Positions 1 through 50,707 of a stretch of 50,707 bases of DNA are shown here, in pieces. Source of the stretch: a virus. Position numbers and translations under genes: made by a program. The notes beneath the pieces are model-generated. The model was not told the origin of the DNA, did not search any database, and worked only from the letters and a program-made list of their open reading frames with translations. Within the stretch, counting starts at the first letter, position 1; every line of letters begins with the position of its first letter. The stretch covers positions 1 through 50,707 of IMG/VR virus record IMGVR_UViG_3300017743_000017; one strand, given 5' to 3'.

Positions 1-175
1 TATTTATGTGCCTGAAGTAAAATACCTTTCTCCTGAGCCGCTTGTCGATTATACCAATTTAGCCCTCACCAAGTATCCTAACGTTCACTTTGTTGGCGAT
101 GCATTATCAGCTAGAGGTATAACGGTAAGCGGCGCACAAGGAACATATGTTGCTGAATCACTTTTGGAAAATTAA
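1..175 (+). CDS. C-terminal end of a probable FAD-dependent oxidoreductase (5' truncated)
   Basis: Reading from base 2, an open frame runs into the window and stops at TAA 173-175, giving the last 57 residues of a protein. The end reads NVHFVGDALSARGITVSGAQ and continues GTYVAESLLEN. A GD-x-x-S-x-RG stretch followed by a small-residue SGAQGTYVAE helix resembles the C-terminal FAD-contacting segment of flavoprotein oxidoreductases and amine-oxidase-like proteins. That match is from memory of the family pattern only, and the dinucleotide-binding N-terminus lies outside the window. The -33 element of the next promoter (TTTGG, 163-167) lies inside its last codons. It could be another Rossmann-like enzyme. 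Confidence 0.5.
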   Translation, partial: IYVPEVKYLSPEPLVDYTNLALTKYPNVHFVGDALSARGITVSGAQGTYVAESLLEN

Positions 176-193
176 AATAAATTTCGTATATTA
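163..193 (+). promoter_or_regulatory. Early-type promoter TTTGG-N18-GTATATTA
   Basis: TTTGG (163-167) and GTATATTA (186-193) are separated by exactly 18 nt. The same two blocks at the same spacing occur ahead of the genes at 20803, 40766 and 42554. The layout fits a Bacteroidota housekeeping promoter (TTTG, about 20 nt, TAnnTT). It should drive the small gene at 209 and the kinase gene after it. Confidence 0.7.
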
Positions 194-200
194 TAATAAA
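188..200 (+). promoter_or_regulatory. Late-type promoter variant ATATTATAATAAA
   Basis: This is the late consensus ATATTTATAATAAA lacking one T. It ends 8 nt before the ATG at 209 and overlaps the -7 part of the early-type promoter, so this start may be read in both phases. Confidence 0.45.
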
Positions 201-208
201 TAAAAATT

Positions 209-469
209 ATGACACCAAAAACACCATTTCCACAGAGTAGAAAATTAAAAAAGGCAGACGGAACCATTGCTTATGTATGGGACGGTAAATTACATAATTG
301 GGAGGGACATGCTTTAATTCCTGAGGGCAATGAAAAAAAAGGAGAATATCATTTATATGGTATTAAACATACTAAAGAAGAATGGAGTGAGGCTAGATCT
401 CAAAGAGAAGGATTACCTTATTATAAAAACCAATCAATGAAAGCACACCTTTCAGATTATAGAAATTAA
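209..469 (+). CDS. Small conserved-looking phage protein, unknown function
   Basis: The product is 86 residues, charged and soluble, with no membrane segment. It has a central aromatic stretch (WDGKLHNWEGHALIPEGN) followed by EYHLYGIKHTKEEWSEAR. The pattern of a short beta-type repeat ending in Lys-Glu-Glu-Trp resembles small hypothetical proteins common in large myoviruses, but I cannot name a family with certainty. The start is chosen because it follows both promoter elements by 8-16 nt. The next gene begins 4 nt after the stop, so the two are probably co-transcribed and translationally coupled. No function is proposed. Confidence 0.75.
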   Translation: MTPKTPFPQSRKLKKADGTIAYVWDGKLHNWEGHALIPEGNEKKGEYHLYGIKHTKEEWSEARSQREGLPYYKNQSMKAHLSDYRN

Positions 470-472
470 GAT

Positions 473-1003
473 ATGAAAATAGGTTTATGTGGTACAATGA
501 GTGTAGGTAAAACTACATTAGTTAATGCTTTAAAAGAAACAAAACAATTTAAAGATTATATGTTTAGAACAGAACGTTCTAAGTTTTTAATGGAACAGGG
601 TATTCCATTAAATACTGATTCAACATTAAAGGGTCAAACTGTATTTTTAGCTGAACGTTGTGCTGAATTAATTCAAACAGATATTATCACAGATAGAACA
701 GTAATAGATGTTATGGCATTTACTTTAAACGCAAAATCAATTCCTTATCAAGATAAGGAAGCATTTGAAGAATATGCTAAAGAATTTATTAGAGAGTATG
801 ATTATATATTTTACATTTCTCCTTATGGAATAGATATTGAAGATAATGGAGTAAGAGAAACAGATGAACATTATAGAGATCTAATTGATTTTACTATCAC
901 TACATTAATTAAAAGATATGGACATAAAGCGGGTAAAATAGAAAAAATATCTGGATCTACAGAGGAACGTATTCAACAAATATTAAATATTACAGGCCTT
1001 TAA
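473..1003 (+). CDS. P-loop nucleotide/nucleoside kinase-like ATPase (AAA_28/NadR-kinase-like)
   Basis: The 176-residue product opens with a Walker A loop, GTMSVGKTTL, at about residues 7-16. A DRTVIDVMAFT stretch near residue 75 resembles the DR-x-x-x-D segment of small kinases such as the AAA_28 group, deoxynucleoside kinases and the kinase domain of NadR. Length and layout fit a stand-alone kinase. The substrate cannot be read from sequence: deoxynucleoside, thymidylate and nicotinamide riboside are all possible. The gene follows the small gene at 209 after 4 nt, and a late-type promoter starts 2 nt after its stop, so it closes the first transcription unit. Confidence 0.7.
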   Translation: MKIGLCGTMSVGKTTLVNALKETKQFKDYMFRTERSKFLMEQGIPLNTDSTLKGQTVFLAERCAELIQTDIITDRTVIDVMAFTLNAKSIPYQDKEAFEEYAKEFIREYDYIFYISPYGIDIEDNGVRETDEHYRDLIDFTITTLIKRYGHKAGKIEKISGSTEERIQQILNITGL

Positions 1004-1004
1004 C

Positions 1005-1018
1005 ATATTTATAATAAA
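1005..1018 (+). promoter_or_regulatory. Late-type promoter, exact ATATTTATAATAAA
   Basis: Exact consensus ending 11 nt before the ATG at 1030. It probably drives the unit that runs through the overlapping membrane genes into the terminase. Confidence 0.65.
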
Positions 1019-1029
1019 ACCCTATTATA

Positions 1030-1587
1030 ATGAAAAAATCTGAATTAAAAAATTATATCAGAGAAAATATTATTTCTACCCTATCTGAGGATACTGATGC
1101 AGAAATTGCTAAAACTAAAGAATTAACTGCAGCTATCCAAGATCTTGAAGCAGCTAAAAAAGAAGCTGGTATTGAAGAAGATGCTACACCAAAAGGTGAA
1201 GACTTTTTTTATGATTATTTAGACATTGGCATGTTTTATTTAGAAGGATTTGGTAAAAAACATTCTTTAGATGATACCCAGTTAGAAAAACTAGGTAAAA
1301 AAATAGTAGACCAATTATATAAAGGTGATGTTGGTAAAGCATATGATGCTATTGTTAAAAGAGGTGCAATGAAAGAAGATGAAGATAAAGAACCATCTAA
1401 AGCAGATCTTAAAAAAACAAAAGGTTTAGCTAAAGCAAAAGAAGAATTAGCTTTATTAACTCGTGAAATGAAGTCATTAGCTAAAAAGTATTCTAAAGCT
1501 GAAGGTTTAGAAAAAGAAATGGTATTAAATTTATTAAAATCTAAAACTAAATTAAAAAAGGAATTAGAAGCTATTATAGATAAGTAA
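1030..1587 (+). CDS. Lys/Glu-rich helical phage protein, unknown function
   Basis: The product is 185 residues, highly charged and predicted helical. It begins KKSELKNYIRENIISTLSE, a short amphipathic N-terminal helix of a type that recurs in T4-like virion and prohead precursor proteins. The C-terminal third (about residues 125-185) is Lys/Glu/Leu-rich and coiled-coil-like. It has no signal peptide or membrane segment. It sits under a late-type promoter just upstream of the two membrane genes and the large terminase, which suggests a late or virion-associated role. Being next to the terminase makes a small-terminase role conceivable, but nothing in the sequence shows it. Confidence 0.75.
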   Translation: MKKSELKNYIRENIISTLSEDTDAEIAKTKELTAAIQDLEAAKKEAGIEEDATPKGEDFFYDYLDIGMFYLEGFGKKHSLDDTQLEKLGKKIVDQLYKGDVGKAYDAIVKRGAMKEDEDKEPSKADLKKTKGLAKAKEELALLTREMKSLAKKYSKAEGLEKEMVLNLLKSKTKLKKELEAIIDK

Positions 1588-1591
1588 AAGA

Positions 1592-1969
1592 ATGTGGTTA
1601 AAAAAAAATCTTAACCTATTAGTTATATTAGGAGCTTGTATCATAATTTTTACCTTTTTTGAAAAAAGAGAAGATTATGTAGAAGAATATAATGCTAAGA
1701 TAATAGCATTAGAACAAAAAGTTGATTCGTTACATCATGAAAATGACGAATTGACTTTTAAAATCGACACATTAAATGTGGAGATAAGCAAATTAGATCA
1801 ACAACTTGATCTTAAAGATGACAGAATAAACAACTTAAGATATGAAATTAGTACCAAAGTTGATGCTGTTGATAGCTTTAATGATGATGAGCTCGAAAAG
1901 TTTTTCACAAAACGTTACGGACAGTACCTCGATTCAATTAAAGAGACCAATAGCCAAATTAGTAATTAA
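1592..1969 (+). CDS. Inner-membrane-anchored coiled-coil protein, candidate i-spanin-like
   Basis: The product is 125 residues. A short Lys-containing N-terminus is followed by one hydrophobic segment (about residues 7-23, LNLLVILGACIIIFTFF), then a long coiled coil (about residues 33-85, heptad Leu/Ile with Lys, Asp and Glu) and a C-terminal FNDDELEKFFTKRYGQY stretch. One N-terminal anchor plus a periplasmic coiled coil is the topology of inner-membrane spanin subunits (Rz type). Its last 128 bp also encode the signal peptide of the next gene in another frame, a layout classic for Rz/Rz1 pairs. The function is inferred from topology and gene layout only; another envelope or assembly role is possible. 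Confidence 0.6.
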   Translation: MWLKKNLNLLVILGACIIIFTFFEKREDYVEEYNAKIIALEQKVDSLHHENDELTFKIDTLNVEISKLDQQLDLKDDRINNLRYEISTKVDAVDSFNDDELEKFFTKRYGQYLDSIKETNSQISN

Positions 1970-2255
1970 AGATCTTATTACTGGAGATGGAATTAAAAAT
2001 GAATTAGCTCTTACTTTAGATAAGATTAAACTTTTTGAACAAAAATTAGTTTTAAAAGATAGTGTTATATTTAATTTAAATAATAAAGTTAATAACTTTA
2101 ACTCTATCCTACTAACAAAATCAGATCAATTACTCTTATCCCAAAAATTGTCAAAAAAGTTAGAAACAGATTTAAAGGCACAAAAAATAAAAACTAAACT
2201 TATGGGTGGAGCAGGTATAGTAGCTGTTTTAGGGGTAATATTTTTACTAAAATAA
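1842..2255 (+). CDS. Signal-peptide, coiled-coil, C-terminal-membrane protein overlapping the previous gene
   Basis: The product is 137 residues. The N-terminus (MKLVPKLMLLIALMMMSSKS, then FSQ) looks like a signal peptide with a flavobacterial-style cleavage near FS-Q. A heptad-rich middle (about residues 45-115) follows, then a C-terminal membrane segment (about residues 119-136, GGAGIVAVLGVIFLLK). There is no Cys in a lipobox, so it is not a standard o-spanin lipoprotein. The start lies inside the upstream gene in another frame, giving a 128-bp overlap in which both frames encode sensible protein. The pair may span the periplasm during lysis, but this is inference. The terminase gene begins 4 nt after the stop. 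Confidence 0.6.
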   Translation: MKLVPKLMLLIALMMMSSKSFSQNVTDSTSIQLKRPIAKLVIKDLITGDGIKNELALTLDKIKLFEQKLVLKDSVIFNLNNKVNNFNSILLTKSDQLLLSQKLSKKLETDLKAQKIKTKLMGGAGIVAVLGVIFLLK

Positions 2256-2258
2256 CAT

Positions 2259-3830
2259 ATGGCTGATCTTAAAAAGGTAATACGTCAAGAATATTTAAAA
2301 TGTGCTAGAGACCCAGTGCATTTTATGCGTAAATACTGTTATATACAGCACCCACAAAGAGGACGTATACAGTTTAATTTATATCCATTCCAAGAAAAAG
2401 TATTAACGCTAATGCGCGATAATCCTTATTCAATTATTTTAAAATCTAGACAGTTAGGAATATCAACGTTATCCGCAGGTTATTCTTTATGGTTAATGAT
2501 ATTTCATAAGGATAAAAATATTCTTTGTATTGCAACAAAACAAGAAACAGCTAAAAACATGGTTACAAAAGTAAAGTTCATGTATGAAAATTTACCTTCA
2601 TGGCTTAAAGTAGATGCAGCTGAAAATAATAAATTAACCTTAAGGTTAGTAAATGGGTCCCAAATAAAGGCAACATCAGCTTCAAGTGATGCAGGTAGAT
2701 CTGAAGCAGTATCTCTACTACTTATTGATGAAGCAGCTTTTATTGATAATATTGGAGAAATTTGGGCATCAGCACAACAAACATTAGCAACTGGGGGTGG
2801 TTGTATAGCATTATCAACCCCTTATGGTACTGGTAATTGGTTTCATCAAACATGGGTTAGAGCAGAATCTAGTGAAAATCAATTTTTACCTATTAAATTA
2901 CCTTGGTTTGTCCACCCAGAACGAGATCAAAAATGGAGAGATCAACAAGATGAATTACTAGGTGATCCTAGAATGGCGGCACAGGAATGTGACTGTGACT
3001 TTAGCACATCAGGTGATATTGTATTTTATCCTGAATATATAGATTTTTATGAAAAAACCTATGCAAAAGACCCTATGGAAAGAAGAGGTGCAGACCAAAA
3101 TTTATGGGTTTGGGAATCACCTGATTATACAAGAGATTATGTAGTAGTAGCTGATGTTGCTCGTGGAGATGGTAAAGATTATTCAGCATGTCATGTAATT
3201 GATGTATCAAATAATGTACAAGTTGCAGAATATAAAGGGCAATTAGGTACAAAAGAATTTGGACACTTATTAGTTGGTTTAGCTACTGAATATAATGAAG
3301 CAATGTTAGTAATAGAAAATGCTAATATTGGCTGGGCAACTATACAAGTTGCTCTAGATAGGCAATATCCTAACCTTTACTATTCACAAAAGAGTGATTC
3401 CCCAAATGCTAGTTCGTATTTTGATAAGTACCAAGATCATTCAAAAATGGTAGCTGGTTTTACAATGTCATCTAGAACACGCCCTATGGTAATAGGTAAA
3501 TTTCAAGAATACATTAGTGATAAAGGAGTAACAATACAATCAAAAAGGTTAATTGAAGAAATGAAAACCTTTATATGGAAAAATAATAGAGCAGAAGCTC
3601 AAAGTGGATATAATGATGATTTAGTAATGTCTTTTGGTATTGCTATGTATATTAGAGATACTGCTTTAAGATTAAGACAAAAAGGTTTAGACGGAGCTAA
3701 AAATGCATTGAGTAATATGTCAGTTAATAGAACACCTTACCAAGGGGGTTATGGAAGTAACCCATATAATAAAAATCCATATGAACAAAACTTTGGAAAT
3801 GGTAAGGAAGACATTAGATGGCTTTTCTAA
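2259..3830 (+). CDS. Terminase large subunit (gp17-like)
   Basis: The 523-residue protein is the DNA-packaging motor and headful nuclease. The ATPase domain has a Walker A-like SRQLGIST (residues 63-70) and a Walker B LLLIDEAA (153-160). The C-terminal RNase H-fold nuclease begins near residue 294 with VVVADVARGDGKDYS, whose Asp is the expected first metal ligand. T4 gp17 is 610 residues, so this is a compact version. It would dock on the portal, which is encoded next, and translocate DNA into proheads using ATP. It starts 4 nt after the preceding membrane gene and ends 3 nt before a late-type promoter. No intein or frameshift is seen. Confidence 0.95.
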   Translation: MADLKKVIRQEYLKCARDPVHFMRKYCYIQHPQRGRIQFNLYPFQEKVLTLMRDNPYSIILKSRQLGISTLSAGYSLWLMIFHKDKNILCIATKQETAKNMVTKVKFMYENLPSWLKVDAAENNKLTLRLVNGSQIKATSASSDAGRSEAVSLLLIDEAAFIDNIGEIWASAQQTLATGGGCIALSTPYGTGNWFHQTWVRAESSENQFLPIKLPWFVHPERDQKWRDQQDELLGDPRMAAQECDCDFSTSGDIVFYPEYIDFYEKTYAKDPMERRGADQNLWVWESPDYTRDYVVVADVARGDGKDYSACHVIDVSNNVQVAEYKGQLGTKEFGHLLVGLATEYNEAMLVIENANIGWATIQVALDRQYPNLYYSQKSDSPNASSYFDKYQDHSKMVAGFTMSSRTRPMVIGKFQEYISDKGVTIQSKRLIEEMKTFIWKNNRAEAQSGYNDDLVMSFGIAMYIRDTALRLRQKGLDGAKNALSNMSVNRTPYQGGYGSNPYNKNPYEQNFGNGKEDIRWLF

Positions 3831-3833
3831 ATC

Positions 3834-3847
3834 ATATTTATAATAAT
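3834..3847 (+). promoter_or_regulatory. Late-type promoter ATATTTATAATAAT
   Basis: One mismatch at the last base of the consensus. It ends 11 nt before the portal gene ATG. Confidence 0.6.
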
Positions 3848-3858
3848 AACAACACATT

Positions 3859-5787
3859 ATGGCTGATAAAAGCGTATTTTCAAGATTAAAAAGATTATTT
3901 TCAACTGATGTTGTAATAAGAAATGTAGGTGGAAACCAAGTTAAAGTAATTGATAGTGGTAAAATACAATCCACAGGAGAAATTGCTACAAATTCGTTAG
4001 TTGATAGATATAATAGAATATATTCTACTAGTCCTACTTCATTATATGGTGCTCAATTTAACATGAACTACCAGTACCTTAGACCACAATTATATTCTGA
4101 ATATGATTTGATGGATCAAGATGCTATTATTGCTTCTGCTTTAGATGTATTAGCAGATGAATCAACTTTAAAAAATGATATGGGTGAAGTACTTCAAATT
4201 AGAAGTGCTAACGAAGATATACAAAAAATATTATATAACCTATTTTATGATGTATTAAACATTGAGTTTAATCTTTGGATGTGGGTTCGTCAAATGTGTA
4301 AATATGGAGATTTCTTTTTAAAACTAGAAATAGCCGAAAAATATGGGGTTTATAATGTTATCCCTTACACAGCATATCATATTGAAAGGCAAGAAGCATT
4401 TGACCCAGATAACCCATCAGCAATAAGATACAGGTATGCTCCTGATGGGATGGATAATTTAAGTTCTGGTATGTACCCTGTACCTGGAGCTGGTGGTGGA
4501 AATTTAATGAATGAAACTGGTATATTCTTTGATAACTATGAAATGGCTCATTTTAGACTTATATCAGATGTTAATTATCTTCCTTATGGTAGAGCTTATA
4601 TCGAACCCGCACGTAAACTTTACAAACAATATGTGTTAATGGAGGATGCAATGTTAATTCATAGAATTGCTCGTGCTCCTGAAAAGCGTATTTTTTATAT
4701 GAATGTTGGGTCTATCCCTCCAAATGAAATAGAAACGTTTATGCAAAAAACTATTTCACAACTTAAGCGCACGCCATTTCAAGATAATAAAACTGGTGAG
4801 TATAATTTAAAGTATAACATGCAAAACATGTTAGAAGATTTTTATATTCCAATTAGAGGCAATGATGCTACCACAAAAATAGAAACTACACCTGGGCTAC
4901 AGTATGATGGAATTCAAGATGTGGAATATTTAAGAGGTAAATTATTTGCAGCACTTAAAATACCTAAAGCCTTTTTAGGTTATGAAGAAGGAGTAGAGGG
5001 TAAAGCTACATTAGCACAACAAGATATTAGATTTGCTCGTACTATAGAAAGACTACAAAGAATAGTATTATCAGAATTAAATAAAATTGCTTTAGTCCAC
5101 CTATATACTCAAGGATACACAGACGAAACATTAACTAATTTTACATTAGAAATGGCTAGTCCATCTATTGTATTAGAACAAGAAAAAATTGAGTTACTTA
5201 AATCTAAAACTGAATTAGCTGGGACATTACTAGAACAAAATTTAGTACCATCTGATTGGATTTATGATAATGTATATCAATTTAGTGAAGACCAATATGA
5301 TGAATACAGAGATTTATCTAGAGAAGATGCTAAACGTAAATTTAGAATAACACAAATTGAAGCAGAAGGTAACGACCCAGTTGAAACGGGTAAATCATAT
5401 GGTACACCTCATGATTTGGCTTCATTATATGGTAGTGGAAGAATGTATACAAACCCAGGTGGTGTCCCAGATCCAGAAAAATATGCTGCAGATGATCCTA
5501 AATTAGGTAGGCCAAAAGACACTAATGTAAAACGTAATACACAAGATGATAATTTTGGTAAAGATAGATTAGGAGTTAAACGTATGAAGGATAAGGATAA
5601 AAATGATTCTAATTCTATTAAACCTAAATTTAATGGAGGACCATTAGCACTTGAAAGTGCTCATATAACATATTTAAAAAATAAGGATATGTTTAAAAAC
5701 ATCCCCCAACCTAGTAAAAAACAATTAGTATTTGAGGAAGATAAAGATAGTACTTCACTATTAGATGAGAAACAATTAAAGAAGTAA
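3859..5787 (+). CDS. Portal vertex protein (gp20-like)
   Basis: The 642-residue protein fits a T4 gp20-type portal, the dodecameric ring at the head vertex through which DNA is packaged and to which the neck attaches. The region near residues 85-105 (LDVLADESTLKNDMGE) matches the gp20 pattern of an Ala-Leu-Asp-x-x-x-Asp-Glu helix. The stem and crown region contains IPKAFLGYEEGVEGKATLAQ near residue 370, also typical. It is longer than T4 gp20 (524 residues); the extra length is a charged, low-complexity C-terminal tail from about residue 500. It follows the terminase gene, as in T4, behind its own late-type promoter. Confidence 0.93.
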   Translation: MADKSVFSRLKRLFSTDVVIRNVGGNQVKVIDSGKIQSTGEIATNSLVDRYNRIYSTSPTSLYGAQFNMNYQYLRPQLYSEYDLMDQDAIIASALDVLADESTLKNDMGEVLQIRSANEDIQKILYNLFYDVLNIEFNLWMWVRQMCKYGDFFLKLEIAEKYGVYNVIPYTAYHIERQEAFDPDNPSAIRYRYAPDGMDNLSSGMYPVPGAGGGNLMNETGIFFDNYEMAHFRLISDVNYLPYGRAYIEPARKLYKQYVLMEDAMLIHRIARAPEKRIFYMNVGSIPPNEIETFMQKTISQLKRTPFQDNKTGEYNLKYNMQNMLEDFYIPIRGNDATTKIETTPGLQYDGIQDVEYLRGKLFAALKIPKAFLGYEEGVEGKATLAQQDIRFARTIERLQRIVLSELNKIALVHLYTQGYTDETLTNFTLEMASPSIVLEQEKIELLKSKTELAGTLLEQNLVPSDWIYDNVYQFSEDQYDEYRDLSREDAKRKFRITQIEAEGNDPVETGKSYGTPHDLASLYGSGRMYTNPGGVPDPEKYAADDPKLGRPKDTNVKRNTQDDNFGKDRLGVKRMKDKDKNDSNSIKPKFNGGPLALESAHITYLKNKDMFKNIPQPSKKQLVFEEDKDSTSLLDEKQLKK

Positions 5788-5797
5788 ATTCCTCCTA

Positions 5798-5811
5798 ATA
5801 TTTATAAATAA
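5798..5811 (+). promoter_or_regulatory. Late-type promoter variant ATATTTATAAATAA
   Basis: A near-consensus copy with an extra A in the TATAAT part, which makes it contain TATAAATA, the classic T4 late -10 sequence, on the sense strand. It ends 12 nt before the ATG at 5824. Confidence 0.5.
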
Positions 5812-5823
5812 ATATATTTTTTG

Positions 5824-6687
5824 ATGAAAATAAAACACTCAAAGTACAAAAATACAGGTATATTATTTGAACTGTTAGTACGTCAAATTACCGCTGATAC
5901 TTTAAAAGGTGGTAATTCACCAGCAATAGATATACTAAAAGAATATTTTGTTAATACTTCTTTAGGTAAAGAATATAAACTTTATGAGTCTATATTAAAA
6001 TCAAAAGTAATAACTGAAGGTAGAGCTACATTAGTAATTGATACCTTACTAGAAGCATCTACTAAATTTAACAGAAAATCTTTAAAAAAACAAAAGTATA
6101 ATCTAATTAATGAAATTAAAAAACATTATAATTTAGAATCCTTTTTTGGTTCTAAAATATCTGATTATAAAGAATTAGCTGCTTTATATACTTTAATTGA
6201 AGGAATTAATAGTAAAGAAATATCCCACCCTAAACAACTAGTTGATAATAAAATTACTTTATTAGAACATCTAACTAAAAAAGAAATTAAACAAGATGCT
6301 AAACAAACAGTACTTGAAGAATTTTCTGGGTATGATAAAGATGTAAGAACCTTAACATACAGAGTATTACTAGAAAAATTTAACGATAAATATGATTCAT
6401 TGACTAATGATCAAAAACAAGTACTTAAAGAATATATTAATTCAGTAGATTCAACCCCTGATTTAAGAAATTTTTATAATAATAAAATTAATGAATTAAA
6501 AAATACTTTAGTTAAAGAAACTAAAAATATTAAAGATAAAGCTACCCAAATAAAAATTACTGAGGTATCTAAATTTTTAACTGAATTAAAGAAAACTGAT
6601 AAAGTTGGAGATGATAATTTAGTTGATTTGTTACGTTATTATCAATTAATAAATGAAATACAAGTAGCAAATGGCGTACAAGTATAA
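5824..6687 (+). CDS. Conserved-type T4-like phage protein between portal and prohead genes, unknown function
   Basis: The 287-residue product begins MKIKHSKYKNTGILFELLVR. A TTG immediately upstream (5821) could extend it by one residue, but ATG at 5824 is preferred. The protein is Lys/Glu/Leu-rich and mostly helical, without membrane segments. The opening KNTGILFELLVRQITADTL stretch is, as I recall, shared by hypothetical proteins in marine T4-like phages, always near the portal gene. Its position between portal and scaffold/protease genes, under a late-type promoter, suggests a head-assembly or core role. The next gene starts 17 nt before its stop, which indicates coupled translation. Confidence 0.8.
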   Translation: MKIKHSKYKNTGILFELLVRQITADTLKGGNSPAIDILKEYFVNTSLGKEYKLYESILKSKVITEGRATLVIDTLLEASTKFNRKSLKKQKYNLINEIKKHYNLESFFGSKISDYKELAALYTLIEGINSKEISHPKQLVDNKITLLEHLTKKEIKQDAKQTVLEEFSGYDKDVRTLTYRVLLEKFNDKYDSLTNDQKQVLKEYINSVDSTPDLRNFYNNKINELKNTLVKETKNIKDKATQIKITEVSKFLTELKKTDKVGDDNLVDLLRYYQLINEIQVANGVQV

Positions 6688-7915
6688 ACTTAGTGAAATG
6701 TCTAAAACTGCTTCTCCTGAAGCGGCTGAAAAGGAAACAGGAATTCCAAAAGATGACCAACGTGTAGGAAAAGTTACTTATAGTAAAGATGGTGATACCA
6801 AATTTACTGTTACTAATATAAATCCTGAAACGGGTCAAATATCTTGGAAAATTACTAACCTCCCTGCTTTTGATAAATTACTTGATGATGCTGATGCATT
6901 AATTTCTACTTCTAAAGGTGTTTACACTAAAACCAAAGACGATGAAAAATTCAGAGAGTTTTACGAAGAAGCAAGATCGATAAGAAATAAAATCAGAAAA
7001 CACCTTAGAAACGAATACCCAGACGAATATAAAAGAATACAAATGTTTGGGGAAGCTTATAGTGGATTTTTAAGAAACCCAGAAGACCCAGATTCAAAAC
7101 CATTTGAACCAAAAGGAGCAGTGTCTGAATTTAGAGAAGAGTTAAGAGCATTATTTGGTAAATTTAAAGGTGATCTAAAAAACCCAGAGTTTATAAAAGG
7201 AGTAGCTCAAATAATGGTTAATTGGAAATCACTTTTAAGAAGTCAAATGGATGAAGCTGATGTAGACGAAGCGTCAATGTCAGGTGCAGCTGGTGCTTAT
7301 AATACACCTTATGCTTTTAGAAAAAAAGGTTCTAAACCTAATGTAGGTGCTTTAACTAAATTAGGATATAAATTAGTTAAAAAAGATAAAGAGGATATAA
7401 ATGAAGAAAAAGCTATTACATTTAGACCCGGTACTTTGGATGATATAGAATTATCAACACGAATATTAGATAAATTTGGAATTAAATATAAAATAAATAA
7501 TTATGATCTAATATTATCAAATGACGATTATTTAGTTGTTTTAGACTATTTAAAAGGTGGAAATAATGTTAATGTTAATTTATCAAATTCAATATTAAAT
7601 GAAAATGAATCACCATCATTAAATGCTAAAACATATGCTGAAGATATGATGAGACAATATCGTAAAATGTTTAGAATTGTTGACGGTAACTTTGGTAAAG
7701 AAGCAGCAGAAGAATTTAAAAATATTGTAAAGTCTAAAATGGCTCAATTACAAGAAGGAGTAGGCGCTAGTTTAGGCCCTGGTCCCAAAGCAGGTCCTGA
7801 TGGGGTTACTGATAGCGCTTATACAAAACAATTTAAATATAAATTAGTTCCTAAAACAAAAGATGGTACATATGTACAAAAAGGATCAGGAATGGTAGTT
7901 AAAAAACTATTTTAA
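6671..7915 (+). CDS. Putative prohead/virion precursor protein, unknown function
   Basis: The 414-residue product overlaps the previous gene by 17 bp. It is hydrophilic. Residues about 85-135 form a charged helical region (DDEKFREFYEEARSIRNKIR), then a helical stretch runs to about 190. An unusual SGAAGAYNTPYAFRKKGSK segment sits near residue 205, followed by linker-like sequence and a C-terminal VPKTKDGTYVQKGSGMVVKK tail. Several Leu/Ile-x-Glu tripeptides could be sites for the gp21-like protease encoded downstream, but none stands out. It belongs to the head block (portal to capsid), so an internal core or minor capsid role is plausible. No family is recognised. Confidence 0.75.
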   Translation: MAYKYKLSEMSKTASPEAAEKETGIPKDDQRVGKVTYSKDGDTKFTVTNINPETGQISWKITNLPAFDKLLDDADALISTSKGVYTKTKDDEKFREFYEEARSIRNKIRKHLRNEYPDEYKRIQMFGEAYSGFLRNPEDPDSKPFEPKGAVSEFREELRALFGKFKGDLKNPEFIKGVAQIMVNWKSLLRSQMDEADVDEASMSGAAGAYNTPYAFRKKGSKPNVGALTKLGYKLVKKDKEDINEEKAITFRPGTLDDIELSTRILDKFGIKYKINNYDLILSNDDYLVVLDYLKGGNNVNVNLSNSILNENESPSLNAKTYAEDMMRQYRKMFRIVDGNFGKEAAEEFKNIVKSKMAQLQEGVGASLGPGPKAGPDGVTDSAYTKQFKYKLVPKTKDGTYVQKGSGMVVKKLF

Positions 7916-7916
7916 T

Positions 7917-8150
7917 ATGTATAACCGTAATATAAAAGAAAACAAAAATAAAGCATCTAAATTTCATGAGGAACGTATAGAAGCTTTTAATAAATTAGAA
8001 GCTAGATTTGAGGATATTAAAAAATCAATCAAATTAGCTAAAATAGAAACAATAAAATATTACAGAGATAATCCAGAAAGCTTTGCTGTCGTAATTGGGA
8101 CAGATATGATTAACGATTATTTTAACGATATAGAAACATTATTACAATAA
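7917..8150 (+). CDS. Small helical protein, unknown function
   Basis: The product is 77 residues, basic and mostly helical (KASKFHEERIEAFNKLEARF near the start), ending in an acidic NDYFNDIETLLQ helix. The ATG directly follows the stop of the preceding gene with one intervening base, and the next gene begins 7 nt after its stop, so it is embedded in the head operon. Its size and position recall small T4 prohead-core components such as gp67 and gp68, but the sequence does not establish homology. Confidence 0.7.
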   Translation: MYNRNIKENKNKASKFHEERIEAFNKLEARFEDIKKSIKLAKIETIKYYRDNPESFAVVIGTDMINDYFNDIETLLQ

Positions 8151-8157
8151 TATAATT

Positions 8158-9735
8158 ATGAAACAAACACCAAATCAATTATTCGAACAACTTTCAAAGG
8201 AATTTAGTCCTAAAAAAGATAAAGAATTAATCAACGAGGAATTAGGTCAAGTAATAACATTAAAACCTATTAATACTATTGAAGCAAGCCCAAAAGAACC
8301 ATTTTGGACTAAATTTGAAAACTTTCTTGCTGAAGGTGGGGCATTAGAACCAATTGTTAATACCGAAGAAAAAACTAATACTTTAGAAGCAGAGGAAAAA
8401 GTAAAAGCTGATTCTAAATTAAAATACGAAATGGACAGTAAATTAGCGGGTTCATATAAAATTTCTGATGGTGTAGAAAACATTGCTTCTCATAACTATG
8501 ATTATGATACTACTGTAGAAAATATTAATAATGTAAATGGAGAAGAATTATTAAAAGGAGTCCAGTTAGAAATTAAGTATAATGAAGAATTATCTCTTGA
8601 TGAAGCTAAAGAACTTGTTATCAAAAACTTAGCTAAAAATCCTTTACATTATGTAGAAGAAGGTCAATTTGGTGTTAAAGGTTTAGGATACACAGAAGGT
8701 AAACAACAACAAAATGATGGTGAAACTTATGGTGGAAGTGGATTTAGTGAAAAATTAAAAGATGGTGGTGATTCTATGGAATTAGTAAAAGAATCATTAG
8801 GCCAAGTAGTAACTTCAGGAAATCCAAATTCATTAGCAGCTCAATCAGGAAATATTATTCGTCAAATGATGGCTGAAAAAGAAGAAGCTCCACTACCAAT
8901 GGATGAAATGGAAGATGAAGGTACAGCTGTATCTTATTCTGATACTACTATGGAAGCTAAAGGAAAAGATCATGATGGTGACGGTGATGTAGATTCGGAC
9001 GATTATATGGCAGCTAGAGATAAAGCTATTAAAGCAGCTAAAGCTAAAAAACCTAAAAAAGAATCAATCGATTCTAAATTAGCTGAAATTGGCAAGGCAG
9101 GTGATATTACTAAAATGGAGGCTCAGTTAGAATTTTTATCAAATTATATATCTGAAAAATCAGATAGAGTAAATTCAATATCCGAAGATGAAAATTTATC
9201 TGAATTAGTTGATAAAAAGAAAATGAAAGATATGCAGAGAGAAATCAAGCTTTTAGAAAAAAGAAAAGGCAAGATGGAAAAAATGTATGAAAAAATGTGT
9301 GGTAAAAAATACAAAAAAGCTGAAATGGTAGACGAAATGGATGCTGTAAGCTGGAATGAAAAAAATAACCCAACTAGAGGTGCTGCTGGAGAAAGAGATC
9401 CTAAAAAAGTAGGTCAATCAACATCTGCTTATGCTATTAACGAAATGGCAGCCGGTGGTTTAAAAGAAAAAAGTGCTGGTAAAAAACTTTTTGCAGCTTT
9501 TAAAAAAGATGGTTTAAAACCTAATTATATAGCAGATGTAAGAAAAGTATCTAGTGATGGAGAAGCTAAAGATATGGTACACATTGAACCAGGAGAAGGT
9601 TCGGTAGAGGTATCATCTTCTTCTAATCAAGATAAAATTGCTCAAGCCATTAAATCCGCAGGATTTAATATTTCAAAAGAAGAAGATAATGTAGGTAACT
9701 ATAAATTATCAGTATTTACTATAGATATTAAATAA
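8158..9735 (+). CDS. Putative prohead core/internal virion protein with an EF-hand-like loop
   Basis: The 525-residue product is acidic and low in aromatics, with long Lys/Glu-rich stretches, as expected of a scaffold or core component. Near residues 271-283 it carries DHDGDGDVDSDDY, a calcium-loop pattern with acidic residues at alternating positions as in EF-hand or dockerin loops. A basic and Met-rich region follows (about residues 345-385). It sits directly upstream of the gp21-like protease and is probably a protease substrate. EF-hand-like loops are, from memory, seen in prohead proteins of other large myoviruses. Whether this one binds calcium is untested. Confidence 0.75.
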   Translation: MKQTPNQLFEQLSKEFSPKKDKELINEELGQVITLKPINTIEASPKEPFWTKFENFLAEGGALEPIVNTEEKTNTLEAEEKVKADSKLKYEMDSKLAGSYKISDGVENIASHNYDYDTTVENINNVNGEELLKGVQLEIKYNEELSLDEAKELVIKNLAKNPLHYVEEGQFGVKGLGYTEGKQQQNDGETYGGSGFSEKLKDGGDSMELVKESLGQVVTSGNPNSLAAQSGNIIRQMMAEKEEAPLPMDEMEDEGTAVSYSDTTMEAKGKDHDGDGDVDSDDYMAARDKAIKAAKAKKPKKESIDSKLAEIGKAGDITKMEAQLEFLSNYISEKSDRVNSISEDENLSELVDKKKMKDMQREIKLLEKRKGKMEKMYEKMCGKKYKKAEMVDEMDAVSWNEKNNPTRGAAGERDPKKVGQSTSAYAINEMAAGGLKEKSAGKKLFAAFKKDGLKPNYIADVRKVSSDGEAKDMVHIEPGEGSVEVSSSSNQDKIAQAIKSAGFNISKEEDNVGNYKLSVFTIDIK

Positions 9736-9736
9736 T

Positions 9737-10342
9737 ATGAGTAAAAAACTCTTAATTGAAACTCATACTGTTAAGATTTCCCCTTCTCAATTAACTGAAA
9801 ACGTTAATACAGATAATGGAAATTTAATGGTAGAAGGTATTTTAGCTACGGCTGAAGTAAAAAATGGTAATGGTCGTTACTATTCAAAAGCTCTATGGAA
9901 TAGAGAAATGGATAAATATAATGAACTTATTGAACAAAGACGTTCAATGGGAGAATTAGATCACCCTGAATCTACTGTTATAAACTTAAAAAATGTTTCA
10001 CATTTAATTACCGATTATTTTTGGGATGGAGATAATGTAATGGGTAAAATAGAAGTTCTACCAACCCCATCAGGTAATATATTAAAGGAACTTATTAAAA
10101 GTGGCATTACAGTAGGTGTATCATCTCGTGGTATGGGCTCTTTAGAAGATAAAGGTGGTGTAATGGAAGTACAAGATGACTTTGAATTATTATGTTGGGA
10201 TTTTGTCTCAACACCATCAAATCCAGGTTCCTATATGCATACCTTAAATGAAGGTAAAAATGTAGTTACATATGATTACACTAACGTAAATAAAGTAGTA
10301 CACGAAATTCTTTGCTCTAAAGGAAGTTGTCCTATTTTTTAA
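9737..10342 (+). CDS. Prohead maturation protease (gp21-like)
   Basis: The 201-residue serine protease of the herpesvirus-assemblin/U9 type cleaves scaffold and capsid precursor inside the prohead. It has GELDHPE with the putative catalytic His at about residue 76, and a GVSSRGMGS motif at about 128-135 with the nucleophilic Ser (129 or 130). T4 gp21 is 212 residues with the same His...Ser spacing. Its start is 1 nt after the upstream stop. The following 126 nt are non-coding, with hairpins. It would cut after Leu/Ile/Val-x-Glu sites such as the one near residue 58 of the major capsid protein. Confidence 0.93.
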   Translation: MSKKLLIETHTVKISPSQLTENVNTDNGNLMVEGILATAEVKNGNGRYYSKALWNREMDKYNELIEQRRSMGELDHPESTVINLKNVSHLITDYFWDGDNVMGKIEVLPTPSGNILKELIKSGITVGVSSRGMGSLEDKGGVMEVQDDFELLCWDFVSTPSNPGSYMHTLNEGKNVVTYDYTNVNKVVHEILCSKGSCPIF

Positions 10343-10468
10343 TTTTTACTTAATTTGCATATACGTATAATCGCAATGTGTCATGAGTACCTTATATGAC
10401 ACCGATATAAAATTATTCCCTATTACGATTCTTAATAATCGTATTTCACAAACTTAAATTTTGAGATT
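10343..10468 (+). promoter_or_regulatory. Structured leader ahead of the scaffold/capsid genes
   Basis: This 126-nt gap has no gene. It contains a palindrome TATACGTATA (10360-10369) that overlaps a TATAAT (10366-10371). It also holds two hairpins with perfect 7-bp stems: GTGTCAT/ATGACAC (10378-10384 and 10396-10402, 11-nt loop) and TACGATT/AATCGTA (10424-10430 and 10437-10443, 6-nt loop). Neither stem is followed by a T tract, so they do not look like terminators. No exact copy of either promoter class is present, although the scaffold and capsid genes downstream must be strongly expressed. A promoter around TATAAT with a structured 5' UTR is the simplest reading. Confidence 0.45.
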
Positions 10469-10903
10469 ATGGCAAACAATGATTTGTTAAAAGAAGCAAT
10501 TGCCGATGCTAAAGCTGTTAAAGAAACTGCTATCGCAAATGCTAAACTCGCTCTTGAGGAAGCTTTTACACCTCATCTGAAATCTATGCTTTCAGCAAAA
10601 TTAGAAGAAATGGACAAAGAAGATGTTGACGAAGGATACGACGAAGACATGAAAGAAGAAATGGACTCTAAAGATGATATGAAAGAAGGAGATGATGAAA
10701 TGTATGAAGAAAAAGAAGAGCTTGACGAGATTAACCTAGACGAATTACTTGCTGAACTTGAATTGGATGAAGACAAACGTACAGATGCTGAACAAGAAGG
10801 CTATAAGGACGGATTCGAAGACGCTAAAGACGACATCGAAAAAGAACTTAAATCTATGAAAGTATCAGAAGAAGTATCCGAAGAAATTACTGAAGATGCT
10901 TGA
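10469..10903 (+). CDS. Prohead core scaffold protein, N-terminal part (ends at in-frame TGA)
   Basis: The product is 144 residues and extremely acidic (long Glu/Asp/Met/Lys runs from about residue 48), preceded by an Ala-rich amphipathic helix (residues 1-45). This composition and a position between gp21-like protease and major capsid match the gp22-type scaffold. It ends at TGA 10901-10903, but the same frame stays open to 11599. The residues just after the TGA (TDAEEEGYKDG) repeat a segment found 41 codons earlier (TDAEQEGYKDG), so the stop falls inside a repeat unit. Either this is a nonsense change or sequence error, or readthrough makes a longer form, or the scaffold is truly two proteins. 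Confidence 0.8.
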   Translation: MANNDLLKEAIADAKAVKETAIANAKLALEEAFTPHLKSMLSAKLEEMDKEDVDEGYDEDMKEEMDSKDDMKEGDDEMYEEKEELDEINLDELLAELELDEDKRTDAEQEGYKDGFEDAKDDIEKELKSMKVSEEVSEEITEDA

Positions 10904-10936
10904 ACTGATGCTGAAGAAGAAGGCTACAAAGACGGT

Positions 10937-11599
10937 ATGAAGGACGAAAAAGAAGACATGGAAGATGATATGGACGACGAGGAAATTGACCTTGAAGACA
11001 TGTCAGAAGATGACTTAAAAGGATTCATTGAGGATGTTATTAAAGATTTAGTAGCAGACGGAACAATTGAAGCAGGCGAAGACTTCGAAGAGGAAGATAT
11101 GGAAATGATGGATGTGGAAGATGTTGAAGATGTAGATGTTGATGTAGAAATCGACGAAGCAGCTCACATGGATAAAGGTGAAACTGGTGTTGGAAACGAA
11201 GACGGAGACAGAGATGACTCTGAAGTCGAAAAAGAAACCGAAAAAATGAGATTCAAAGAAGCACTTGATGAAATCAATGAGCTTAAAAAAGAATTGAATG
11301 AAGTTAACCTTTTAAATGCTAAACTTCTTTACACAAACAAAGTTTTTAAATCTAAAAACTTAACTGAAGACAAAAAAGTTAGAGTGCTTAAAGCATTTGA
11401 CAAAGCGTCAACAGTAAAAGAAGCTAAAGTTATTTTTGAAACATTAAACGAAGGTTTAGTATCAAAAACAGAAGCAACTGCAAGACCAAAAGGAATTGCA
11501 TCTAAAGCTACTGGAACAATAACTGAAGCTAAAAAACAACCAATAATTGAATCCAATGATGTTTACAATAGAATGCGTAAACTTGCTGGATTAATTTAA
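10937..11599 (+). CDS. Prohead core scaffold protein, C-terminal part (gp22-like)
   Basis: The product is 220 residues from the first ATG after the TGA, in the same frame as the preceding part. The first half is a Glu/Asp/Met/Val-rich acidic stretch. The second half (about residues 85-220) is helical and Lys/Glu/Leu-rich, with a terminal NDVYNRMRKLAGLI. That end is typical of T4-like prohead core proteins. Eleven open codons (10904-10936) lie between the TGA and this ATG and look like coding sequence, which favours readthrough or a disrupted single gene of about 377 codons. There is no promoter motif or Shine-Dalgarno before the ATG. The major capsid gene starts 36 nt downstream. Confidence 0.8.
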   Translation: MKDEKEDMEDDMDDEEIDLEDMSEDDLKGFIEDVIKDLVADGTIEAGEDFEEEDMEMMDVEDVEDVDVDVEIDEAAHMDKGETGVGNEDGDRDDSEVEKETEKMRFKEALDEINELKKELNEVNLLNAKLLYTNKVFKSKNLTEDKKVRVLKAFDKASTVKEAKVIFETLNEGLVSKTEATARPKGIASKATGTITEAKKQPIIESNDVYNRMRKLAGLI

Positions 11600-11635
11600 A
11601 AAACTATTAATTAACCCTATTAAAACTTAAAAAAA

Positions 11636-13321
11636 ATGAGCTTAAATACTCTTTTAGAAAGCGCGAACCCATACCAGTCTTTACAGTCTGACGCGGCTAG
11701 ATTAGCTAGCAAATGGGAAAAGACAGGTTTATTGGAAGGAATGAATGGTGCCCAGAAAAATAACATGGGAATGATTCTTGAAAACCAAGCTAAACAACTT
11801 GTCGTTGAATCATCACAAACTAGTGGTGGTGTAAGTGGTGGTGGTACATTTCAGTCACAAACTAGCGTAAACGTTGGTGGACAGTGGGCTGGTGTAGCTT
11901 TACCATTAGTACGTAAAGTATTTGGTCAAATTGCTGCACAGGAATTTGTATCAGTACAACCAATGAACTTGCCTTCTGGCCTTGTATTCTTTTTAGATTT
12001 CCAATATGGATCTGCTAAGTCTCCATTTGCTGCTGGTGGTTCTTTATATGGTGACAAAGGTGGTAACAACCCTTTTGGTAACACAAACACAGGTGGTCTT
12101 TATGGATCTGGTCGTTTCGGATATTCTATCCAAAACACTGAATCAGCTGTAACTGCTACTCTTGTTGAGGATGCTGAGTGGGATGATCTTAACTTTAACA
12201 GTGATTTTTCTGCTTCTGTTGCTGCTGGTCTTTACCAAGTAATTTCTGTAGCTGCTTCAGATTTAGATTTTGCTGATTTAGAAGGTGTTAAAGGATTCCA
12301 ATTATTTACAGGATCCTTATCTACTTCTGTAATTACAGGATCTGATGGAACTGTTGCTGGTAAACAATTATCAGAATTTACAAAGTACGATGGTACAAGT
12401 GTTAAATTTGTAGCTCTTGATGCTGATATCTTAGCTAATAGTAATGATCAAGTACTTGTAAATTACCAAATTCAACCTCAAGATAATGCTAGAGGTGATT
12501 TTGAAGCTGGTAATTCAACTCCAAATACATTTAACGATGAAGGAACTCCTGAGCAAGTTATTCCAGAAATCAACATCCAGATGCAATCATCTGCTATTGT
12601 TGCTAAAACTAGAAAACTTAAAGCTGTATGGACTCCAGAATTCGCACAGGATTTAAATGCATACCATGCATTAGATGCTGAAGCTGAATTAACTTCTATC
12701 CTTAGTGAGTACATTTCATTAGAAATTGACCTAGAAATTCTTTCTATGTTGATTGAAAGTGCTGCTGCTGGAACAGAAGTATGGTCAGCTGTAAATAACC
12801 AAGCCATTACAGGTGGAGGTGCTACTGTACCTGCACAATCTGACTTAGGATTTTACAATTCTCAAGGACAATGGTTCCAAACACTTGGAACTAAAATCCA
12901 AAAATTGAGCAACATCATCCACCAGAAAACTTTACGTGGTGGTGCTAACTTTATGGTTGTTTCCCCAACTGTAGCTACTATCTTGGAATCTATTCCTGGA
13001 TTTGCTGCTGATTCAGATGGAGATACTGCTAAAGCAAGTTACGCATTTGGTGTACAAAAAGTTGGTGCTTTAAATAGCCGCCAAAAAGTATACAAAAACC
13101 CTTACATGACTGCTAACACAATCCTATTAGGATACCGTGGTACTCAGTTCTTAGAAAGTGGTGCTGTATTCGCTCCTTACATTCCGTTAATCATGACTCC
13201 TCTTGTATACGATCCAGATACGTTCGTACCAAGAAAAGGTCTATTAACTAGATATGCTAAGAAAATGGTTCGTCCAGAATTCTATGGTACTATCAATGTA
13301 GCAGGTTTAAATACTCTATAA
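11636..13321 (+). CDS. Major capsid protein precursor (gp23-like)
   Basis: The 561-residue product has T4 gp23 characteristics: a propeptide rich in Gln/Asn/Leu, then an HK97-fold body with GGQWAGVALPLVRKVFGQ near residue 80. The C-terminus contains YDPDTFVPRKGLLTRYAKKM. A likely maturation site for the gp21-like protease is LVVE|SSQT at about residue 58, before a Gly/Ser-rich segment. T4 gp23 is 521 residues and is cut after Glu65. Codon use is smoother and C-richer than in neighbours, as expected for a highly expressed gene. The leader is A-rich with no Shine-Dalgarno, and a strong terminator follows 28 nt after the stop. Confidence 0.96.
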   Translation: MSLNTLLESANPYQSLQSDAARLASKWEKTGLLEGMNGAQKNNMGMILENQAKQLVVESSQTSGGVSGGGTFQSQTSVNVGGQWAGVALPLVRKVFGQIAAQEFVSVQPMNLPSGLVFFLDFQYGSAKSPFAAGGSLYGDKGGNNPFGNTNTGGLYGSGRFGYSIQNTESAVTATLVEDAEWDDLNFNSDFSASVAAGLYQVISVAASDLDFADLEGVKGFQLFTGSLSTSVITGSDGTVAGKQLSEFTKYDGTSVKFVALDADILANSNDQVLVNYQIQPQDNARGDFEAGNSTPNTFNDEGTPEQVIPEINIQMQSSAIVAKTRKLKAVWTPEFAQDLNAYHALDAEAELTSILSEYISLEIDLEILSMLIESAAAGTEVWSAVNNQAITGGGATVPAQSDLGFYNSQGQWFQTLGTKIQKLSNIIHQKTLRGGANFMVVSPTVATILESIPGFAADSDGDTAKASYAFGVQKVGALNSRQKVYKNPYMTANTILLGYRGTQFLESGAVFAPYIPLIMTPLVYDPDTFVPRKGLLTRYAKKMVRPEFYGTINVAGLNTL

Positions 13322-13349
13322 TTAGATATTTAACTTTTCTTAATAAATT

Positions 13350-13375
13350 AACCCGGTCTTTGACCGGGTTTTTTT
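13350..13375 (+). terminator. Intrinsic terminator after the major capsid gene
   Basis: A 9-bp perfect stem AACCCGGTC/GACCGGGTT (13350-13358 and 13362-13370) with a TTT loop is followed by TTTTT. It ends the head operon. Confidence 0.93.
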
Positions 13376-13384
13376 ATGCTTTTA

Positions 13385-13398
13385 ATATGTATAATAAA
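13385..13398 (+). promoter_or_regulatory. Late-type promoter variant ATATGTATAATAAA
   Basis: One mismatch (T to G at position 5) from the late consensus. It lies 10 nt after the capsid terminator and 119 nt upstream of the PhoH gene, so it would give an unusually long leader for this phage. Confidence 0.5.
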
Positions 13399-13517
13399 AT
13401 GCGTTATATTAAAACTATATTTATCTCATTATATAGCTATATTAAAATTCTACGGTTTTTTAACGTATTTACCACGGTTTTATTCAATCAATATGTAATC
13501 CCTAATTTCAAGAATTT
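13399..13517 (+). other. 119-nt leader before the PhoH gene
   Basis: This is an AT-rich stretch with no clear gene. One frame is open from 13360 through the terminator and on into phoH, but it reads as low-complexity hydrophobic/aromatic sequence and crosses the terminator stem, so it is not called. Short repeats of TTATAT/TATATT type occur (13413-13437), and ACGGTTTT is present twice (around 13452 and 13473). Nothing else is recognised. Confidence 0.35.
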
Positions 13518-14255
13518 ATGGCAAGTAAACCCCATACGGATGATGTATATCGTCCTAAGAGAATTCCTAAGAACCCAATTAAGTTCAAACTCCAACTTAA
13601 TGACGAACAAAAAGACGCTAAAAAACACATCCTGGAAAACACAATTACCCTCTTGGGAGGAGGGGCAGGTAGTGGAAAAACATTACTTGCATGTAATGTT
13701 GCCCTAGATGGTCTTTTACGAAGACAATATGATAAAATCATAATCACCAGACCTACTGTATCAAAAGAAGAAATAGGATTTTTACCTGGTGATTTAAGAG
13801 AAAAAATGGACCCATGGGTTCAACCTATTTATCAAAATTTCTTTGCTTTATATGATAAAGTTAAAGTTGAAAAGTTAGTTAATGATGGTAAAATAGAAAT
13901 TGTACCTGTATCATTTATGAGAGGTAGAACATTTATGGATTCAATGATTATAGTTGATGAAGCACAAAATGTTACTCATGAACAAATGGAAATGATTACT
14001 TCTAGAATAGGTTTAAGAAGTAAAATGATGATATGTGGAGATGCACATCAAACAGATCTTAAAAAGAAATCAGATTCTGGGTTTAAATTTTTATACACAG
14101 CTGCTAGAAAAATTAAAAATTTGGAGGCAATTACATTAACTACTAACCATAGAAATGAGATAGTTGAAGCTTTATTAGATTATTATAATGAAGCAGTTGA
14201 TAAGGGGGTAAGTATTACTACTTCTGGTTCATATATTTATAATAGTAAGAATTAA
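13518..14255 (+). CDS. phoH: PhoH-like P-loop ATPase
   Basis: The 245-residue product is a PhoH-type NTPase. It has Walker A GGAGSGKT (residues 48-55), an ITRPTVSKEEIGFLPGDLRE block (from about residue 75) and Walker B IIVDEAQN (about 143-150). Later motifs MMICGDAHQTDL and TTNHRNEIVEALL belong to the superfamily 1-like ATPase core. PhoH genes are common in marine phages; a role in RNA metabolism or helicase activity is proposed for the family, but the phage function is unsettled. It sits alone behind the capsid terminator, between head and fibre genes. A copy of the late motif overlaps its last codons. Confidence 0.93.
   Translation: MASKPHTDDVYRPKRIPKNPIKFKLQLNDEQKDAKKHILENTITLLGGGAGSGKTLLACNVALDGLLRRQYDKIIITRPTVSKEEIGFLPGDLREKMDPWVQPIYQNFFALYDKVKVEKLVNDGKIEIVPVSFMRGRTFMDSMIIVDEAQNVTHEQMEMITSRIGLRSKMMICGDAHQTDLKKKSDSGFKFLYTAARKIKNLEAITLTTNHRNEIVEALLDYYNEAVDKGVSITTSGSYIYNSKN
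14233..14246 (+). promoter_or_regulatory. Possible late-type motif inside the end of phoH (ATATTTATAATAGT)
   Basis: Twelve of 14 positions match the late consensus, 27 nt upstream of an exact copy. It encodes the last residues of PhoH, so the match could be chance or a tandem promoter. Confidence 0.3.
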
Positions 14256-14259
14256 TTTC

Positions 14260-14273
14260 ATATTTATAATAAA
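14260..14273 (+). promoter_or_regulatory. Late-type promoter, exact ATATTTATAATAAA
   Basis: Exact consensus ending 8 nt before the ATG at 14282. Confidence 0.65.
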
Positions 14274-14281
14274 ATAGTATT

Positions 14282-14824
14282 ATGGCATTATGTACTCCTA
14301 CTGGATCATTAGAGGTATTTATAAAAGAAAGCATAACTTTACCAAATGGTAATGAAGAAGTAGCAACTAATAGTATAAAAATTCCTGGTGTAAACCAATT
14401 AGTAAGAAGAATAGATACAATTTCTTCACATTGGGAAGGCACTGGAGTTGAAATTTTAAGATTTGTAGATGATGAAGCATCTCAAATAGCAGGATCATTC
14501 GTAAGAGATACTGTCAAATATTTAAGATTTACTAATTTAGATTGTACTAATTATCTTTCTTTATATTTAATCCAAGATAGCCCAGATGCTCAATCACCCA
14601 ACACAGGTAATGTAGGATCAGGAGATGAAGGTGTATTTAAAATAGACCCAGGAAAATCAATGATGTTGTCAAATGCACAATTTGAAAGTAGTAATTATTA
14701 TGATTATGTAGTAGATGGATATGTAGATATTCAATATTATTCATCATTTTCATCATTATACAGTATAAAGGCAAAGGCAAATAACTCGGATATTAGGATA
14801 GAATACCTAGTAGGTTCTTCTTAA
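14282..14824 (+). CDS. Putative virion structural protein, beta-rich, unknown
   Basis: The product is 180 residues with alternating hydrophobic and polar residues suggesting beta strands. It has few Lys and many Ser/Asn/Tyr. Features include WEGTGVEILRFVDDEA near residue 50, VKYLRFTNLDCTNYLSLYLI near 80, and a C-terminal SSFSSLYSIKAKANNSDIRI. No signal peptide or membrane segment is seen. It has its own exact late-type promoter, and a further one overlaps its stop codon, so it is a monocistronic late unit. The position next to short fibre genes suggests a decoration, fibre-associated or neck-region protein. No family is recognised. Confidence 0.75.
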   Translation: MALCTPTGSLEVFIKESITLPNGNEEVATNSIKIPGVNQLVRRIDTISSHWEGTGVEILRFVDDEASQIAGSFVRDTVKYLRFTNLDCTNYLSLYLIQDSPDAQSPNTGNVGSGDEGVFKIDPGKSMMLSNAQFESSNYYDYVVDGYVDIQYYSSFSSLYSIKAKANNSDIRIEYLVGSS

Positions 14825-14837
14825 TATTTATAATAAA
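14824..14837 (+). promoter_or_regulatory. Late-type promoter, exact ATATTTATAATAAA
   Basis: Exact consensus. Its first base is the last base of the preceding stop codon, and it ends 8 nt before the ATG at 14846. Confidence 0.65.
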
Positions 14838-14845
14838 ATTAAAAA

Positions 14846-15145
14846 ATGGCATTAACATTTAGAACAGGATCAGGAGGAAAAGGTTCCGCTTTAACAATTG
14901 AAGAACTAGATAATAATTTTAGACATTTTTCTGGTTCCCACACAGTAACTGGAACTTTAACTATTGACTATGATAATGTAGGGGGTTACGCTCTATATAT
15001 AACTAGCTCAGATTCTTATCAAACCCCGGTACTAATCGAAAGTTTACCTACTACAGAACCTTTGGTAACTGGTTCATTATGGCTATCGGGTAGTGGAGCA
15101 GGTAATGCTTCAGGATCTCAATATTTAATGGTATTTAATGGGTAA
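14846..15145 (+). CDS. Short fibre-like protein sharing an N-terminal module with the next gene
   Basis: The product is 99 residues. The first 28 residues, including TGSGGKGSALTIEELDNNF, are almost identical to the start of the next protein, so the pair carries a duplicated virion-attachment module. The rest is a Gly/Ser/Thr-rich beta stretch with GTLTIDYDNVGGYALYITSS and SLWLSGSGAGNASGSQYLMV. This resembles a truncated fibre with a C-terminal cap. It may be an independent short fibre or hub spike, or a leftover of fibre exchange. It lies directly behind a late-type promoter and 2 nt before the second copy. Confidence 0.75.
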   Translation: MALTFRTGSGGKGSALTIEELDNNFRHFSGSHTVTGTLTIDYDNVGGYALYITSSDSYQTPVLIESLPTTEPLVTGSLWLSGSGAGNASGSQYLMVFNG

Positions 15146-15147
15146 CT

Positions 15148-16200
15148 ATGGGATTAACATTTAGAACAGGTTCAGGCGGCAAAGGATCCGCTCTAACAAT
15201 AGAAGAATTAGATAATAATTTTAGATACTTTACAGGATCACATCCTATAACTGGATCTTTTACTATATCCGGCTCGTTAGATGTAGAGGGAAATATAACA
15301 GCTTCTGGTAATATAAGTGCCAGTAAATTAACTGTTAATACAGCCTCTATAAGTAAAATTGTAGATGGTCCAGACGGTAATGCTAATGCTGGAATTACAA
15401 TAATTACTTCTGATAATACAAGTTTAGAGTTTTCGGATACTATTGTAGGAAGCACTGAAGAGTATGATTTAACTCTAACTTCTGGGGGTGCTTTAAAAAT
15501 TAATAATGCTGGTTCAAAATTCTCGGGTTCAGCAGGTAATATAACAGCATCAGCTAATATAAGTGCAAGTGGAAATATAATCTCAAATTTATCACTTGTT
15601 AACACCTCAACATTAGACCCAACAGTAGATGATGATGCAAAACTAACAGTATTTGGTAATGCTATATTTGGAGAAGGTGCAAACGGAAAAGTAATATTAT
15701 CTGATGATTATCTTGGTGGTGAATTAGGAGTAATGACAGTTAGTGACCATACAATAGCAGCTAAATTTACAGGAGAAGGTTATAGATATGGAGGATTATA
15801 TGGAGCGGAGCCTTTAAGAATAGCAGATAATGGAAGAGTGGGTATAGGTGTAGCTGTCCCTGATGAAAAATTAGATATAAATGGAAATGTTAAAATTGGA
15901 GAAGGTACTGTTGGCTATGTAATAGTAGGCGATGATCATATTGGCGGTGAATTAGGTTTAGTAGATTTCAATACTGATAATTTTATAGCTGTAGTAAAGA
16001 GTGATGGTTCTTTTCAATATGGTGGTACGTCTGATAATGCTCTAACTATATCTTCAAGTAATGTAAGTGCTAGTGGTAACATTACTGGTCAAACCGGTTC
16101 TTTTGTTGGTGGTTTAGTATTAACATCCCCTAATGGAACTGAATATGTATTTACAACAAACAATGATGGACACTTATCATTAACAGGTAGTGCAGTATAA
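15148..16200 (+). CDS. Tail-fibre/virion appendage protein
   Basis: The 350-residue product starts with the same module as the upstream protein (TGSGGKGSALTIEELDNNF). It then runs through repeated Gly/Ser/Thr-rich turns such as TASGNISASKL and ASANISASGNI, and units like GRVGIGVAVPDEKLDINGNV. These repeats are typical of trimeric beta-structured fibres in marine phages and of bacterial cell-surface fibres. No enzymatic motif is visible. The related protein at 19017 shares the GIGT...EKL repeat style. It probably forms part of a host-recognition fibre or whisker. A terminator lies 36 nt after the stop. Confidence 0.8.
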   Translation: MGLTFRTGSGGKGSALTIEELDNNFRYFTGSHPITGSFTISGSLDVEGNITASGNISASKLTVNTASISKIVDGPDGNANAGITIITSDNTSLEFSDTIVGSTEEYDLTLTSGGALKINNAGSKFSGSAGNITASANISASGNIISNLSLVNTSTLDPTVDDDAKLTVFGNAIFGEGANGKVILSDDYLGGELGVMTVSDHTIAAKFTGEGYRYGGLYGAEPLRIADNGRVGIGVAVPDEKLDINGNVKIGEGTVGYVIVGDDHIGGELGLVDFNTDNFIAVVKSDGSFQYGGTSDNALTISSSNVSASGNITGQTGSFVGGLVLTSPNGTEYVFTTNNDGHLSLTGSAV

Positions 16201-16236
16201 TTTTAATAAAACACTATTATTTAATAAAAAGAATTT

Positions 16237-16262
16237 AGACCTCAATTTGAGGTCTTTTTTTT
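16237..16262 (+). terminator. Intrinsic terminator after the first fibre genes
   Basis: An 8-bp perfect stem AGACCTCA/TGAGGTCT (16237-16244 and 16248-16255) with a 3-nt loop is followed by a run of T. A late-type promoter starts 2 nt later. Confidence 0.93.
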
Positions 16263-16263
16263 C

Positions 16264-16277
16264 ATATTTATAATAAA
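16264..16277 (+). promoter_or_regulatory. Late-type promoter, exact ATATTTATAATAAA
   Basis: Exact consensus ending 12 nt before the ATG of the neck gene at 16290, immediately after a terminator. Confidence 0.65.
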
Positions 16278-16289
16278 ACTGAATACAAT

Positions 16290-17489
16290 ATGAATATTCC
16301 AATTTATGATGGTGATCCATTATGGAACCCAAATGCAACAGCTTTTGGATTTTACAATAATGATATTGAATTTCAAGAAGATTGTATTAAAGTAGCAAGA
16401 TTTGTAACTACACGTTTAGGTTATCCCTTAATGGATGTTGAATTACAAACAGGATCTATTTTTACTGCCTTTGAAGAAGCTATAACTACCTATGGTAATG
16501 AATTATATGCTTATTTAATTCGAGAAAATGTATTAGATTTAACTGGTTTACCTTATGAAAATATTAATTTAAATGATGTTATAGTTACTCCTAATTTTGA
16601 GACTATAATTAGATTATCCGAACAATATGGTGAAGAAGCTGGAGTTGGAGGTAATGTTCCTTGGTATAAAGGATTTATTCCTTTAACATCTAGTGTTCAA
16701 GACTATGATTTAAAAGTTTGGGCTAAAGACCAAGGTATAACAGGTAGTATAGAAATAAAAAGAGTATTTTACCAAGAACCAATCCCAGCATCCGCAAGAT
16801 ATTTAGATCCTTTTGATGGGTTTGGATTTGGTGGTGTAGCAGCTGCAGGAATGATGGGCTTAGGTGGATTTGGAGGTTCAATGGGTTATTTAATGATGCC
16901 ACTTAACTATGATATGCAAGTTATTCAAGCCATTGAAATGAATGAAATGGTTAGATTATCAAACTATAGTTTTGAAGTACATAACAACGTAATTAGAATA
17001 TTCCCAATACCCGGACCTTATGAAGTTAGTGGTGTAGGAGATATAGCTGAAGATGGTGGTGGTTCATTTAATTGTGGGAATTTATGGTTTGAATACATTA
17101 AAAGAGATGATAGAATTGAAAGTAGTTTAATTTGTGCTGAAGATAAGGTAACAAATGTTTCTAATATGCCATACCAAAACCCAACATATTCATTAATCAA
17201 TTCAGTAGGAAGACAATGGATTTTTGAATACACGTTAGCTATTTGTAAGGAAATTTTAGGGTATGTTCGTGGTAAATATAGTACGGTACCAATTCCAAAT
17301 GCGGATATGACGTTAAATCAAGCGGATTTATTAGCAGCGGCAACAGCAGAAAAAACAGCTTTACTAGAAAGATTAAGAGCATATTTTGATGAAAATTCAC
17401 GTGCTTCACTATTAGAAAGAAAAGTAAGAGAAGCAGATGCAGTACTAAGAGAATTGGACCAAGTTCCAAGAGTAATTTATATAGGATAA
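16290..17489 (+). CDS. Neck protein (gp13-like)
   Basis: The product is 399 residues. The start (MNIPIYDGDPLWNPNATAFG) and the IKVARFVTTRLGYPLMDVEL segment that follows fit head-completion neck proteins of T4-like phages, in line with its place just before the gp14-like gene. A Gly/Met-rich insertion (about residues 175-210, FGFGGVAAAGMMGLGGFGG) is unusual and may be a flexible surface loop. The C-terminal helix region (about 330-395) carries many Leu/Ala/Arg residues. It is longer than T4 gp13 (309 residues). It would sit between portal and tail as part of the connector. Assignment rests on gene order plus sequence style, so gp13 identity is probable rather than proven. Confidence 0.7.
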   Translation: MNIPIYDGDPLWNPNATAFGFYNNDIEFQEDCIKVARFVTTRLGYPLMDVELQTGSIFTAFEEAITTYGNELYAYLIRENVLDLTGLPYENINLNDVIVTPNFETIIRLSEQYGEEAGVGGNVPWYKGFIPLTSSVQDYDLKVWAKDQGITGSIEIKRVFYQEPIPASARYLDPFDGFGFGGVAAAGMMGLGGFGGSMGYLMMPLNYDMQVIQAIEMNEMVRLSNYSFEVHNNVIRIFPIPGPYEVSGVGDIAEDGGGSFNCGNLWFEYIKRDDRIESSLICAEDKVTNVSNMPYQNPTYSLINSVGRQWIFEYTLAICKEILGYVRGKYSTVPIPNADMTLNQADLLAAATAEKTALLERLRAYFDENSRASLLERKVREADAVLRELDQVPRVIYIG

Positions 17490-17490
17490 T

Positions 17491-18021
17491 ATGGCAATGT
17501 TCGCAAGACAGAGAGATGTCTCTCTGGTAAGACACTTAAATAGAGAAGTTATGGGTAATGTAATTACCCAACAAGCTGCCTTCTACCAATTTAAATTAGA
17601 AGAAACTAAAGTAAACATATATGGTGAGGCAGCAGCAGAAAAGTTTTATAATGGCCCTTTCTTATTTAATTGTTTAATTGATAGAGGAGATCAGGAATAT
17701 CCCGAAAATGCTGAAGGTATACAATTTGAACAACCTATTAATTTTTATTTCTTGAGAGATGATTTAGTTGATGCAGATGTAGTACCTGATGTTGGTGATA
17801 TAATATTATATCAAGAAGGATACTATGGAGTACAAGGTACAATATCAAACCAATACTGGAGTGGCAAAAACCCAGATTACCCAAATAATGATTCAGATGG
17901 TACACCAAATCCTTTAAATCCTAATCTACAATTATTTGGAACTAATTTATCAATATTAGTATCAACATATTATATATCAGCAGATAAACCAGGAATATCA
18001 CCTTATAAAGAAAGATTTTAA
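17491..18021 (+). CDS. Neck protein (gp14-like)
   Basis: The 176-residue product starts one base after the preceding stop. The VNIYGEAAAEKFYNGPFLFN region (about residues 42-61) matches the gp14 pattern in which an N/Y-x-Y-G-E motif is followed by a Y/P-rich strand. A second half with INFYFLRDDLVDADVVPDVG and GDIILYQEGYYGVQG fits a beta-barrel connector. T4 gp14 is 256 residues, so this is shorter. With the gp13-like and gp15-like neighbours it forms the head-tail joining set. Its stop codon overlaps the next start by one base (TAATG). Confidence 0.78.
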   Translation: MAMFARQRDVSLVRHLNREVMGNVITQQAAFYQFKLEETKVNIYGEAAAEKFYNGPFLFNCLIDRGDQEYPENAEGIQFEQPINFYFLRDDLVDADVVPDVGDIILYQEGYYGVQGTISNQYWSGKNPDYPNNDSDGTPNPLNPNLQLFGTNLSILVSTYYISADKPGISPYKERF

Positions 18022-19004
18022 TGTCAGTAAGAAAACCTATACCTAAAACCCAAAAACAAATAAGCATAGATCAGCAAAGACCTACTGATCCAAGGTATGG
18101 TAATCCTAATATACCATTACCAACTAATGAAAACGAAACTGGTATACCCTTTAATAGGTCAGAAAAATTATCTTGGAAAGGTGATGATACTAAACCTTTA
18201 TCAATTGGTATACAAGATTTAGATGAAGCAGTATTTTATTACTTTCAAAATGTTATTAAACCTTTTGTTTATCAAAATGGAGAAAGAAGAGAAGTACCAG
18301 TAATATATGGTGACCCTGAAAGATGGAAATCATTTCAACGTGATGGATATTATAGAGATAAAAAGGGATCTATTATGTTACCTATTATTGTTATTAAAAG
18401 AAATACAATAACAAAAGATAGAACAGTATATAATAAATTAGATGCTAATAGTCCTAACTTATATGGTACTTTTCAACGTGCTTACAATCCTAAAAACTTC
18501 TATAATAATTGGGCAGCAATCAAAAACAAAATACCAGCTAAACAGTTTTATGCCGTAGCAGTTCCAGATTTTGTAAATCTAGAATATAGTGTTATAGCCC
18601 AAACTTATTACATGGAACAATTAAATAAAATAATTGAATCATGTGAATATGCTTCTGATGCATATTGGGGAGATCCTGAAAGATTTAAATTCAGAGCTTT
18701 TATAGATAGTTTTACAACGGCAACAGAATTAACTACAGGTAGAGATAGGTTAGTAAAAGGAACATTTAATATAAGATTAAGAGGATATATAATTCCGGAT
18801 ACTATACAAAAAGACTTAAATTCTATTTCTAAATATAATTCTAAATCTAAGTTTATAGTACAGATGGAAACAACATCTAATTCAGAAATATTTGAAACAG
18901 GGGTTACAAAAACAAGAGATGGAAGGGTAAGAAAAGATAGAGATATTGATGGTAATATAGCAAATATTGGGGATGTAACCCCTGGAACTCAATTAAAAAA
19001 TTAA
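18021..19004 (+). CDS. Tail terminator / sheath stabiliser (gp15-like)
   Basis: The product is 327 residues, beginning by a one-base overlap with the gp14-like gene. The core EVPVIYGDPERWKSFQRDGY (about residues 92-111), followed by LPIIVIKRNTITKD, matches the pattern of T4 gp15, in which a V-P-V-x-Y-G strand precedes a P-x-I-x-x-x-R region. The last 70 residues are polar and likely disordered. It would cap the tail tube and sheath and join the tail to the neck. T4 gp15 is 272 residues. Gene order (13, 14, 15) supports the call. Other tail-completion proteins remain possible. Confidence 0.7.
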   Translation: MSVRKPIPKTQKQISIDQQRPTDPRYGNPNIPLPTNENETGIPFNRSEKLSWKGDDTKPLSIGIQDLDEAVFYYFQNVIKPFVYQNGERREVPVIYGDPERWKSFQRDGYYRDKKGSIMLPIIVIKRNTITKDRTVYNKLDANSPNLYGTFQRAYNPKNFYNNWAAIKNKIPAKQFYAVAVPDFVNLEYSVIAQTYYMEQLNKIIESCEYASDAYWGDPERFKFRAFIDSFTTATELTTGRDRLVKGTFNIRLRGYIIPDTIQKDLNSISKYNSKSKFIVQMETTSNSEIFETGVTKTRDGRVRKDRDIDGNIANIGDVTPGTQLKN

Positions 19005-19016
19005 AAATAAAAAATA

Positions 19017-20321
19017 ATGGCTAATAACGTTAGATTTGTAGACTCCCTTAAAGCAGGACAATATAAAGGCAATCCAGGTCCACAAGGACCAGTTGGGCCT
19101 TCAGGTTCAGCTTTTCCTTTTACGGGTTCGGCTGGAATAACAGGTAGTTTAGATTTAACTGGTAGTTTTAACGCATCAGGTAGTACACATGCAATTACAG
19201 GACAAATAACTTTTGGAGGAGTCAATGTAACATCCTTAAACTCAGGCGGAGGTCTAAACCAACTATCTCTTAATGTAGCAGATTCCAATGATAGTAACAA
19301 CCCAGATAATTATTTACTTCATTTAGATAATCTTGGAGATGGAATGTTTTATGCTAAAAGTTTAGAATTAGGAGATGGTGAAGGAGTTTTCAATGGAACA
19401 AACCTTCAGATTGATTCTCCAAATAATCAATTTTTATTTGAAAATGGTAATGTAGGGATTGGAACTGGTAGTCCTAGTGAAAAATTACAAGTTGAAGGAA
19501 ATATAAGTGCAAGTGGATTTATTCAAAGTAATCAAATAAATAGTAATCAAATAACTGGAAGTAATTTAGCTATAGGTACAGACTATAATTCCCTTCCTAA
19601 TGACCCCGGATATACAGGTATAATTTCAAGATTTGATGGTGGTGTATTTTTTAATATTAAAGAAGAAGCATTAAAGACTTTTGGTATTAATAGTGCAGCA
19701 GTAGGAGACGGCATTTTACAAATTGATACTGATCCAAACCATTTTTTACTAGACCCGACAGGTAATGTTGAGTTAAAAGTAGGATTAGGAGTTGTATCTC
19801 CCTCAGCTTCTTTAGATATAGTAGGAAATATCCAAGCTTCGAGTCATATAACAGCATCTGGTAATATCAGTGCAAGTGGAGATCTTTCTGCTGCTAACAT
19901 AAATGTCCCAACTAATGGTACTACATCATTTGGCTCAAACGTAACTTTTACAGCAAACCAGTCTACAACTTTTGCTTCTAATACAATTGCTAGTGGATAC
20001 CCACTAAATATAATTCCAAGCAATGGTGTTTTTATTAAATCCGCATTACTGTTTGGTGAAAATATTGCAGCGTTTAATAATAATGGTTCTGTTGATTTAT
20101 ATTATGATAACTCAAAGAAATTTGAAACTACTACAGCTGGTATAAATGTAACAGGAAATATTACAGCTTCGGCTAATATAAGTGGAAGTGGTACTGGTAG
20201 TTTAGGTAGTTTATTAGTTGACGGCTCTTCTATCGATTTTACTAATGTTCCAATTTCTGATCCTGGGGTTGCTGGAAGATTATGGAGAGATGGAACAGAT
20301 TTAAAAATATCTGTGGGGTAA
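19017..20321 (+). CDS. Tail-fibre protein with short collagen-like segment
   Basis: The product is 434 residues. Near residue 20 is a short Gly-Pro-Gln/Gly-Pro-Val triplet segment (GNPGPQGPVGPSG) that could trimerise. This is followed by Gly/Ser/Thr-rich repeats (TGSLDLTGSFNASGSTHAIT) and typical fibre units such as NVGIGTGSPSEKLQVEGNIS. The repeats resemble those in the fibre at 15148, so the two are probably paralogous in their shafts. No catalytic motif is visible. It follows the neck genes after 12 nt and is probably part of a whisker or side fibre involved in host contact. Confidence 0.8.
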   Translation: MANNVRFVDSLKAGQYKGNPGPQGPVGPSGSAFPFTGSAGITGSLDLTGSFNASGSTHAITGQITFGGVNVTSLNSGGGLNQLSLNVADSNDSNNPDNYLLHLDNLGDGMFYAKSLELGDGEGVFNGTNLQIDSPNNQFLFENGNVGIGTGSPSEKLQVEGNISASGFIQSNQINSNQITGSNLAIGTDYNSLPNDPGYTGIISRFDGGVFFNIKEEALKTFGINSAAVGDGILQIDTDPNHFLLDPTGNVELKVGLGVVSPSASLDIVGNIQASSHITASGNISASGDLSAANINVPTNGTTSFGSNVTFTANQSTTFASNTIASGYPLNIIPSNGVFIKSALLFGENIAAFNNNGSVDLYYDNSKKFETTTAGINVTGNITASANISGSGTGSLGSLLVDGSSIDFTNVPISDPGVAGRLWRDGTDLKISVG

Positions 20322-20343
20322 TAAATAATAAATAATAAATAAT

Positions 20344-20359
20344 TTTAGAATATTCTAAA
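20344..20359 (+). repeat. 16-bp perfect palindrome TTTAGAATATTCTAAA
   Basis: Located in the 81-nt gap between a fibre gene and the next late-type promoter, and preceded by AATAAAT-type direct repeats (from about 20323). It lacks GC pairs and a clear T tract beyond TTTT, so at best it is a weak terminator; a protein-binding site is an alternative. Confidence 0.5.
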
Positions 20360-20376
20360 TTTTGCTTTTAAATTAC

Positions 20377-20390
20377 ATATTTATAATAAA
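20377..20390 (+). promoter_or_regulatory. Late-type promoter, exact ATATTTATAATAAA
   Basis: Exact consensus ending 12 nt before the ATG at 20403. Confidence 0.65.
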
Positions 20391-20402
20391 TAAAAATAAC
20401 AA

Positions 20403-20717
20403 ATGAAACATATTTGGAAAATATACAATCTTGAAAGAATAAAGGCAGATGGTTTTGTTACTGATGTAACATATGCCTGTGAGTCATCAGATAATAATAT
20501 ATCTACTAGATTAATTGGAGATTTAACTTTATCAGGTTCAACAGAAGAACCAGGATTTGTCCCTTACGAAAATCTTACTGAAAGTGAGGTTTTAGGTTGG
20601 GTAAATGCTAGTATAGATGAGGCTGCTGTCGAAACAGCAAATTCTGCTTCAATTGCTGCTATGGCTATAGCTAGAGCGGCTATTACAAGTTCTAATGGGA
20701 TACCTTGGCTAGAATAA
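20403..20717 (+). CDS. Small fibre-associated-type phage protein (DUF7936-like)
   Basis: The product is 104 residues. The opening WKIYNLERIKADGFVTDVTY, with a beta-rich middle and a C-terminal Ala-rich helix (IAAMAIARAAITSSNGIPWL), matches my memory of a small family placed beside tail-fibre genes in marine myoviruses. The family name is uncertain. It has its own exact late-type promoter and is the last structural gene before the sulfate-related cassette, which begins 34 nt later with a different promoter class. It may be a virion protein or a fibre-assembly factor. Confidence 0.7.
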   Translation: MKHIWKIYNLERIKADGFVTDVTYACESSDNNISTRLIGDLTLSGSTEEPGFVPYENLTESEVLGWVNASIDEAAVETANSASIAAMAIARAAITSSNGIPWLE

Positions 20718-20751
20718 AAATTAAAGATTTTTTGATGCTCTTTTAAAATTT

Positions 20752-20782
20752 TTTGGGAGTACTAAATTATTTTTGTATATTA
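20752..20782 (+). promoter_or_regulatory. Early-type promoter TTTGG-N18-GTATATTA for the sulfate cassette
   Basis: TTTGG (20752-20756) and GTATATTA (20775-20782) are exactly 18 nt apart, identical in form to the sites before 209, 40766 and 42554. It ends 20 nt before the glycosyltransferase ATG and places this cassette under a promoter class otherwise used by replication genes. Confidence 0.75.
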
Positions 20783-20802
20783 GTTATAGTAAAAAGTTAT
20801 AG

Positions 20803-21681
20803 ATGAATATTTTATTCCAAATAGATGGGGGCTTAGGCAAATCAATCATGGCAACTGCAATGGTTAAGGTTATAAAAAAACGTTATAAAAACGCTAACCT
20901 TATAGTCGTTACTGCTTACCCCGATGTGTTTTTAAATAATCCTAGTGTTAGTAAAGTTTATAATACTAATAACATAAATGGTTTTTATTTAAAATATGTT
21001 AAGGATCAAAAATGTAAAATTTTTGTTGAAGATCCTTATAGAAATGAGGATTTTATTCTAGATAAACCCATAAAATTACTTAAAACTTGGTGTGAATTAT
21101 ATGGTTTACGTTACAATAACGAACAACCCGAACTTCACCTTACCCAACCAGAATTAGATTATTTTAAACCGTATTATACTACAGATAAACCAATATTAGC
21201 TATTCAAACTAATGGAGGACCAGCAGGTATAGGGTACCAATATGCTTGGACAAGAGATATCCCAGAACCAACCATTTTAGAGTTAATAAACCATTATAAG
21301 GATGATTATACTATAATTCATATAAAAAGAGAAGATCAAAAAATATATCCTGATACAATGCAAGCACTGGATGGTTATAGAAGTATAGCTATATTACTTC
21401 TTTTATCTTCAAAAAGATTATTAATGGATAGCTTTGCACAACATATGGCTGCAGCTCTAAATAAAAAATCTACAGTTTGTTGGGTTAGCACAAAACCAGA
21501 AATATTTGGGTATAAAATACATGATAATATAAAATCAAATCCATTTACTAAAGAACCCTCTTTACATGAAGCAGCTTATCAACCATTTGCTTTATCGCAA
21601 GATATACATTCAATACCTTATAATGATTTAAAAGAAATATTTAGTACGAATAAAATTATAGAATCGATAAATAATCAATAA
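20803..21681 (+). CDS. Glycosyltransferase family 9-like (heptosyltransferase-like)
   Basis: The product is 292 residues. It begins MNILFQIDGGLGKSIMATAM, then VKVIKKRYKNANLIVVTAYP and NNPSVSKVYN, matching the GT9 pattern of a Gly-rich loop followed by a helix and a Pro-Asp-Val strand. Near residue 210 SKRLLMDSFAQHMAAALNKK recalls the D-S-x-x-x-H-x-A-A-A-L donor-binding segment. Members transfer heptose or another sugar onto cell-surface glycans. It is first of five overlapping genes: its stop overlaps the sulfotransferase start by one base. I infer that it builds or extends a glycan which the following enzymes sulfate. Sugar and acceptor cannot be read from sequence. Confidence 0.75.
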   Translation: MNILFQIDGGLGKSIMATAMVKVIKKRYKNANLIVVTAYPDVFLNNPSVSKVYNTNNINGFYLKYVKDQKCKIFVEDPYRNEDFILDKPIKLLKTWCELYGLRYNNEQPELHLTQPELDYFKPYYTTDKPILAIQTNGGPAGIGYQYAWTRDIPEPTILELINHYKDDYTIIHIKREDQKIYPDTMQALDGYRSIAILLLLSSKRLLMDSFAQHMAAALNKKSTVCWVSTKPEIFGYKIHDNIKSNPFTKEPSLHEAAYQPFALSQDIHSIPYNDLKEIFSTNKIIESINNQ

Positions 21682-22499
21682 TGGAAGAAATATTTTTTCA
21701 ATCTTCATTACCTAGAGCAGGTAGTACTTTATTGCAAAATATATTGGGTCAAAATCCTGATTTTTATGTAACCCCCACATCAGGCGTATTAGAATTATTA
21801 TATGCAGCTAGACAAAATTATACAAATGATAATGCCTTTAGAGCTCAGGATTCTAAACTAATGAAAAAGGGATGGCTTAATTTTTGCAATCAAGGTTTAG
21901 AAGGATTTTATAAAGGCATAACACATAAAAAATTTATTGTAGATAAAAGTAGAGGATGGGGTATACATTATAATTTTTTAAATTCATTTTATTCAAATCC
22001 AAAAATAGTTTGTATGGTAAGAGATTTAAGATCTATTTATACATCTATGGAAAAAAATTTTAGAAAAAACCCCGAAAAAGATGATGGGACTGTAAATTGG
22101 AGTAAAATGAAAGGTACTACAACTGCTAAAAGAATTGATATTTGGGCTGACTCACCTCCAATAGGAATTGCAATTGAAAGACTTCAACAAATAATTAATG
22201 AAGGGATAGATAAAAAAATTCATTTTCTCCGTTTTGAAGATCTAACCTCAAATCCACAAGAAGAATTAAATAAAATTTATAATTTTTTCCAAATAAAAGA
22301 ATATAGTCATGATTTTGACAATGTTAAACAATTAACACAAGAAGATGATACAGTACATGGTATGTTTGGGGATCATAAAATTAAAAAACAAGTAAAACCT
22401 ATACCCCTTACGTATAATGAAATTTTAGGACCACAACTTTCACAAAACATAGTTAATACTTATCCCTGGTTTTATGAATATTTTAATTACAAAATATGA
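21681..22499 (+). CDS. PAPS-dependent sulfotransferase
   Basis: The product is 272 residues. Residues 8-18 (SSLPRAGSTLL) form the 5'-phosphosulfate-binding loop typical of sulfotransferases. CMVRDLRSIYTSM near residue 112 is the 3'-phosphate-binding VRD-x-R...S segment, and LRFEDLTSNPQEELNKIYNF near 190 is the usual later motif. The enzyme would move sulfate from PAPS to a hydroxyl on a glycan, small molecule or protein. It lies directly before an APS kinase, which makes PAPS, with a 4-bp ATGA overlap, and after a glycosyltransferase, so the sulfated target is most likely a sugar. No membrane segment or signal peptide is seen, so it is probably cytoplasmic. Confidence 0.88.
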   Translation: MEEIFFQSSLPRAGSTLLQNILGQNPDFYVTPTSGVLELLYAARQNYTNDNAFRAQDSKLMKKGWLNFCNQGLEGFYKGITHKKFIVDKSRGWGIHYNFLNSFYSNPKIVCMVRDLRSIYTSMEKNFRKNPEKDDGTVNWSKMKGTTTAKRIDIWADSPPIGIAIERLQQIINEGIDKKIHFLRFEDLTSNPQEELNKIYNFFQIKEYSHDFDNVKQLTQEDDTVHGMFGDHKIKKQVKPIPLTYNEILGPQLSQNIVNTYPWFYEYFNYKI

Positions 22500-22966
22500 T
22501 ATACTGGTTTACAGGACAGCCGGGTTCAGGCAAAACAGTTTTAGCAAATCTACTTAAAGAAAAATACCTACCTCATGCTTATCGTATAGATGGAGATGAA
22601 ATGAGAGAATTATTTACAAATAAAGATTATTCTATAAAAGGTAGAATAACTAATGTAGACACCGCTCAAAAAATTGCTCATTATTTACATAATCAAGGTA
22701 AAGATGTAATTGTATCTTTAGTTTCTCCTTATTTAGACCAAAGAAAAGAATTTAAGGACATAATGGAGTGGCAATTACAAGAAATTTTTGTATATTATGA
22801 TGTAGATAAAGGGCTTAGAGGTAGAGAAAATTATCATGTTATGCAATTCCAAAAACCGGATTTAGATTACATTGATATTGATACTACAAAACAAACCCCA
22901 GAAGAATCATTAAAGGTAATAGCTAAAAAATCTGGTTTAGATATGATATATTCTAAAGGATTATGA
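22496..22966 (+). CDS. cysC: Adenylylsulfate (APS) kinase
   Basis: The 156-residue product has Walker A GQPGSGKT (residues 7-14), RIDGDEMRELF (about 30-40) for substrate contact, the R-x-x-N of GRITNVDTAQ (about 49-58) and VSLVSPYLDQRKEF (about 73-86), the family's ISPY-R block. It phosphorylates APS with ATP to give PAPS, the donor used by the sulfotransferase upstream. Cellular APS kinases are nearer 200 residues; the lid and C-terminal region are shortened here, but the motifs look intact. It overlaps both neighbours by 4 bp (ATGA), consistent with coupled translation. Host APS or the next gene's product could supply its substrate. Confidence 0.88.
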   Translation: MIYWFTGQPGSGKTVLANLLKEKYLPHAYRIDGDEMRELFTNKDYSIKGRITNVDTAQKIAHYLHNQGKDVIVSLVSPYLDQRKEFKDIMEWQLQEIFVYYDVDKGLRGRENYHVMQFQKPDLDYIDIDTTKQTPEESLKVIAKKSGLDMIYSKGL

Positions 22967-23322
22967 GTAAAAAATATTCAATGTTTATTGGAAGGTGGCA
23001 ACCCTTACATCAAGGTCATCTTTGGTTAATCAATCAAAGATTACAAGAAGGAAAGAATGTATGTTTAGCAATTAGAGATGTTGAACTAAATGAAAATCAA
23101 CCTTGGACCGCTAAAGAAATAGAAAAGATGGTTCATGAGGGTGAGTTAAAAGGATTGATACAAGATGGTAGAGTTATTACAACAATAATACCTGATATTG
23201 AATCAATTAATTATGGTAGAGGTGTTGGGTATGAAGTTATTGAACATATACCACCAACGGAAATAGGTGAAATATCAGCTACAAAAATTAGAGAACAAAT
23301 GAGAAAAGATGGTAAGTTATAA
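22963..23322 (+). CDS. HxGH nucleotidyltransferase (adenylyltransferase-like), substrate unresolved
   Basis: The product is 119 residues. GRWQPLHQGH (residues 10-19) is the HxGH nucleotide-binding signature and ISATKIRE (104-111) is the matching C-terminal ISSTKIR motif of cytidylyl/adenylyltransferases. IPDIESINYGRGVGYE lies between them. Because it follows an APS kinase and precedes a DUF2061 gene, one idea is a minimal ATP-sulfurylase-type enzyme making APS. The motifs also resemble archaeal-type NMN adenylyltransferase (GRFQPxHxGH, SATEIR), so NAD metabolism is a real alternative. The protein is short for either family. It overlaps the upstream gene by 4 bp and the downstream one by 14 bp. 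Confidence 0.8.
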   Translation: MSKKYSMFIGRWQPLHQGHLWLINQRLQEGKNVCLAIRDVELNENQPWTAKEIEKMVHEGELKGLIQDGRVITTIIPDIESINYGRGVGYEVIEHIPPTEIGEISATKIREQMRKDGKL

Positions 23323-23521
23323 AAGACACATTGCAAAAACAATATCATGGAGAATAATAGGAACAATAGACACAGTAATTATTTCAGGACTTATAACGGG
23401 TTCTTGGGGAGCAGGGTTAGCTATAGGAGGGGTAGAAATTATCTCCAAAATGGTGCTTTACTTTCTACACGAAAGAATGTGGTATAAATTTAGTAAATTT
23501 GGGGTAAATAAAAATAATTAA
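23309..23521 (+). CDS. DUF2061-family small membrane protein
   Basis: The product is 70 residues. It begins KRHIAKTISWRIIGTIDTVI, the typical DUF2061 start, with a Trp-Arg-x-x-Gly-Thr-x-Asp-Thr pattern. Two hydrophobic segments follow (about residues 13-31 and 33-53), then the ending VLYFLHERMWYKFSKFG. In flavobacteria DUF2061 genes are, from memory, often found in sulfate-assimilation operons, sometimes next to APS kinase or sulfurylase genes; that context is mirrored here. The role is not known; sulfate or other ion handling is speculation. It overlaps the preceding gene by 14 bp and closes the cassette: a late-type promoter begins on the next base. Confidence 0.85.
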   Translation: MVSYKRHIAKTISWRIIGTIDTVIISGLITGSWGAGLAIGGVEIISKMVLYFLHERMWYKFSKFGVNKNN

Positions 23522-23535
23522 ATATTTATAATAAA
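23522..23535 (+). promoter_or_regulatory. Late-type promoter, exact ATATTTATAATAAA
   Basis: Exact consensus beginning right after the DUF2061 stop and ending 11 nt before the ATG at 23547. It restarts late transcription after the sulfate cassette. Confidence 0.65.
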
Positions 23536-23546
23536 ATAAAAATAAA

Positions 23547-23807
23547 ATGAGTAAAAAAGAAATTATTAAGTTATCAGAAGAGGAATTAACAATTCTTAAA
23601 GGTTATCAAAAAAAACAAAATCAAATTACTTTTAATTTAGGTAATGTTGATATACAAAAAGCTATTCTTGAGGGACAAAGAAGTCAAATATTAGAAAATT
23701 TAGCTAATTTACAAGAAGAATCTAATAAAACAGCTAAGAAACTTCAAGATAAATATGGTGATGGGAATATTGATTTAGAAACTGGTGAATTTACTATTGT
23801 AGAATAA
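23547..23807 (+). CDS. Small coiled-coil phage protein, unknown function
   Basis: The product is 86 residues, mostly helical with a heptad-like pattern (EEELTILKGYQKKQNQITFN, then AILEGQRSQILENLANLQEE), ending in KYGDGNIDLETGEFTIVE. The final Gly-Asp-Gly...Asp-Leu-x-Thr-Gly-Glu-Phe segment is seen, from memory, in small hypothetical proteins beside tail genes in marine T4-like phages. It has its own exact late-type promoter, and the sheath gene follows after another one. Likely a tail-assembly accessory factor; not proven. Confidence 0.75.
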   Translation: MSKKEIIKLSEEELTILKGYQKKQNQITFNLGNVDIQKAILEGQRSQILENLANLQEESNKTAKKLQDKYGDGNIDLETGEFTIVE

Positions 23808-23838
23808 TTTTAAAGTTTTAACTATAATATATTTGTTT

Positions 23839-23852
23839 ATATTTATAATAAA
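23839..23852 (+). promoter_or_regulatory. Late-type promoter, exact ATATTTATAATAAA
   Basis: Exact consensus ending 9 nt before the first sheath ATG. Confidence 0.65.
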
Positions 23853-23861
23853 ATATTATAG

Positions 23862-26225
23862 ATGGCAGAAACATTAATATCCCCAGGTGTATTATCCTCA
23901 GAAAATGATCAATCCTTTGTTACCTTAAGACCCCAAGATAGAGGAGCAGCGATTATAGGACCAACAGTTTTAGGCCCAGTAGAAAAACCTACTTTAGTTG
24001 GGTCGTTTAGTGCTTATCAGGCAATTTTTGGTGGTGCTTTAGAAAGTGGTTCTAATGAATACACTTATCTTACCTCAATAGCGGCTAATAATTACTTTCA
24101 GAACGGTGGAACATCTTTATTAGTAACTCGTGTAGTTTCAGGTTCATTTACCTCAGCAACAAGTTCATTTGTAAATTCAGTAGATGGTGAACCTTTATTA
24201 ATTGGTGCGGATGCTGCATTATTTGCTAATGGAGTATTTGCAGGGTCAAATTTTACTGGATCAGTTGATGGAGGAACATCTTACAGAATCACTAGTGCAG
24301 TATTTACAACAAATGGTAGTGGAACCGGAGGTGTAATTAATTTAGATATTGATACAGGAGTTCCTAATGGGGTAGGTGTAACTACAGCGGGAACAGGGTA
24401 TGAAGTAGGAGATACATTAACATTTTCTACAAATGATAATTATGGTTCACCATTAATTTCAACTTCAATTCTTAATGCTGTTACAATAAACACCTTTAAT
24501 ACAAATACAGATCCATCTACTACTTTTGATGGAACTTATAGATTTCAAAGTGGTAGTACTGCTGCTACAGATTTAATAGTAAGTAATGGAGGTACTGCAA
24601 CAGGAGTAGAACTTGAGGTAACTATTTTAAATGGAGCAATTACTAATGTAGTACCATATGTTGCTGGATCTGGTGAAGGTGAAGGATCAATAGTAGGTAC
24701 AACATTTGAAATTTCAGAAGATGCTATAAATGCTCAAACTGGAGACGCAAACGGAACAGGTAAGCTTACATTAGTGATTACAGAAGCTGAACTAAGCGCA
24801 GGAACTTTTACAATAACTTTAGAAGCAGAAAATCTAGAATCTTCACTATCATCATTGGAGTTAGAAACAATTTCTGAAGGAGAAGTAATGAATACTGGAA
24901 CAAGCGAATTATCAAATGGAGCTTTAGCTAGTGGGTCTGCTCAAAATTTAAGGTGGGAAATTACATCAGCTAATACATCATCAGGAGTATTTTCACTTGC
25001 AGTAAGAAGAGGAGATGATACTAATAATAATAAAATAATTTTAGAAACTTTTAATAATATTTCATTAGATCCCTTTGCCCCAAATTATATTTCAAAAGCA
25101 ATTGGTGATATTTCAACCCAATTAGTAACAGAAGGAGTTGATACATTTTTACAAGAAAGTGGTTCTTTTCCTCAAATATCAAACTATGTAAGAGTTAAAT
25201 CTGTAAGAAAAACTCCATATTATTTTAATAATGATGGATCAGCAAAAGATCAATTTACAGGTAGCCTACCATCAGTATCATCAGGTTCATTTGGTGGTGC
25301 TGTAGGATCAAATACTCCAGCTGATAGAGCAGCTAATTTTTACCAAAATATTAATGATTCAGATACACAAGGATTAAAAGGATTTGATTATAATGATGCA
25401 ATCTCTTTATTATCAAATAAAGAAAATTATCAATATAACATAATATCTGTTCCCGGTTTATCGGTTCAATACCAAAATGCCCAAGTTACAAGTATAATAA
25501 ATAACTCTATTTCTAGAGGTGATAATATAGCTGTAGTAGATTTAGTAGGATATAACCAATCTATTAATACAGTAATTAATAAAGCTTCTGGAATAGATAA
25601 TAGCTATGCTTCTACCTATTGGCCATGGTTACAAACAATTGATCCTAATTCAGGACAATTAGTGTTTATACCAGCTTCAACATTTATACCAGGGGCATAT
25701 GTCTTTACAGATAAGTCGGCAGGTTCTTGGTTTGCTCCTGCGGGAAAAATTAGAGGGAAAATGGGGCAAGTTGTTAGAGCTGAAAGAAAATTATCATCTA
25801 CAAACAAAGATACTTTGTATGAGGCAAATGTTAATCCTATAACTACTATGCCTAATAAAGATGTAATTATATATGGACAAAAAACACTACAAAAGGCAGC
25901 TTCTGCATTAGACAGAGTAAACGTGCGTAGATTATTGATAATATTAAAAGATTACATATCCCAAATATCAGATACTTTAGTATTTGAACAAAATACAATC
26001 TCAACACGAAATAATTTTTTAACTCAAGTTAATCCTTATTTAGAAAATATTAAACAAAAACAGGGACTATATGATTTTAAAGTGATAATGGATGAAACAA
26101 ATAACACCCCTGATGTTATAGATAGAAACGAGTTAGTAGGACAAATATTTCTAAAACCAACAAAAACAATTGAATTTGTAATTCTTGATTTTAACATACT
26201 ACCTACGGGAGCAATTTTTCCTTAA
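23862..26225 (+). CDS. Tail sheath protein, enlarged paralogue (gp18-like)
   Basis: The product is 787 residues. It is collinear with the next sheath gene at both ends, starting MAETLISPGVLSSENDQSFV and ending with DRNELVGQIFLKPTKTIEFV plus a short tail. It carries about 217 extra residues between roughly residues 108 and 328. The insert is Gly/Thr/Asn-rich and beta-type, with GTGYEVGDTLTFSTN and a second related unit, as in fibre or bristle modules. The sheath is the contractile outer cylinder of the tail. Two sheath genes in tandem, one with an inserted surface domain, suggest that the virion decorates part of its sheath or can switch forms. It has its own late-type promoter. Confidence 0.92.
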   Translation: MAETLISPGVLSSENDQSFVTLRPQDRGAAIIGPTVLGPVEKPTLVGSFSAYQAIFGGALESGSNEYTYLTSIAANNYFQNGGTSLLVTRVVSGSFTSATSSFVNSVDGEPLLIGADAALFANGVFAGSNFTGSVDGGTSYRITSAVFTTNGSGTGGVINLDIDTGVPNGVGVTTAGTGYEVGDTLTFSTNDNYGSPLISTSILNAVTINTFNTNTDPSTTFDGTYRFQSGSTAATDLIVSNGGTATGVELEVTILNGAITNVVPYVAGSGEGEGSIVGTTFEISEDAINAQTGDANGTGKLTLVITEAELSAGTFTITLEAENLESSLSSLELETISEGEVMNTGTSELSNGALASGSAQNLRWEITSANTSSGVFSLAVRRGDDTNNNKIILETFNNISLDPFAPNYISKAIGDISTQLVTEGVDTFLQESGSFPQISNYVRVKSVRKTPYYFNNDGSAKDQFTGSLPSVSSGSFGGAVGSNTPADRAANFYQNINDSDTQGLKGFDYNDAISLLSNKENYQYNIISVPGLSVQYQNAQVTSIINNSISRGDNIAVVDLVGYNQSINTVINKASGIDNSYASTYWPWLQTIDPNSGQLVFIPASTFIPGAYVFTDKSAGSWFAPAGKIRGKMGQVVRAERKLSSTNKDTLYEANVNPITTMPNKDVIIYGQKTLQKAASALDRVNVRRLLIILKDYISQISDTLVFEQNTISTRNNFLTQVNPYLENIKQKQGLYDFKVIMDETNNTPDVIDRNELVGQIFLKPTKTIEFVILDFNILPTGAIFP

Positions 26226-26263
26226 ATCTACTTTTACTAAAATAATTTTTGAAAAAATTTCTA

Positions 26264-26277
26264 ATATTTATAATAAA
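26264..26277 (+). promoter_or_regulatory. Late-type promoter, exact ATATTTATAATAAA
   Basis: Exact consensus ending 24 nt before the second sheath ATG, a longer spacing than usual. Confidence 0.6.
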
Positions 26278-26301
26278 ACAATATTAAAATAACAAAATAA
26301 A

Positions 26302-28014
26302 ATGGCAGAAACATTAATATCTCCAGGAGTATTAGCAAGAGAAAACGATCAATCTTTTGTTACATCCCAACCAGCTGAAAGAGGTGCGGCAATTATAGGC
26401 CCAACTGTATTAGGTCCTGTTGAAAGACCTACATTAATTAGTTCATTTAGTTCTTATCAAGCAATATTTGGTGGGACATTAGAAAGTGGTTCTGGTGAAT
26501 TTACGTACCTTACTTCTATTGCAGCCAATCAATATTTCCAAAATGGAGGAACGTCTTTATTAGTAACTAGAGTAACTTCAGGTTCATTTACCGCAGCAAC
26601 AAGTTCAGCAATTAATAATTTTGATGCAAATAATGCTTTTGAATTAGAAACTATTTCTGAGGGTGAAATAATGAATACTGGAGTTGATGAAATATCAAAT
26701 GGAGCTTTAGAAACTGGTTCTTCTTATAATGTTAGATGGGAAGTAGCTGCAGTTAATACATCTTCTGGTGTATTTAGTTTATTAGTTAGAAGAGGTGATG
26801 ATACTAATAGTAATAAAGTAGTATTAGAATCTTATAATAATATTTCATTAGATCCCTTTGCTTCAAATTATATTTCTAGAGCAATTGGTGATATTTCTAC
26901 TACTTTAGTAACAGAAGGAGCTGATACATTTTTACAAGAAAGTGGTTCTTTTCCTAATATTTCTAACTATGTAAGAGTTAAAGAAGTTAAAACCCCAACT
27001 CCTTACTATTTCAATAATGACGGATCAGCAAAAGACCAATTTACAGGGAGCATGCCAATAATTGGTTCTGGTTCTTTTAATGGAGCAGATGGTTCAAATA
27101 TCCCAACAGGTAGAGTAGCTAATTTTTACCAAAACATTAATGCTACAGATACACAAGGGTTAGTTGGAGATGATTATGATAATGCAATAGCATTATTAGC
27201 AAATCAAGATGATTATCAATTCAATGTAATATCAGTACCAGGTTTATCAAACCAACACCAAGCATCTCAAATTACTAGTGTAATGAATAACTCAATTTCA
27301 CGAGGTGATAGTATTGCTGTAATTGATTTAGTTGGATATAACCAACTAATTGGAACAGTAACAAACCAAGCAGCTGGGATTGATAACAGTTACACAGCTA
27401 CATATTGGCCTTGGTTACAAACCGTAGATCCAAGTTCAGGTATGTTAGTATATATACCAGCTTCAACATTTATACCAGGAGTATATGCGTTTACAGATGC
27501 TTCAAGTGATCCATGGTTTGCACCAGCAGGTATTACTAGAGGTGGAATGGGACAGGTTGTTAGAGCTGAAAGAAAATTAACTTCTACAAATAGAGATACT
27601 TTATATGAAGCAAATGTAAACCCAATTGCAACATTCCCATCACAAGGAGTTGTAGTATTTGGTCAGAAAACATTACAAAAAGCAGCTTCTGCATTAGATA
27701 GAGTAAATGTACGTAGATTGTTAATTACACTTAAGAGTTTTATCTCTCAAATTGCAGATAATTTAGTATTTGAACAAAATACAATTGCAACAAGACAAAA
27801 CTTTTTAACACAAGTAAATCCATATTTGGAAAGTGTTCAACAAAGACAAGGATTATATGCCTTTAAGGTAGTAATGGATGAAAGCAATAATACACCAGAT
27901 GTTATAGATAGAAACGAGTTAGTAGGACAAATTTTCTTACAACCAACTAGAACAGCTGAATTTATATTACTAGATTTCAATGTATTACCAACTGGAGCAA
28001 CATTCCCAGCATAA
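26302..28014 (+). CDS. Tail sheath protein, compact paralogue (gp18-like)
   Basis: The 570-residue product has the standard sheath layout without the insert of the upstream copy. It begins MAETLISPGVLARENDQSFV, and the C-terminal core contains RAERKLTSTNRDTLYEANVN, ASALDRVNVRRLLITLKSFI and DRNELVGQIFLQPTRTAEFI, which match gp18-type sheaths. T4 gp18 is 659 residues. Conservation with the upstream copy is high over the N-terminal 100 and the last 400 residues, so a duplication, with insertion or loss of one domain, is clear. It should form the bulk of the contractile tail. The tail tube gene follows behind its own promoter. Confidence 0.94.
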   Translation: MAETLISPGVLARENDQSFVTSQPAERGAAIIGPTVLGPVERPTLISSFSSYQAIFGGTLESGSGEFTYLTSIAANQYFQNGGTSLLVTRVTSGSFTAATSSAINNFDANNAFELETISEGEIMNTGVDEISNGALETGSSYNVRWEVAAVNTSSGVFSLLVRRGDDTNSNKVVLESYNNISLDPFASNYISRAIGDISTTLVTEGADTFLQESGSFPNISNYVRVKEVKTPTPYYFNNDGSAKDQFTGSMPIIGSGSFNGADGSNIPTGRVANFYQNINATDTQGLVGDDYDNAIALLANQDDYQFNVISVPGLSNQHQASQITSVMNNSISRGDSIAVIDLVGYNQLIGTVTNQAAGIDNSYTATYWPWLQTVDPSSGMLVYIPASTFIPGVYAFTDASSDPWFAPAGITRGGMGQVVRAERKLTSTNRDTLYEANVNPIATFPSQGVVVFGQKTLQKAASALDRVNVRRLLITLKSFISQIADNLVFEQNTIATRQNFLTQVNPYLESVQQRQGLYAFKVVMDESNNTPDVIDRNELVGQIFLQPTRTAEFILLDFNVLPTGATFPA

Positions 28015-28029
28015 AAACTAAAAAGATAA

Positions 28030-28043
28030 ATATTTATAATAAA
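28030..28043 (+). promoter_or_regulatory. Late-type promoter, exact ATATTTATAATAAA
   Basis: Exact consensus ending 13 nt before the tail tube ATG. Confidence 0.65.
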
Positions 28044-28056
28044 ATAAAAAAATAAA

Positions 28057-28545
28057 ATGGCAGTATTAAACCCAAACGAAATATTTTTCACAGCATTTGA
28101 ACCAAAACAAAAGAATAGATTTATCTGTTTTGTAGATGGATTCCCAGCTTACATTATGAAAGGTGTAGGAGCTGTAACTGTATCACAAGGAACAGTACCT
28201 TTGAATCACATTAATGTTCAAAGATTTGTAAAAGGTAAAACAACTTGGGGTACTATTCAGTTTACATTATTTGATCCAATCACTCCATCTGGTGCACAAT
28301 CAGTAATGGAATGGGTTAGATTACACCACGAATCAGTAACTGGTAGAGATGGTTATAGTGATTTCTATAAGAAAGATCTTACAATCAACGTACTAGGACC
28401 TGTAGGTGATATAGTATCAGAATGGATCATCAAAGGAGCAATGATTACAGAAGCTTCATTTGGAGATTTTAACTGGGATACTGAAAATGCTGCTCAAGAA
28501 ATTACAATGACTGTACAACCAGATTATTGTGTATTAAATTTCTAA
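28057..28545 (+). CDS. Tail tube protein (gp19-like)
   Basis: The 162-residue product matches T4 gp19 (163 residues) in length and style. It begins MAVLNPNEIFFTAFEPKQKN, with RFICFVDGFPAYIMKGVG following, and ends with a beta-rich segment (FNWDTENAAQEITMTVQPDY). Subunits stack as hexamers to form the inner tube through which DNA passes, inside the two sheath types encoded upstream. It has an exact late-type promoter, a codon pattern suited to high expression, and a strong UUCG-loop terminator 29 nt after the stop. Confidence 0.93.
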   Translation: MAVLNPNEIFFTAFEPKQKNRFICFVDGFPAYIMKGVGAVTVSQGTVPLNHINVQRFVKGKTTWGTIQFTLFDPITPSGAQSVMEWVRLHHESVTGRDGYSDFYKKDLTINVLGPVGDIVSEWIIKGAMITEASFGDFNWDTENAAQEITMTVQPDYCVLNF

Positions 28546-28574
28546 AAATTTTACCCACCCCTGATTTAGAAAAT

Positions 28575-28598
28575 AGCTTGGCTTCGGTCAAGCTTTTT
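28575..28598 (+). terminator. Intrinsic terminator with a C(TTCG)G tetraloop after the tube gene
   Basis: Stem AGCTTGGC/GTCAAGCT (28575-28582 and 28587-28594, one G-T wobble) closes a TTCG tetraloop and is followed by T residues. It ends the sheath and tube unit. Confidence 0.9.
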
Positions 28599-28607
28599 CT
28601 TATATTA
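28577..28607 (+). promoter_or_regulatory. Early-type promoter variant CTTGG-N18-TTATATTA overlapping the terminator
   Basis: CTTGG (28577-28581) and TTATATTA (28600-28607) are exactly 18 nt apart, with one mismatch in each block relative to the early-type consensus. The upstream block lies in the terminator stem. It would start transcription of the gp26-like gene about 40 nt downstream. The overlap with a strong hairpin makes the call tentative. Confidence 0.4.
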
Positions 28608-28648
28608 ATATGTATCAACGATAAAAATGTTTTAATTAAATAAAGATT

Positions 28649-29380
28649 ATGGCTGAATTTGAATTCCCAACAGAAGAGATAGAATTACCCTCTAAAGGTT
28701 TAATATACTTAAAAGATAATCCCCTTTCAAGTGGTAAGGTAGAGATTAAATATATGACTGCTAAAGAAGAAGATATTCTTTCAAACCAATCATTTATTGA
28801 AAAAGGAATAGTATTAGAAAAATTACTTAAATCTGTTATTATAGATAAAAATATTAATATAGATGACTTAATTGTAGGTGATAAAAATGCATTGTTAATT
28901 GCTACACGTATTTTAGGGTATGGTAGTAATTATGATATATCTGTTAAAGGACAAACATATACTTTAGATATGTCTACCTTAGAAAATAAAGAAATTAAAG
29001 ACTCAGATTATACAGCGGGAAAAAATGAATTTAGTTTTACTACTCCTTCTACTAACACAATTTTAACTTATCAACTAGCTACGGGTAAACTAGAAAAGCA
29101 AATTGAAAGAGAAATAGCTGGTTTAAAAAAGTTAAATAAAGAAGGATCAGCAGATTTAACAACTAGGTTAAAATATCTTATTACTTCTGTTAATGGAAGT
29201 GAAGAAAAAAAGGATATTAGAGATTTTGTAGATAATCATTTTTTAGCTAGAGATTCTAGAGCTTTCAGAGAACATATTTCATCAACACAACCGGATGTAA
29301 ACTTAACCTATATTTTAGATAATGGAGAGGAGGTAGTTGTGCCCATAGGGCTTAACTTTTTTTGGCCTGACTACAAATAA
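28649..29380 (+). CDS. gp26-like tail assembly / baseplate hub protein
   Basis: The product is 243 residues. It begins with FEFPTEEIELPSKGLIYLKD and KVEIKYMTAKEEDILSNQSF, the start expected of T4 gp26-like proteins (an L-P-S-x-G segment then K-x-M-T-x-x-E-E). The reading frame ends GLNFFWPDYK. The next frame (+1) is open across this end and carries on into NASEVRINLFKTIHQMIFHG, which reads like the missing C-terminal part, and the tape-measure gene comes next. In many tailed phages a tail-assembly chaperone just before the tape measure is extended by programmed frameshifting, so this gene may make two products. T4 gp26 is 208 residues. Confidence 0.8.
   Translation: MAEFEFPTEEIELPSKGLIYLKDNPLSSGKVEIKYMTAKEEDILSNQSFIEKGIVLEKLLKSVIIDKNINIDDLIVGDKNALLIATRILGYGSNYDISVKGQTYTLDMSTLENKEIKDSDYTAGKNEFSFTTPSTNTILTYQLATGKLEKQIEREIAGLKKLNKEGSADLTTRLKYLITSVNGSEEKKDIRDFVDNHFLARDSRAFREHISSTQPDVNLTYILDNGEEVVVPIGLNFFWPDYK
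29349..29380 (+). other. Candidate programmed frameshift region (T7 run)
   Basis: The gp26-like frame reads AAC TTT TTT TGG CCT GAC TAC AAA TAA. The +1 frame is open from 29349 to 29657. A run of seven T (29357-29363) lies in the overlap and is a plausible slip site for a +1 or -2 shift. Loss of one T would also join the frames, so a homopolymer sequence error must be ruled out. Confidence 0.55.
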
Positions 29381-29423
29381 TGCGTCTGAAGTAAGAATTA
29401 ATTTATTTAAAACAATCCATCAA

Positions 29424-29657
29424 ATGATCTTTCATGGTAAAGGTGGGTATGACTTTCAAACAATATATAACTTACCTATTTGGTTAAGGAAATATACTTA
29501 TAAAGAAATGTTGGATTACTATGAAGAAGAACAAGCATCTATAAAAAACCAACAATCCGCAGGTAAATCATCACTTGTAGACTCTGATGGTAAAATAAAT
29601 GCCCCTCAATTTAAACAAGCATCTAAGGAATATAAAGGAAAAAGCAGCTACAAATAG
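29424..29657 (+). CDS. C-terminal tail-assembly chaperone frame (frameshift partner of the gp26-like gene)
   Basis: From this ATG the product is 77 residues, with FHGKGGYDFQTIYNLPIWLR and a charged C-terminus. However, the frame is open upstream to 29349 and the extra codons read as protein (TNNASEVRINLFKTIHQ), so the ATG is probably not the true beginning. The likely full form is made by shifting from the end of the gp26-like frame. Gene position, directly before the tape measure, is that of frameshifted chaperones such as lambda G/GT. The TAG stop lies within a terminator stem. If translated alone, it would be a small hub-assembly factor in the gp51 position. Confidence 0.7.
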   Translation: MIFHGKGGYDFQTIYNLPIWLRKYTYKEMLDYYEEEQASIKNQQSAGKSSLVDSDGKINAPQFKQASKEYKGKSSYK

Positions 29658-29666
29658 TTGCTTTTT
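29639..29666 (+). terminator. Intrinsic terminator overlapping the stop codon before the tape measure
   Basis: A 12-bp stem (29639-29650 and 29655-29666, one G-T wobble, CAAA loop) ends in a T run that is part of the stem. It overlaps the last codons of the small upstream frame and lies 2 nt before a late-type promoter. Confidence 0.75.
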
Positions 29667-29668
29667 GC

Positions 29669-29682
29669 ATATTTATAATAAA
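29669..29682 (+). promoter_or_regulatory. Late-type promoter, exact ATATTTATAATAAA
   Basis: Exact consensus ending 8 nt before the tape-measure ATG, directly after a terminator. Confidence 0.65.
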
Positions 29683-29690
29683 ATATCTGC

Positions 29691-32126
29691 ATGGCAGCTT
29701 TAGAAGAACAAGAAAAAATAGCACTATCCTTAAAAGAGTTAATAGCGGAACAAAATCGTTTATTAGCTGCACAACTAAAAATAGATAATGACCGTCTAAA
29801 AACAAGTAAAGACGACCTTGCTACTCAACAGGATATTTCTAATATTATTAAATCCCAAACCCAGGCTCTTACATTTCAAAAAGCAGAAAAATCAGCTATT
29901 TTAAGGTCTACTAATTCTATAGCTAAAATACAAGAAGAACTTACAGTATTAGATCGAAAAGAATTAGGTTCTAAAAAACTTACACTTAAGTTATCAAATG
30001 ATATATCAAAAGTAAATAAAGATATACGTCTACTCGAAATAACTAAAAATAAGATTTTAGGAGATCAACAAGGATTAACTAAAAGACAAGTTGAGGATAA
30101 TGTTATTTTAGCAGGTTCTATTGATGATCAAATTGAAAAAGCACTTAAACTTAAATCAACACTTGAAGACACAGCTAATACTACAGATGAACTTGGTTCA
30201 AATTTTGGAGCTCAAACGTTTGGATTTTTAGACGATTTAACTAAAGCCATACCTGGTTTAGAAAATTTTACTAAACCATTAACAACAGCTGCTACTGCCT
30301 CTAGAGATATGGCCTCTGGAATTGAAAGTGCAGCGATGAGTGGTGGTAAAGGATTAACTAAGGAGAGAATAAAACAATTAGGATTAGAAAAAGAATTAAA
30401 TGGGTTATCAGGAGTAGCAGCAGCCAATAAACTTAAGGGGATGTCTTCGATGAAAAAAGGCATGTTATCTTTAAGAGCAGGTTTTAGTGCTTTAGGTCCT
30501 ATTATAGCTAAAGCTCTAGGCCCAGTAGCATTAATTGCTATGCTTGTTAAATCTTTTATACAATCTGATAAAGCAGCAGGTGATATGGCTAAAAGTATGA
30601 ACATGTCATATAAAGAATCTTTAGCTACTAGACGAGAACTTAGGGAAATGGCTACTCTTTCTTTTAGTAATAAAGTTAATACACAGGGCATGCAGGATTC
30701 TTTAGTGGCTATATCTGAAGCATTGGGTACTAATACTATGTTAAGTAAAGATATGTTAGTTCAATTTACTGAAATGAGAGAATATGCTGGATTTACAAAT
30801 GAAGAATTACAAGGTATTGCGGCTATATCATTAACTACTGGTAAAACAATGAATGAGGTTACAGGGGAATTTATGGCCCAAGCCCAAATATCAGCAACAC
30901 AAAATGGAGTTTTATTAAATGAAAAAGAATTATTAAAAGATATAGGTAATGTTTCAGCTGCTACTACATTATCTTTAGGTAAAAACCCAGCATTAATAGG
31001 TGAAGCAGTAGCAACTGCTAAATCTTTAGGTATGGAATTGTCTAAGGTAGATGGTATAGCAAGTAGTTTATTAGATTTTGAATCCTCTATAAATAATGAA
31101 TTAGAAGCAGAATTATTACTAGGTAAAGATATTAATTTAGAAAAAGCAAGACAAGCAGCACTTAATAATGATTTAGCTACAGTTGCTAAAGAAATAGCAA
31201 ACCAAGCGGGATCATCAGCTGAATTTGCAAAAATGAATAGATTACAACAGGAAGCTTTAGCTAAATCTGTTGGTATGAGTAGAGAAGATTTAGCACAAAC
31301 TTTATTTATACAAGAACAATTAAAAGGAGCAACTGGAGAAGAAGCACAGGAAAGGGAAAAATTACTTAATAATAGAATAGCAGAAGTTGGATTAGAACAA
31401 GCACAAAGAGAATTAGCAGAAGAGGGAGTTGAAGGTTTAAGAGAACAAGCTAGTCAGGCAAGTAGATTATCAGCTACTTTAACTAAAGTACAAGAATTAT
31501 TTGTAGCTATAGCAGAACCCATACTAGTATTAACTGATGCTTTAATGCCTGTCGTAGAATTTGTAGGTATGATAGTTAGTGGTTTTATGGCTGTATCAAG
31601 TGCTATTGGAGAAGCAATTGGATTTGTTGGAAATTTAGCAGATAGTTTGGGTCCTATAAAATATATATTAAAAGGAATTGCTGGAGTCGCAATTGCAGTA
31701 GCAGCTATGTTAGCATATGGTGCTTTAGCAGGTATTCCAATTATTGGTCCTTTTTTAGGTGCGGCAGCCGCTGCTATAGTACTTACAAAAGGGTTTAGTA
31801 CCTTAGCAAAAGGTGAAGCAGTAGGTGATATGTTTTCTTCAAACGGTAAAACTATGGTTTCACCTGCAGAAGGGGGATTATTTGAATTATCAAGTAATGA
31901 TGAATTTGCAGCAGCCCCAGGTTTAGGAGCAATGATAGCTAATAATAATAACAATAACAATAATTCAAATCCACCTACCCAAACTGTAGTACAACAAGAT
32001 AATTCTGAAGCTAAAAAAACAAATGCTTTATTAGAAGCCCTAATAAATAAACCTGCTCCTAAAGTACAAATGGATTCTATTGAAGTTGGTACAGTAGCAG
32101 GAATGAGTGCATTCTCCATACAATAA
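29691..32126 (+). CDS. Tail tape measure protein
   Basis: The product is 811 residues. The N-terminal 160 residues form a long coiled coil. A hydrophobic helix pair sits near residues 254-290 (SALGPIIAKALGPVALIAML). A strongly hydrophobic block spans about residues 609-705 (PILVLTDALMPVVEFVGMIV, then GVAIAVAAMLAYGALAGIPI). This combination of coiled coil and membrane-active segments, directly after the chaperone genes, is characteristic of tape measures, which set tail length and may enter the host membrane at infection. A short Asn run (about residue 750) precedes a polar C-terminal tail. T4 gp29 is 590 residues. It is under an exact late-type promoter. Confidence 0.88.
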   Translation: MAALEEQEKIALSLKELIAEQNRLLAAQLKIDNDRLKTSKDDLATQQDISNIIKSQTQALTFQKAEKSAILRSTNSIAKIQEELTVLDRKELGSKKLTLKLSNDISKVNKDIRLLEITKNKILGDQQGLTKRQVEDNVILAGSIDDQIEKALKLKSTLEDTANTTDELGSNFGAQTFGFLDDLTKAIPGLENFTKPLTTAATASRDMASGIESAAMSGGKGLTKERIKQLGLEKELNGLSGVAAANKLKGMSSMKKGMLSLRAGFSALGPIIAKALGPVALIAMLVKSFIQSDKAAGDMAKSMNMSYKESLATRRELREMATLSFSNKVNTQGMQDSLVAISEALGTNTMLSKDMLVQFTEMREYAGFTNEELQGIAAISLTTGKTMNEVTGEFMAQAQISATQNGVLLNEKELLKDIGNVSAATTLSLGKNPALIGEAVATAKSLGMELSKVDGIASSLLDFESSINNELEAELLLGKDINLEKARQAALNNDLATVAKEIANQAGSSAEFAKMNRLQQEALAKSVGMSREDLAQTLFIQEQLKGATGEEAQEREKLLNNRIAEVGLEQAQRELAEEGVEGLREQASQASRLSATLTKVQELFVAIAEPILVLTDALMPVVEFVGMIVSGFMAVSSAIGEAIGFVGNLADSLGPIKYILKGIAGVAIAVAAMLAYGALAGIPIIGPFLGAAAAAIVLTKGFSTLAKGEAVGDMFSSNGKTMVSPAEGGLFELSSNDEFAAAPGLGAMIANNNNNNNNSNPPTQTVVQQDNSEAKKTNALLEALINKPAPKVQMDSIEVGTVAGMSAFSIQ

Positions 32127-32128
32127 TA

Positions 32129-32142
32129 ATATTTATAATAAA
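32129..32142 (+). promoter_or_regulatory. Late-type promoter, exact ATATTTATAATAAA
   Basis: Exact consensus ending 24 nt before the ATG at 32167; it drives the baseplate unit. Confidence 0.6.
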
Positions 32143-32166
32143 TGTTTAACAATTAAAATTTAAATT

Positions 32167-32352
32167 ATGCCTTTACTTAATAAACTTGAATCAGAAGGAA
32201 GTACTTTAACACCTTTAAAAGGAGAAAAGCCATCAGCACCATTAAAAGCTGGAGGAGTAATACCTGTAAATAATACTTTTTCTAAGGGAACTTATGTTGA
32301 TTATGTTTCTGATGCACCAAGAGCAGTAGATACAACTGGTAACGTACAATAA
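32167..32352 (+). CDS. Small baseplate-region protein, unknown function
   Basis: The product is 61 residues: MPLLNKLESEGSTLTPLKGE, then a Pro/Gly/Ala-rich middle and KGTYVDYVSDAPRAVDTTGN near the end. There is no membrane segment or Cys. It is the first gene after a late-type promoter and lies 3 nt before the large baseplate gene. Such short Pro/Gly-rich proteins between tape measure and baseplate genes occur in T4-like marine phages, and may be small tail-tube or hub connectors. No family is recognised. Confidence 0.65.
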   Translation: MPLLNKLESEGSTLTPLKGEKPSAPLKAGGVIPVNNTFSKGTYVDYVSDAPRAVDTTGNVQ

Positions 32353-32355
32353 TAC

Positions 32356-34461
32356 ATGCCTTTAGTTAATCTTCAAACCAATCTTAAATCCTTAAGGTAT
32401 GGATATGATAGATTAGGAGCTGGTTCTACAAATGGTAGCAATCAGCCTTATATTAAATCTTCTATACCAAGTGGATCTGGCCCTGGTTTAGGTGATGTAG
32501 ATTTTCTTTTAAGAGGAGGATCTTTATTACCTAGAGCTGTGGGTAGAGATGTTTCTAGATTAACACAAATGTTTTTTGATTTAAAATCCCCAAATGGGCT
32601 TTTATTTACAGTAAAACAAAATGGACTTTCAAGAAGTGGGGTTAATATTTTAGCAACCTCTGGTGGAACTACGGGTGATGCTAATAATAGATTACCTTTA
32701 AATGACGGTATTTATTTACCTACTTCTACTATTTTACAAGCGGCGGCGAACCCATTAGGAGGACATTTACAAAAACAAGGTATAAATCCATTTGTAAATA
32801 CAAATAATGTTGCTAATGGAAATATTTTATCAACCGGGTTTGGTCCTTCATTGCCTTTATCTCAACCTTTATATTTAGATACTGTTGCTCAAAACGAAAG
32901 ACAAAATCCTAATTTACCTCCTACTAGCAGACTAGTATCATTTGCAAATTCTTTTATTAAAGATGGCATATTAAAACCAGATAATCCTGGCAGATTTGTA
33001 GTTCAACAAGCAACAGAACTTTATTCATACTCAGGAGGGCCGGGATCAACATTAGGCGTAGGTAAAACAAATATTTCTATATCTAAAAATAGAACAGGAA
33101 GAAATAATCCTTTTTTAGCTGGTGATAAATCAACAACTGATCGCTTTTTTTCAAATAGTAATAGAACTACCCCAAAACCCTCATCTAATTCCTCTCTATT
33201 TAGTTTAAATCCATCACCAACTCCAACATTTGGAACTGGGGTTTTAAATTATGGGGTAGAAGACTATTCGGTATTCATTAGACCTTCAGTATCTTATCAA
33301 TCTGCAAAAGTATTTAATAACACATTAAGTAAAATTTATGAAGATTATGGAGGGGCGGATTTATTTCAGGATAAATATAATTTAGTAAATAATTCTAATT
33401 CTTTACAAACTTTTGCAACAAGTGTTTTTCAAAATAATACATTTAACCCCCAAGCCCCATCAGTTGTTTCTGGTTTAGAATCAACTTTGAATTACAACCA
33501 ATTAATGGATGCTAAGGGTACAGGTAGTGTTGTTGTAGGTAGTCCTAATAACCAATATGACACAATACAAATACTTGAAGATTTTAGACAAAAAACAACA
33601 AATTCACCCTCAGTATCAAGTTTAGATTATACTGTTGAAACAAATAGATATGAAGGTAGAGTAAAATTAGGAAATGCTGGAGCTAGGAATACATCAACGA
33701 GTTATGTTACAGGGAGAGATTATGGTAAGAATAAAGGATTAGATGCTATTAATGCTTTACAAATTTATAAATCTAGTAATGTTGATCCAAAAGAAAAACC
33801 AATAAATGATTTATGTAAATTTAGAATAGGAGTAATTGATAATGATAATCCTTCATTAAAAACATACATCCACTTTAGAGCATTTTTAGATAGTATGGAT
33901 GATTCATATACTGCAGATTGGTCATCTCAAAAATTTGCGGGTAGAGCAGAAAATTTATATAACTATCAAGGCTTTGATAGACAATTTAATTTAAGCTGGA
34001 CAGTAGCGGCTCAATCTAAACAAGAGTTAATCCCAATGTATCAAAAATTAAATTACCTAGCTTCGGTTTGCGCCCCAGACTATTCAGCAGATGGCTATAT
34101 GAGAGGTAATTTAATAGAATTAACAATTGGTGGCTATCTTTTTAACCAAGTTGGAATAATGAAAGGAATTAATTATGGTATACCTATGGAATCACCGTGG
34201 GAAATAGCAATACCTGATACTCAAACTACAAATGAGTCAGGAGTCTTAAGTGATAAAAGTGTTAAAGAATTACCTTTTATTATAAATGTATCAGGATTTA
34301 ATTTTTGTCCAATTCACAATTTTGTACCTAATGTACAGAAAAATATATTTAAAGATACTAATAATAAAGGTCCTGGTACATTAGGTGATTTAGCAACTTT
34401 TGGGCCTGAAAGATATATTAGCTTATCTAATGGGAATAGTAATAATTATAATGATATTTAA
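32356..34461 (+). CDS. Baseplate tail-tube junction protein (gp48/gp54-like)
   Basis: The product is 701 residues. The last 250 residues contain FRAFLDSMDDSYTADWSSQK, then YNYQGFDRQFNLSWTVAAQS and QELIPMYQKLNYLASVCAPD. This is the signature of tail-tube-like baseplate caps, in which an R-x-x-x-Y-x-Y-x-G-x-x-R segment is followed by a helix with M-Y-x-K-L-N-x-L. The first 450 residues are Asn/Ser/Pro-rich linker-like sequence with no domain I recognise. It would join the first tube ring to the hub. T4 splits this role between gp48 (364 residues) and gp54 (320 residues); only one gene of the type is seen here, so it may combine both. Its stop overlaps the next start by one base. Confidence 0.65.
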   Translation: MPLVNLQTNLKSLRYGYDRLGAGSTNGSNQPYIKSSIPSGSGPGLGDVDFLLRGGSLLPRAVGRDVSRLTQMFFDLKSPNGLLFTVKQNGLSRSGVNILATSGGTTGDANNRLPLNDGIYLPTSTILQAAANPLGGHLQKQGINPFVNTNNVANGNILSTGFGPSLPLSQPLYLDTVAQNERQNPNLPPTSRLVSFANSFIKDGILKPDNPGRFVVQQATELYSYSGGPGSTLGVGKTNISISKNRTGRNNPFLAGDKSTTDRFFSNSNRTTPKPSSNSSLFSLNPSPTPTFGTGVLNYGVEDYSVFIRPSVSYQSAKVFNNTLSKIYEDYGGADLFQDKYNLVNNSNSLQTFATSVFQNNTFNPQAPSVVSGLESTLNYNQLMDAKGTGSVVVGSPNNQYDTIQILEDFRQKTTNSPSVSSLDYTVETNRYEGRVKLGNAGARNTSTSYVTGRDYGKNKGLDAINALQIYKSSNVDPKEKPINDLCKFRIGVIDNDNPSLKTYIHFRAFLDSMDDSYTADWSSQKFAGRAENLYNYQGFDRQFNLSWTVAAQSKQELIPMYQKLNYLASVCAPDYSADGYMRGNLIELTIGGYLFNQVGIMKGINYGIPMESPWEIAIPDTQTTNESGVLSDKSVKELPFIINVSGFNFCPIHNFVPNVQKNIFKDTNNKGPGTLGDLATFGPERYISLSNGNSNNYNDI

Positions 34462-34763
34462 TGAGTAGATATACTACAATATCAAATAAAGAAACTCCTA
34501 AAGGAAAAAGATATAAAACAACAGTTAAATATCCAGATATTCCTTTAGGTTTTGATGACATCTATGCTTATACAGATGAAGGAGATAGATTTGATATTTT
34601 AGCTCAAACATATTATGGTGATTCTAATTTATGGTGGGTTATTTCTATAGCAAATCCCCAATTTAATCAAAATTCAATGTTTCCACCTTTAGGAGTACAA
34701 ATTAGAATTCCTGGGAATATCGGAGCAATTATCTTAGATTATCAACAATTAAATGCAATTTAG
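34461..34763 (+). CDS. LysM-like baseplate protein (gp53-like)
   Basis: The 100-residue product has DRFDILAQTYYGDSNLWWVI and SIANPQFNQNSMFPPLGVQI in its second half, matching a LysM-type fold. That pattern is seen in T4 gp53 (baseplate wedge), where D-x-L-A-x-x-Y-Y-G...W-W is followed by A-N-P. T4 gp53 is 196 residues, so this is a reduced form. Small LysM proteins of P2 gpX type are an alternative. It starts inside the previous stop codon (TAATG) and the hub gene follows after 2 nt, so the three are translated as one unit. Confidence 0.78.
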   Translation: MSRYTTISNKETPKGKRYKTTVKYPDIPLGFDDIYAYTDEGDRFDILAQTYYGDSNLWWVISIANPQFNQNSMFPPLGVQIRIPGNIGAIILDYQQLNAI

Positions 34764-34765
34764 TT

Positions 34766-37700
34766 ATGGCTGGAAATATAATTGGAGAACCAATAAAAGA
34801 AATAGTTGGGGAACAAGTTGATTTAAGACAAAAAATCCAAGGAGCAGGTTATAATGAATCTTCTATTCAAAGATCACCTGAGGTATTAAATTTTTTAAAT
34901 AATAAAAATGCTTGGATAAAACTCGCCTCAGGGACTAGTTTAAAACAGGATAGTGAAGGAGAACAAAGACTTAAAGATTTAGCTAAATTTGAAACTCAAA
35001 ATTATTTAACTGAACCTGATATTAGTTCTTTACTTGGTAAAAACTTAGCTAAAAATTATATATTATTTAACACAATGCAATCCCTAACCCAGGGGGCAGA
35101 ACTTACAACTACAGGTGAGGGAGAAAATTCAGTAACTACTCAAACTAGAGCTGCTACTTATGAAAAAAGAAGTGGTATAAGAACTACTAATAATTGGAAT
35201 GGAAGTAATAGCAAAATGTATGGTGGAATGGGAGGAAATAGTCGAGGACTACAACCATCACCGGGCATAACAGATATAAAGGTAGAATCTGTTAATAGAG
35301 GTTCAATCCGAAAAGCAACCGTAACCTTAAAAGCATTTAATAAATTTCAATTTGGTATTATTGAAATACTTTATTTAAGATTAGGTTACTTAATGATGTT
35401 AGAGTGGGGTTGGGACAAGTATATTGATTCTATAGATGAAAACAATAACCCTGTAATAAAAAATGTAGAATCTACTATTATAGAAAACCAATGGTTTAAG
35501 GATAAATCATTTACCCAAAGACAAATGTTACAACAAATTAATACATTTGTAGATCGATATAAGGGGAATTATCAAGGATTTTTTGGCAAAGTAAATAATT
35601 TTAGTTGGAAATTAAACGCAGATAATACCTATGACATTACTATTAATTTAATTACTCTTGGAAGTGTAATAGAATCAATTAATGCTGTTGTACCAACTAA
35701 ATCTCTATCTAAAAAAGAACTTGAAAAAAGAACCCAAGAACTTAGAAAAATTTATAAAATTGGGGGGAGTGATGGTGATGAATTAGAAGATGATGAAGAA
35801 GATAACAAAGTAATAACAAATTTAGGATCAGATAGAATATCTAGTTATATAGCTGAAGTGATAACTAAATTTTTTGAATATAAATTAGATACTGAAGATA
35901 ATAATTATTATTATTTTCCTAATTCAGTTAATGAAACTGATGCTACTGATGGGGATGATAGTATAGAAGATAATCAAGCTAAAATACCTACTACCTCAAA
36001 TTTCTATATTAGGTTTGGTGAATTATTAAAAATCATTGAAGATAATGTAGTTTTTAAGGTTGTAAACGGTGATAATGAAATAAAAGATTCATCAATTACA
36101 TTTGAAACTTCTGAAGAAAATACTAGAATTAGTTATGAACCTAATTTAATACCTTTAGACCCATCAATTTGTATTTTCAAACCAGCATACACTGAAGAAT
36201 TAGGGGTAGTTGGTAAAGTAGGAGTACCAACATTTCCAAGATTAAAGGATTTTGTTGTAGAAAAAGAAAATGTTTATTATGGTAAATTAATGAATGTTTA
36301 TCTTAATTTAAATTTTGTTGCTGATGTCTTAAGTTCTAATAAAAATGAAAAAAATGAATTAGACTTATATAGTTTTGTACAAAAGTTAGCAGATGGTATA
36401 AGTAGATGTATGGGTAATGTTCCTGAACTCTCAGTTAGTATAAAAAATGATGTAGAAGTTTACTTTTTAGATGAAAATCCTATAACAGGTTATGATTTTG
36501 TTTATCCACCTAAAAACCAAGAGGTAGAATTTAATATTATAGGCTATACTCCAACCAAAGGATCTACATTTGTAACAGATTTTAGTTTCCAAACAAAAAT
36601 AACACCTGAATTAATGACCCAAATATCTATTGGGTCAACTGCTGCGGGGTCAGAACAAAATTCACTTAATGCCGTAGGATATAAAAATTGGAATAGGGGT
36701 TTAAAAAATAGATTTGAAGAACGTTATATAAGCGATCCTGCAATTTATGGAGGGCCAACTAAAGATGAAGATTATTTTAATAAAATTTATGATAATGATT
36801 TTAAAGTAAAATCCGATTTTAGCTATACATTTGGGGAATATAAATGGTCATATAAAGGTATTACTAAATATTATGGAACAGATACAACATCAAGGTTTTC
36901 ATCTAATAAAACTAATTTTGAAGATGATGCCCTAAGGGATCAAGTAGCAAAATCCGTTGAACAAATTGATAAAGATGCCAAAGGGAAAAATCGTATTTAT
37001 CTAAATGATGGAGAAAAATTAAATGATTATCCTACTTATTTATTAGATGGTTTTGGTGGTGTGGGTATTAATAAAGTAGAAGTTAAGACAGCTGCTCTAG
37101 GATCTTCTTTTGGTGTAATAGGTATTTTAGCATCTGAAAGGACTGCAAAAATAGCACTTAATGCTGTCAGCAATATTACAGGAGATAGATCTGGTTCAAT
37201 ATTTGAGGGCGAAGGCATAGATACTAAATTTGTAAACCAAAAAGTTTCCCCATCAGATGCTTTATATTGGTATTCATCAGATAATAGTGATTTTTTAGAA
37301 AGGGGTTATAACTCATTTAAACAATATAAATCATACCAAGATCAACTTCAATATGAAATAGAAAAGGTAGTTTCTGGAGCTACAGGTTTTATACCTGTAA
37401 CTTTAGGATTAACTTTTGAAGGTTTGGGCGGTATAAAAATATATAATAGAATAAAGGTTAACCAAAAAGCATTGCCTGCTTCATACCCATCTGCTTTAAA
37501 ATTTATAATAGATGGAGTTAATCATGAGGTAAGTGGAAATTTATGGAAAACTAATATTACAACTATTTCACAACCAAATACCTCAAAAGCATCAAGTAGA
37601 AAATTTATTAAACCTCCTAATACTTCAACTAACAAAGAAATAAAAGAATTTAATGGTCCTGCAGAACAAGCTGTATCTTTATTAAAAAATATTCCATTAA

Positions 37701-38440
37701 CAGCTCCAACTAGTAATGGATTAATGTATTACCCTCAGTCAACACCTAAAATTCAGCTAGTATTACACCATACAGCTGTATTTGGTGCTACTGTTAAACA
37801 AATAATTAATAGTTGGTCAAGAAATTCAAACCATGTCTCTACCCATTTTATTATTAATAGAGATGGTGATTACGATCAATTATTTCCTTTAAAATATTGG
37901 GGTAATCATATAGGAAGTACTAGAGAAGGAAATAATTATTTACAAAAAAGTACTATCTCTATTGAATTAGAAGGAGCTGGATATTTAAAATATATAAGCA
38001 ATACAGGAAGAAACCCAGATGGGACTTTTGAAGATACTGCACAATTCAAACAGGGAACTAAAACATTTACTTATAAAAAACTTCAGCAAGGAATTAATGA
38101 ACCTCCAGTAGCTAGACCAGTAAAAATATTAAGTAATGGGTCTTTAAAAATGGAAAAAGAATATAGAGGTTATGATTACTATCATGCTTATACAAAAGAA
38201 CAATTAAAAAGATTAGAGATAGTATTAAGACAAATTAAAAAAGAATACCCAAATATTGCGATAGGGTCTAATTATAGTGGTGAAAATACATTTACTGAAC
38301 AATTCCCTAAAGAAAAAACAATATCAAAAGACGCCTGGAAATTTAACTCCGGTACCTTTACTCATAATTCATATAGAACAGATAAAAGAGATGTATTCCC
38401 ACAAAAAGAATTAATCGAATTACTACAAAAATTTAACTAA
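34766..38440 (+). CDS. Baseplate hub protein with C-terminal N-acetylmuramoyl-L-alanine amidase domain
   Basis: The product is 1224 residues. The N-terminal part carries AFNKFQFGIIEILYLRLGYL and MMLEWGWDKYID (about residues 190-225), a pattern I associate with hub proteins of T4-like phages. The C-terminal 240 residues form an amidase_2/PGRP-type domain: QLVLHHTAVFG (His-His at about residue 1000, first zinc ligand), NHVSTHFIINRDGD, YWGNHIGS and ISIELEGAGYL. It would be carried at the tail tip and cut peptidoglycan during entry. T4 uses a lysozyme domain in gp5 for this; here the enzyme is a fused amidase. The next start overlaps the stop by one base. Confidence 0.82.
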   Translation: MAGNIIGEPIKEIVGEQVDLRQKIQGAGYNESSIQRSPEVLNFLNNKNAWIKLASGTSLKQDSEGEQRLKDLAKFETQNYLTEPDISSLLGKNLAKNYILFNTMQSLTQGAELTTTGEGENSVTTQTRAATYEKRSGIRTTNNWNGSNSKMYGGMGGNSRGLQPSPGITDIKVESVNRGSIRKATVTLKAFNKFQFGIIEILYLRLGYLMMLEWGWDKYIDSIDENNNPVIKNVESTIIENQWFKDKSFTQRQMLQQINTFVDRYKGNYQGFFGKVNNFSWKLNADNTYDITINLITLGSVIESINAVVPTKSLSKKELEKRTQELRKIYKIGGSDGDELEDDEEDNKVITNLGSDRISSYIAEVITKFFEYKLDTEDNNYYYFPNSVNETDATDGDDSIEDNQAKIPTTSNFYIRFGELLKIIEDNVVFKVVNGDNEIKDSSITFETSEENTRISYEPNLIPLDPSICIFKPAYTEELGVVGKVGVPTFPRLKDFVVEKENVYYGKLMNVYLNLNFVADVLSSNKNEKNELDLYSFVQKLADGISRCMGNVPELSVSIKNDVEVYFLDENPITGYDFVYPPKNQEVEFNIIGYTPTKGSTFVTDFSFQTKITPELMTQISIGSTAAGSEQNSLNAVGYKNWNRGLKNRFEERYISDPAIYGGPTKDEDYFNKIYDNDFKVKSDFSYTFGEYKWSYKGITKYYGTDTTSRFSSNKTNFEDDALRDQVAKSVEQIDKDAKGKNRIYLNDGEKLNDYPTYLLDGFGGVGINKVEVKTAALGSSFGVIGILASERTAKIALNAVSNITGDRSGSIFEGEGIDTKFVNQKVSPSDALYWYSSDNSDFLERGYNSFKQYKSYQDQLQYEIEKVVSGATGFIPVTLGLTFEGLGGIKIYNRIKVNQKALPASYPSALKFIIDGVNHEVSGNLWKTNITTISQPNTSKASSRKFIKPPNTSTNKEIKEFNGPAEQAVSLLKNIPLTAPTSNGLMYYPQSTPKIQLVLHHTAVFGATVKQIINSWSRNSNHVSTHFIINRDGDYDQLFPLKYWGNHIGSTREGNNYLQKSTISIELEGAGYLKYISNTGRNPDGTFEDTAQFKQGTKTFTYKKLQQGINEPPVARPVKILSNGSLKMEKEYRGYDYYHAYTKEQLKRLEIVLRQIKKEYPNIAIGSNYSGENTFTEQFPKEKTISKDAWKFNSGTFTHNSYRTDKRDVFPQKELIELLQKFN

Positions 38441-40467
38441 TGTATTTTCCAAAATCTCAAATAACAACTAATTTATATACCAATGGTAAGGAATATGTTT
38501 ATGTTGGTACTGAAAAAGAATATATAGGTTTTTATTTTAAAACATCTAATGGAAAGTACTACACAGGTAAAAACCCTAATGATCCTCCGGTGCAAGAATT
38601 AGTAGTACCAAAATCATCAGAATTTAATGATGCAGAAGAAGGGGAAATTGGAAATTACTCTCAAGAAGCTGCTTTATATTTAGTTCCTGATGTATATGCG
38701 TCTTCAACATCCCTAAACCTAACAGGTAATCCACCATCTCCCCCAATACAAGTTATTAATCTTCCTACAGAAAAAAATTATAATTTAGGAGAATATCAAA
38801 GATATTTTACATCTAAAAATAATGAAGTTAAATATATTGAAATTGATAAAAAACAATATGAAAAATTTGCAAATGAAGAACCAGATGTAGATTATCCTTT
38901 ATATTCAGCTTTTAAATTCCCATGGATTATATCAGGTAATAGAAATAAAGCTTCAAATATAAATAAAAAAACAATAGAAAGAATTTCTTTTAATTTAACA
39001 TTATCTGGTTTTAATTCTTATTTTAAAGGTAGATATGATCAATTTTATAAATATTCTAAAAATGAAGGTTTATATACTGATGGAAATGAATATATGAATT
39101 CATTTACTAAAAAACCATATAAAGGATATTACCATATCCATAATGGAGAATTTATGGTAGGAGCAGAACATACAGATAAACCCCATAATTTTTTAATACC
39201 CATATCAGAAATATACTTACAAAAACAAACAGGGTCTTTAAGAATAACTAGTTCTATGGATGAAGTCTTTGATTATGGTGGGTATAGTTTTAACACTAGC
39301 CCTTCTATACCCCCTGAACCAGAACCACCAATTACTGCCTTTATAACAACTTGGAGGGTACCTTTTCCTAATGATAAAATCGAAATAGGAGTACAATCTT
39401 CATTAACTTATAATTGCACAATTGACTGGGGAGATGGAAATTTAGAAACCATTACTACAACTACGAGTAATATAATTCCTCATACTTATTTATTAGCAGG
39501 AGATTATACTGTAAAAATAGAAGGTACATTCCCAAGAATTCTAATGAGAAGTACTTCAACAGGATTTAGAGATAAACTTATTTCTATAAATAATTGGGGT
39601 AATATGGTATGGAGAACTTTTGAGAGTGCCTTTGAAGACTGTGATTTTCTATATAGATGTCCAACACAAGACCCTCCTAATTTGTCATCAGTAGAATCTA
39701 CTAAACTTATGTTTAACCGATCTAGTGGTAATGTCCCTAAATTATTAATTAATAATATAAATGCCTGGGATACTAGTAATATAATAAGAATGCCTGAGAT
39801 GTTTAGAGAATCTCCATTTTCACAATATACAATAAAAGATTGGGATGTGAAAAATGTAGTTAATATGGCTAACATGTTCCAAGAAGCAAGTTTATTTAAT
39901 GAATCTTTAAGTGGTTGGAGTACGAATAGTTTAAGGTTTATGGGTTCTATGTTTTACAAGACACCACTTTTTAACCAAAACGTAGATCATTTTGATGTCT
40001 CTAATGTTCAAATTCTTAACTTTGTATTTGGGTTTGCTGAAAAATTCAACCAACCCTTAAATAGTTGGGATACAAGTAATGTTACTCAAATGAGGGGAAC
40101 GTTTCAACAAGCATTAGTTTTTAACCAACCCTTAAATAATTGGGATACAAGTAATGTTACTAATATGAATTCCATGTTTTTTGGTGCAGCATCTTTTGAT
40201 CAAGATATAAGCTCTTGGGATATTATTAAAGTATCAACTGCTACTAATTTTTTACAAGGCGGAGAATTATCATCAACAAACTATGATGCTTTATTAATAG
40301 GGTGGTATAATACATTAGCTGCTTTTGTTGCAGGAGGAGGAACATATAGTTTATCCCCAACTTGGCATTTTGGCGACTCAAAATATTCCTCGGGAGAGGC
40401 TGCAGCCGCAAGAACACTTTTAGATACAACTTTTAATTGGACCATAACAGATGGTGGCCCAGCTTAA
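38440..40467 (+). CDS. Receptor-binding/fibre protein with PKD-like domain and 26-residue surface repeats
   Basis: The product is 675 residues. The N-terminal 290 residues are structural and probably attach to the baseplate. A PKD-like domain follows (about residues 295-367, with TIDWGDGNLETI and HTYLLAGDYTVKIEG). From about residue 370 to 600 there are roughly six BspA/DUF285-type repeats of about 25 residues, such as FNQPLNNWDTSNVTNMNSMF. In bacteria this pair of domains marks secreted surface adhesins, so the phage appears to use a host-like surface module for receptor binding. The 1-bp overlap with the hub-amidase gene supports a place at the tail tip. No catalytic motif is visible. Confidence 0.82.
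   Translation: MYFPKSQITTNLYTNGKEYVYVGTEKEYIGFYFKTSNGKYYTGKNPNDPPVQELVVPKSSEFNDAEEGEIGNYSQEAALYLVPDVYASSTSLNLTGNPPSPPIQVINLPTEKNYNLGEYQRYFTSKNNEVKYIEIDKKQYEKFANEEPDVDYPLYSAFKFPWIISGNRNKASNINKKTIERISFNLTLSGFNSYFKGRYDQFYKYSKNEGLYTDGNEYMNSFTKKPYKGYYHIHNGEFMVGAEHTDKPHNFLIPISEIYLQKQTGSLRITSSMDEVFDYGGYSFNTSPSIPPEPEPPITAFITTWRVPFPNDKIEIGVQSSLTYNCTIDWGDGNLETITTTTSNIIPHTYLLAGDYTVKIEGTFPRILMRSTSTGFRDKLISINNWGNMVWRTFESAFEDCDFLYRCPTQDPPNLSSVESTKLMFNRSSGNVPKLLINNINAWDTSNIIRMPEMFRESPFSQYTIKDWDVKNVVNMANMFQEASLFNESLSGWSTNSLRFMGSMFYKTPLFNQNVDHFDVSNVQILNFVFGFAEKFNQPLNSWDTSNVTQMRGTFQQALVFNQPLNNWDTSNVTNMNSMFFGAASFDQDISSWDIIKVSTATNFLQGGELSSTNYDALLIGWYNTLAAFVAGGGTYSLSPTWHFGDSKYSSGEAAAARTLLDTTFNWTITDGGPA
40048..40161 (+). 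repeat. Tandem near-identical 39-bp repeat in the fibre gene (75-bp period)
   Basis: A 39-base segment at 40048-40086 recurs at 40123-40161 with a single difference (G to A), exactly 75 bp (25 codons) apart. Both encode NQPLN(S/N)WDTSNVT. Other repeats in the gene are much more diverged, so this pair is a recent duplication or has been homogenised. Confidence 0.85.
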
Positions 40468-40476
40468 TAATTAATT

Positions 40477-40710
40477 ATGTCAAATTTAAAATCATCACAA
40501 CTAATCTTCCCAACAGTTACAACTTATTTTATAGGTTGGGATGATAATAGAAATCAAATAATAACTTATGATTGGGTTACCCCATCACAAACTATGATAT
40601 CTCCAACTAATGAAATGGATTATTATGAAGATGAAGCGGTTTGGACACAAATTTTACTTGATAATGGTATAAATCCTTTTCCCGAACCTGAAGATGAATC
40701 TGACCTGTAA
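40477..40710 (+). CDS. Small acidic protein, unknown function
   Basis: The product is 77 residues. It reads TYFIGWDDNRNQIITYDWVT in the first half and ends in an acidic FPEPEDESDL tail. No membrane segment or known motif is seen. It begins 9 nt after the fibre gene stop. The early-type promoter for the polymerase gene starts 5 nt after its stop, so this is the last gene of the structural block. A fibre-assembly chaperone role would fit the position but is not shown by the sequence. Confidence 0.65.
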   Translation: MSNLKSSQLIFPTVTTYFIGWDDNRNQIITYDWVTPSQTMISPTNEMDYYEDEAVWTQILLDNGINPFPEPEDESDL

Positions 40711-40715
40711 AATTA

Positions 40716-40746
40716 TTTGGTATACTTAATATATTATTGTATATTA
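40716..40746 (+). promoter_or_regulatory. Early-type promoter TTTGG-N18-GTATATTA for the replication block
   Basis: TTTGG (40716-40720) and GTATATTA (40739-40746) at the exact 18-nt spacing, ending 19 nt before the polymerase ATG. Confidence 0.75.
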
Positions 40747-40765
40747 TACTAAATAAAAAGGTTAT

Positions 40766-42034
40766 ATGTACTGGCTTGTAGAAGACGAGGAACAGTTAAA
40801 TGTTTTAATAAATAGTGGTTATAAAAAAGCTTTCATTGAGGTAATACCCTACAATGATACAATTCACCCTATACAAAATCACGTAAGTTTAGTGTATATT
40901 AGACCGATTAAAGCGAGTAAAGGCTTTATGATATGCATTGCACATAGTGAAGCTCTAAATGCATTAAATACGCGTATAAACGAAGTATTAAATAAGTTCG
41001 AAACATTATATTGTAGAGATAAAAAAGAAATACTACATTATTTTCCTATCAAAACTCTTTATGACATTAATACACCCCCTAATCCGTATATACGACCTAC
41101 AACACAAACACATGATTTATATTATAGACAACATAAGGATAATCCAGAGTTAAACTTAATTATCCCTATTGTTAAACACTATGAATTGTGTGAAAACATT
41201 TTTGAAGATCTAAAAGCAAATATTAACATTAAAAAAACAAAATATGATGAGTTCTTTAACAGTCGAGTGTCAGTGGTATTCAACGCCATCGAGAGAAGTG
41301 GCATACGTATACACAATGAAACCTTCAGTGGATACTTCCACGCAGTTGACGGTGAATACGTTAACACTCAGTTCAACTTAAAAACAACAACTACTAGACC
41401 TAGTAATAAATTTAATAATGTAAATTATGCGGCACTTAATAAAGAAAACGGTTGTAGAAAAAGTTTTATACCACGTAATAATAGGTTTGTGGAAATTGAT
41501 ATCTCTGCTTACCATCCTAGCTTGTCTGCTCGTCTTATTGATTATGATTTTGCCGGGGTTGATATTCACGCTCATTTTGCGTCCTTATATGGAGTGGATT
41601 ATAAAAAATCGAAAGAACTTACCTTCAAGCAGCTCTATGGAGGCGTTTTTGATAATTACAAACACCTGGAATTCTTTCAAAAAATCGAGAAATACGTAGG
41701 AGAACTTTGGAGTAAGTTCCAAAGCGATGGGTTTGTAGAATGTAAGGTTTCTGGATATAGATATAAAAAGGAAAACTTGGATAATATGAATCCACAAAAG
41801 TTATTTAATTACATTTTACAAAATTTAGAAACGTCAACAAATGTGTTGATATTATGGGATATGCTTTGTATATTACGGGGGTACAAAACACAACTAGTAT
41901 TATACACATATGATTCGTTTTTATTAGATGTTGATGATGATGAAGAGATTTTAGAAGAAATTAGAAATATATTTAAAAAATACGAATTAAACATAAAAGA
42001 AATAGAAGGCTATGACTACAATTTTACAGAATAA
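40766..42034 (+). CDS. Family A DNA polymerase-like protein, palm/fingers only
   Basis: The product is 422 residues. The C-terminal 220 residues carry the family A motifs in order: TTTTRPSNKFNNVNYAALNK (template-binding region, about 206-225), motif A VEIDISAYHPS with Asp near 245, motif B KELTFKQLYGG (about 282-292), and motif C TYDSFLLDV with Asp at 383. Motif C reads Tyr-Asp-Ser rather than His-Asp-Glu, but both catalytic Asp residues are present. No 3'-5' exonuclease motifs are seen in the 200-residue N-terminus. T4 itself uses a family B polymerase, so this is a replacement or an additional enzyme. The next gene overlaps by 23 bp. Confidence 0.8.
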   Translation: MYWLVEDEEQLNVLINSGYKKAFIEVIPYNDTIHPIQNHVSLVYIRPIKASKGFMICIAHSEALNALNTRINEVLNKFETLYCRDKKEILHYFPIKTLYDINTPPNPYIRPTTQTHDLYYRQHKDNPELNLIIPIVKHYELCENIFEDLKANINIKKTKYDEFFNSRVSVVFNAIERSGIRIHNETFSGYFHAVDGEYVNTQFNLKTTTTRPSNKFNNVNYAALNKENGCRKSFIPRNNRFVEIDISAYHPSLSARLIDYDFAGVDIHAHFASLYGVDYKKSKELTFKQLYGGVFDNYKHLEFFQKIEKYVGELWSKFQSDGFVECKVSGYRYKKENLDNMNPQKLFNYILQNLETSTNVLILWDMLCILRGYKTQLVLYTYDSFLLDVDDDEEILEEIRNIFKKYELNIKEIEGYDYNFTE

Positions 42035-42479
42035 TCCTAATATGTATAATGCAGAATATGATATCGTATCTGATGTCAAAATTTTAGGAGATTTGAATAA
42101 TAAATTATTTTGCACATTTACAGATTTAGATGGTCTTGATGCACTTATTGAGGATATAAAATCTAAATATGATATCATTTATAATAAACTTTTTGTACTA
42201 GAAATAGTAGGAAAAGATGAATATGTAATAACATATAATGTAGATCAAACCAACCTTAATTCAATCCCAGAAAATACAATTTTAGTACACCGTAAAAAAG
42301 AATCTAATACTTTATATACTATTAATGCCCTGAATGAGTTAATTAAAAAACTTAATGGTGGTGTAGTAGATACTAAATATAGAGTGGATTGGCAACATTA
42401 TAGAAATTGTGTTTTACTTACCCAACATAATGAGTTAAACCAACTTAATACAAAAATTTACAAAATTATTGAACTATAG
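42012..42479 (+). CDS. Unknown protein coupled to the polymerase gene
   Basis: The product is 155 residues, overlapping the polymerase gene by 23 bp. It reads as a compact alpha/beta protein with ENTILVHRKKESNTLYTINA and LNELIKKLNGGVVDTKYRVD, then WQHYRNCVLLTQHNELNQLN. I recall a similar stretch in hypothetical proteins of marine T4-like phages near replication genes, but no function is known. The overlap with the polymerase suggests that the two products are made in a fixed ratio and possibly act together. It ends at TAG, whose T precedes the next early-type promoter by two bases. Confidence 0.75.
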   Translation: MTTILQNNPNMYNAEYDIVSDVKILGDLNNKLFCTFTDLDGLDALIEDIKSKYDIIYNKLFVLEIVGKDEYVITYNVDQTNLNSIPENTILVHRKKESNTLYTINALNELIKKLNGGVVDTKYRVDWQHYRNCVLLTQHNELNQLNTKIYKIIEL

Positions 42480-42510
42480 TTTGGCCCCCCGAATTATGGT
42501 TCGTATATTA
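42480..42510 (+). promoter_or_regulatory. Early-type promoter TTTGG-N18-GTATATTA before the SSB gene
   Basis: TTTGG (42480-42484) and GTATATTA (42503-42510) at the exact 18-nt spacing. The 43-nt leader to the SSB ATG is A/T-rich and lacks a Shine-Dalgarno. Confidence 0.75.
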
Positions 42511-42553
42511 CATTCACATTAACAAAAGTTATATTTAAAAATTAGTTACATTT

Positions 42554-43384
42554 ATGGATTTATCAAAACTTAAACAGAAATTGGATACCCTCCAATCAAA
42601 ACCACAAGGTGGTCAAAAGACCGATTACTCAACAATTTATTGGAGACCAACAGTTGGAAAACAACAAATTAGAATTGTACCATCAGCTTATGATGCGTCA
42701 AACCCATTTACAGAACTTAAGTTCTATTATGGTATTACAAACAAGGTTATGATTTCACCACAAAATTTTGGTGATAAAGACCCCATTGCTTTATTTGCTG
42801 GAAAATTACGTGAAGGCGAATATAACAAAGAAAATTATGTATTAGCTAAAAAGTTAGATGCTAAAAACCGTATTTTTGTCCCCGTTGTAGTACGTGGAGA
42901 AGAAGATAAGGGAGTTAGATTATGGCAATTTGGGAAACTAGTATATGAAGAATTATTAGCACTTGCCGTTGATGATGAAATTGGGGATTATACTGATATT
43001 GTAAATGGTAGAGACCTTACAGTAGAAACAGTAGGACCAGAAGCAACTGGTACACCTTATAACAAGTCTTCAGTACGTGTTAGATTAAAAACTTCACCAC
43101 TTAGTGAAGATGCTGCTTTAGTAGAAAAGTGGAGTAATGAACAACCAAACCCTAAAGGGGATTTATTTAAGCGTTACTCATTTGATGATATGAAAGTAGC
43201 TTTAGAAAAATGGTTATCACCTGAAGAAGAAGAATCGGAAGAATTAGCTGTAGCTCCTATAGCATCACAACCTTCTACTAATTTTAGTTTAGATACTTCA
43301 AAAGCTAAACAATCTAAAGTAGATCAATTTGATTCACTATTTGATGATAAAGCTAGTAGTAAAGTTGATGATCTACCTTTCTAA
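42554..43384 (+). CDS. Single-stranded DNA-binding protein (gp32-like)
   Basis: The 276-residue product has the gp32 pattern: an N-terminal basic segment with KQKLDTLQSKPQGGQKTDYS, then YWRPTVGKQQIRIVPSAYDA, an OB-fold core with FGDKDPIALFAGKLREGEYN and NRIFVPVVVRGEEDKGVRLW, and an acidic Ser-rich tail. T4 gp32 is 301 residues and has a zinc site; no Cys is present here, so that site is missing. The last residues (KVDDLPF) resemble the acidic, Pro-Phe-ending tip of bacterial SSB, which recruits host replication and repair proteins. The gene has its own early-type promoter; UvsX follows after 2 nt. Confidence 0.88.
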   Translation: MDLSKLKQKLDTLQSKPQGGQKTDYSTIYWRPTVGKQQIRIVPSAYDASNPFTELKFYYGITNKVMISPQNFGDKDPIALFAGKLREGEYNKENYVLAKKLDAKNRIFVPVVVRGEEDKGVRLWQFGKLVYEELLALAVDDEIGDYTDIVNGRDLTVETVGPEATGTPYNKSSVRVRLKTSPLSEDAALVEKWSNEQPNPKGDLFKRYSFDDMKVALEKWLSPEEEESEELAVAPIASQPSTNFSLDTSKAKQSKVDQFDSLFDDKASSKVDDLPF

Positions 43385-43386
43385 AT

Positions 43387-44460
43387 ATGGCAAAAAAAGT
43401 ATCAAAGTCTCTCTCGGCAGCAGTGTCTGCCGAGATTAAGAGCAAATTTGATCTAAATAAATTTAAATCATCTAAAGGTTTAAATAAAAACGTCAAATTT
43501 AAGGATCAACAATGGATACCTCTATCACCTGCTTTCCAAAAAGTATCTGGAGTACCTGGTATACCAATGGGACACATTTCATTACTTAGAGGACATTCTG
43601 ACACAGGAAAAACAACAGCTCTACTTGAGGCAGCAGTATCAGCTCAAAATATGGGAATACTTCCTGTATTTATTATTACTGAAATGAAATGGAATTGGGA
43701 ACATGCAGCCCAAATGGGATTAGAAGTTAATTTAATTAAAGATGAAGATGGTGAAGTTGTAGACTATGAAGGTAATTTTATTTATGTTGATAGAGAAACT
43801 TTACATACTATTGAAGACGTAGCGGCATTTATTATGGATCTACAGAATGAGCAGAAAAAAGGTAATTTACCTTATGATCTAGCATTTTTCTGGGATTCAA
43901 TTGGATCTATCCCTTGTGCAATGTCAGTTGAAAAACTGAAAAACAATAATGAATGGAATGCAGGAGCAATGTCAACACAATTTGGTAACACAGTTAATCA
44001 AAGTATTGTAATGTCTCGTAAAGAATCATCACCTTACACTAATACATTAATTGCAGTTAATAAAGTTTGGACAGCAAAAGCTGAATCACCAATGGGTCAA
44101 CCAAAAATGATGAATAAAGGTGGGATGGCAATGTGGTATGATGCAACATTTGTAGTTACATTTGGGAATATTTCAAACGCTGGTACATCTAAAATTAAAG
44201 CAATTAAAGGTGGTATGCAAGTAGAATGGGGTAAAAGAACAAATTTACAAATTGATAAAAACCATGTTAATGGTATGCAATCAAGAGGTAAAATTGTTAT
44301 GACAAACCATGGTTTTATTCAAGATACAGATAAGGACAAGAATGCTTATAAAAAAGAGCATGCTGATGAATGGTCTAAAATCTTAGGAGGAGGAACATTT
44401 AAGATTGTAGAAGATGAACAAGATGTAACCCCTGTACTTTACGACGTACAAGATTTATAA
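43387..44460 (+). CDS. uvsX: UvsX/RecA-like recombinase
   Basis: The 357-residue strand-exchange ATPase has Walker A GHSDTGKT (residues 69-76) after LSPAFQKVSGVPGIPMGHIS, and a Walker B-type hydrophobic strand (about residues 164-171, DLAFFWDS). The IITEMKWNWEHAAQMG block near residue 95 fits UvsX and distinguishes it from cellular RecA. T4 UvsX is 391 residues. It would form filaments on gp32-coated single-stranded DNA for recombination-dependent replication, together with the SSB encoded just before it and the helicase downstream. It has no promoter of its own and is probably co-transcribed from the SSB promoter. Confidence 0.88.
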   Translation: MAKKVSKSLSAAVSAEIKSKFDLNKFKSSKGLNKNVKFKDQQWIPLSPAFQKVSGVPGIPMGHISLLRGHSDTGKTTALLEAAVSAQNMGILPVFIITEMKWNWEHAAQMGLEVNLIKDEDGEVVDYEGNFIYVDRETLHTIEDVAAFIMDLQNEQKKGNLPYDLAFFWDSIGSIPCAMSVEKLKNNNEWNAGAMSTQFGNTVNQSIVMSRKESSPYTNTLIAVNKVWTAKAESPMGQPKMMNKGGMAMWYDATFVVTFGNISNAGTSKIKAIKGGMQVEWGKRTNLQIDKNHVNGMQSRGKIVMTNHGFIQDTDKDKNAYKKEHADEWSKILGGGTFKIVEDEQDVTPVLYDVQDL

Positions 44461-44468
44461 AATAAAAC

Positions 44469-45509
44469 ATGAAACATAAAGAATTATTTAGTCTACTGGA
44501 CAGCGTCCAGGAGGATCAGGAAGAGACTATATCAAAAAAACATGACAGAGTATTAATTTTAGATGGTTTAAATCTATTTTTTAGAAACTTTGCTATGATG
44601 AATATGGTTAATCCTGATGGAGTTCACATTGGTGGGTTAGGTGGGTTCTTCCGTTCTTTAGGTGCTATGATTAGACAAACTAACCCAACTTCTGTTTATG
44701 TAGTATTCGATGGAGCAGGTTCAACTACCAACCGTAAGAATCTGCTCTCCGAATACAAAGGAACTAGAAATTTACAACGAATTACTAATTGGGAGGCATT
44801 TGATAATCTTGAAGAAGAACACGATTCTAAAATCGACCAAATAGTGCGTATAATTCAGTACTTAAAATTATTACCAGTTAAAACCACTATACTTGATAAA
44901 GTAGAAGCTGATGATATTATAGCGGTATTAGCTGAAAAGTTAGTAGAAAAACATAATTCAACATGTTTTATAGTATCTAGTGATAAGGATTTTTTACAAT
45001 TAGTAACAGATAAAATTATTGTATATAGACCAATGGAAAAAGAATATTATACTCCAAAGGTAGTACAAGAAAAAATTGGAGTATTACCCTCAAATTTTAT
45101 TTTACATAAAACATTATTAGGTGATAATTCAGATAATATCCAAGGTATTAAAGGTTTAGGAGCTAAGGGAATATTTAAAAAATTCCCCGAGTTAAAAACA
45201 GAAGAATTAACACTTCAAGATATTTTTGATATATCTGCTAGGAAGTTTAAAGAACATGTTGTATATTCACGCATAGTCCAAGAACAAGATAGAATTGAAA
45301 CTAATTATAAAGTTATGGATCTAAGTGTTCCAATGATTGATGATAAAGGAAAAAAACATATAAATAATCTAATTACAGAAGATTTTCCTGATTTTAATCC
45401 TGAAATGTTTATTCAATTTTATAATGAAGATAAATTAGGAGGGATGATCAGAAATTTAGAAACATGGTTAAAAGATATATTTTCACAATTTAAAGGTTAT
45501 AAAGATTGA
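44469..45509 (+). CDS. 5'-3' exonuclease / RNase H (FEN-type)
   Basis: The 346-residue nuclease has RVLILDGLNLFFRNFAM near residue 27 (first Asp ligand), VYVVFDGAGSTTNRKNLLSE with YKGTRN near 77-100, VEADDIIAVLAE near 144, FIVSSDKDFLQLV near 165, and LLGDNSDNIQGIKGLGAKGI near 217-236 (helix-three-turn-helix). These are the acidic metal ligands and DNA-binding turn of the T4 RNase H and FEN family. It would remove RNA primers from lagging-strand fragments. T4 RNase H is 305 residues. Its stop (TGA) overlaps the next start in a TTGA arrangement. Confidence 0.9.
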   Translation: MKHKELFSLLDSVQEDQEETISKKHDRVLILDGLNLFFRNFAMMNMVNPDGVHIGGLGGFFRSLGAMIRQTNPTSVYVVFDGAGSTTNRKNLLSEYKGTRNLQRITNWEAFDNLEEEHDSKIDQIVRIIQYLKLLPVKTTILDKVEADDIIAVLAEKLVEKHNSTCFIVSSDKDFLQLVTDKIIVYRPMEKEYYTPKVVQEKIGVLPSNFILHKTLLGDNSDNIQGIKGLGAKGIFKKFPELKTEELTLQDIFDISARKFKEHVVYSRIVQEQDRIETNYKVMDLSVPMIDDKGKKHINNLITEDFPDFNPEMFIQFYNEDKLGGMIRNLETWLKDIFSQFKGYKD

Positions 45510-46879
45510 CACTAAATAGCATAAATCAATACGGACATGATTTTCAAATAAAGGTTTTATCATCTTTATTAACTCATAAAGAATTTTTAGTTAATATACA
45601 TGATATAATATCTGATGAATATTTTGAAAACCCAGCTCAAAAATGGGCTATTAAAGAAATTTTAAAATATTATGATAAATACCATACTACCCCTTCATTA
45701 GATATTTTAAAAGTAGAATTATTAAAAGTTGATAATGAAGTTTTACAATTATCAATTAAAGAACAATTAAAATTAGCTTTTGTTACTTCTGATGAAGATT
45801 TAGAATACGTACAGGAAGAATTTACAAATTTTTGTAAAAATCAACAATTGAAAAAGGCCTTAATGTCATCTGTAGACTTATTAAAAGCGGGTGATTTTGA
45901 TGGTATTCGTTTTTTAGTTGATAATGCATTAAAAGCAGGACAAGATAAAAATATAGGACATGAATATGTTAAAGACATTGAAGAACGTTATAGAGAAAAT
46001 TCAAGATCAACTGTTCCAACCCCTTGGCCTAAAATTGATCAATTATTACAGGGTGGACTTGGAAATGGAGATTTTGGTCTCATATTTGGTAATCCAGGAG
46101 GTGGTAAATCTTGGTCATTAGTAGCTATAGGAGGACATGCAGTTAGATTAGGGTATAATGTACTTCATTATACACTTGAATTAGGTGAAGAATATGTTGG
46201 TAAAAGATATGACGCTTTTTTCACTAAAATACCAGTTAATAAAGTAGATTCACATAGAGATAAAATTGAAGACATAATACCTCAATTACCGGGTCAACTT
46301 ATTATTAAAGAATACCCAACAGGAAGAGCATCAGTATCAACAATTGAGTCACATATTGCGAAAAGCACAAGTATGGGAGTTAAACCTGATTTAGTAATAA
46401 TTGATTATGTAGATCTTCTTTCATCAAGAAAAACAAATAGGGAGCGTAAGGATGAAATTGATGATATTTATACAAGTACTAAAGGATTAGCAAGACAGTT
46501 AGACATACCTATTTGGTCTGTTTCTCAAGTTAATCGTGCAGGAGCACAGGATAAAGTTATCCAAGGTGATAAGGCAGCAGGGTCGTATGATAAAATTATG
46601 ATAACTGATTTTTGCATGTCTTTATCTCGTAAAAAAGAAGATAAAGTTAATAATACAGGAAGATTCCATTTAATGAAAAACAGATATGGAATGGATGGAA
46701 TTACTTTTGGTATTCAAGCTGATACTTCTACTGGTCACTTTGTTGTTAAAGATGAATATGTTGAAGGTGAAGAATCTGAAAATTTTGCACCTTCTTCGAA
46801 GTCTAATAAGTTTGACACTGATGTAGACACTTTTGATAAACAGTTATTACGTAAGAAATTTTTTGAATTAAACCCTTAA
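45506..46879 (+). CDS. Replicative helicase (gp41/DnaB-like), TTG start
   Basis: The 457-residue product is a hexameric 5'-3' helicase. Its N-terminal DnaB-type helical domain has FQIKVLSSLLTHKEFLVNIH and NPAQKWAIKEILKYYDKYHT. The RecA-like motor has Walker A GNPGGGKS (about residues 195-202), Walker B LVIIDYVDLL (about 295-304) and IWSVSQVNRAG (about 335). T4 gp41 is 475 residues. The frame begins with TTG overlapping the upstream TGA; no in-frame ATG occurs until well inside the N-terminal domain, so TTG is preferred. No separate primase is recognised in this window. Confidence 0.85.
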   Translation: MTLNSINQYGHDFQIKVLSSLLTHKEFLVNIHDIISDEYFENPAQKWAIKEILKYYDKYHTTPSLDILKVELLKVDNEVLQLSIKEQLKLAFVTSDEDLEYVQEEFTNFCKNQQLKKALMSSVDLLKAGDFDGIRFLVDNALKAGQDKNIGHEYVKDIEERYRENSRSTVPTPWPKIDQLLQGGLGNGDFGLIFGNPGGGKSWSLVAIGGHAVRLGYNVLHYTLELGEEYVGKRYDAFFTKIPVNKVDSHRDKIEDIIPQLPGQLIIKEYPTGRASVSTIESHIAKSTSMGVKPDLVIIDYVDLLSSRKTNRERKDEIDDIYTSTKGLARQLDIPIWSVSQVNRAGAQDKVIQGDKAAGSYDKIMITDFCMSLSRKKEDKVNNTGRFHLMKNRYGMDGITFGIQADTSTGHFVVKDEYVEGEESENFAPSSKSNKFDTDVDTFDKQLLRKKFFELNP

Positions 46880-46889
46880 ATAAATAAAA

Positions 46890-47876
46890 ATGGCAAAAAC
46901 ATCATTATTACAAGAAAGAATAGTATATAAACCCTTCGAATACCCGGAGGCTTTTGATTTTTATATGAAACAACAACAAGCACATTGGCTTTGGACAGAA
47001 GTACCAATGATGGCGGATGTTAATGATTGGAAACAAAATCTATCAGAAACCGAAAAAAATATTATAGGTTCTATTCTTAAAGGATTTGCTCAAACCGAAA
47101 CAGTAGTAAATGATTATTGGACACAATTAGTTACGAAATGGTTTAGAAAACCTGAAGTTATTGCAATGGCTGTAACTTTTGGTTGTTTTGAAACAATCCA
47201 TGCTGAAGCTTATTCTTTATTAAATGAAGAATTAGGTTTGGATAATTTTGCTGAATTTTTAGAAGATGAAACAACAATGGCTAAAATTGAAGCATTAATG
47301 GATGTTAGAGATAGTCATGATGGTACTCCTGATTGGCATGAAAGAGCTAAATCATTAGCAATATTTTCAGCTTTTACAGAAGGAGTTAATTTATTTAGTT
47401 CGTTTGCTGTTTTATTATCATTTAAATTGCAAAATAAACTTAAAGGAGTAGGTCAAATAGTTGAATGGAGTATTAGAGATGAATCCTTACATTCAAATGC
47501 TGGGTGTTGGTTATTTAGAACATTACTAAAAGAACACCCAGAATATAACACTCCAGAATTAAAAGCTGATATTGAAAAAGCTGCTCATTTATCTTTAAAA
47601 CTAGAATTAGATTTTATTGATAAGGTATATGAAATGGGAGATTTAGAAGGTTGTACTAAATATGATTTAGTATCTTTTATTAAACATAGAGTAAATACAA
47701 AAATGGGTGATTTAGGTTATGATCCCATAGTTAATGGTATTGATAAAGAGGCAGTACAAAGAATGAGTTGGTTTGATAATTTATCAGCTGGAAAACAACA
47801 TACAGATTTTTTTGCAAATAGAGTTACTAATTATAGCAAAGGTGTTCAAAATTGGGATGCTGGATCATTATTTTAA
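46890..47876 (+). CDS. nrdB: Ribonucleotide reductase class I, small subunit
   Basis: The 328-residue product is the di-iron/radical subunit. Metal ligands and radical Tyr follow the family pattern: Glu near residue 70 (KGFAQTETVVNDYW), Glu101-x-x-His104 and Tyr108 (CFETIHAEAYSLL), EGVNLFSSFAV and RDESLHSNAG. It would supply the radical for reduction of ribonucleotides by the large subunit encoded 3 nt downstream. It is shorter than T4 NrdB (388 residues). It sits at the end of the replication block, as in many T4-like phages, supporting dNTP supply during infection. Confidence 0.93.
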   Translation: MAKTSLLQERIVYKPFEYPEAFDFYMKQQQAHWLWTEVPMMADVNDWKQNLSETEKNIIGSILKGFAQTETVVNDYWTQLVTKWFRKPEVIAMAVTFGCFETIHAEAYSLLNEELGLDNFAEFLEDETTMAKIEALMDVRDSHDGTPDWHERAKSLAIFSAFTEGVNLFSSFAVLLSFKLQNKLKGVGQIVEWSIRDESLHSNAGCWLFRTLLKEHPEYNTPELKADIEKAAHLSLKLELDFIDKVYEMGDLEGCTKYDLVSFIKHRVNTKMGDLGYDPIVNGIDKEAVQRMSWFDNLSAGKQHTDFFANRVTNYSKGVQNWDAGSLF

Positions 47877-47879
47877 GAT

Positions 47880-49595
47880 ATGGAAAATAACGCATTACAA
47901 GTAGATTATACAAATTGGGAAGCTGGAAAACAGTACCCTGAATGGATGGATGAAATCTCTTTAGCAACGGTATCAAAAGGATACTTATTACCTGGAGAAA
48001 CAGTAAAAACAGCTTATAGGAGAGTAGCAAATGCAGCAGCAAATAGACTAAAAAAACCAGAATTATCAAATAAATTTTTTAAATTGTTTTGGAATGGTTG
48101 GGTTGGGTTAGCTTCACCTGTATTATCAAATATGGGAACTGATCGTGGTTTGCCTATTTCTTGTTTTGGTATTGATACACCCGATTCTATACGTGGAATT
48201 GGTTTAACTAACGCAGAACTAATGAAATTAACCGCATCTGGTGGGGGTGTAGGTATTTCATTATCTCGTATTAGAAAACGTGGAGAATACATCTCGGGTA
48301 ATGGTAAAAGTGAAGGTGTAGTGCCTTGGGCTAAAATTTATGACTCAGCTATTATTGCTACTAATCAGGGTAATGTTCGTAGAGGGGCTGCTTCTGTTAA
48401 TTTAGATATTAATCATGGTGATATTGATGAATTTTTGCAGATTAGAAGACCTAAAGGGGATCCAAATAGACAATGTTTAAATTTACACCAATGTGTAGTA
48501 GTAGATGATTTCTTTATGCGTAAATTAGAAGCAAGAGATCCTGATGCTTTAAATACCTGGGCAACTATCTTAAAGGCAAGAATGGAAACAGGTGAACCCT
48601 ATGTAATGTATAAAGATAATGTTAATAAGGATAATCCTATTGCTTATAGATTAAATAATTTAGATGTAACAATGACTAATATTTGTTCTGAAATTACATT
48701 ATTTACAGATGAAGAACATTCATTTATTTGTTGTTTATCTTCTATGAATTTAGCTAAATATGATGAATGGAAAGATACCGATTCAGTAGAATTAGCTACT
48801 TGGTTTTTAGATGGTGTAATGCAAGAATTTATTGATAAATCTAGTGGTAGAGAATCATTAAAAAGAACCCATAAACATGCTTCTAAAGGTAGAGCTTTAG
48901 GTTTAGGTGTAATGGGTTGGCATACATTTTTACAACAAAAAGGATTACCATTTAATTCTATAGCATCAACGGCTCACACCCATAATATTTTTTCAGGTAT
49001 TAGAAACCAAGCTGAAAAAGCATCTATGGCATTAGCTCAAGAATATGGTGAACCACTTTGGTGTAGAGGCACTGGAATGAGAAATACACATTTACTAGCA
49101 GTAGCCCCTACAGTATCTAATTCTGTAATAACAGGTGGTATTTCTGCAGGTATTGAACCTTTACCAGCTAATGTTTATACATTTAATGGGGCTAAAGGTA
49201 CTTTTATAAGAAAAAATAAAGTATTACAAGCTTTACTAGCTGAAAAGGGACAAGATAAAAATAAATGGTGGGATCAAATGTTACAAGATGGTGGTTCTAC
49301 ACAAAATCTCCCAGATAGCGTATTAACTCCTGACGAAAAAGAATTATTTTTAACATTTTCTGAAATAAATCAACTAGAACTTATACGTCAAGCTGCGATA
49401 AGGCAGCGATATATTGACCAAACACAATCTCTGAATCTTTCATTTGACCCTAATGATTCACCAAAATGGATAAATCAAGTGCACATGGAAGCATGGAAAC
49501 TTGGGATAAAAACATTATATTACCTAAGAACTGATAGTGTGATAAAGGGTGATTTGGGTTCAAGAATGGCAGATTGTGTTTCTTGTGATGGATAG
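47880..49595 (+). CDS. nrdA: Ribonucleotide reductase class I, large subunit, short form without ATP cone
   Basis: The 571-residue catalytic subunit has the redox Cys at residue 95 (LPISCFGIDT), the N-x-C-x-E catalytic triad at 267-271 (NICSE), the second redox Cys at 284 or 285 (FICCLSS), and a C-terminal CVSC (566-569) that passes electrons from thioredoxin or glutaredoxin. T4 NrdA is 754 residues and begins with an ATP-cone regulatory domain. Here the protein starts almost directly at the 10-stranded barrel (MENNALQVDYTNWEAGKQYP), so dATP feedback inhibition through a cone is not expected. The stop TAG follows right after the C-terminal CVSCDG. Confidence 0.92.
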   Translation: MENNALQVDYTNWEAGKQYPEWMDEISLATVSKGYLLPGETVKTAYRRVANAAANRLKKPELSNKFFKLFWNGWVGLASPVLSNMGTDRGLPISCFGIDTPDSIRGIGLTNAELMKLTASGGGVGISLSRIRKRGEYISGNGKSEGVVPWAKIYDSAIIATNQGNVRRGAASVNLDINHGDIDEFLQIRRPKGDPNRQCLNLHQCVVVDDFFMRKLEARDPDALNTWATILKARMETGEPYVMYKDNVNKDNPIAYRLNNLDVTMTNICSEITLFTDEEHSFICCLSSMNLAKYDEWKDTDSVELATWFLDGVMQEFIDKSSGRESLKRTHKHASKGRALGLGVMGWHTFLQQKGLPFNSIASTAHTHNIFSGIRNQAEKASMALAQEYGEPLWCRGTGMRNTHLLAVAPTVSNSVITGGISAGIEPLPANVYTFNGAKGTFIRKNKVLQALLAEKGQDKNKWWDQMLQDGGSTQNLPDSVLTPDEKELFLTFSEINQLELIRQAAIRQRYIDQTQSLNLSFDPNDSPKWINQVHMEAWKLGIKTLYYLRTDSVIKGDLGSRMADCVSCDG

Positions 49596-49671
49596 GCATA
49601 TGTATCAGCTGGATATCCACCAAACTTCATAGTTGTTAGTTACATTTTGTTTAACTAAAATCATATATTTT

Positions 49672-49902
49672 ATGGAAATTTTAACTAAGATTGGCTCTTG
49701 GGCCAACAAACTTACTGAGATAGGTATTTCAGTAATTGCACTCGGAGTAGTACTTGAAGTATTATTTGGCGGAGTAGGTATTCCCTTTTGGCAAGATATA
49801 TCTGTAGTGGATAATATTATGGGAATACTTGGTAATCTAGATGGAAAAGGCCTATTAGGTCTAGTTGGTGCATTTGTACTGATCCATATACTAAAAAAAT
49901 AG
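49672..49902 (+). CDS. Small two-segment membrane protein, unknown function
   Basis: The product is 76 residues from this ATG. An in-frame ATG at 49633 would add 13 residues, but those read poorly and the shorter start (MEILTKIGSWANKLTEIGIS) is preferred. Two hydrophobic segments are visible: about 17-36 (GISVIALGVVLEVLFGGVGI) and about 56-73 (GLLGLVGAFVLIHIL), with a short polar, Trp-containing loop between. Size and topology are compatible with a holin-like or accessory membrane protein, but there is no specific evidence. A strong terminator follows 23 nt after the stop. Confidence 0.65.
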   Translation: MEILTKIGSWANKLTEIGISVIALGVVLEVLFGGVGIPFWQDISVVDNIMGILGNLDGKGLLGLVGAFVLIHILKK

Positions 49903-49925
49903 TGTAGAAGATTACAAATAAAGTT

Positions 49926-49955
49926 AAAAGGGATGTACTAGCATCCCTTTTTTTT
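49926..49955 (+). terminator. Intrinsic terminator at the end of the replication block
   Basis: A 10-bp perfect stem AAAAGGGATG/CATCCCTTTT (49926-49935 and 49942-49951) with a 6-nt loop is followed by further T residues. The next base opens a late-type promoter. Confidence 0.92.
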
Positions 49956-49969
49956 ATATTTATAATCAA
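49956..49969 (+). promoter_or_regulatory. Late-type promoter variant ATATTTATAATCAA
   Basis: One mismatch (C for A at position 12). It ends 19 nt before the ATG at 49989 and follows the terminator without a gap. Confidence 0.6.
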
Positions 49970-49988
49970 ATATTTAACAATAAATAAT

Positions 49989-50707
49989 ATGAAAAAATTA
50001 TTGCTTTGGTTATGCCTAGTTTTACCTTATTTTGGCATAACCCAAGAGACGGCACCTGTCGCTTTTAGACTCGATACAGAGCAACTTAATGTTCCTAACC
50101 CAGACCAAATGAATGTATATATCCAAACCAGTGTTACTGGATGGACTGATATACCAATGGAAGATGTTGGAGGTAATGGAATTTACAGAAAAAATATTAA
50201 TATAGGTTACCCAACAGATGAAAATGTAGAGGTATTTTATAGATTTAAGATAACATCTTTTGGTGATAATGGGCTACCCTGGACAGCATGGGAAGGAGGA
50301 AATGACTCTAATTTAGGAGACTGTGCTTTTCCTGCAGATAGTATAGGCCTTTCAGGAGGTATGGTAAGAGATGTACTAGTACCACAAGAATTAATAGATA
50401 ATGGTACTTATGTAAATCCTTCAGGAGAATATAAATTAACTCATTGTTTTAATGAGTGTGGTAATCAACCATGTGAAGAAGAAACAACTCTAGTTGAATT
50501 TAAATTGGATATGAATGAATATCCTGATGAATATAACCAACCTTATGTAACGGGAGAATTTAGTAATTGGACTGATCAATATCCAATGGAAGATGAAGAT
50601 GGTGATGGTATATGGGAATTAGGAATAGAACTTCCCGAAGGTACTTATTTATGGAAATTTATGTTAGATAATTGGGCAGACTCAGAATTACCAGCGGGTG
50701 TGACAGA
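49989..50707 (+). CDS. Secreted carbohydrate-binding-like protein (3' truncated)
   Basis: The frame runs open from ATG 49989 to the window end, giving 239 residues with no stop. The N-terminus (MKKLLLWLCLVLPYFGITQ) is a classic flavobacterial signal peptide with cleavage after ITQ. The rest has two related beta modules: one near residues 25-75 (VTGWTDIPMEDVGGNGIY) and one near 180-225 (YVTGEFSNWTDQYPMEDEDG, then WELGIELPEGTYLWKF). The second resembles the early-set, glycogen-binding (CBM48/CBM20-like) fold, in which G-x-F-N/S-x-W is followed by a G-x-Y-x-W/Y-K strand. It may be an exported or virion surface protein that binds glycan. Its full length is unknown. Confidence 0.75.
   Translation, partial: MKKLLLWLCLVLPYFGITQETAPVAFRLDTEQLNVPNPDQMNVYIQTSVTGWTDIPMEDVGGNGIYRKNINIGYPTDENVEVFYRFKITSFGDNGLPWTAWEGGNDSNLGDCAFPADSIGLSGGMVRDVLVPQELIDNGTYVNPSGEYKLTHCFNECGNQPCEEETTLVEFKLDMNEYPDEYNQPYVTGEFSNWTDQYPMEDEDGDGIWELGIELPEGTYLWKFMLDNWADSELPAGVT

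Follow-up and report, generated by a model that had tools for sequence, protein, structure and literature searches.

The window, meaning the whole stretch of DNA analysed here, comprises 50.7 kb and is the IMG/VR record of a marine T4-like myovirus. It carries the T4-like markers prohead protease, PhoH, a gp32-like protein, ribonucleotide reductase and two tail-sheath genes, and by its sheath the nearest isolate is Flavobacterium phage immuto (54% identity). Five overlapping genes on the plus strand span 20803–23521, with successive overlaps of 1, 4, 4 and 14 b that match exactly those given in an earlier, sequence-only reading of this DNA. They encode a GT9-like glycosyltransferase of GT-B fold (GT; 20803–21681, 292 aa), a PAPS-dependent sulfotransferase (ST; 21681–22499, 272 aa), a short-lid APS kinase (APSK; 22496–22966, 156 aa), an HxGH nucleotidyltransferase (NTase; 22963–23322, 119 aa) that is a candidate APS-forming, ATP sulfurylase-like enzyme, and a DUF2061 membrane protein (23309–23521, 70 aa). 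APSK, NTase and DUF2061 form the core of the cassette, and GT and ST are accessory. The clustering of the five genes is not due to chance.

The family names proposed for ST, APSK, NTase and DUF2061 in the sequence-only reading were all recovered by profile searches above the curated Pfam cut-offs. The GT matches no Pfam or NCBIfam profile and was identified from a family alignment and an AlphaFold2 model (pLDDT 88.9), for which the best Foldseek matches are GT9 heptosyltransferases (1psw, 2.4e-10; 3tov, 4.1e-10; WaaC). Its proposed identity thus stands for the predicted fold and fails for sequence profiles, and we use the label ‘GT9-like’ at the fold level only. The ST matches both PF13469 (4.6e-17, 63.4 bits against a cut-off of 27) and PF00685 (2.4e-12, 47.3 bits against 22), and the PRAGST part of its LPRAGST loop and an RD..(7)..S region are kept in 24 relatives. 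The conserved residues in these 24 sequences are P13, R14, G16, S17, T18, R116 and S124 (open-frame numbering); we take P13–T18 to be the 5'-PSB loop, and R116 and S124 the Arg and Ser of the 3'-PB site.

APSK matches PF01583 (8.1e-17, 62.1 bits against a cut-off of 21.1), and its nearest PDB sequences are APS kinases. The P-loop and the DGDxxR, GRxxN and PY..R motifs, which include the APS-site residues, are invariant in 34 relatives and align with flavobacterial CysC. The binding signatures of APSK and ST are both conserved in relatives. The canonical CysC lid (CERRDVKGLYKKAR...) is mostly missing in the phage enzyme, which is approximately 14 residues shorter there and partly keeps R.RD. 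The same short lid occurs in the nearest cellular cysC seen (locus L201; 42% identity to the phage APSK, E 2.5e-47 to the phage profile), which lies within a cysDN operon and is followed by DUF2061-cysD-cysN. APS kinases make PAPS and sulfotransferases spend it; from its family role, the phage APSK would phosphorylate APS to PAPS. The DUF2061 protein is a clear match to PF09834 (1e-21, 77.5 bits against a cut-off of 23.1).

The NTase matches PF01467 (8.2e-6, 26.5 bits against a cut-off of 21) and has the invariant motifs GRxQPxHxGH, GRGVGY and ISATKIR; residues G10-R11-x-Q13-P14-x-H16-x-G18-H19, R38, G85-R86-G87, G89-Y90, S105-A106-T107 and R110 are invariant in 33 phage relatives. By both sequence and fold the nearest enzyme is NMN adenylyltransferase (NMNAT), with archaeal NMNAT PRK01153 as the best profile (2.8e-10) and 1m8g/1ej2 as the best fold. 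The scores fall below the NMNAT family cut-offs (PRK01153, 40 bits against 127; TIGR01527, 25.6 against 181), the profile match ends near residue 77, the model is of low confidence at residues 81–110 and the protein is approximately 50 residues shorter. Sat (PF01747) matched at the NTase only below threshold, in three records (15–17 bits against 24.3), and a direct hhalign comparison with one Sat gave a probability of 10.6%, such one-to-one comparison being uninformative; hence we do not file the NTase as Sat. It is also not of the CysDN type, being an HxGH protein, as opposed to the PAPS_reduct fold of CysD and the GTPase CysN.

The cassette has its own early/middle-type promoter-like motif, TTTGG-N18-GTATATTA, at 20752–20782 on the plus strand. 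Across the whole window this motif has four exact matches on the plus strand (163, 20752, 40716 and 42480) and none on the minus strand, with approximately none expected, and all four stand before gene starts (209, 20803, 40766 and 42554, the last being the gp32-like gene). A late-type motif, TATTTATAATA, at 23523–23533 on the plus strand opens the next unit and bounds the cassette; it occurs 13 times on the plus strand of the window and never on the minus strand, against 0.47 expected, and its sites include those before 20403, 23547 and 23862. The counts on both strands thus agree with the earlier description of a TTTGG-N18 motif belonging to the cassette with late-type motifs on either side. 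In one relative (L010), the cassette of which has no GT or ST, the early-type motif precedes the APSK start by 55 b. Upstream of the cassette in most other relatives no exact copy was found, and 13 of 150 loci have one at any position; matches to a strict Bacteroidetes promoter pattern did not exceed the number expected by chance. We infer that the two motifs may act as early and late promoters, which would give the cassette early timing.

Two IMG/VR scans yielded 154 loci, chosen for APSK or NTase, that form 101 groups at 95% identity. APSK is present in 99 virus groups, NTase in 100, DUF2061 in 78, a HAD phosphatase in 45 and ST in 36 (a count that includes small ST3-type proteins, which have a PSB-like loop and match no Pfam family). 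Both APSK and NTase are present in 98 of the 101 groups, and the NTase accompanies APSK even in loci that lack GT and ST. In 22 of the 36 groups with an ST, it lies no more than 60 b from the core; the other 65 groups have no ST within reach and may represent fragments or the use of other acceptors. The ST families adjoining the same core differ between loci (PF13469, PF00685 and PF03567), which suggests a common requirement for PAPS in addition to any inheritance of a single block.

Selection by APSK or NTase made a control necessary. A terminase scan gave mostly fragments, so the control was built from loci picked by their sheath or neck proteins alone (80 groups, each 9 kb or longer). DUF2061 was found in 11 of 11 groups with the core and 0 of 69 without it (p=1e-13), and ST, with no ST3-type proteins among the counts, in 6 of 11 and 1 of 69, respectively (p=1e-5); both p-values take the 95%-identity groups as independent. 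The sole ST exception (L459) is a stretch of contig 3300049736_000498, which carries the cassette of another locus in the set (L003). Between the neck and sheath genes lie approximately 1.0–1.4 kb in most cargo-free relatives and 5.9–8.7 kb where the cassette is present; some relatives with other cargo likewise have a long interval here, which marks it as a cargo site. The earlier reading of the five genes as one functional module is supported, and an APSK feeding an ST is upheld by the structural-gene control, by proximity and by the varied ST families. What that reading had not recognised is that the core is APSK-NTase-DUF2061, with GT and ST as changeable end users.

Cellular genomes link the same core to sulfate activation. 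Among 80 bacterial DUF2061 loci, picked by similarity to the phage protein and mostly from Flavobacteriales, CysD is present in 56, CysN in 53 and a CysQ-like protein in 52, the names resting on our own reading of the sequences. The usual order in Bacteroidota is cysQ-DUF2061-cysC-cysD-cysN, and DUF2061-CysC fusions also occur. By this linkage, DUF2061 is a candidate membrane partner of sulfate activation. The NTase profile further identified five alphaproteobacteria of approximately 1 Mb, all from one taxonomic order, that share the gene order CbiX-cysG-cysI-cysH-DUF2061-kinase-NTase (in G776 the contig ends inside cysG). Their CysH has the motifs CC..RK, GC.PC and ECGIH, a pattern that we take to be that of the APS-reductase type. 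With PF01507, which covers both CysD and CysH, only CysH was above the cut-off in each of these incomplete metagenome-derived genomes, and Sat was not found in four of the five; in the fifth (G462) it lies within a polysaccharide cluster. Without an ATP sulfurylase an APS reductase pathway is incomplete; here the kinase-NTase pair occupies that place.

Sulfotransferases were found in 10 of 13 genomes searched because the genome or its order carries the NTase. Two Pelagibacteraceae (G056 and G058) and two genomes of the same class with SAR11-like kinase-NTase surroundings (G646 and G736) all have sulfotransferases, and neither CysD nor Sat was found in these four incomplete metagenome-derived genomes. 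SAR11 has been described as lacking cysDNCHIJ and sat but having AprBA (PMC5069961). Among 398 Pseudomonadota the full-length NTase family was confined to two genomes (G771 and G554), all other matches being NadM-like and limited to the N terminus, and a search of 345 Bacteroidota genomes, run without a positive control, gave no cellular NTase at E<=1e-9. Several cellular kinase-NTase pairs lie outside any sulfur context. The NTases of phages and of cells fall into two deep clades, and the kinases that partner the cellular NTases have NADExR in place of DGDxxR; hence, function may differ between the clades.

We consider it likely that the cassette makes and spends PAPS. The explanation that fits best, and that we hold to be probable, is a self-contained phage sulfation module in which the NTase would adenylylate sulfate with ATP to give APS, APSK would phosphorylate APS to PAPS, and ST would move the sulfate from PAPS onto a glycan to whose synthesis the GT9-like enzyme would contribute. 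DUF2061 may serve as the membrane partner of sulfate activation, and the HAD phosphatase of many relatives may clear the by-product PAP in the manner of CysQ. Expression would be from the early/middle-type promoter inside the neck/tail-sheath cargo site, and the most likely purpose would be to alter a host or virion surface glycan. The NTase and DUF2061 are key parts of this scheme, with the NTase at its centre. The NTase is a candidate for the APS-forming enzyme, a role that we judge probable from cellular operons that have cysH in five genomes where CysD was not matched and of which four also showed no Sat. As an argument only, sulfate is a small second substrate and would fit an NMNAT-like enzyme minus its NMN-binding half.

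If the host supplied the APS through its own ATP sulfurylase, APSK and ST would act as named and the NTase elsewhere, for example on a sugar or lipid phosphate for the GT. This is possible but rather unlikely: APSK and ST are indeed the best-supported parts, cysDN is present in flavobacterial relatives of the likely hosts and the NTase shares its fold with NMNAT and PPAT, but the NTase stays with APSK where there is no GT or ST, and it sits in the alphaproteobacterial cysH operon. Both NTase and DUF2061 have bacterial links to sulfate activation, so the starting point for PAPS in the phage is probably sulfate and not host APS. The nearness of the NTase to NMNAT in profile and fold would suit a NadR-like module, in which a ribosylnicotinamide kinase and an NMN adenylyltransferase restore NAD to counter host defences, and fused kinase-NTase forms in Stenotrophomonas phages adjoin NADAR (for example, in phage Bhz60). 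We regard an NAD role as improbable, given that the kinase is nearest to APS kinases and the linkage is to DUF2061, cysH and ST. The NTase as a plain NMNAT was rejected, as it is shortened, or of low model confidence, where NMN should bind and stands in a sulfur context.

Viral cysC is usually labelled as assimilatory, boosting host cysteine synthesis during infection, a label described as ‘not validated’ (PMC12713726). For this cassette we rejected it as very improbable, because no CysH or CysD was above the cut-off in 41 virus records, some of them fragments (nor was Sat), and sulfotransferases co-occur instead. Least likely of all, to the point of being hardly credible, is nucleic-acid end repair by a Pnkp-type healing set of kinase, HAD phosphatase and NTase. 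The kinase does weakly match the polynucleotide kinase phrog_505 (4.4e-6), far below its APS kinase match, and the HAD protein weakly matches HAD_PNKP (2.1e-5, below the cut-off), but the window has no HAD gene, nor do more than half of the virus groups, the HxGH fold is not a ligase fold, and DUF2061 and ST do not fit. It was rejected for its weak matches and wrong partners.

Taken further, the sulfation module suggests, with the balance slightly in favour, that the NTase is a new, minimal type of ATP sulfurylase, in addition to Sat and CysDN, common to marine phages and to SAR11-like and related alphaproteobacteria. Together with the kinase it would be a miniature PAPS synthetase for phage sulfation, and it would fill a sulfate-activation gap in streamlined marine bacteria. 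Should the NTase indeed make APS, it would represent a new enzyme family that fills the hole in alphaproteobacteria that have APS-reductase-type CysH and no recognised ATP sulfurylase, with a bearing on SAR11. Viral cysC and phage sulfotransferases are already known, separately; the module gives them one purpose, sulfation, with a supporting control, and links DUF2061 to a pathway. Viral sulfation and a gap in known sulfur metabolism thereby become directly testable. In the open-access literature we found neither the module nor this role of the NTase described before.

Phage sulfotransferases of unclear function have been reported before, and the ST here shares its Pfam family with those of cyanophages S-SKS1, S-SRM01 and S-SCSM1 and of OM43 phages at 27–31% identity (PMC10580990); tblastn found no APSK or NTase relative in the three cyanophages. 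The kinase belongs to the same APS kinase family as the cysC described from viruses among auxiliary metabolic genes (PMC12713726, PMC12766990), which is filed under assimilatory sulfate reduction, whereas here it is tied to sulfotransfer and accompanied by the NTase. With archaeal NMN adenylyltransferase (NadM) the NTase shares the fold and the GRxQPxHxGH and S.T..R motifs, but its second-substrate region is shortened, it has a family-specific YGRGVGY motif and its neighbours are different. The cassette resembles the Bacteroidota cysQ-DUF2061-cysC-cysD-cysN operon in that an APS kinase adjoins DUF2061, a phosphatase is present in many phage relatives, and sulfotransferase and polysaccharide genes lie near the bacterial loci; it differs in having no CysDN or CysQ and, in their stead, the 119-aa HxGH NTase and, in many relatives, the HAD phosphatase. 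The PAPS synthetase of animals is a fused APS kinase and ATP sulfurylase. In the phage cassette, too, an HxGH-superfamily nucleotidyltransferase comes after the kinase, and fused forms exist (phrog_10255, L341 and L342), although the phage NTase, at approximately 119 aa, is not recognisable as Sat above the cut-off.

The interval between the neck and tail-sheath genes (about 19005-23862 in the window, and its counterpart in relatives) is a cargo site. It spans 1.0-1.4 kb in most cargo-free relatives, and alternative cargo includes long fibre-like genes at one related locus (L374) and glycosyltransferase-like genes at two others (L525 and L430). Further sulfotransferase-like genes lie at the cassette in L003 (4453-5163) and L030 (5405-6004), with similar ones elsewhere; that of L003 is of the PF03567 type, and the others encode small proteins with a loop resembling the PAPS-binding 5'-PSB signature, for which no Pfam family was matched. 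Downstream in the window, two tandem tail-sheath genes (23862-26225 and 26302-28014; 787 and 570 aa) encode proteins with almost identical N-termini. The putative late-promoter motif TATTTATAATA is strand-specific in the window, occurring 13 times on the plus strand and 0 times on the minus strand. At 473-1003 the window encodes an AAA_28 P-loop protein (PF13521, 1e-10), the kinase type that NadR also has.

DUF2061 and CysC share one reading frame in four Bacteroidota loci (L164, L199, L226 and L228; 256-284 aa), and these apparent natural fusions, read from sequence, tie DUF2061 to APS kinase. The kinase and nucleotidyltransferase (NTase) are themselves fused in Stenotrophomonas phages Bhz60 (L157, 5148-6324) and DLP_6 (L156, 5590-6321). 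The Bhz60 gene adjoins a NADAR gene, and a gene annotated as cysteine dioxygenase is close by. A cellular fused kinase-NTase (L342, 3902-5002) lies 2.7 kb from a sulfotransferase gene (7675-8478).

Five alphaproteobacteria share the operon order CbiX-cysG-cysI-cysH-DUF2061-kinase-NTase (L337, 3267-8404; also L338, L339, L340 and L359). CysD had 0 matches in these five genomes, and four of the five also lacked Sat. Judged by gene content, the cysH-DUF2061-kinase-NTase operon is a candidate for a bacterial sulfate-activation route so far unrecognised.
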